A DNA stretch of 32,005 bases from Chloroflexota bacterium (GTDB taxonomy: Bacteria > Chloroflexota > Chloroflexia > Thermobaculales > Thermobaculaceae), in NCBI GenBank assembly GCA_902810765.1, contig CADDYR010000011.1, forward strand, positions 1 through 32,005. The letters run 5' to 3'. Shown here one piece after another: positions 1 through 32,005 of the stretch (the first letter of the stretch is position 1; each line of letters opens with the position of its first letter). The notes beneath the pieces were generated by a model that ran no database searches, was not told the DNA's origin, and was given only the letters and a program-made list of their open reading frames with translations. The position numbers and the translations under genes are program-made.

Positions 1-94
1 TTCGCCAGCTGTGACCTGCGCTCCCGGAAGAGCTCGGCGCTGAACACACGACACCCCCAGACTCTCGGCTTAAGAGTACGGCTCCGACACGCGA

Positions 95-124
95 AGGGCG
101 CGGGATGGCGCCATCCCGCGCCCT
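95..124 (-). terminator. Perfect 30-bp palindrome downstream of gatA, possible terminator
   Basis: Positions 95-109 and 110-124 are exact reverse complements, 15 bp per arm with no unpaired centre, so an RNA would fold into a very stable GC-rich hairpin. It lies 28 nt past the gatA stop, where a terminator is expected. The leftward strand continues TTCGCG rather than a run of T, so it is not a textbook intrinsic terminator. It may act without a U-tract, protect the 3' end, or be a protein-binding palindrome. Confidence 0.45.
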
Positions 125-151
125 CCAGTGTAGGCGTGGAGCGTGACGGTA

Positions 152-1639
152 TCAACCGGCGGAGACCAGCTCCGGCCGGCGCCGCGCCCAGTCGGTGCTG
201 CGCTCGTAGGCGTGCGCGGCCCCGAGGATCGTCGCCTCGTCGAAAGCCCGGCCGATGAGCTGCAGGCCGACCGGCAGGCCGTCCGAGAAGCCGCACGGCA
301 CACTGATCGCCGGGATGCCCGCCATGCTCGCGGGGATCGTGTAGGTGTCCGACAGGTACATCGCGAGCGGGTCGTCCAGCCTCGACCCGAGCTCGAACGC
401 CACCGTCGGGCTCGTGGGCGTCGCTATCAGGTCGCAGCGCTCGAACGCGCGGTCGAACTCGGACTTCACGATCGTGCGCACCTTCTGCGCCTTCACGTAG
501 TACGCCTCGTAGTAGCCCGCGGAGAGCGCGTACGTGCCGAGCATGATCCGGCGCTTCACCTCGGGGCCGAAGCCCTGCTCGCGCGTCGCCAGGTAGTTCT
601 CGACGAGGTCCTCGCCGTCCGGCGACCTGTACCCGTACCGCACGCCATCGTAGCGGGCCAGGTTCGAGGATGCCTCCGCGGGCGCGATGATGTAGTAGGT
701 CGCGAGCGCGTACTTCGTGCTCGGCAGCGAGACCTCCACCAGCTCCGCGCCGAGCGCGCGCAGCCGCTCGATCGCCTCGCGCACCGCCCTCTCGACCCCA
801 GGCTCGAGGCCCTCCCCGAAGTACTCCTCCGGCACGCCCACGCGCACTCCCTGCAGATCGTCCCTGAGCGCCGTCGTTAGGTCCGGCACCTCGACGGGCG
901 AGCTCGTCGAGTCGTGAGGATCTAGACCGGAGATCGCGTTCATTACGAGCGCACAGTCCTCGACGGTGCGGGTGAGCGGGCCGATCTGGTCGAGCGAGCT
1001 CGCGAACGCTATTAGGCCGTAGCGCGAAACGCGTCCGTAGGTGGGCTTCAGGCCGACGACGCCGCAGAGCGCTGCCGGCTGGCGCACACTGCCGCCCGTG
1101 TCCGAGCCAAGCGTGAACGCGGCCTCGCCCGCGGCCACCGCCGCCGCGGAGCCGCCGCTGCTCCCTCCTGGCACCGTCGAGAGGTCCCAAGGGTTGGCGG
1201 TGGCGGCGAACGCGGAGTTCTCGGTGCTGCTGCCCATCGCGAACTCGTCCATGTTGAGCTTGCCCAGCAGCACCGCGCCCGCCTCGCGCAGCCTGGCGTA
1301 GGCGGTCGCGTCATAGGGAGGCACGTACCCTCGGAGTATCCTCGAGCCGCACGTGGTCTCGATCCCCCTCGTCGAGATCAGATCCTTGAGCGCCATCGGA
1401 ATACCCTCGAGCGCTCCCGCCTCGCCGGACGCGAGCCTGCGATCCGCCTCCTCGGCCTGCTCGAGCGCGAGCTCTGCGGTCACCGTCAGGTACGCGCGGA
1501 CTCTCCCGTCCACCTCGCCGATCCGATCCAGGTAAGCGCGAGCGAGCTCGACCGCACCGATCTCACGGCGGTCGAGCAGCGTGCGCAGCTCGCGCACGGA
1601 CAGGTCCGGGAGGGACCGGCTATCAGGTCTCATATCCAA
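152..1639 (-). CDS. gatA: Asp/Glu-tRNA amidotransferase subunit A (GatA)
   Basis: GatA is the amidase subunit of GatCAB, which releases ammonia from glutamine to convert Glu-tRNA(Gln) or Asp-tRNA(Asn) to the amide form in the cytosol. The amidase-signature triad is visible: Lys85 in PMALKDL, cis-Ser160 in the [10 protein letters not shown] loop, and nucleophile Ser184 in [11 protein letters not shown]. At 495 residues the length is normal. Two starts compete: ATG at 1633 and TTG at 1639. The GAGGT Shine-Dalgarno sits 6 nt before the TTG but 12 nt before the ATG, so TTG is preferred. The gene overlaps the end of gatC by 17 nt, indicating translational coupling. gatB is not in the window. The family call is secure; only the start is uncertain. 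Confidence 0.97.
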
Positions 1640-1919
1640 GCACCGACCTCACCCTGAAGTAGCTGTCCTCGCGCTCCGGGGCGTTCTCGAGCATCTCGTC
1701 CACCGGATAGCTCGCCACCGGCTCGTCCGGTGCCACTACGTCCTGCATCGCGATCACCTGAGCCGTGGGCGGGATCGCCTCTGTGTCGAGCTCGGAGAGC
1801 ATGTTCACGTGCGCGAGGATGGAGGACAGCTGCGTGCGCAGCCTCTCGATCTCCTCCTCCGAGAGCCCCAGCCGCGCGAGCATCGCGACGTGCTCCACCT
1901 GCTCCCGCGTCAGCTCCAT
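1623..1919 (-). CDS. gatC: Asp/Glu-tRNA amidotransferase subunit C (GatC)
   Basis: This 98-residue protein is the small GatC subunit, which wraps around GatA and stabilises its contact with GatB. The N-terminus ([21 protein letters not shown]) is the typical GatC helical start, and the C-terminus carries the usual acidic stretch ending in [14 protein letters not shown]. The ATG at 1919 has an AGAGG Shine-Dalgarno about 6 nt upstream. It precedes and overlaps gatA, the common order in Gram-positive-type gat operons. The small gene at 1938-2255 lies only 18 nt upstream, so the transcript probably begins further upstream. Confidence 0.95.
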
Positions 1920-1937
1920 GCGATTCCTCTCACCTCC

Positions 1938-2255
1938 TTACGCCGCGCAGATCACGGACTCGACCGCGGCCCAGTACGCGTCCTCCGGGTCGCCGTACAC
2001 GGTCTCGCCGCTGTCGAGCCGGGTGCCGTCGGCCATCTCGGCCCCGTCCTCCCCGACCTCTCGAAGGGACCAGAGGTACACCGCCGGGCGCGTCACGCCG
2101 TCGGGCCACCGCTTGCGCACCTCGAGGTCGAACCTGTGCCCCTCGGAGAGGACGCGCACCGTGACGGAGGTGAGCACCGTGCGCTCGCGCATCAGCTTGA
2201 TCGGCTCGAGCGTCATCTCGGCCATGAGCCCGGCGATCCGGTCCGCGCACTCCAT
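1938..2255 (-). CDS. Hypothetical protein, 105 aa, co-directional with gatCA
   Basis: I do not recognise this family. The ATG at 2255 has a very good Shine-Dalgarno (GAGGTGA, 6 nt spacing). The protein has an N-terminal helix, then a beta-rich middle (TVLTSVTVRVLSEGHRFDLEV, KRWPDGVTRPAVYLW), and ends in an acidic segment with an aromatic pair (DAYWAAVESVICAA). No signal peptide or membrane segment is visible. It sits 30 nt after the metallo-beta-lactamase/Rieske gene and 18 nt before gatC, so co-transcription is likely, but spacing alone does not show a role in tRNA amidation. Clean frame and strong ribosome binding site make it a real gene. Confidence 0.7.
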   Translation of the reverse strand: MECADRIAGLMAEMTLEPIKLMRERTVLTSVTVRVLSEGHRFDLEVRKRWPDGVTRPAVYLWSLREVGEDGAEMADGTRLDSGETVYGDPEDAYWAAVESVICAA

Positions 2256-2285
2256 CCCCGCTCACCTCACCTCCGCAGCCCGGCG

Positions 2286-3845
2286 CTAGGAGGCACGAGC
2301 GCGGTCGCGCTCGCTCTCCTCCCCTACCGGCACGGAGTACAGCTTCCGGTCGTCCGAGGTCAGGCAGCGACCGGTCGCGAGCTCGAACTGCCATCCGTGG
2401 AGCGAGCAGGTGAGGACGCCGTCCTTCACGGAGCCGAACCGGGTGAGGTCCGCCTTGAGGTGCGGGCACCGGCGCTGCACCAGGTAGCCGTCGCACTCGA
2501 ACAGCTGCTGGTCCTGGGTCTGCTCGGAGTACCAGCCCTCGGCGTACTGGATGCGCTCCTCGGAGAGGCACTTGAAGAAGCTGTACACGTACTCGTTGTA
2601 CGCACCCTTGCGCTCCGCCTCGAACCGGCACGACAGGAACAGCTCGTTCACCCAGTCCTCGACGTGGTGGATTATGCAGTACTCGATCAGCGCGGGGTTC
2701 ACCTTCAGCAGGTACTCCCACTCCTCTCCGCGCCAGGGGTACACCTTCCGCTGCTGGAAGTCGAGGATCACCGACTGCTCCCCGCAGTCTATCAGGACCC
2801 GGCCGTTGATCCCGACCGCGGTCAGGTCCGCCTCCTCGATCAGCGGCTCGAGCCAGTCGCGCAGCTCGGAGACGATGTCCACCTGCCCGCGCGGCCACGA
2901 AGCCTTGATCTCCTCGATCAGCCCCTGCTTCCGCGCCCTGTACTCCTCGAGGTACTCGCGCTTGTGCGTGAATATCCGCCGCACGTCCTCCTCGGGCATC
3001 GGATGATCGAGGTCGAACCGGTCCCTCTCGACGTGCGCCACCGTGCCGGGAACCATGAGGCGGCCGTTGTCCAGCCCGTGCTCCCGCATGTACTCGATGA
3101 ACACCGTCTGGTCGGGGAAGATGTTCAGCGGGTCCCGGTCGAAGTCGTTGAGGTGGAACAGCTCCTCGTCCAGGAAGCACGGCGGTCCGGCCGACGGGAC
3201 GACGTGGGCGGCCCTGACCGCCTGCACGTACCTCAGCGCGCGCGCCATCTGGTTCTCGCGCTTCTTGCGCGCGAGCACCTGCTTCATCTTCTCGGGAAAG
3301 CGGTACACCATCGGGTACCAGATCGCGCCCGAGAACTGCAGGAAATGCGCGTCGAACGGTCCGAAGCCGGCGAGGGTCTCCAGGTCGACCGGCCGCGAGT
3401 CGTTCTGGTCCAGGATACGGGTCTCGCCGTCGTCCACCATCAGGCTCGAGTCGCCGAGAGGGCCGTCCGCCGGAGATACCTGAGCCATGACCATGAACCT
3501 CAGCCCTTCGTGCTCGAGGACCTGCGCGTTCTTCGTCTGGATGAACCGGGTGAAGCCGAGCGAGCGCAGCTCGCGCTCGAGCAGGTCCAGCGGGTAGTCG
3601 GGCAGGATGACGATCGCGTCCTTCGACACGTGCTCCCGCAGGAACTCGGGGTCGTAGTGGTCGTGGTGCAGGTGCGAGAGGTACAGGTACTTCGGGCTGG
3701 CGATCAGGCCGAGGTCGAGGTCCTCGTTGCTCGGGAACGGGAACCACGAGGCGAAGTACGCCGGGTTGAACCACGGATCGGTCAGGACGCTTCCGTGCCT
3801 GGTCTCTATGTAGAGTCCGGCGTGACCTACGAACGTGATCTTCAG
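2286..3845 (-). CDS. Metallo-beta-lactamase-fold/Rieske [2Fe-2S] fusion protein, CMAH-like
   Basis: The N-terminal half is a metallo-beta-lactamase fold: it begins KITFVGHAGLYIET, has LTDPWF, and carries the metal motif HLHHDHYD. The C-terminal ~100 residues are a Rieske domain with both ligand boxes, C-P-H and C-S-L-H-G-W, 16-17 residues apart. The pairing and the DPW motif recall CMP-N-acetylneuraminate hydroxylase (CMAH), but with the Rieske domain at the C-terminus. By analogy it may be an iron-dependent oxygenase or hydrolase; the substrate is unknown. An upstream ATG at 3929 has no ribosome binding site and would add about 28 atypical residues. A CTG at 3845 follows AGGAGG by 8 nt and begins exactly at the family start (M-K-I-T-F), giving 519 residues, so I chose CTG. 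Confidence 0.8.
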   Translation of the reverse strand: MKITFVGHAGLYIETRHGSVLTDPWFNPAYFASWFPFPSNEDLDLGLIASPKYLYLSHLHHDHYDPEFLREHVSKDAIVILPDYPLDLLERELRSLGFTRFIQTKNAQVLEHEGLRFMVMAQVSPADGPLGDSSLMVDDGETRILDQNDSRPVDLETLAGFGPFDAHFLQFSGAIWYPMVYRFPEKMKQVLARKKRENQMARALRYVQAVRAAHVVPSAGPPCFLDEELFHLNDFDRDPLNIFPDQTVFIEYMREHGLDNGRLMVPGTVAHVERDRFDLDHPMPEEDVRRIFTHKREYLEEYRARKQGLIEEIKASWPRGQVDIVSELRDWLEPLIEEADLTAVGINGRVLIDCGEQSVILDFQQRKVYPWRGEEWEYLLKVNPALIEYCIIHHVEDWVNELFLSCRFEAERKGAYNEYVYSFFKCLSEERIQYAEGWYSEQTQDQQLFECDGYLVQRRCPHLKADLTRFGSVKDGVLTCSLHGWQFELATGRCLTSDDRKLYSVPVGEESERDRARAS

Positions 3846-4008
3846 GGCTCTCTCCTCCTGGAAATGCCCCGAGCCGGCGCGGACGCTGAGAGGTTGCGAG
3901 GGTGTGCGCACCACTTCGGCGCAGGGCATGATAGCTGGCCGATGCCCGGCCTTGTCCTGGCCTCAGCCACTTTAGCATACCCGCGGGCGGTTCTCCATCG
4001 GCCTCCAG

Positions 4009-4014
4009 AGTATA
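4009..4014 (-). promoter_or_regulatory. Possible -10 element upstream of the metallo-beta-lactamase/Rieske gene
   Basis: The leftward strand reads TATACT inside an AT-rich patch (GATATATACT) in otherwise GC-rich spacer between the Uma2 gene and the fusion gene. No convincing -35 box lies at 16-18 nt. It would give a long leader of about 160 nt to the CTG start. This is weak evidence based on one hexamer. Confidence 0.25.
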
Positions 4015-4018
4015 TATC

Positions 4019-4033
4019 GCGCTCGCCGAGCGC
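4019..4033 (-). terminator. Short GC hairpin after the Uma2 gene, weak terminator candidate
   Basis: GCGCTC and GAGCGC form a perfect 6-bp stem with a 3-nt loop, 14 nt past the Uma2 stop. On the transcript it is followed by an AT-rich but not U-only stretch (GATATATACT). It may mark the end of the atp-Uma2 transcript. Confidence 0.35.
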
Positions 4034-4046
4034 TGCGTTACGCGGG

Positions 4047-4625
4047 CTATCGCTTGCGGCGGACCTCGAAGAGGTCCGACACGCGGACTCGGAAGCCGGG
4101 GAGCACCTCGCCGCCCTCCAGGGAGTCCTCGGCCCCGAGCTCGAGGGTCGGAGCCCCCTTGCGGTACACGCTCGCCGCGCGCTGGCGCGGCCACAGCACC
4201 CACACCTGCCTAGTGCCCGCCTCGAGGTACTCCCAGACCTTCTCCCTGACGTCGTCCGCCCTGTCGTTCGGCGAGACTATCTCGACCGCCAGGTCCGGAG
4301 CCATGGGCCAGTAACCCTCGGGCACCCCCTCCTCGGGCACGCGCTCCCACGACACGAAGGACACGTCCGGGATGCGCACTACGTCGGGGTCGCGGGACAG
4401 CACGTACCCGGTGTTATCGGCAGATACCAGGCCCAGGTCGTGCTCACTCACGTACGCGTCGAGCAGCTTACAGACCAGAAACGCGATCAGCCCGTGTAAC
4501 GCACCTGCTCCCGGCACCTCTACCAGCTCCCCGTACACCAGCTCCAGCTGCTTGCCGGGAACCTCCGGCATCTCCCACAGGTCCTCGACCGTGAGCTTCC
4601 TCTGCTCCTGCCTGGCTACGCTCAT
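4047..4625 (-). CDS. Uma2 family (DUF820) putative endonuclease
   Basis: A 192-residue protein with the full Uma2/DUF820 pattern, a PD-(D/E)xK-like nuclease fold common in cyanobacteria and Chloroflexota, usually in many copies and of unproven cellular function. Visible motifs are RIPDVSFV with Asp87, PDLAVEIVSPND with Asp111 and Glu115, and Lys129 in DVREKVWEYLEAGTRQVWVLWP, together giving the expected acidic/lysine active site. The ATG at 4625 begins MSVARQEQRKLTVEDLWEMP, the usual family start; extending upstream adds only arginine-rich sequence that overlaps atpC. It lies 22 nt after atpC in the same direction and may be read through from the atp operon, but no functional link to ATP synthase is implied. 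Confidence 0.85.
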   Translation of the reverse strand: MSVARQEQRKLTVEDLWEMPEVPGKQLELVYGELVEVPGAGALHGLIAFLVCKLLDAYVSEHDLGLVSADNTGYVLSRDPDVVRIPDVSFVSWERVPEEGVPEGYWPMAPDLAVEIVSPNDRADDVREKVWEYLEAGTRQVWVLWPRQRAASVYRKGAPTLELGAEDSLEGGEVLPGFRVRVSDLFEVRRKR

Positions 4626-4647
4626 GGGCAACCGTCCCCCGTCGGGT

Positions 4648-5067
4648 CTACTCCCGTGCCCGGCCGTGCTCCCGCGCGACCTTGAGGCGCACCTGCGCCC
4701 TGCGGAGCGCGCGGTCCATCGCCTCGCTCGGCGGCGCACCCGGCCGGGGCTCCTCCTGCAGGGCGCGCTCGGCGTGCTGTACCGCCTCCTCCGCGCGCGC
4801 GATGTCTATCTCGTCCGCCCGCTCGGCGCTGTCCGCGAGCACCGTCACGCGGTTGTTCAGCACCTCGAGGAAGCCCCCGCCGAGCGCGAACACCTCCTCG
4901 CTCCCGCCCTTCTTCACCCGCAGCTCGCCTATGTCGAGCACGCTCATCAGCGGCGTGTGGCGGGGCAGTATGCCCAGCACGCCCGCGGCGCCGGGCGCGA
5001 CTACCATGTCCACCTCGTCGCTGTACACGACCCGCTCCGCGGTCACGACGTCGAGTTGTAGCGGCAT
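4648..5067 (-). CDS. atpC: ATP synthase F1 subunit epsilon
   Basis: AtpC is the epsilon subunit of the central stalk, linking gamma to the c-ring and inhibiting ATP hydrolysis. The 139-residue protein has the N-terminal ten-stranded beta domain (MPLQLDVVTAERVVYSDEVD, GVLGILPRHTPLMSVLDIGEL, GGGFLEVLNNRVTVLADSAERADEID) followed by a helical C-terminus of roughly 45 residues. The C-terminal helices are interrupted by a proline/glycine-rich linker (EEPRPGAPPSEA). The ATG at 5067 has AGGAGG close upstream. It is the last gene of the atp operon, 30 nt after atpD. Confidence 0.96.
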   Translation of the reverse strand: MPLQLDVVTAERVVYSDEVDMVVAPGAAGVLGILPRHTPLMSVLDIGELRVKKGGSEEVFALGGGFLEVLNNRVTVLADSAERADEIDIARAEEAVQHAERALQEEPRPGAPPSEAMDRALRRAQVRLKVAREHGRARE

Positions 5068-5097
5068 CCGTCCTCCTGCCCCCGGCCCCTGCAGGGC

Positions 5098-7411
<2,314 letters not shown>

Positions 7412-7481
7412 AACTGTCCTTGCTTCGAGGGGCACCCCCCAAGGGCGCCCCGATCACACCTTCGAACCGCTGGCGGCCCGC

Positions 7482-9008
7482 CTACGCCGCCGGAGCCTCC
7501 TCGGGCACGTAGCCCTGCTTGAACTCGTCCAGCGCGCCCCTCAGCTGCTGGATCAGCTCGTCGCTGAGCGCCTTCTCCTCGGCGATGCGCCGGGCCACCT
7601 CCGGATGCACCGAGTGCATGTAGTCCCGGAGCTTCATCTCGAAGTCGCGCACGCTCTCGACCGGGATGTCGTCGAGGTAGCCGTTCGTCGCGGCGTAGAT
7701 GACGATGACCTGCTCCTCGACGGGCACCGGCGAGTACTGCGGCTGCTTCAGGATCTCCGTGACTCGCTGGCCCCGCTCGAGGGTCGCGCGGGTGGCGCGG
7801 TCGAGGTCCGAGGCAAACTGCGAGAAGGCCGCGAGCTCGCGGTACTGCGACAGCTCGAGCCGGAGGCGGCCCGCCACCTGCTTCATCGCCCTGATCTGGG
7901 CGTCGCCGCCCACGCGTGACACCGACAGCCCGACGTTGATCGCGGGGCGGACGCCCGCGTAGAACAGGTCGCTCTCCAGGTATATCTGCCCGTCGGTGAT
8001 CGAGATGACGTTCGTCGGGATGTAGGCCGACACGTCGTTCGCCTGCGTCTCGATGATCGGCAGCGCGGTGAGGCTGCCGCCACCGTAGTCGGCGTTGAGC
8101 TTCGCGGCGCGCTCCAGCAGCCTCGAGTGCAGGTAGAACACGTCGCCAGGGAAAGCCTCCCGGCCCGCGGGCCTCCTCAGCAGCAGGCTCACCTCCCGGT
8201 ACGCCGCGGCGTGCTTCGAGAGGTCGTCGTACACGATCAGCGCCTCGCGTCCCTGCTCCATGAACTCCTCGCCCATCGCGCAGCCCGCGTAGGGGGCGAT
8301 GTACTGGAGCGCCGCGGGCTCGTCCGCCGAGGCGGCCACGACGATAGTGTAGTCCATTGCGCCGTACTGCTCGAGGGTCGCGACGATCTGGGCGATCTTC
8401 GAGGTCTTCTGGCCGATCGCGACGTAGATGCAGATCAGGTCCTGGCCCCGCTGGTTGATGATCGTGTCTATCACGATCGCGGTCTTGCCCGTCTGCCGGT
8501 CGCCGATGATGAGCTCCCGCTGGCCGCGGCCGATCGGGATCATCGAGTCTATCGCCTTGATGCCCGTCTGGACGGGGGTGTCCACGCTCTGTCGGGTGAT
8601 CACGCCCGGGGCCACCCGCTCGATGACTCTGCGCTTGTCGGTGCGGATCGGCCCCTTCTCGTCGAGCGGCTCGCCCAGCGCGTTCACGACGCGGCCGATG
8701 AGCGCGTCGCCCACCGGCACGTCTATGATGCGCCCCGTGGCGCGCACCTGCTGCCCCTCCTCGATGCCGGTGTAGTCCCCCATGATGATCACGCCGACGT
8801 TGTCCTCCTCGAGGTTGAGGGCGATGCCGTACACCTCGTTCTCGAACTGCACCAACTCGGACGCCCTGACCCCGCTCAGGCCGTAGATCCGCGCGATGCC
8901 GTCGCCGACCTCCACGACGGTGCCGACGTCGACCGTGCTCACGGGCTGCTGGAAGGTCTGTATCTGGCTCTTGATGATCGAGGTGATCTCGTCTGTCCTA
9001 ATCGCCAT
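7482..9008 (-). CDS. atpA: ATP synthase F1 subunit alpha
   Basis: AtpA is the non-catalytic nucleotide-binding alpha subunit. It opens [17 protein letters not shown], the usual membrane-proximal helix that contacts delta, and carries the P-loop GDRQTGKT at residues 169-176. The C-terminal domain includes [18 protein letters not shown], a highly conserved alpha signature. Its 508 residues are normal. The ATG at 9008 has a good Shine-Dalgarno (AGGAG, about 7 nt), preferred over an upstream start at 9023. It follows atpH by 33 nt. Confidence 0.98.
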
Positions 9009-9041
9009 ATCCGTCTCCTGCAAGGGGAGGCGTGCGCCCTC

Positions 9042-9575
9042 CTAGGTCAGCCTCTGTCGAAGCTGACGGAGCGAGGTCGCCACACTCCCGTCGATCAGCT
9101 TGTCCCCTATCCTCGCGACCATACCCCCGATTATAGCCGGGTCCACTCTCGTCTGTAGCTCTATTCTCTTGCCGGTGATGCGGCCCAGCTCCTCGGCGAT
9201 GCGGCGCTGCTCCTCCTCGTTCAGCTCGATCGCGGTGGTGACCTCGGCGGTCTGGACGCCGCTCGCCTCGCGCACGAGCGCGTCGAAGCGCTCGCGCACC
9301 CGGGGGATCAGCTCGGTGCGGTCGCGGTCGATCAGCAGCAGGAAGAAGTTGAGCACGTCCTGGCCGATCCGCCCCTCGAACATGCGCCTCGCCGTCTCCC
9401 ACTTCGCGGTCACGGAGCGCCGGGGGCTCTGGAAGAAGAAGGCGACGCGGGGATCGTCGTACACCTCCGCCAGGAGCCCGAACTCGTCCTGCCATCTCTG
9501 CAGGGAGTCGGTCTCCCGGGCGAGCTCGAACACCGCCTCGGCGTAGCGGCGGGCAGTGTGGCCTCCGTCAGGCAA
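9042..9575 (-). CDS. atpH: ATP synthase subunit delta, TTG start
   Basis: AtpH (delta) joins the F1 head to the peripheral stalk. The start HTARRYAEAVFELARETDSLQRWQDE and the C-terminal DPAIIGGMVARIGDKLIDGSVATSLRQLRQRL are characteristic of delta/OSCP. The reading frame opens at a TTG (9575) with GGAGGA 7 nt upstream; there is no ATG or GTG close enough to preserve the conserved N-terminus. The start overlaps the end of atpF by 8 nt, suggesting coupled translation. Its 177 residues are normal for the family. Confidence 0.94.
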   Translation of the reverse strand: MPDGGHTARRYAEAVFELARETDSLQRWQDEFGLLAEVYDDPRVAFFFQSPRRSVTAKWETARRMFEGRIGQDVLNFFLLLIDRDRTELIPRVRERFDALVREASGVQTAEVTTAIELNEEEQRRIAEELGRITGKRIELQTRVDPAIIGGMVARIGDKLIDGSVATSLRQLRQRLT

Positions 9576-10098
9576 CTGGCTGTCCTCCGTCGCGCGACGG
9601 GCCCGGCGTCTCGGCGAGCACCTCGTTGATCAGCTGGTAGTGCGTCTGGGGGTCGAGCTCCTTCCGCACGACGCGGCTGGCCGCGGTGATCGCGAGGTCC
9701 GCGACCTGGTGCCTGAGCTCCTCCATCGCCCGGGTCTTCGCCTTGTCTATCTCCTCCTGAGCCGAGGCGACTATCCTGTCGGCCTGGGCCCGGGCCTCCT
9801 CCTGCGCGCTCTCCTGGATGCGTCCGGCGGCCTGATGCGCCTGCGACAGCACCTGCTGCGCCTGCTTACGCGCGTCCTCGAGCATCTGTCGCGAGCGCTG
9901 CTCCATCTCGGCCATCTCCCGCTGCACCCGCTCGGCGGTCTCCATGCTGTGCCTGATACGCTCGGCGCGCGCGTCCAGCACGCGCAGGATCGGCTTGTAC
10001 AGGTACCACCAGAGCAGGAGGATCAGGGCGAGGAACGCGAAGAGCTGCCACAGGAACCCCGTCCAGTTGATCCCGAGTCCGCTCAACAGTTGACCCAT
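9568..10098 (-). CDS. atpF: ATP synthase F0 subunit b
   Basis: AtpF is the peripheral-stalk b subunit. Residues about 12-34 (TGFLWQLFAFLALILLLWWYLYKPI) form the single membrane anchor, followed by the conserved KPIL turn and a long charged, alanine- and glutamine-rich helix that continues almost to the C-terminus. That is the expected dimeric coiled coil. Length is 176 residues. Only one b-type gene is present in the operon, so the stalk is probably a b homodimer rather than b/b'. It overlaps atpH by 8 nt and lies 50 nt after atpE. Confidence 0.95.
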   Translation of the reverse strand: MGQLLSGLGINWTGFLWQLFAFLALILLLWWYLYKPILRVLDARAERIRHSMETAERVQREMAEMEQRSRQMLEDARKQAQQVLSQAHQAAGRIQESAQEEARAQADRIVASAQEEIDKAKTRAMEELRHQVADLAITAASRVVRKELDPQTHYQLINEVLAETPGPSRDGGQPVA

Positions 10099-10148
10099 CT
10101 CCGCCCTCCTAAGAGGGGAGGCCGGGGTGCCGACCTCCCCACCGATCC

Positions 10149-10463
10149 TCAGCTTACGACGAACAGGAGCAGGAAGGCGATCAGCAGCGCGTAGATGGCC
10201 ACCGCCTCGGCGAGCGCCGCGCCCAGGATCATCAGGTTCCGGGCGTCGGAGAGGATCTCCGGGTTCCGCCCGATCGCCCCGAGCGCGCCGTGCGTCGCAA
10301 GGCCGATGCCGATGCCGGGCCCTATCGCTCCTCCGCCGATGGCGACGCCGGCCCCGAGGAACTTGAACGCCCTGACCTGCTCCGCGCTTGCCTGCAGCGC
10401 GGGCGAGTGCTGCGCGGTAGCTACGATGTTGCCCGCGACCTCCGGAAGTTGACTAAGGTCCAA
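10149..10463 (-). CDS. atpE: ATP synthase F0 subunit c with long N-terminal extension, TTG start
   Basis: AtpE forms the rotating c-ring. The helical hairpin is clear: glycine-rich helix 1 (residues about 37-61), the polar RNPE loop, and helix 2 with ion-binding Glu86 in ALAEAVAIYALLIAF. Na+-type rings carry a Gln in helix 1 and a Ser after the Glu; here these are Ile and Ala, so it is probably H+-coupled. The protein is 104 residues against the usual 70-85 because about 30 polar residues precede helix 1. The only plausible start is TTG at 10463 behind AGGAGGGGAG; no internal ATG, GTG or TTG is available. Its SD is among the strongest in the operon, fitting high c stoichiometry. Confidence 0.94.
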   Translation of the reverse strand: MDLSQLPEVAGNIVATAQHSPALQASAEQVRAFKFLGAGVAIGGGAIGPGIGIGLATHGALGAIGRNPEILSDARNLMILGAALAEAVAIYALLIAFLLLFVVS

Positions 10464-10510
10464 CTCGGTTCTCCCCTCCTACCTGCGTGTTGCCGAATCG
10501 CTCTCCGTGC

Positions 10511-10526
10511 GCGAGGCCGTCCTCGC
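10511..10526 (-). other. Hairpin in the atpB-atpE intergenic spacer
   Basis: GCGAGG and CCTCGC form a perfect 6-bp stem with a 4-nt loop in the 79-nt gap between atpB and atpE. No U-tract follows, so it is not a terminator. It may influence RNA stability or translation of atpE, whose product is needed in many more copies than AtpB. The E. coli atpB-atpE gap has a known translational-enhancer role; here the parallel is an inference. Confidence 0.4.
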
Positions 10527-10542
10527 AGCAGGCACCATCTCT

Positions 10543-11382
10543 CTAGGCAGTCGCCGGACGCCTCTCCTCCTCTTCCTGTTCTCCGGCACCGTGGCCCGTC
10601 ACCGCGAGCGTGATGTACGCGAGACCGAGCAGCGCGAACACCAGCGCCTGCAGCAGCCCCACGAACAGCTCCCAGATCATGAAGATGATCGGCACGACCA
10701 CCGGCAGGATCGCCAGCGCGAACAAGCTCGAGAAGGCGAATATCACCGCGAGCAGCACCTCCCCGCCGAAGATGTTCGCGAAGAGACGGACGGTGAGCGA
10801 GATGATCCTGGCGAACTCGTCTATGATGTGGAACGGGTTGAGGAACTGCTTGAAGTGGCCCCAGAGCCCGTGCGCCGCGATTCCCGCGATCTGCACGATG
10901 ACGAGGGTCAGCGCCGCCATCGCGAGCGTCATGTTGATGTCGGAGGTGGGGGCGCGGAGCAGGGACACTTGCTCGTGGGAGACCGGGGACGTGACGTGTA
11001 TCGTGTCGACTCCGGGGATGATCTCCGTCCAGCTCGCGAAGATTATGTAGATGAAGATCGTCGCGATCAGCGGGAAGATCTTGCGGCCGACGTTCGTCCC
11101 GGCGGACTGCTCCACGATGCCCAGCATCGCCTCGAGTATCCACTCGATGAGGCTCTGCTTGCGGTTCGGGATGATCTTCGCGTTGCGCCCCAGCAGGTAG
11201 CCGATGATCACGAGGATCGCCATGACGACTACGGCGAGCGCCATCGTGTTCGTGATGTAGATCGGCCCGAGCTTGAAGATGGGCTCCGCCGTGAGGTTCG
11301 GCACGTGCAGCCCGCTGAGCGGGCCGCCGCCCTCGTTGCCCTGCGCGGCCACGGACGCCAGTTGACTCAGCCCAACCACCAC
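10543..11382 (-). CDS. atpB: ATP synthase F0 subunit a, GTG start
   Basis: AtpB is the membrane stator subunit with the two proton half-channels. Several hydrophobic helices are visible, and the essential arginine is Arg199 in ISLTVRLFANIFGGEVL. The polar C-terminus is short and acidic/basic (GEQEEEERRPATA). The start is GTG at 11382, directly abutting the TAA of the preceding atpZ-like gene, with AAGGA about 10 nt upstream; a second GTG follows immediately. Length is 279 residues. The DTIHVTSPVSHEQVSLLRAPTSDIN loop is typical of a-subunits from Gram-positive-type operons. Confidence 0.96.
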   Translation of the reverse strand: MVVGLSQLASVAAQGNEGGGPLSGLHVPNLTAEPIFKLGPIYITNTMALAVVVMAILVIIGYLLGRNAKIIPNRKQSLIEWILEAMLGIVEQSAGTNVGRKIFPLIATIFIYIIFASWTEIIPGVDTIHVTSPVSHEQVSLLRAPTSDINMTLAMAALTLVIVQIAGIAAHGLWGHFKQFLNPFHIIDEFARIISLTVRLFANIFGGEVLLAVIFAFSSLFALAILPVVVPIIFMIWELFVGLLQALVFALLGLAYITLAVTGHGAGEQEEEERRPATA

Positions 11383-11655
11383 TTACGACTGTTCCTTTCC
11401 ACCGGTCTCTTCGGTATCGCGATCAGTCCTGGGAGCGCTGCGCCTCGGGCTGGTGGGTATCAGCTTGTACAGGCTGTACCCCGACAGCACGAAGCCTACG
11501 AAGATCCCCACGATCAGAAACAGGGGAGATGTGCCGATCGCCCGATCGAGCAGGATGCCTCCCACCACCGAGCCGATGAGCTCGATGGCGATCGAGCACC
11601 CCACCTGCGTCACCAGGCCCAGAGCCCGGAGCCCCGAACGGTCGTCGTTGTCCAA
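11383..11655 (-). CDS. AtpZ/AtpI-like small membrane protein of the atp operon, TTG start
   Basis: A 90-residue protein with two hydrophobic segments (residues about 14-35 and 43-62) separated by a short loop (LDRAIGTSPLF), the pattern of the F0F1 ATPase gene1/AtpZ-AtpI group. Those proteins precede atpB in many operons and are linked to c-ring assembly or Mg2+/Ca2+ uptake. The tail is polar and basic/acidic. The start is TTG at 11655 with GGAG 7 nt upstream; no ATG is available. It is the first gene after the atp promoters and its stop abuts the atpB start. Assignment rests on topology and position, not on a catalytic motif. Confidence 0.8.
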   Translation of the reverse strand: MDNDDRSGLRALGLVTQVGCSIAIELIGSVVGGILLDRAIGTSPLFLIVGIFVGFVLSGYSLYKLIPTSPRRSAPRTDRDTEETGGKEQS

Positions 11656-11677
11656 GAAGGCTCTCCAACTTTCCGGG

Positions 11678-11708
11678 ATTATAACAGATCACCCGCAGAG
11701 CCTGTCGA
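11678..11708 (-). promoter_or_regulatory. atp operon promoter P2, consensus extended -10
   Basis: On the leftward strand the -10 is a perfect TATAAT (11678-11683) preceded by TG at the extended -10 position (TGTTATAAT). A TCGACA box (11703-11708, 5 of 6 to TTGACA) lies 19 nt upstream, slightly long, which an extended -10 tolerates. The predicted start near 11671 leaves about a 16-nt leader before the TTG of the first atp gene. Confidence 0.65.
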
Positions 11709-11711
11709 AGC

Positions 11712-11740
11712 AGTATAACAGTTTGTGAAAAAAATCACAA
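11712..11740 (-). promoter_or_regulatory. atp operon promoter P1, extended -10 with 17-nt spacing
   Basis: On the leftward strand TTGTGA (11735-11740) and TATACT (11712-11717) are separated by exactly 17 nt, and TG precedes the -10 in extended position (TGTTATACT). The predicted start is near 11705, roughly 50 nt before the first atp gene. The inverted repeat at 11720-11743 covers its -35 and spacer. Confidence 0.65.
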
Positions 11741-11743
11741 ACT
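11720..11743. promoter_or_regulatory. Perfect inverted repeat over the atp P1 promoter, candidate operator
   Basis: AGTTTGTGA and TCACAAACT are exact reverse complements around six A residues. The dyad covers the -35 and most of the spacer of P1, a location expected for a repressor operator. TGTGA/TCACA half-sites also resemble CRP/FNR-family recognition, but the spacing and regulator are unknown. No U-tract follows the dyad in the leftward direction, so it is a poor pyrG terminator. Confidence 0.5.
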
Positions 11744-11764
11744 TTGGGCGGCCTGGACGGGGGC

Positions 11765-14118
<2,354 letters not shown>

Positions 14119-14204
14119 ATCAGCTCACCTCTGCGTCCGTAGATACTTCCTGTACCTCGCTGTCGGCTACTAGACAAAAGTAACAGAAACCTGTCCCCGT
14201 TGGA

Positions 14205-14984
14205 CTACTCCGAATCCTCCGGATCCTCGGCACCCTCGTGCAGCTCCTTCCACAGATCTCTCACGACCCGTGCGGTCGTCTCGTAGTCGAAGCCCTGCCT
14301 GGCGAGGGAGCCGCCGAGCCTGCGCCTGAAGGTGGCGTAGTCGTCGAGCCTCGAGTAGGAGCGGAGGCGTGAGCGGGCCACCCGCATCGCGGCCTCGTGC
14401 TCGTCATCCGGCATCTGCTCCTCGATCGCCTGCTTCACCGTATCGCGGTCGAGCCCCTTCTGGAAGAGCTCGGCGCGTACCCTCCGCGCCCCCATCGGCT
14501 TGAACTGCTCGCGGTTCTGGATCCAGAACCGGGCGAACTCGGCGTCGTCCACGTAGCCGAGTCGCTTGAGGCGCTCGATGGCCTCGTTGCAGATCTCGTC
14601 CGGGAAGCCCTTCCGCGCGAGCCGCTGCCTGAGCTCGGCCTCGGATCGCGGCCTGTAGCTCAAGAGGCGGGCGCAGGCGTCGAAAGCCTTGCCCACCTCG
14701 TCGCGATGCATGGCATCGTCGAGCGCTTCCTGCTCGATCCTCGCCCCCTCGCGCAGGCCGAGCTCGTGCGCGAGCAGGGCGTCGAGGCTGAAGGCGAACC
14801 TGCCATCGACGTACACGTTCACACGGCTCGGGTTCCGCTGCTGGGGCTCGACGCCTGAGACCGTGGCTTCGCTAAAAGAGGGGCGGGGCCCCGGCCGGAA
14901 GGTCTCACTTCCGGAACTCTCGGAGCCCCGCTCCCGCGGAAGCCGGCTATCGGAGCTAGATCTCCTGTGGGGTGCCGTCTCCAC
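14205..14984 (-). CDS. recX: Regulatory protein RecX
   Basis: RecX binds RecA filaments and limits their extension. The conserved region starts at about residue 41 ([28 protein letters not shown]) and shows the repeated three-helix units: [40 protein letters not shown], and [20 protein letters not shown]. The only standard in-frame start upstream of that region is GTG at 14984, with GAGGA about 9 nt upstream, overlapping recA by 29 nt. The resulting first 40 residues are Ser/Arg/Pro-rich low complexity and coincide with a terminator-like RNA fold, so the true start may be non-canonical near residue 41. The family call is firm; the start is not. Confidence 0.92.
14874..14930 (-). terminator. 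recA-recX attenuator-like hairpin
   Basis: Directly after the recA stop the transcript can form an outer 6-bp stem (CGGGGC with GCCCCG, 14925-14930 and 14884-14889) and a perfect inner 7-bp stem (CCGGAAG with CTTCCGG, loop of 6, 14895-14914). It is followed by CCCCTCTTTTA. This resembles an intrinsic terminator that would uncouple abundant recA from scarce recX, as known between recA and recX in E. coli. The outer and inner stems are separated by unequal bulges, so strength is uncertain. Confidence 0.4.
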
Positions 14985-15987
14985 CGATCACTTCCTCGAT
15001 GCCCGGGCTGCCCGCCGACTTGATCCGGGCCTCGATCTCCTTCGCCACGTCGGGGTTCTGCTTCAGGTAGTCCTTCGCGTTCTCGCGCCCCTGACCGAGC
15101 CGCTCGTCCTCCAGATATATGAACGCGCCGCTCTTGCGCAGGATGCCCATCTCGAGCCCTACGTCTATCAGGTTGCCTTCCTTCGAGATCCCCTCGTTGA
15201 ACATTATATCGAACTCGGCGGTCCGGAACGGCGGCGCGACCTTGTTCTTGATGACCTTCACCCGCACCCGGTTGCCGAGGCTGTCCTGTCCCTGCTTGAT
15301 CGTCTCGACCCGACGCAGGTCCATTCGCACGGAGGCGTAGAAGGGCAGGGCCCGGCCGCCGCTGGTCGTCTCGGGGCTGCCGAACATGACGCCGATCTTC
15401 ATTCGGAGCTGGTTGATGAAGATCAGGCAGGTGCTGCTCTTGCTCACGGCACCGGCGAGCTTGCGCAGCGCCTGGCTCATGAGGCGCGCCTGGAGGCCGA
15501 CGTGGCTGTCACCCATCTCGCCCTCGATCTCGGCCCGGGGCACGAGCGCCGCGACGGAGTCTATCACCACCACGTCCACCCCGCCGCTGCGCACCAGCAT
15601 CTCGGCGATCTCGAGCGCCTGCTCGCCCGTGTCGGGCTGGCTGACGAGCAGGTCCTCGAGGTTCACGCCGCATCGCTGGGCGTAGACCGGATCGAACGCG
15701 TGCTCGGCGTCTATGTAGGCCGCGACCCCGCCCAGCTTCTGGGCCTCGGCGATTATGTGCTGCGCGAGGGTGGTCTTGCCCGAGGACTCGGCGCCGTAGA
15801 TCTCGACTATCCGGCCCTTCGGCACGCCGCCGATCCCCAGCGCGAGGTCCAGCGCGATCGAGCCGGTGGGGATGGCCTCGACGTGCAGGTCCGGCCCGCC
15901 AGCGCCCATGCGCATGATCGAGCCGGTGCCGAACGCGCGCTCGATCTGGGAGATCGCACTCTCAAGGGCCTTGCTTCGCTCGCTCAT
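14956..15987 (-). CDS. recA: Recombinase RecA
   Basis: RecA catalyses strand exchange and activates LexA cleavage. The Walker A box is GAESSGKT at residues 65-72, with [24 protein letters not shown] (Walker B), the SNQL-type [37 protein letters not shown] loop-2 region, and the usual C-terminal domain ending in acidic residues. The ATG at 15987 matches the family start ([19 protein letters not shown]) and has GAGGTG 4 nt upstream; the longer frame to 16068 would run through the promoter. Length is 343 residues. recX follows with overlap. Confidence 0.98.
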
Positions 15988-15999
15988 CGAACACCTCGA

Positions 16000-16015
16000 T
16001 CTACCGCTTGGTAGA
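16000..16015. promoter_or_regulatory. Perfect palindrome in the recA leader
   Basis: TCTACC and GGTAGA are exact reverse complements around a 4-nt centre, just upstream of the recA Shine-Dalgarno. It overlaps the SOS-like dyad at 16012-16027 by four bases. It could be a second operator half, or an RNA hairpin affecting translation. Confidence 0.35.
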
Positions 16016-16027
16016 ACATATTTTCTA
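16012..16027. promoter_or_regulatory. Candidate LexA (SOS) box of recA
   Basis: TAGAA and TTCTA flank a 6-nt centre. Read as GAAC-ATAT-TTTC it matches 7 of 8 fixed positions of the GAAC-N4-GTTC SOS box used by Firmicutes and Actinobacteria. It begins about 6 nt after the predicted recA transcription start, a normal operator position. The lexA gene is not in the window, so the lineage's true motif is unknown. Confidence 0.5.
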
Positions 16028-16039
16028 ATGCGACAAGCA

Positions 16040-16068
16040 ATTTTAGCGCCGTTCGCGGTCGGTGTCAA
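16040..16068 (-). promoter_or_regulatory. recA promoter
   Basis: On the leftward strand a perfect TTGACA (16063-16068) and TAAAAT (16040-16045, 5 of 6) are separated by 17 nt, the consensus arrangement for the main sigma factor. The predicted start is near 16033, giving a leader of about 46 nt that contains the SOS-like dyad and the second palindrome. Confidence 0.7.
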
Positions 16069-16125
16069 ACCCGCCCGACGGGCCCGAAAGCCCCGTCCCC
16101 CTACGATCCGAGAGCGTGCGCCCCC

Positions 16126-16617
16126 TCAGCTCGTGAAGTCCGCCCCGAGCCCGTACATGCCGAGGGTGAGCGAGACCTCGCCGCCGTGGTGCAGGTCGTG
16201 CTCGAGCACGTGCCACACGATCCAGGCGCGCGACAGCTGCACCTGCTCGCCATCCCAGTCGTCGGGGAAGGTCTGTTGCATGTCCGCAGGACTCCAGCGG
16301 GCCAGGCAATCGGCCATCAACTGCCAGGAGAGGTCGAGGCCCCGCACCAGCTCGGCGGCCGACAGGGCGGGCCCGCCCGGCTCATCCCAGCGCACCTCGG
16401 CCACGTCCGCGCTGGCGTCCTCCCCCAGGGTTTCGGTGAACCAGCCGACACGGCAGCCGATGATGTGCGCGACGTTCTCGCCGATGGAGCGCAGGCCCGG
16501 CGCAGCGCGCAGTGCGAGCTGCTCGGCGGTGAGCGGCGCCACCGCCGCCTGGAGGCGATCCTGGTACGCCTGCCACGAGGTATAGAAAGTCGTGAGTGTG
16601 AAGTCGTCTTCAGCCAT
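16126..16617 (-). CDS. DinB family protein
   Basis: A 163-residue DinB/YfiT-like four-helix protein. The family's metal-binding histidines are present: His51 in IGENVAHIIGCRVGWF, and His140 and His144 in WHVLEHDLHHGGE. Members act as metal-dependent hydrolases or thiol transferases, but the substrate cannot be read from the sequence. The ATG at 16617 has AAAGGAG about 8 nt upstream. It follows a second DinB-like gene in the same direction. It lies just upstream of the recA promoter, but the shared dinB name does not imply an SOS role and this is not DNA polymerase IV. Confidence 0.85.
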   Translation of the reverse strand: MAEDDFTLTTFYTSWQAYQDRLQAAVAPLTAEQLALRAAPGLRSIGENVAHIIGCRVGWFTETLGEDASADVAEVRWDEPGGPALSAAELVRGLDLSWQLMADCLARWSPADMQQTFPDDWDGEQVQLSRAWIVWHVLEHDLHHGGEVSLTLGMYGLGADFTS

Positions 16618-16673
16618 TTACCCATCTCCTTTGCGCGTGCACAGGCGACCCGATGGCCCGCCCCCGCACGCGC

Positions 16674-17234
16674 TCAGCTACTGCCGGGGTCACCCTTCGC
16701 TCGCACGCCCCAGTCGAGGTCCGCGCCCCCGATGCCGTGCTGCCCGAGAAAGAGGCTCAGCTGGGCCGCGTGTTCCTGGACGTGGCGCATGTTGTAGAGC
16801 TGCAGCTCCAGAGAGCTGATCGGCCGCCCCTCCGACCAGGGATACTCGACGGGCCGGCTCGCCTGCTCGTCCGTCAGCGCTACCAGCGTCGCGCGGCACT
16901 TCCGGCGCGTGGAGGCGAGATATACGCACAGCTCCTCCTTCGTATAGGGCCGCTCGGGCATCGCCTCCACGGAGTCCAGCTCCCCTTGGGCAAACGGAGC
17001 AGGGGGAGCGAACTCCTCCTCCGGGGCGCCCGAGAGATACAGGTCGAGCCAGACGAGCGTATGAAAGGAGACGTACCAGAATTCCGCGAACTGCGGCGGG
17101 AAGCCTGGTGGCGGAGGGTTGGGCCAGAGGCGCTGCGTCCAGAGCGAGGTGGGGCAGGCCACCAGGGCGTTCTCGAGCATGTCGATGGCCGCGCCGAACT
17201 GCCGCCACAGGGCGGTGCTCCACGTGGTTTCCAT
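16674..17234 (-). CDS. DinB-like four-helix protein
   Basis: A 186-residue protein with the same likely fold as its downstream neighbour but low similarity. Candidate metal ligands are His58 in VSFHTLVWLDLYLSG, and His151 and His155 in YNMRHVQEHAAQLSLFLGQHG, the DinB/DUF664-like spacing. The ATG at 17234 has GGAGG about 6 nt upstream; an extension to 17279 lacks a ribosome binding site. It sits 123 nt after thyX and 56 nt before the second DinB gene, so the pair is probably one transcript. Confidence 0.75.
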   Translation of the reverse strand: METTWSTALWRQFGAAIDMLENALVACPTSLWTQRLWPNPPPPGFPPQFAEFWYVSFHTLVWLDLYLSGAPEEEFAPPAPFAQGELDSVEAMPERPYTKEELCVYLASTRRKCRATLVALTDEQASRPVEYPWSEGRPISSLELQLYNMRHVQEHAAQLSLFLGQHGIGGADLDWGVRAKGDPGSS

Positions 17235-17357
17235 TGTGACCTCCCTCCTGGGGCTGCCTCCCCCGGTCCGCAGACCCACCCCAGTCTACCTGACGAATCG
17301 TCGTCCGATGCTACCGGTGGGTCACGGTCACGACCTTGCGTGCGGGCAAACAGGATG

Positions 17358-18245
17358 TCAGCCTGGCGACGCCTCCGGATCCGCGGGGCCGGAGCCCGGG
17401 CCCTTCGGACGCCCCGCGCTCAGTGCCCGCCGATGCTCCTCGAACACGGCGAACACGACGTCCTTGTGGGGCCGGACCTTGCAGTGGCCGTCCCGGTTGC
17501 GCGACTCGTCGCAGTAGCCCAGCGACACGCATTTGATCACGAGGAACTGCGAGAGGAACGGCGAGGCGCGCCTGACCTCCGCCTTGATCAGCGCGAACAG
17601 CTTGCGTATCTCCCACTGCGCCATCGTGCACAGCCTGAGCCCGCACATGTGGATCAGCTCGCGCAGGTTCACCGTCATGATCAGGTTCGTCTGCATCCCG
17701 TTCGGGAAGAGGAAGCGCGCGTCCTCCGCCGGCACGTCGTGGTCCAGCAGCTCCTTGTACAGCGCAACGTTCCCCTCCACCGCCTCGGCGAACCGCTCGC
17801 GGACCTCGTCGTCCCCCTCGATGGACGCGGGCACCGTGTAGTCAGGGTGCTTGTACTTCACGTACCGCTGCGACTGCTGGTCGAAGCTCACGCCCATTCT
17901 GTGGCGCACGAGCTGATGGGTGAGCGACCGCGACACCCCCGAGATGGCGAAGGTGAACACGATGTGCTCGATCACCGTGCCGTGCCCGCTCTCCACGATC
18001 TGTCGGATGAGCCGGTGCATCTTCTCCTCGGGCACCTTCCCATCTTGCACGTCGCGCCAGATGTCCTGGGGCAGCTTCTCCGAGTAGCAGGTGCGCGCCG
18101 CGGTGTAGGCCAGCGGCACGTAGTACTTCTGCGCGATCTCGGGGGTGGGGAAGAGCAGCTGCACGCGGATGTCCGTGTCGCGCGCCGCGCGGCCGCGCCC
18201 GTTCCTCGGTGGAGTCTGCTGATTTACCGTGGTCTCCTGAGCCAT
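17358..18245 (-). CDS. thyX: Flavin-dependent thymidylate synthase ThyX
   Basis: ThyX makes dTMP from dUMP using FAD, NADPH and methylene-tetrahydrofolate. The signature RHR-x7-S is at residues 114-125 (RHRMGVSFDQQSQRY), and FAD-binding segments such as ESGHGTVIEHIVFTFAISGVSRSLTHQLVRHR precede it; QWEIRKLFALIKAEVRRASP is in the C-terminal half. Length is 295 residues; the N-terminal ~22 residues form a polar extension. The ATG at 18245 has a near-perfect GGAGGTG upstream. The presence of ThyX suggests that classical ThyA may be absent, but this cannot be checked here. It precedes two DinB-like genes on the same strand. Confidence 0.96.
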   Translation of the reverse strand: MAQETTVNQQTPPRNGRGRAARDTDIRVQLLFPTPEIAQKYYVPLAYTAARTCYSEKLPQDIWRDVQDGKVPEEKMHRLIRQIVESGHGTVIEHIVFTFAISGVSRSLTHQLVRHRMGVSFDQQSQRYVKYKHPDYTVPASIEGDDEVRERFAEAVEGNVALYKELLDHDVPAEDARFLFPNGMQTNLIMTVNLRELIHMCGLRLCTMAQWEIRKLFALIKAEVRRASPFLSQFLVIKCVSLGYCDESRNRDGHCKVRPHKDVVFAVFEEHRRALSAGRPKGPGSGPADPEASPG

Positions 18246-18325
18246 ATGCACCTCCCGCCTCCAGTCGGGCGGATACGCCGCAAGCCGGCCACCCAATCCC
18301 TCATTCCGGGTCCCGGCCCCTCCCG

Positions 18326-18558
18326 GTCATCCTGAGGCCGGCCCCTTATGTGTCACTCTGAGGTTCCCTCTACCACGTGTCGCTCCTAAGCCCCACCTCT
18401 GCCCATCATCCCGTGGCCCCATCACCCACTGTCATTCTGAGGCCCGAAGGGCCGAAGAATCCCTACCACGTCCTTCGCGACACCCACCCTTTCCCCTCGC
18501 TCCTCAGACCTTCAGCGTGATCCCCTCCCAGATCCTTCGCCTTCGGCTCAGGATGACA
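18326..18558. repeat. MITE-like repeat region with TGTCATYCTGAG ends
   Basis: The gap 18246-18712 holds several copies of a terminal motif. GTCATCCTGAGG is at 18326 and TGTCACTCTGAGG at 18351. A paired element has its left end at 18429-18461 (TGTCATTCTGAGGCCCGAAG onward) and an inverted right end CTCAGGATGACA at 18547-18558. The ends are imperfect inverted repeats around about 85 bp, as in non-autonomous palindromic elements. No transposase or clear target duplication is seen. A 33-bp stretch recurs exactly, inverted, at 23064-23096. The remaining 18246-18325 shows no feature beyond a possible half-motif near 18301. Confidence 0.75.
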
Positions 18559-18687
18559 AAGGGTAGGTAGCATCAGGACGACAAGGATAAACGGCATCAG
18601 CACGACGACAGGATTAACGCCAAGGAAGAGATTGTCCAGTCGGTCACCGACTACCAGGCCGGCTGCCATGGGCACAATACCCGCCAT
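18559..18687 (-). pseudogene. Remnant of a small membrane-protein gene cut by the repeat
   Basis: From the ATG at 18687 the frame encodes about 42 residues with a hydrophobic character (GLVVGDRLDNLFLGVNP then a membrane-like segment VVVLMPFILVVLML). It then runs into the repeat end, after which the translation is repeat-derived (CHPEPKAKDLG). The pattern G-x-x-x-G-D-R-L-D plus a membrane segment resembles the AtpZ/AtpI group, but the match is short. No Shine-Dalgarno is evident and codon use is less GC-rich than neighbours. I read it as a truncated gene 5' end; a small expressed protein cannot be excluded. Confidence 0.3.
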
Positions 18688-18712
18688 GGTCCTGGGCCGC
18701 TGAGGCCCGGGC

Positions 18713-19105
18713 CTACCAACGGGCGAGCTCCGTCAGCTGGATGAGATTGCCGCAGGCGTCGTCCAGCACGGCAATGGTCGAGCCCGTCACCTGGGTTGGC
18801 GGCGTCGTGAAGTTGGCGCCGCGAGCCTTAATGCGCTCGTAATCGGCCCTCACCTCGTTCGTGTAGAACATCGCCGCTGGCTGGCCCTGCTCGAACATCG
18901 CCTGTTGGTAGGTTTTGGCGGCCGGGTTGTCGTTCAGCGCCAGCTGCAGCTCGGTGCCATCAGGCTCCTCGGGCGAGGCGACCGTCAGCCAGCGAAATGG
19001 ACCCTGCGAAACGTCGGCCTTTTTGACGAAGCCCAGCACCTCGGTGTAGAAGCGCAGGGCTTTGTCCTGGTCGTCCACGTAAATGCTGGTCAGCTTGATC
19101 TTCAC
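18713..19105 (-). CDS. VOC (glyoxalase/bleomycin-resistance fold) family protein, GTG start
   Basis: A 130-residue vicinal-oxygen-chelate protein with two beta-alpha-beta-beta-beta modules: LTSIYVDDQDKALRFYTEVLGFVKKAD, GTELQLALNDNPAAKTY, and MFYTNEVRADYERIKARGANFTTPPTQVTGSTIAVLDDACGNLIQLTEL. VOC metal ligands usually come from a His and Glu on these strands; here the first strand lacks the expected His, so it may not be a glyoxalase I. The GTG at 19105 has AGGAGG 9 nt upstream; the ATG at 19141 has no ribosome binding site. It is divergent from the DUF2203 gene. Lower GC than neighbours could mean transfer. Confidence 0.82.
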   Translation of the reverse strand: MKIKLTSIYVDDQDKALRFYTEVLGFVKKADVSQGPFRWLTVASPEEPDGTELQLALNDNPAAKTYQQAMFEQGQPAAMFYTNEVRADYERIKARGANFTTPPTQVTGSTIAVLDDACGNLIQLTELARW

Positions 19106-19248
19106 GTGGATGTTCCTCCTAGGTATATCCTTTATGCCCAATTCTATGGGTCAGCCTATCCGCTCACCGGTTTGGTTGCAAACGTCTGGGCTCTGGCACG
19201 CTTCTTGGTTGGGTTTACGCGGGAGATTGGAGACGAGAGGGAGCTTCG

Positions 19249-19641
19249 ATGCCGAGGGTCTGGACGGTGGACGAGGCGAACGCGGTCCTGCCCCAGCTGC
19301 GCGAGATACTGACCGTCCTCATCGAGCAGAAGAGTCGCGCCGAGCTCGCCCAGGCGTCGCTACAGGAGCTGGAGATGCAGCGACGGGGCAACGGTCACGA
19401 CCTCGAGCCGGAGCTGGAGTTCCGGAGAAGGCGGCTGCGCGAGGCCGTGGCTCAGGTGCGGCAGAGCATCGAGCAGGTCGCGAATATGGGCTGCGAGGTC
19501 AAGGACCTGGACACGGGGCTCGTGGACTTCCCGAGCGTGCGCGACGGGCGGGAGGTCCTGCTATGCTGGCAGATGTCCGAGCCCAGGGTGATGTACTGGC
19601 ACGACCCCGAGTCGGGATTCGCCGGACGAAAGCCGCTCTAG
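19249..19641 (+). CDS. DUF2203 family protein
   Basis: A 130-residue mostly helical protein matching DUF2203: MPRVWTVDEANAVLPQLREILTVLIEQKSRAEL at the start, a coiled-coil-like middle rich in Glu/Arg/Gln, and the conserved ending CEVKDLDTGLVDFPSVRDGREVLLCWQMSEPRVMYWHDPESGFAGRKPL. Function is unknown. The ATG at 19249 follows a purine-rich GAGGGAG stretch about 6 nt upstream. Its stop overlaps the recF stop on the other strand within a shared CTAG. Confidence 0.88.
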   Translation: MPRVWTVDEANAVLPQLREILTVLIEQKSRAELAQASLQELEMQRRGNGHDLEPELEFRRRRLREAVAQVRQSIEQVANMGCEVKDLDTGLVDFPSVRDGREVLLCWQMSEPRVMYWHDPESGFAGRKPL

Positions 19642-20816
19642 GCGCAGTCCTTCCAGCTGCTCGTCTCTAGGAGCGACGCGCGCGACAGGAACTCCCTTCC
19701 GACGGGCACGAGGTCGGTCGCGGTGACGAGCACCTGCTGCCTGCGCTCCAGCACCGCCTCGAGCAGGTAGCGCCTGCGCTCCGGGTCCAGCTCCGAGACG
19801 ACGTCATCCAGGAGCAGGATCGGCATCTCCCCGGTCGCGTCCAGCATCAGGTCCACCTCCGCGAGCTTGAGCGCGAGGATCACCGAGCGCTGCTGCCCGC
19901 GGGAGCCGTACGGCGCCATGTCCACGCCCCCCACCAGGAAGAGCACGTCGTCGCGGTGGGGCCCCGAGAGGGTCATGCCCCGGCGCAGCTCGTCGGACCT
20001 GCGCTGCTCCAGCCTCCTGCCGAACGCCTCCGCGAGCGCCTCCTCCCCCGGAGCCTCGGACGGCAGGAGGTCCCCGTCGTTCACCGTGGAGCGGTAGCGC
20101 AGCTCGAGCGGCTCGCCCGTGCCCGCCAGCCTGCGGTGCAGGGCGTCCGCGATCGTGTTGAGCTGCGCGAGGGCCTCCAGCCTCCGTGCGAGCAGATAGG
20201 CTCCGTGCCTGACCAGCTCCTCATCCCAGTACAGCAGCTGGTCGGCGGCGCCGCTCGGCCGCAGGCCGCGGTCGGAGGCGCTCTTCAGCAGGCTGTTGCG
20301 CTGCAGCACCACCCGCTGATACATCTGCAATGTGCGGACGTAGTGCGGGTCTATCTGCGAGATCGTGATGTCGAGGTAGCGCCTGCGGAGGGTCGGTGGC
20401 CCCACGATCAGGTCGAGGTCCTGGGGGCCGAACATCACCGCGTTGACCTGACCAATCAGGTCTATCGCGCGGCGCGGCCGGTCGTTCACGCGGATGCGCT
20501 TGCGGGTGGTGGTTACCCCCTCTCCCCCGTCCCTCATCACTATGATCTCCACGTCGAGGCCGCCGCGCTTGTGGACGTGCGCCGCGATGCGCGCGAACGG
20601 AGGGAGGCCGTACTCCGGCTGCGCGTGCCAGTGCACCACCTCGCGGTCCGAGCCCGCGCGGTGCGACCTCGTCGTCGCGAGGAAGTAGATCGCCTCGAGC
20701 AGCGAGGTCTTCCCGCTCGCGTTCCCTCCGAGCACGAGGATGGGTCCGTTCGGGAGGGTGACGTCGAGGCGGCGGTAGTTCCGGAAGTTCGTGAGCGAGA
20801 GGGTGGAGCAGTACAT
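19638..20816 (-). CDS. recF: DNA replication and repair protein RecF
   Basis: RecF is an SMC-like ATPase that helps load RecA at gaps. Walker A is GGNASGKT at residues 30-37, the ABC signature appears as TLSGPHRDDVLF, and Walker B as PILLLDDVVSELD. QQRSVILALKLAE is the conserved stretch before Walker B. Length is 392 residues. The ATG at 20816 has no recognisable Shine-Dalgarno; instead a TATAAT lies 9 nt before it, suggesting a leaderless mRNA. It is not next to dnaA/dnaN/gyrB as in many genomes, but beside DUF2203 on the other strand. Confidence 0.95.
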   Translation of the reverse strand: MYCSTLSLTNFRNYRRLDVTLPNGPILVLGGNASGKTSLLEAIYFLATTRSHRAGSDREVVHWHAQPEYGLPPFARIAAHVHKRGGLDVEIIVMRDGGEGVTTTRKRIRVNDRPRRAIDLIGQVNAVMFGPQDLDLIVGPPTLRRRYLDITISQIDPHYVRTLQMYQRVVLQRNSLLKSASDRGLRPSGAADQLLYWDEELVRHGAYLLARRLEALAQLNTIADALHRRLAGTGEPLELRYRSTVNDGDLLPSEAPGEEALAEAFGRRLEQRRSDELRRGMTLSGPHRDDVLFLVGGVDMAPYGSRGQQRSVILALKLAEVDLMLDATGEMPILLLDDVVSELDPERRRYLLEAVLERRQQVLVTATDLVPVGREFLSRASLLETSSWKDCA

Positions 20817-20824
20817 CGCCCCGG

Positions 20825-20833
20825 ATTATATCA
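20825..20833 (-). promoter_or_regulatory. recF promoter, extended -10
   Basis: On the leftward strand TGATATAAT gives a perfect TATAAT (20825-20830) with TG in extended position and no clear -35. The expected start, 6-9 nt downstream, is at 20816-20819, that is at or within three bases of the recF ATG. This predicts leaderless or nearly leaderless translation. Confidence 0.55.
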
Positions 20834-20959
20834 CCCGCCCGGCACGGTCCCGCGCGGCCCCCTTGGCAGCGCGTATGCGAAATCAGCGGCGAGCGGTACT
20901 CAGCCGGAGGGCGGCGCGGCACCGGTCCCGCCCGCTGGTGCTTCGAAGGAGTTGAACTC

Positions 20960-22786
20960 ATGCCCCGTACAGTTGCCGATGCGATGGTCGAGCGCCTGAT
21001 CGAGTGGGGAGTTGATACCGTGTTCGGGCTGCCGGGCGACGGGATCAACGGCCTCATGGAGGCTCTGCGCAAGCACCGCGACAAGGTCCGCTACGTGCAC
21101 GTCAGGCACGAGGAGGTGGGAGCGATGGCGGCCGTCGGATACGCCAAGTTCACCGGCAGGCTCGGCGTGTGCTTCTCGACGGCCTCTCCGGGCGCGATCC
21201 ACCTGATGAACGGCATCTACGACGCGCGGCTGGAGCAGGCGCCGATCCTCGCGATCACCGGCATGACCTACCACGACCTGATCGGCACCTTCTACCTGCA
21301 GGACATACACACGGACTACCTGATGCAGGACGCCTGCGTGTACAACGAGCGGATCATGGGGCCGGCGCACCTGGAGAACGTGGTGGACCTCGCCTGCCGC
21401 TACGCGCTCACCCAGCGCGGCCCCGCCCACCTCGCGTTCCCCATTGATTACCAGGCGGCCGAGGCGGAGCCGATGATGCGCTTCAAGCGCAACGTGCCGG
21501 GGCACACGTCCGCGGAGTTCAAGATGCCGCGCCAGCTCCCCGAGGAGGAGGACCTGCGGGCCGCGGCGGACCTGCTCTCCCGCCACTCGAGGATCGCCAT
21601 CCTCGCGGGCGCCGGCGCCCGGGGCGCAGGCGACGAGCTCGAGCAGGTGGCGGAGATACTGGGCGCGCCGATCATAAAGGCGATGCTCGGCAAGGACTGC
21701 GTGCCCGACGACAGCCCGTACGTGACCGGCGGGCTGGGGGTGGTCGGCACACGTCCCTCCCAGGACGCGATGCAGACCTGCGACGCCCTGCTCATCGTCG
21801 GCAGCTCGTTCAACTACATCGAGTTCCTGCCCAAGCCCGGGCAGGCCGAGTGCGTGCAGATAGACGACAAGCCGCAGCGCATCAGCGCCCGCTACCCCGC
21901 GGACGTCGCCCTCGTGGGCGATGCGAGGGCGACGCTGCGCGCGCTCATCCCGCTGCTCGAGCGCAACCGCGACCGCTCGTTCCTCGAGACCGCCCAGCAG
22001 GGGAAGAGGGAGTGGGACGCGCTCATGGAGGAGCGGGGCACCAGCGACGCCGTGCCGATGAGGCCGGAGGTGGTGTCGTGGCACCTGGCGCGGGCGCTCC
22101 GGGACGACGCGATCGTGTGCGGCGACTCGGGGCAGGTCACGACCTGGGTGGCCCGCATGAACCTGCGCCGCGGCCAGATGTTCTCCTTCAGCGGCACGAA
22201 CTGCTCGATGGCCGCCGCGCTGCCCTACTCCATCGGCGCCCAGACGGCGTACCCCGACAGACAGGTCGTAGCGTTCACCGGCGACGGCTCGCTCACGATG
22301 CAGATGGGCGACCTGGCGACGCTCGTGCAGGAGAACCTGCCCGTCAAGGTCGTGGTGTTCAAGAACAACGCCCTCGGCCTCATCAAGTGGGAGCAGATGG
22401 TCTTCCTCGGCAACCCCGAGTACGGCATAGACCTCAGGCCGATAGACTTCGTCACGATAGCGCAGGGCTTCGGCATCCCCGCGGTGCACATCGAGGACCC
22501 GAAGGCGTGCGGCGAGCAGCTGCGCCAGGCTCTCGCGATGGACGGACCGGTGCTCATCGAGGCGGTCGTAGACGCGAACGAGCCGCCGCTGCCCGCGAAG
22601 ATCACGCGCGAGCAGGCGATGCACCTCGCACAGGCGCTCGCCCGGGGCGAGGAGAACCGCGTGCGCATCGGCCTCACGATCGGCCGCCACCTGCTCGACG
22701 AGCACACCTTCGAGGCCAGCTCCTTCGACGTCGCGGACAGGATCAGGGAGAAGCTCCCCGGCGGCGACGGAGGGGAGCAGGGATAG
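20960..22786 (+). CDS. Thiamine-diphosphate-dependent enzyme, pyruvate oxidase/dehydrogenase-like
   Basis: A 608-residue member of the acetolactate synthase/pyruvate oxidase (PoxB) family. The N-terminal Pyr domain has FGLPGDGINGLMEAL and the cofactor-activating Glu51 in HVRHEEVGAMAAVGYAK. The central domain is nucleotide-binding-like (LAGAGARGAGDELEQV). The PP domain holds the ThDP/Mg motif GDG (441-443) to NN (469-470). It probably decarboxylates pyruvate, with FAD and quinone as electron acceptors if it is PoxB-like; the C-terminal membrane-binding region of PoxB is not obvious. The ATG at 20960 has AAGGAG upstream. Acetolactate synthase is less likely because no small subunit lies nearby. 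A separate terminator was not seen. Confidence 0.85.
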   Translation: MPRTVADAMVERLIEWGVDTVFGLPGDGINGLMEALRKHRDKVRYVHVRHEEVGAMAAVGYAKFTGRLGVCFSTASPGAIHLMNGIYDARLEQAPILAITGMTYHDLIGTFYLQDIHTDYLMQDACVYNERIMGPAHLENVVDLACRYALTQRGPAHLAFPIDYQAAEAEPMMRFKRNVPGHTSAEFKMPRQLPEEEDLRAAADLLSRHSRIAILAGAGARGAGDELEQVAEILGAPIIKAMLGKDCVPDDSPYVTGGLGVVGTRPSQDAMQTCDALLIVGSSFNYIEFLPKPGQAECVQIDDKPQRISARYPADVALVGDARATLRALIPLLERNRDRSFLETAQQGKREWDALMEERGTSDAVPMRPEVVSWHLARALRDDAIVCGDSGQVTTWVARMNLRRGQMFSFSGTNCSMAAALPYSIGAQTAYPDRQVVAFTGDGSLTMQMGDLATLVQENLPVKVVVFKNNALGLIKWEQMVFLGNPEYGIDLRPIDFVTIAQGFGIPAVHIEDPKACGEQLRQALAMDGPVLIEAVVDANEPPLPAKITREQAMHLAQALARGEENRVRIGLTIGRHLLDEHTFEASSFDVADRIREKLPGGDGGEQG

Positions 22787-22896
22787 GGCGAGGAGGATCG
22801 CCACACGGTCACATACCGAGCAATCGAGCGAAGGCGCGGTGAACGGGCGTGTCGTCCGGGACACGAACGGGTGCCTGCCAGCGCCATCCGCTCTGA

Positions 22897-23096
22897 TCGT
22901 CCTGAGCCGCCGACGCCCGTCATCCTGAGCCCTTCGCTTCGCTCGAGAGCCTGCCCTGAGCGGGAGCGAAGGGGTAAACTCCGCGAAGGACCTGGAGGGG
23001 GGATGCCGCGAAGGTCCGGGGAGCGAAAGAAAGAAGGAGAGTCTCTGTCCAGGGCGTTGCAGAGATTCTTCGGCCCTTCGGGCCTCAGAATGACAG
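22897..23096. repeat. Second MITE-like repeat region
   Basis: The gap 22787-23299 (513 bp) contains TCGTCCTGAG at 22897, GTCATCCTGAG at 22919, a 9-bp inverted pair CCCTTCGCT/AGCGAAGGG (22930-22938 and 22965-22973), and a terminal inverted end at 23064-23096 that is the exact reverse complement of 18429-18461. The outer ends face each other as in the first region. Frames through it encode typical repeat-derived peptides and no domain. The rest of the gap (22787-22896 and 23097-23299) shows only a short AT-rich island around 23209-23230, possibly promoter DNA for the next gene. Confidence 0.75.
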
Positions 23097-23299
23097 GCAA
23101 GGGTGGGGCCTCGGGGATATGACACATAGTGGCGGCCCCAAGACGACGCGTGGTGCCAGCGCCAGCGATGACAGGGGTAGAGGCGGCCTCGGAACGACTG
23201 TTGCGAGACGATGAATAACATAAAGATGACAGCCGGGCGAATGCCCGCGGCAGCGGGACGGCTGGTAGAAGCATAGCGGCGAGGCGAGAGGAGATCAGC

Positions 23300-26200
23300 A
23301 TGCTGTTCACGACGAGAAGGCCCGGGCTCGGGGAGCGCACTCGGAGCGACCCGGTTCAGCTCCCCCCGCCCGACGTGGACGTGCCGGCGCTCGGGGCGGA
23401 CCTCGAGCGCGCGGTGAGGGGGGAGGTGCGCTTCGACGGGGGCTCGCGCGCCCTCTACGCCTCCGACCTCTCGATCTACCGCCAGGTGCCGATCGGAGTG
23501 GTGATCCCGAGGGACGCGGACGACGTCGTTGCGGCGGTGGAGGTCTGCCGTCGCCACCGCGCGCCGATACTGCCGCGAGGCTGCGGCTCCAGCCTCGCCG
23601 GTCAGACCTGCAACGTCGCGGTCGTGCTCGACTTCTCGAAGTACATGAACCGGGTGCTCGAGATAGACCCCGAGCGGAAGCTCGCGCGCGTCGAGCCCGG
23701 CTGCGTGAACGACGTGCTGAACGCGGAGGCCGAGAAGCACGGGCTGCGGTTCCCGCCCGATCCCGCCACCCACGCGTGGGCGACCATCGGAGGGGGCATC
23801 GGCAACAACTCCTGCGGCACCCACTCGATCATGCACCCTCCGGGCCGAACCTCCGATCACATCGTCGAGATGGACGTGCTGCTCTACGACGGCACGAGGA
23901 TGACCGTCGGACAGCACTCCGAGGAGGAGGTCGAGCGGATCGTCCGGGAGGGCGGCAGGCGCGGCGAGATCTATCGCGGTCTGCGGGAGCTGCGCGACCG
24001 CAACCTCGACCGCATCCGCACCGAGTTCCCGCCGATCGAGCGGCTCGTCTCGGGCTTCAACCTGTACGCCCTCCTGCCCGAGAACCGCTTCGACGTCGCA
24101 AGGGCGCTCGTGGGCACGGAGGGCACGTGCGCGATAGTGCTCGGCGCCACGCTGAGGCTCGTGGACGACCCCGGCCACCGCGTCACGCTCGTGCTCGGCT
24201 ATCCCGACGTGTTCCACGCCGGGGACCACGTGCCCGAGATCAGGGAGTACCACCCCACCGGGCTGGAGGCGATAGACGCCCGAATCCCCCAGAACCTGCG
24301 GAGGAAGGGGCAGCAGCTCGAGGCGCTGCCGCTGCTGCCCGATGGAGGGGGCTGGCTGTTCGTCGAGTTCCGCGGGGAGTCTCTGGAGGAGTCGCGCCGG
24401 AAGGCTCAGGATCTCCAGCGCGCGCTCGAGAGGTCGGACGACCCGCCGCACACGCGCCTGCTCGAGGACGAGGCCCAGCAGGAGATGGTGTGGTCGGTGC
24501 GCGAGAACGCGATCGGCGCGAGCCGCATTCCGGGCGAGCTGGACACGTGGGCCGCGTGGGAGGACGCGGCCGTGCCGGTCGAGCGCCTCGGGGAGTACCT
24601 GCGCGAGTTCAAGCAGCTCCTCGACCGCCACCACCTGCGCTACGTGCTGTTCGGCCACTTCGGGCAGGCTTGCGTCCACTGCCGCACGGACAACGACCTC
24701 AAGACCGCCGAGGGCATACGCGACTTCCGCAGGTTCATGGAGGAGGCGGCGGACCTCACGGTGAAGTACGGCGGGTCGCTCTCGGGCGAGCACGGCGACG
24801 GCCAGCTGCGGGGTGAGCTCCTCTCGCGGATGTACAGCCCCGAGATGATCCGGGCGTTCGACGAGTTCAAGGCGATCTGGGACCCCGACAACAAGATGAA
24901 CCCGCACAAGACGGTGTCGGATACGTACAGGCTGGACGAGAACCTGCGCTTGGGCACGGGCTACAACCCGCCCGAGGTGAAGACCCACTTCGCGTTCGTT
25001 GACGACCACGGCAGCTTCGCCGCCGCGACCGAGCGCTGCTACGGCTTCGGTAAGTGCCGGAGGCTCGAGGGAGGGGTGATGTGCCCCAGCTTCATGGTGA
25101 CCCGTGAGGAGGCGTACACCACGCGAGGCCGGGCGAGACTCCTCTTCGAGATGCTCCAGGGGGAGGCGGTGACCGAGGGCTGGCGGAGCGACGCCGTGAA
25201 GGACGCGCTCGACCTCTGTCTGGCGTGCAAGGGCTGCAAGGGCGACTGCCCGGTGAACGTGGACGTCGCCACCTACAAGGCGGAGTTCCTGTCCCACTAC
25301 TACGAGGGGAGGCTCAGGCCCCGCGCCGCCTACTCGATGGGGCTGATCATGTGGTGGGCTCGCCTGGCGTCCCTCGATCCGGGGCTCGTGAACGCTCTCG
25401 GGCGCTGGCCCGTGGTCTCCGACCTGGTAAAGGGCGCGGCCGGGGTCAGCCGGAGGCGCGAGCTCCCGGCGTTCGCAGCCCGGACGTTCCGCGAGTGGTT
25501 CGCCCGGCGCGGAGAGCGCAACCGGGGCGGCCCGAGGGTCGTGCTCTGGCCCGACACGTTCACGAACCACTTCGAGCCCGAGATCGCGCGCTCCGCGGTC
25601 GAGGCGCTGGAGGCGCTCGGCTACCACGTAGTGCTCCCGCGACGCCCGGTGTGCTGCGGCAGGCCGCTGTACGACTACGGGATGCTGGACCTTGCCGAGC
25701 GCTTTCTCGTGAACGTGCTCGACGCGCTCGGCGACGACATCCGCGCGGGCACGCCGGTCGTGGGGCTGGAGCCGAGCTGCGTCGCGGTGTTCCGCGACGA
25801 GCTGTGCAACCTACTGCCTCACGACGAGGACGCGTCCCGGCTGCGCAGGCAGACCTACCTGCTCTCCGAGTTCCTGGAGCACGAGGCGGGGGACCGCGAC
25901 CTGCCCCGGATCGGCCGCAGGGCGCTCCTCCACGGCCACTGCCAGCAGAGGGCCGTGCTCAGGTTCGACTCTACGACGAAGCTGCTCGACCGGCTGGGGG
26001 TGGAGTACGAGGTGCCCGCCTCCGGGTGCTGCGGCATGGCGGGGAGCTTCGGGTACGAGGCGGAGAAGTACGAGGTCTCGGCGCGGATCGGCGAGCACGA
26101 ACTCCTCCCGGCCGTGCGGAACGCGCCGAAGAGCGCGGTCGTCGTCGCGGAGGGCTTCTCGTGCCGCTCCCAGATCAGGGGCCTGACGGACCGGCGCGCG

Positions 26201-26392
26201 CTCCACCCGGCGCAGCTGCTCGACGCGGCTCTGTCCGGGCGGGCGCTGCCCGCCGAGTACCCCGAGCGGGCGTGCTACGAGCCGCGGCCGATGGGCCCGG
26301 GTGTTCGGAGCCTGGCACTGATGGGGGCGGGCGGCGCGCTCGTCTCGGGGATCGGCCTCGCCGGGCTGCTGCGCTCCCGCCTCGCCCACTGA
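23300..26392 (+). CDS. FAD-binding and Fe-S oxidoreductase (GlcD/GlcF-like, D-2-hydroxyacid dehydrogenase)
   Basis: A 1030-residue single-chain fusion. The N-terminal VAO-type FAD domain carries PRGCGSSLAGQ at residues 92-102 and ATIGGGIGNNSCGTHSI. Next come two iron-sulfur motifs: C580YGFGKC...MCPS, and C640-x2-C643-x2-C646-x3-C650-P. The C-terminal half has the paired CCG domains (PVCCGRPLYDYG and SGCCGMAGSFGYE) typical of GlcF/LldE-like electron-transfer units. It probably oxidises a D-2-hydroxyacid such as lactate or glycolate and passes electrons to quinone. The C-terminus adds about 22 hydrophobic residues (SLALMGAGGALVSGIGLAGLL), a possible membrane anchor. The ATG at 23300 has GAGGAG 6 nt upstream. 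Substrate is not predictable. Confidence 0.9.
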   Translation: MLFTTRRPGLGERTRSDPVQLPPPDVDVPALGADLERAVRGEVRFDGGSRALYASDLSIYRQVPIGVVIPRDADDVVAAVEVCRRHRAPILPRGCGSSLAGQTCNVAVVLDFSKYMNRVLEIDPERKLARVEPGCVNDVLNAEAEKHGLRFPPDPATHAWATIGGGIGNNSCGTHSIMHPPGRTSDHIVEMDVLLYDGTRMTVGQHSEEEVERIVREGGRRGEIYRGLRELRDRNLDRIRTEFPPIERLVSGFNLYALLPENRFDVARALVGTEGTCAIVLGATLRLVDDPGHRVTLVLGYPDVFHAGDHVPEIREYHPTGLEAIDARIPQNLRRKGQQLEALPLLPDGGGWLFVEFRGESLEESRRKAQDLQRALERSDDPPHTRLLEDEAQQEMVWSVRENAIGASRIPGELDTWAAWEDAAVPVERLGEYLREFKQLLDRHHLRYVLFGHFGQACVHCRTDNDLKTAEGIRDFRRFMEEAADLTVKYGGSLSGEHGDGQLRGELLSRMYSPEMIRAFDEFKAIWDPDNKMNPHKTVSDTYRLDENLRLGTGYNPPEVKTHFAFVDDHGSFAAATERCYGFGKCRRLEGGVMCPSFMVTREEAYTTRGRARLLFEMLQGEAVTEGWRSDAVKDALDLCLACKGCKGDCPVNVDVATYKAEFLSHYYEGRLRPRAAYSMGLIMWWARLASLDPGLVNALGRWPVVSDLVKGAAGVSRRRELPAFAARTFREWFARRGERNRGGPRVVLWPDTFTNHFEPEIARSAVEALEALGYHVVLPRRPVCCGRPLYDYGMLDLAERFLVNVLDALGDDIRAGTPVVGLEPSCVAVFRDELCNLLPHDEDASRLRRQTYLLSEFLEHEAGDRDLPRIGRRALLHGHCQQRAVLRFDSTTKLLDRLGVEYEVPASGCCGMAGSFGYEAEKYEVSARIGEHELLPAVRNAPKSAVVVAEGFSCRSQIRGLTDRRALHPAQLLDAALSGRALPAEYPERACYEPRPMGPGVRSLALMGAGGALVSGIGLAGLLRSRLAH

Positions 26393-26614
26393 GCCGTGTC
26401 GGACCACGGAGCGAACGCGGCGATATGCGGGCGATGCCTGATCGAATGGTTCCGTAAGACATGGCACCGGGCGGTCACTTGCCTCCACGTGACAATCCTG
26501 TCATCTCGGCCCGTCAGCGTCGCGGGCGAGACACCCGTGGCTAAAAGCGCCTGGGTGGGTGCTCGGTGGGGACAGTGCGGCACGGATATACCTCCCCAAC
26601 ACTATCCTGCGCTC

Positions 26615-27088
26615 CTAACGTATCTTGCCCGTGATCCTGACGCTTGCGCTCGCGCAGTCGTTGCTCGAGTTCGGATCAACCGTCGTCGCCTCGGAGGTCA
26701 CACACGCCGTATCGTTGGCGACACGCGCCTGCCCGGTTCGAATCTTGGTCACGACCCTCGTAGTGACGGCGTCCCCGCTCGCCACTGTCTGATACTCACA
26801 GGTAGGGCCGTCCGAGCTCACTCCTCGATCGCACGTAACTCCCAGGATCTGGAAGTTGCTCGATAGGTCCTCGCCTACGTCTACCGTCGACGCATCAGGG
26901 CCGTTGTTCGTCGCGACGATAGTGTAGGTGACGATGTCTCCCACCCTCGCGCTCGAGACGCTTGCACTGTTCGTGACGGATAGATCAGCTGTTCCAGCGG
27001 CGTGTGCGGAAGGTCCAAAGGCTGCCAATCCGGCCAAAACCATCCCGAACACGGTTAGCACCCGGATGGCTCTACTGCCAGTTCCCAT
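26615..27088 (-). CDS. Secreted protein with one DUF11 domain
   Basis: A 157-residue exported protein. Residues 1-30 form a Sec signal peptide: basic start (MGTGSRAIRV), hydrophobic core (LTVFGMVLAGLAAFG) and an AHA|AG cleavage site. The mature part is a single DUF11 Ig-like domain (ADLSVTNSASVSSARVGDIVTYTIVATNNGPDAST) ending DPNSSNDCASASVRI. Four cysteines (86, 97, 129, 145) lie in the mature part and could form two disulfides. DUF11 usually occurs as repeats in large surface proteins, so a lone domain with no sorting signal is unusual; it may be a small secreted or complex-bound protein. Its GC is lower than the neighbouring core genes. It is convergent with the FAD/Fe-S gene, leaving a 222-bp gap with nothing recognised. 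Confidence 0.75.
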   Translation of the reverse strand: MGTGSRAIRVLTVFGMVLAGLAAFGPSAHAAGTADLSVTNSASVSSARVGDIVTYTIVATNNGPDASTVDVGEDLSSNFQILGVTCDRGVSSDGPTCEYQTVASGDAVTTRVVTKIRTGQARVANDTACVTSEATTVDPNSSNDCASASVRITGKIR

Positions 27089-27524
27089 GGTATTTCGCTC
27101 CAGTACAGGGCTCGTCCCGGCCCTGTTCGGATGTCGTTACGCGTTCGCCTGACGGATCGGAGTGCTCGATAGGCATCACCTCCCGGACTCAGGCCCTCCG
27201 GCACTATCGGTCATGGACCCGAAGTGCTCCAGACCTGTACATGGTCAATCAGCCCCCTCTACCACGAGATATACTGCTGGGCTGAAGCTGCCGACCGCCG
27301 TGGCCGTTCTCCTACAGGACCGCCTCGTGCCCAACACCAGCCGGGGTGGAACGGTGTTCTGAGGTTACACTGCGTCCGTTCGCGGTCCGTGTAGCAGCGG
27401 TTGAGAGCAGGTGGTGAAGCCGTCGCCGGACGTTCATTGTTCGCGGCCCGGTGTGCGCTCTCGCGACGAAGCTCAGAGGGCACGAGCACCGTGGATCTGT
27501 CTCTTTCGCCGCGGCCACGGACCC
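27089..27524. other. Divergent intergenic region, no gene recognised
   Basis: This roughly 440-bp stretch separates the leftward DUF11 gene from the rightward polyprenyl synthase gene. It holds a 7-bp inverted repeat at 27105-27126 in the DUF11 leader (ACAGGGC/GCCCTGT, 8-nt loop). The small frames on both strands have no ribosome binding site and no recognisable domain. No tRNA, repeat or riboswitch pattern was found. Confidence 0.5.
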
Positions 27525-27533
27525 TGCTACCAT
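27525..27533 (+). promoter_or_regulatory. Possible extended -10 of the polyprenyl synthase gene
   Basis: TGCTACCAT has TG in extended position and a 4-of-6 -10 hexamer; no good -35 is present. The predicted start near 27540 leaves a leader of about 16 nt before the TTG at 27557, similar to the atp P2 arrangement. Confidence 0.35.
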
Positions 27534-27556
27534 ATGGGCGCACGGGAGGTATGGAT

Positions 27557-28579
27557 TTGGACGCGCGCGAGCTGGCGGAGCTCGGGCCGGTGCTGCGCGA
27601 GGAGATGCGACGGGCGCTCCTCGTGGAGGACGGCGAGCCCGAGGAGTTCTACGGATACATGCAGTACGCCCTGGGCTGGACCGACGAGCGCCTCAGCCCC
27701 TCCGCCGACGCGGGCGGCAAGATGCTCCGTCCGAGGCTGTGCCTGCTCGCGTGCGAGGCGGCGGGAGGGGACGCGCGGGCGGCGGTACCGGCAGCGGCCG
27801 CCGTCGAGCTGCTGCACAACTTCACCCTCGTGCACGACGACATACAGGACAACAGCCCTCAGCGCCGCCACCGCCCCTCCGTCTGGAAGCTCGTGGGAGT
27901 GCCGAGGGCGATAGGGGTGGGAGACGGCATATTCGCGGCCTCCCACCGCGCCCTCGAGTCGCTCGACGGCGGAGGGGTGGAGCCGGGGCTCGTCGTCCAC
28001 GCGCTGAGGGAGTTCGACCTGACGACGCTGCGCGTGTGCGAGGGACAGCACATGGACCTGTCCTTCGAGCGGCGGGACTCGGTGCCGCTCGAGGAGTACC
28101 TGGCGATGATCACGCGCAAGACCGGGGCACTGATGGGACTCTCGTGCTACCTCGGCGCGCTCGTCGCCGACGCGCCGCCCGAGGCCCGCGAGCTGTACCG
28201 GGCGTTCGGGGAGCGGCTGGGCGTGGCGTACCAGATCCGCGACGACCTGCGCGGAGTGTGGCAGACCGAGTCGGGCACCGGCAAGCGGGCGATGGAGGAC
28301 GTCTACAGCCGCAAGAAGAGCTACCCCGCGGTCAGGGCGTTCGAGCTCGCGACGGGCGAGGACGCCGCCCGCCTGCGCTCGATCTACTCTGACGGCGAGG
28401 TGTCCGAGTCCGACGCGCTGTGGACCCGCGAGCTGATGGACAGGCTCGGGATCCGGGAGGAGGGGCTCGCCCGCGTGCGAGAGTACGCCTCCTCCGCGAC
28501 GGAGGCGCTCGAGCACACCGGCACGGACGCCTCGAGGCTCGAGGAGTTCGGCTGGAGCCTGCTGGGCCTCAAATCCTGA
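27557..28579 (+). CDS. Polyprenyl diphosphate synthase
   Basis: A trans-isoprenyl diphosphate synthase that elongates allylic diphosphates with IPP. The first aspartate-rich motif is VHDDIQDN, the GGKMLRPRL region precedes it, and the second site is YQIRDDLRGVW followed by GTGKRAMEDVYSRKKSYP, the form common in bacterial FPP/GGPP synthases. A GGAGGT Shine-Dalgarno directly abuts an ATG at 27551, leaving no spacing, whereas TTG at 27557 is 6 nt away, so I chose TTG (340 residues; the ATG adds two). Longer versions run into the promoter. It converges on the hopanoid operon, overlapping hpnG by 11 nt, and could supply FPP for squalene or longer chains for quinones. Confidence 0.9.
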   Translation: MDARELAELGPVLREEMRRALLVEDGEPEEFYGYMQYALGWTDERLSPSADAGGKMLRPRLCLLACEAAGGDARAAVPAAAAVELLHNFTLVHDDIQDNSPQRRHRPSVWKLVGVPRAIGVGDGIFAASHRALESLDGGGVEPGLVVHALREFDLTTLRVCEGQHMDLSFERRDSVPLEEYLAMITRKTGALMGLSCYLGALVADAPPEARELYRAFGERLGVAYQIRDDLRGVWQTESGTGKRAMEDVYSRKKSYPAVRAFELATGEDAARLRSIYSDGEVSESDALWTRELMDRLGIREEGLARVREYASSATEALEHTGTDASRLEEFGWSLLGLKS

Positions 28580-29195
28580 GAGGGTCCGGTCGGCCGAGCG
28601 CCCTCCGCACGACCTCCGCCGCTCTGAGCGCGCAGGCCGGCGCCAGCAGGCCCATCCGCGCCGCCTGCGGCCAGAGCGTCGGATCGAGCAGGGCCCGCGC
28701 CGGCCGCTCCCAGCCCGCCGAGAGGTCGCGCTCGGGAGTATCGAGCACTACCCTGACCGCCGCCCCCCGGGGGAACCGTCTCAGGAGCAGACCGGTCTCC
28801 ATGTCCACGGCGACGAAGCCCCTGCCCGCCCACTCCCGTCGCGCGCGTCCCGTGACGAGCGAGGGCGCTGTGAGCATCGGGCCGGTCACCGGCTCGCATC
28901 CCAGCTCCCGCGCCGCTCGGGCCAGCGCCTCCACGAGCGGCGGGTAGCACTCCAGGCGCTCCCCGGATGGCAGGCCGACCCAGCGTGGGACGACGACCGC
29001 GCCCGGCGCGAGCGAGTCCGAGAGCGCGCCCGCGAGCCCACAGGAGACGAACGCCCGGACCCGGGGAGGCGGCCCACGCCTCAGACCGATGCCTGTCCGG
29101 AGCACGGCGACCTCGCGCGGCAGGACGTACCTCGCCGCCCATGCCTCGATCCGGGTCGCGGCGAGCACGCAGACCGAGTCAGGAGGCGTAGCCAT
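28569..29195 (-). CDS. hpnG: HpnG-like nucleosidase (hopanoid side-chain)
   Basis: A 208-residue protein of the nucleoside phosphorylase/MTAN fold. SCGLAGALSDSLAPGAVVVP (residues 51-70) is the ribose-side loop and AVDMETG has Asp131, Met132 and Glu133, the family's nucleoside-contacting motif. In hopanoid pathways HpnG removes adenine from adenosylhopane to give ribosylhopane. Position supports this: it follows hpnA (17-nt overlap) and hpnH on the same strand. The ATG at 29195 has AGGAGG-like sequence inside the end of hpnA. The domain is short, so it may have diverged. Confidence 0.85.
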   Translation of the reverse strand: MATPPDSVCVLAATRIEAWAARYVLPREVAVLRTGIGLRRGPPPRVRAFVSCGLAGALSDSLAPGAVVVPRWVGLPSGERLECYPPLVEALARAARELGCEPVTGPMLTAPSLVTGRARREWAGRGFVAVDMETGLLLRRFPRGAAVRVVLDTPERDLSAGWERPARALLDPTLWPQAARMGLLAPACALRAAEVVRRALGRPDPLRI

Positions 29196-30168
29196 TGAGC
29201 CGGTACCACTCGACGGCCCTCGCCAGGGCGTCTCGGACGGGCGAGGGCTCGTAGCCCAGCTCCCGGCGGGCCTTCTCGGAGCTGGCGTACATCAGGTGCC
29301 TCGCCATCCTGGCTCCCTCGAGCGGGATCGCGGGCTGTGCCCCCGTCAGGCGGCAGCGCAGCTCGTCCGCCCAGGCGAGCGAGACGGCCAGTCCGTGCGG
29401 GATCCGGAGCCAGGGCGCCGACCTGCCGGTGAGCTCCGCGAGCGTGCGCCAGATCTGCTCGAAGCTCAGGTCCTCTCCCCCGACGATGTACCGCTCCCGC
29501 GGGCGGCCGCGCTCGAGCGCGAGCACGTGGGCGCGGGCCACGTCCTCGACCGCGACGAGGTTCATCCCGCCCTCGACGTAGGCGGGAATCCGGCCACGCG
29601 CGAAGTCGAGCACCATCCGGCCCGTCGGCGTCGGCCTTCGGTCGCCGGGGCCGACCGGGGCCGTGGGCAGTACGAGCACGACCGGCACCCGCGCCGCGAG
29701 CGCCACGCGCTCCTCCTCCACCTTCGAGCCGTGGTACGCGGAGATGCCGCCCTCGACCTCGACGCGGTCCTCCTCGGTCGCCAGCCCGCCGTCGCGAGCC
29801 GGACCGACGGCGGAGGAGCTGGAGGTGACCACCGCCCGCTCTATCCCCGCGATCCACGCGGCCTCCAGGACCCCGCGACAGCCCGCGACGTTCGTGGCCC
29901 AGACTCGGCGGCGCTCGCTCGGCGCGAACGAGTACAGCGCGGCGACGTGGACCAGGTAGCGGCAGCCCTCCATCCGGCGCGCGAGCGCGCCCGGTCGGTC
30001 GAGGTCGCCGGGCACGGGCGTGCAGCCTTCGAGCGCGGGCAGACGGTCCGGGGAGCCGCGGACGAGCGCCCGCACCCGGTAGCCCGAGCCGAGCAGCGCC
30101 CGGAGCACGTGCGAGCCGATGAAGCCGGTGGCCCCGGTCAGGAAGACCTCATCCACCGTTCCGCGCAC
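29179..30168 (-). CDS. hpnA: HpnA-like NAD-dependent epimerase/dehydratase
   Basis: An extended short-chain dehydrogenase of 329 residues. The NAD motif GATGFIGSH is at residues 12-20, and the catalytic pair is Tyr145-x3-Lys149 (AYHGSK) after a SSSSAVG strand. The hopanoid context, with hpnH before and hpnG after on the same strand and overlaps of 20 and 17 nt, supports HpnA, a putative sugar-nucleotide epimerase/reductase named from hopanoid clusters whose exact step is not settled. The start is GTG at 30168 without a strong Shine-Dalgarno; a GTG at 30156 is also possible and would remove four residues. Confidence 0.87.
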   Translation of the reverse strand: MRGTVDEVFLTGATGFIGSHVLRALLGSGYRVRALVRGSPDRLPALEGCTPVPGDLDRPGALARRMEGCRYLVHVAALYSFAPSERRRVWATNVAGCRGVLEAAWIAGIERAVVTSSSSAVGPARDGGLATEEDRVEVEGGISAYHGSKVEEERVALAARVPVVLVLPTAPVGPGDRRPTPTGRMVLDFARGRIPAYVEGGMNLVAVEDVARAHVLALERGRPRERYIVGGEDLSFEQIWRTLAELTGRSAPWLRIPHGLAVSLAWADELRCRLTGAQPAIPLEGARMARHLMYASSEKARRELGYEPSPVRDALARAVEWYRLNGYAS

Positions 30169-31204
30169 GGGAAGCCCTGATCTGGACGAACTGGCTCGCC
30201 GCGACGTCGGTGACCGCCCTGAGCGCCTGCCTGGGCGAGGTCGCGGTGGTGAGCACCGCCGTGGGCTCGTAGCCGCAGTGGGCCATGCAGTTCGCGCACT
30301 TCGGGTTCCTGCCCCGGCCGTAGCTGTCCCAGTCGGTCTCCTCGAGCAGCTCCTCGTAGGAGCTGGCGTAGCCGTCCGCGAGCAGGTAGCACGGCCGCTG
30401 CCAGCCGAACACGGAGTAGCAGGGTATGCCCCAGGCGGTGCAGGGGAAGTCGAGCCTGCCCTCGAGGAAGTCGAGGTACAGCGGGGTGTGGTTCAGTCTC
30501 CAGCGCCTGCGCCTGCCGCCCGCGAAAGCCTCGCGGAAGATCGCGCGCGTCCGCTCCACCCCCAGGAAGTGCTCCTGGTCCGGCGCCTTCTCGTAGGCGT
30601 AGCCCGGCGCGATCTGCATCGTGTCCACCTCGAGCTCGTCGTTCAGGAAGTCGAGCACGTCGCGGATCGTCTTCGCGTTGTCCTGCACGAAGAAGGTGGT
30701 GTTCGTGGTGACCCTGAACCCGCGTCGCTTCGCCTCCCTGACGGCCGCGACGGCCTTGTCGAACACCCCACTGCGGCAGACGGACTGGTCGTGCCGCTCC
30801 CTCAGGCCGTCTATGTGCACGGACCACGCGAAGTAGGGCGAGGGCTTGAACAGGTCGAGCTTCCTCTCCATCAGGATCGCGTTCGTGCACAGGTACACGA
30901 ACTTCCCGCGCTCGACGAGCGCCTCGACGATCTGGTGGATCTCCTTGTGGATGAGCGGCTCGCCGCCGGCGATGGACACTATGGGTGCTCCGCACTCCTC
31001 GACGGCGTCCACGCACTGCTGTACCGTGAGCCGCCTGCGCAGCACGTCCTCGGGGTGCTGTATCTTGCCGCACCCTGCGCACTCCAGGTTGCACTGGTAG
31101 AGGGGCTCCAGCTGGAGCACGAGCGCGAACTTCCGGTTCCCCCTCAGCAGCTGCTTCGCCACGTGCGCGGACACCTTGAGGCTCTGTCTCAGCGGTACTG
31201 ACAT
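30149..31204 (-). CDS. hpnH: Radical SAM adenosyl-hopene transferase HpnH
   Basis: HpnH joins the 5'-deoxyadenosyl radical to hopene (diploptene) to give adenosylhopane, the first step of C35 hopanoids. The radical-SAM cluster C38-x3-C42-x2-C45 is in YQCNLECAGCGK, followed by the SAM-binding GGEPLIHKE. The N-terminus (MSVPLRQSLKVSAHVAKQLLRGNRKF) and C-terminal cysteines (CANCMAHCGYEPTAV) match the HpnH family. Length is 351 residues. The ATG at 31204 lies 1 nt past the shc stop with AGGAG about 8 nt upstream, so the two are translationally coupled. Confidence 0.95.
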   Translation of the reverse strand: MSVPLRQSLKVSAHVAKQLLRGNRKFALVLQLEPLYQCNLECAGCGKIQHPEDVLRRRLTVQQCVDAVEECGAPIVSIAGGEPLIHKEIHQIVEALVERGKFVYLCTNAILMERKLDLFKPSPYFAWSVHIDGLRERHDQSVCRSGVFDKAVAAVREAKRRGFRVTTNTTFFVQDNAKTIRDVLDFLNDELEVDTMQIAPGYAYEKAPDQEHFLGVERTRAIFREAFAGGRRRRWRLNHTPLYLDFLEGRLDFPCTAWGIPCYSVFGWQRPCYLLADGYASSYEELLEETDWDSYGRGRNPKCANCMAHCGYEPTAVLTTATSPRQALRAVTDVAASQFVQIRASRARNGG

Positions 31205-31205
31205 G

Positions 31206-32005
31206 TCATCTCTCCTCGTATGCTAAGTGCGCGAAGCGCGTTCGATCGTGGCGTGCCGCGCGGGCCAGCGCGAGGGTCGGGAACACGTGACGGTAGAGGT
31301 GATAATTGATGTAGAAGTCCCCCGGAAAACCCGTCCCCGTGTACTCCGGCTCCTCCCAGGTGCCCCCGGTCTGGCGGTCGAGCAGGTACGCCAATCCTCT
31401 CTGACAGGCCGGGTGAGGTCCCATGCCCGCAGCCTGCAGCGTCATCACCGCCCAGGCCGTCTGCGAGGGCGTGCTGCGGCCCACTCCCCGAAACGACGCG
31501 TCCTCATAAGAGTAACACGTCTCGCCCCAGCCCCCGTCCGAGTTCTGGACCGTCAGCATCCATCGTGCCGCGCGCTCCACCATGTCCCGCCCGGTGCCGA
31601 GCGCTGCAAGGGCCGAGACGACGCACCACGTGCCGTACACGTAGTTCACCCCCCAGCGGCCGTACCAGGCCCCGTCCTCCAGCTGGCTCCGGCGCAGGTA
31701 GCCGAGCGCCGGGCTGACCGCGGGGTCGGACTGGGAGTAGCCGAGCGCGGCGAGCATCTCGAGGACGTGGGCGGTGACGTCCTCCGTCGGCGGGTCTATC
31801 ATTGCGCCGAAGTCGGAGAACGGCAGGCTGTAGGCGACGGCGCGGACGTTGTCCCGGTCGAACGCGGCCCAGGCCCCGTTGCTCGAGCGCATCGCGAGCA
31901 CCCAGCGCCGCGCGCGCTCGGCGGCGGACGCGACCTTCTGCCTCGGGGCGGCCTCGAGCAGCGCGAGCACGACCAGCGCGGTGTCGTCCACGTCCGGGTA
32001 GAGAT
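31206..32005 (-). CDS. shc: Squalene-hopene cyclase, C-terminal part (runs off the window)
   Basis: The fragment is the C-terminal ~266 residues of squalene-hopene cyclase, which cyclises squalene to hopene at the membrane. At the very edge the catalytic D-x-D-D motif is complete (LYPDVDDTA). Following it are the QW repeats QLEDGAWYGRWGVNYVYGTW and QNSDGGWGE, and the FPGDFYINYHLYRHVFP ending. The 5' part lies beyond 32005, so the start and promoter are unseen. The stop is 1 nt before hpnH. Only the C-terminus is judged, but the family call is secure. Confidence 0.95.
   Translation of the reverse strand, partial: LYPDVDDTALVVLALLEAAPRQKVASAAERARRWVLAMRSSNGAWAAFDRDNVRAVAYSLPFSDFGAMIDPPTEDVTAHVLEMLAALGYSQSDPAVSPALGYLRRSQLEDGAWYGRWGVNYVYGTWCVVSALAALGTGRDMVERAARWMLTVQNSDGGWGETCYSYEDASFRGVGRSTPSQTAWAVMTLQAAGMGPHPACQRGLAYLLDRQTGGTWEEPEYTGTGFPGDFYINYHLYRHVFPTLALARAARHDRTRFAHLAYEER

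Follow-up and report, generated by a model that had tools for sequence, protein, structure and literature searches.

The minus strand of the window (the whole stretch of 32,005 nucleotides of Chloroflexota DNA analyzed here) carries a namH-like gene, and judging from its sequence, the product is very probably a NamH-type hydroxylase that makes the N-glycolyl form of UDP-MurNAc or of a soluble precursor further along the Mur pathway. The enzyme is well supported as a typical member of an already known family, and its link to Rv3818 of Mycobacterium tuberculosis runs through the name of a Pfam family, published papers and named relatives. The primary NamH paper is Raymond et al. 2005. What appears modestly new is the presence of such an enzyme in a Chloroflexota host, together with one small companion gene. 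The features concerned are as follows.

2286 to 3845, minus strand: namH-like gene, 519 aa, CTG start, in the order metallo-beta-lactamase (MBL), SCP2-like, Rieske
3853 to 3859, minus strand: probable ribosome-binding site AGGAGGA ahead of the CTG start, from the sequence
3843 to 3845, minus strand: probable CTG start codon, where homologues have GTG, ATG or TTG
2946 to 3845, minus strand: MBL-fold domain, about residues 1-300 (end estimated), from Pfam PF13483 at 2-106 and VIA-align
3657 to 3674, minus strand: HLHHDH metal-binding motif, residues 58-63, with H58, H60, D62 and H63 in 41 of 41 homologues
2523 to 2876, minus strand: SCP2-like domain PF25451 (Rv3818-like), residues 324-441, E 3.7e-49
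2355 to 2483, minus strand: Rieske [2Fe-2S] domain PF00355, residues 455-497, E 1.6e-9, ligands C460, H462, C480 and H483
1938 to 2255, minus strand: orf105, a 105-aa gene 30 bases downstream of namH, a conserved neighbor with no Pfam match

The open frame runs on the minus strand from position 3845 to a stop at 2286 and encodes 519 residues. The original prediction had delimited this frame at 2286-3845, and the frame is real, but the minus strand had been left out. Translation probably does begin at the CTG at 3845, because AGGAGGA lies 7 bases upstream of it and a usual start codon stands at this place in 37 further distinct homologues that align from residue 1: GTG in 21, ATG in 11 and TTG in 5. 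The gene adjoins atp and gat genes, not mur genes.

The Pfam domain search confirmed that the protein is a fusion of MBL and Rieske domains, as had been predicted: residues 2-106 score 25.3 bits for Lactamase_B_3 (PF13483), whose cut-off is 24, and residues 455-497 score 38 bits for the Rieske domain (cut-off 20.3), which has all four cluster ligands. That two-domain picture was incomplete, since it overlooked the middle domain, SCP2_Rv3818 (PF25451), named after Rv3818 of M. tuberculosis and matched with 166.3 bits against a curated cut-off of 28.2. No ligand is missing from the Rieske cluster (C460-x-H462 and C480-xx-H483), nor any residue from the MBL motif H58-x-H60-x-D62-H63. For the alignment of 41 close homologues (window protein included), rows whose match started after query residue 5 or ended before residue 470 were excluded, namely L023, L033, L036, L042 and L045, which are partial at contig ends. 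In this alignment H58, H60, D62, H63, C460 and H462 were kept in all 41 rows, and C480 and H483 in 40, the sole gap being L032, whose frame runs into a contig end; wherever homologue sequence exists, the Rieske ligands are complete. D132, N148, D149 and D226 were also found in 41 of 41 and, with H58, H60, D62 and H63, are kept in two distant relatives, L065 and L066. Altogether 72 positions were conserved in every row. The Rieske ligands and HxHxDH are common to the window protein and all four Mycobacteriales rows.

Rv3818 is described as namH or its homologue, a hydroxylase that turns N-acetylmuramic into N-glycolylmuramic acid (PMC6194230, PMC10050696, PMC3605390), and the NamH layout is given as an N-terminal UlaG (MBL) domain and a C-terminal Rieske domain (PMC10050696). 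An MBL domain at the N-terminus with a Rieske domain at the C-terminus is this published NamH layout, and therefore the "reversed CMAH order" is the known order of NamH and the enzyme is not an undescribed one. Of the earlier proposal of an undescribed oxygenase with unknown substrate, the oxygenase remains probable on sequence grounds, while the rest gives way to the same domains in the same order in NamH (Rv3818).

The relationship extends over nearly the whole length of the protein. Five records from Rhodococcus (2), Nocardia (2) and Tsukamurella (1) showed identities of 47.7-50.3% over 97% of the protein, and comparison by stretch with four Mycobacteriales proteins gave 52-54% in residues 1-300, 38-42% in the SCP2 domain and 55-63% in the Rieske domain. 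All five close homologues scanned by Pfam (L011, L048, L049, L050 and L059) had the MBL-SCP2-Rieske order, the MBL match of L049 being 23.6 bits and thus under the cut-off of 24. HAD-hydrolase and lysophospholipid acyltransferase genes lie just upstream of namH in two of the five Mycobacteriales records, an arrangement which we take to be that of Rv3818 as well. Homologues from Glycomyces were 48-49% identical, and for Stackebrandtia, a relative of Glycomyces, both N-glycolylmuramic acid and a NamH homologue have been reported (PMC6194230). The genes for UDP-MurNAc are present in the host genome (murA, 451.5 bits; murB, 210.6 bits). No match to PF25451 was obtained in 14 control genomes, including Corynebacterium glutamicum, where its absence agrees with what PMC6194230 says of Corynebacterium. 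The same source lists Catenulispora and Rubrobacter as having NamH homologues, without evidence that either makes the modified sugar, and the literature reports of NamH activity that we found concern mycobacterial NamH only.

The host bin is 4.0 Mb in size, with 96% completeness and 4.6% contamination, and gave no match to 16S rRNA. In a relatives sample of 61 genomes, PF25451 was found in 6 of 7 host-family genomes (host included) compared with none of the 54 others; the one family member lacking it, G004, is 78% complete. Across a phylum sample, 36 of 400 genomes matched, 34 of them above the cut-off. Of the 61 genomes in the relatives sample, 15 had the chlorosome protein CsmA (PF02043), which makes Chloroflexota the most likely phylum; 13 of the 15 belong to family f6 and 2, with weaker matches, to f3, and none to the host family.

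In the tree, the 41 close homologues, those of Mycobacteriales and Glycomyces included, were set apart from L065 and L066, the branch between them having a length of 4.21 and support of 100/99. L065 and L066 were the only outside rows of this midpoint-rooted tree, and Rv3818 itself was absent from it. So rooted, the tree placed the actinomycete proteins inside Chloroflexota-type diversity, over forks of only 87/93 and 86/87. A single clade of 10 actinomycete rows, excluding three Thermoleophilia rows and chosen after the first tree was seen, was not rejected (p-AU 0.145), and a meeting of long branches was flagged for the tree with this test. L065 (5759-7345) and L066, from genomes G308 and G159, form a distant sister group at 29% identity; L065 is MBL-SCP2-Rieske by Pfam, and the PF25451 match of L066 falls just below the cut-off. 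These two are possibly hydroxylases of another N-acetyl sugar.

Proteins with 66-68% identity to the window protein are encoded on three contigs named Solirubrobacterales or Thermoleophilaceae (L006, L007 and L014), and in the tree these three grouped with a host-family genome with support of 92/78. A search for WhiB was positive in one of eight genomes, that of Glycomyces, and found none in three host-family genomes or in the genomes from which L006, L007 and L014 come; the Thermoleophilia names of the latter are therefore not confirmed. Their sequences suggest either exchange between phyla or misnamed bins. Literature searches, with most subscription journals outside their coverage, returned among the papers listed no report of NamH or N-glycolylmuramic acid in Chloroflexota, nor of N-glycolylmuramic acid in Thermoleophilia or in Glycomyces.

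A contig labeled Bifidobacterium breve (L008) has a NamH almost identical to that of actinobacterium IMCC26256 (L009), and its label is probably wrong. A namH homologue (L051, NZ_CP129615.1:43733-45286) was found in Nocardia sp. PE-7 on a circular plasmid of 69 kb, so namH can be plasmid-borne. In Microbacterium (NZ_CP072877.1:449461-451011) a homologue at 43% identity matches in three pieces, is annotated as three genes (MBL, hypothetical and Rieske), and is possibly broken.

Among other explanations, the one that survives best is a hydroxylase of NamH fold that has shifted to a different N-acetyl nucleotide sugar as its substrate, such as UDP-GlcNAc or an exopolysaccharide precursor, and we consider it unlikely. 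The deep relatives L065 and L066 are only 29% identical and all three Pfam domains recur in L065, so members of the superfamily may differ in substrate, and the window protein is only about 50% identical to Mycobacteriales proteins. This reading is opposed by the conservation of 107 of the 519 positions in at least 40 of the 41 close homologues, Mycobacteriales and Glycomyces included, and by the UDP-MurNAc synthesis genes in the host genome.

Far less probable is a UlaG/UPF0173-type hydrolase to which a Rieske domain was added as a redox sensor. An AlphaFold2 model of the protein, built from 10 sequences, had a mean pLDDT of 79.6 and a pTM of 0.80, and among the 50 VIA-align matches listed, MBL proteins matched model residues 1 or 2 to 266-322 with Z of 16.5-19.8; the fold comparison of the window protein covers residues 1-310. 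Two oxygenases are among the best matches and speak for the NamH-type hydroxylase, CmlA (Z 19.8, with 232 residues aligned at rmsd 3.1) and FrsH (Z 18.9, with 233 residues aligned at rmsd 3.1), although plain MBL proteins, 3rpc among them (Z 19.8), do equally well, and the presence of MBL hydrolases among the best structural matches (Z 19-20) favors a hydrolase. The top hit of a sequence profile searched against the PDB was FrsH (E 6.2e-7), while NAPE-PLD reached E 0.0074 and CmlA E 0.013, and sequence searches of the PDB returned no full-length relative. The MBL-domain profile and the fold matches to the model thus fit an oxygenase without proving one. The hydrolase is opposed by the histidines of the MBL part, of which only H58, H60 and H63 were found in all 41 homologues; the next best were H281 (40 of 41, absent from L065 and L066) and H167 (37 of 41). 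A classical two-zinc hydrolase site needs further histidines, and with only these three invariant, such further histidines have no invariant counterpart here. A plain MBL hydrolase is disfavored on the same grounds, as further invariant histidines are lacking. A sialic acid hydroxylase akin to CMAH but with its domains permuted, although it would share the class of chemistry and the MBL and Rieske parts, and CMAH is described as a distant homologue of the UDP-N-glycolylmuramic acid genes (PMC6481270), is highly improbable given the reversed order, the match to the NamH family PF25451 and the lack of a NeuB match; domain order and the lack of a NeuB match in the host genome likewise led to the rejection of a CMAH-type enzyme as such. 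Here the original prediction held on both points. The Rieske domain is N-terminal in animal CMAH (PMC8227644) and C-terminal in the window protein by Pfam, and no sialic-acid role is indicated, NeuB, the sole pathway enzyme sought, having no match in the 96% complete host genome in a search that was positive in 9 of 14 controls.

For a NamH-type hydroxylase, we infer the following reaction, electron path and stage in the Mur pathway. An electron donor would reduce the Rieske cluster, from which electrons would pass to an iron bound in the MBL domain at its HxHxDH site. O2 would be split at this metal site and one of its oxygen atoms would go onto the methyl carbon of the N-acetyl group, in either UDP-MurNAc or a UDP-MurNAc-peptide, and the N-glycolyl product would be built into peptidoglycan by later Mur enzymes. 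The SCP2-like domain may help to hold the substrate or to dock the Rieske domain. The least certain step is that the small orf105 product may assist NamH in the host family. Rv3818, the NamH homologue of M. tuberculosis, is reported to interact with MurF alone among the Mur ligases, and the authors proposed the soluble UDP-MurNAc-pentapeptide stage for it (PMC3605390).

orf105 lies beside namH in the window and in seven relatives (L006, L007, L014 and L052-L055). In the relatives sample, an orf105 profile, built from members of the genomes that it finds, picked out 6 of 61 genomes, precisely those that have PF25451. Five of the six have namH and orf105 side by side; in G006 the namH contig ends just past namH and orf105 is on another contig. 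All six genomes belong to one family, so the co-occurrence does not count as six separate events. Across the phylum sample the profile matched at least 4 of 400 genomes, and weak members may have escaped it because no more than 11 initial candidates were scored per listed genome; the four are three host-family genomes and G150, whose match is weak (E 8e-4) and on a different contig from its namH. The 4-6 kb flanks of four Mycobacteriales namH loci gave no match to orf105 in any of the four. When 13 window genes were compared by tblastn (E 1e-4) with the loci of 28 relatives, whose flanks were of unequal length (L056 stops just after namH), namH was found in 28 of 28 and otherwise only orf105, in 7 of 28. 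An operon logic drawn from the atp and gat neighbors was rejected, as among the 13 window genes only orf105 recurs beside the namH of relatives. Clustering of neighbors by reading frames was swamped by antisense frames.

None of the eight orf105 members had a Pfam match. The AlphaFold model of orf105 had a mean pLDDT of 82.2; Foldseek returned nothing under E 0.001 (best 0.32), and the best fold match, with Z 4.9, was the methane monooxygenase inhibitory subunit tied with actin capping proteins, too weak to use. That orf105 is an accessory to NamH is a guess. Elsewhere in the window, a second, single-domain MBL protein (13471-14118, minus strand; Lactamase_B_3, E 1.1e-49) is encoded between recX and the CTP synthase gene. 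A 1575-codon open frame (20900-25627, minus strand) with no Pfam match at E 0.001 adjoins an SMC/RecF-like gene and is overlapped by plus-strand frames, one of 1030 codons.

N-glycolylmuramic acid is known from mycobacteria and some relatives and has been tied to lysozyme and beta-lactam resistance (PMC10050696, PMC6194230), and also to NOD2 sensing. Somewhat short of an even chance, in our view, is the broader proposal that N-glycolylated peptidoglycan is no actinobacterial speciality. Chloroflexota lineages, the host included, would make it with a native NamH diversity at least as deep as the actinobacterial one, and one family would have a dedicated partner, orf105, found beside namH also in three Thermoleophilia-named contigs, as if the pair had crossed phyla. 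If the Chloroflexota NamH works, the modification would be wider than described, and the origin of the enzyme, its electron donor and its partners could be studied in harmless soil bacteria, with orf105 as a concrete candidate partner for a NamH-type enzyme.

Compared with known systems, the window protein resembles NamH (Rv3818) in its N-terminal MBL (UlaG), middle SCP2_Rv3818 and C-terminal Rieske domains with conserved ligands, whereas its gene stands in a Chloroflexota host, beside atp and gat genes and followed by orf105. With CmlA and FrsH, diiron beta-hydroxylases of MBL fold, it shares an MBL domain serving oxygenation, but these have an N-terminal part of their own, the match to the model beginning at residue 251 or 252 of their chains. 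To our knowledge, CmlA and FrsH have no Rieske domain, and their substrates are carrier-bound amino acids. CMAH shares the Rieske and MBL domains and, by inference, the hydroxylation of acetyl to glycolyl, but it has the Rieske domain first and acts on a sialic acid, whereas the host here has no match to a sialic-acid synthase.
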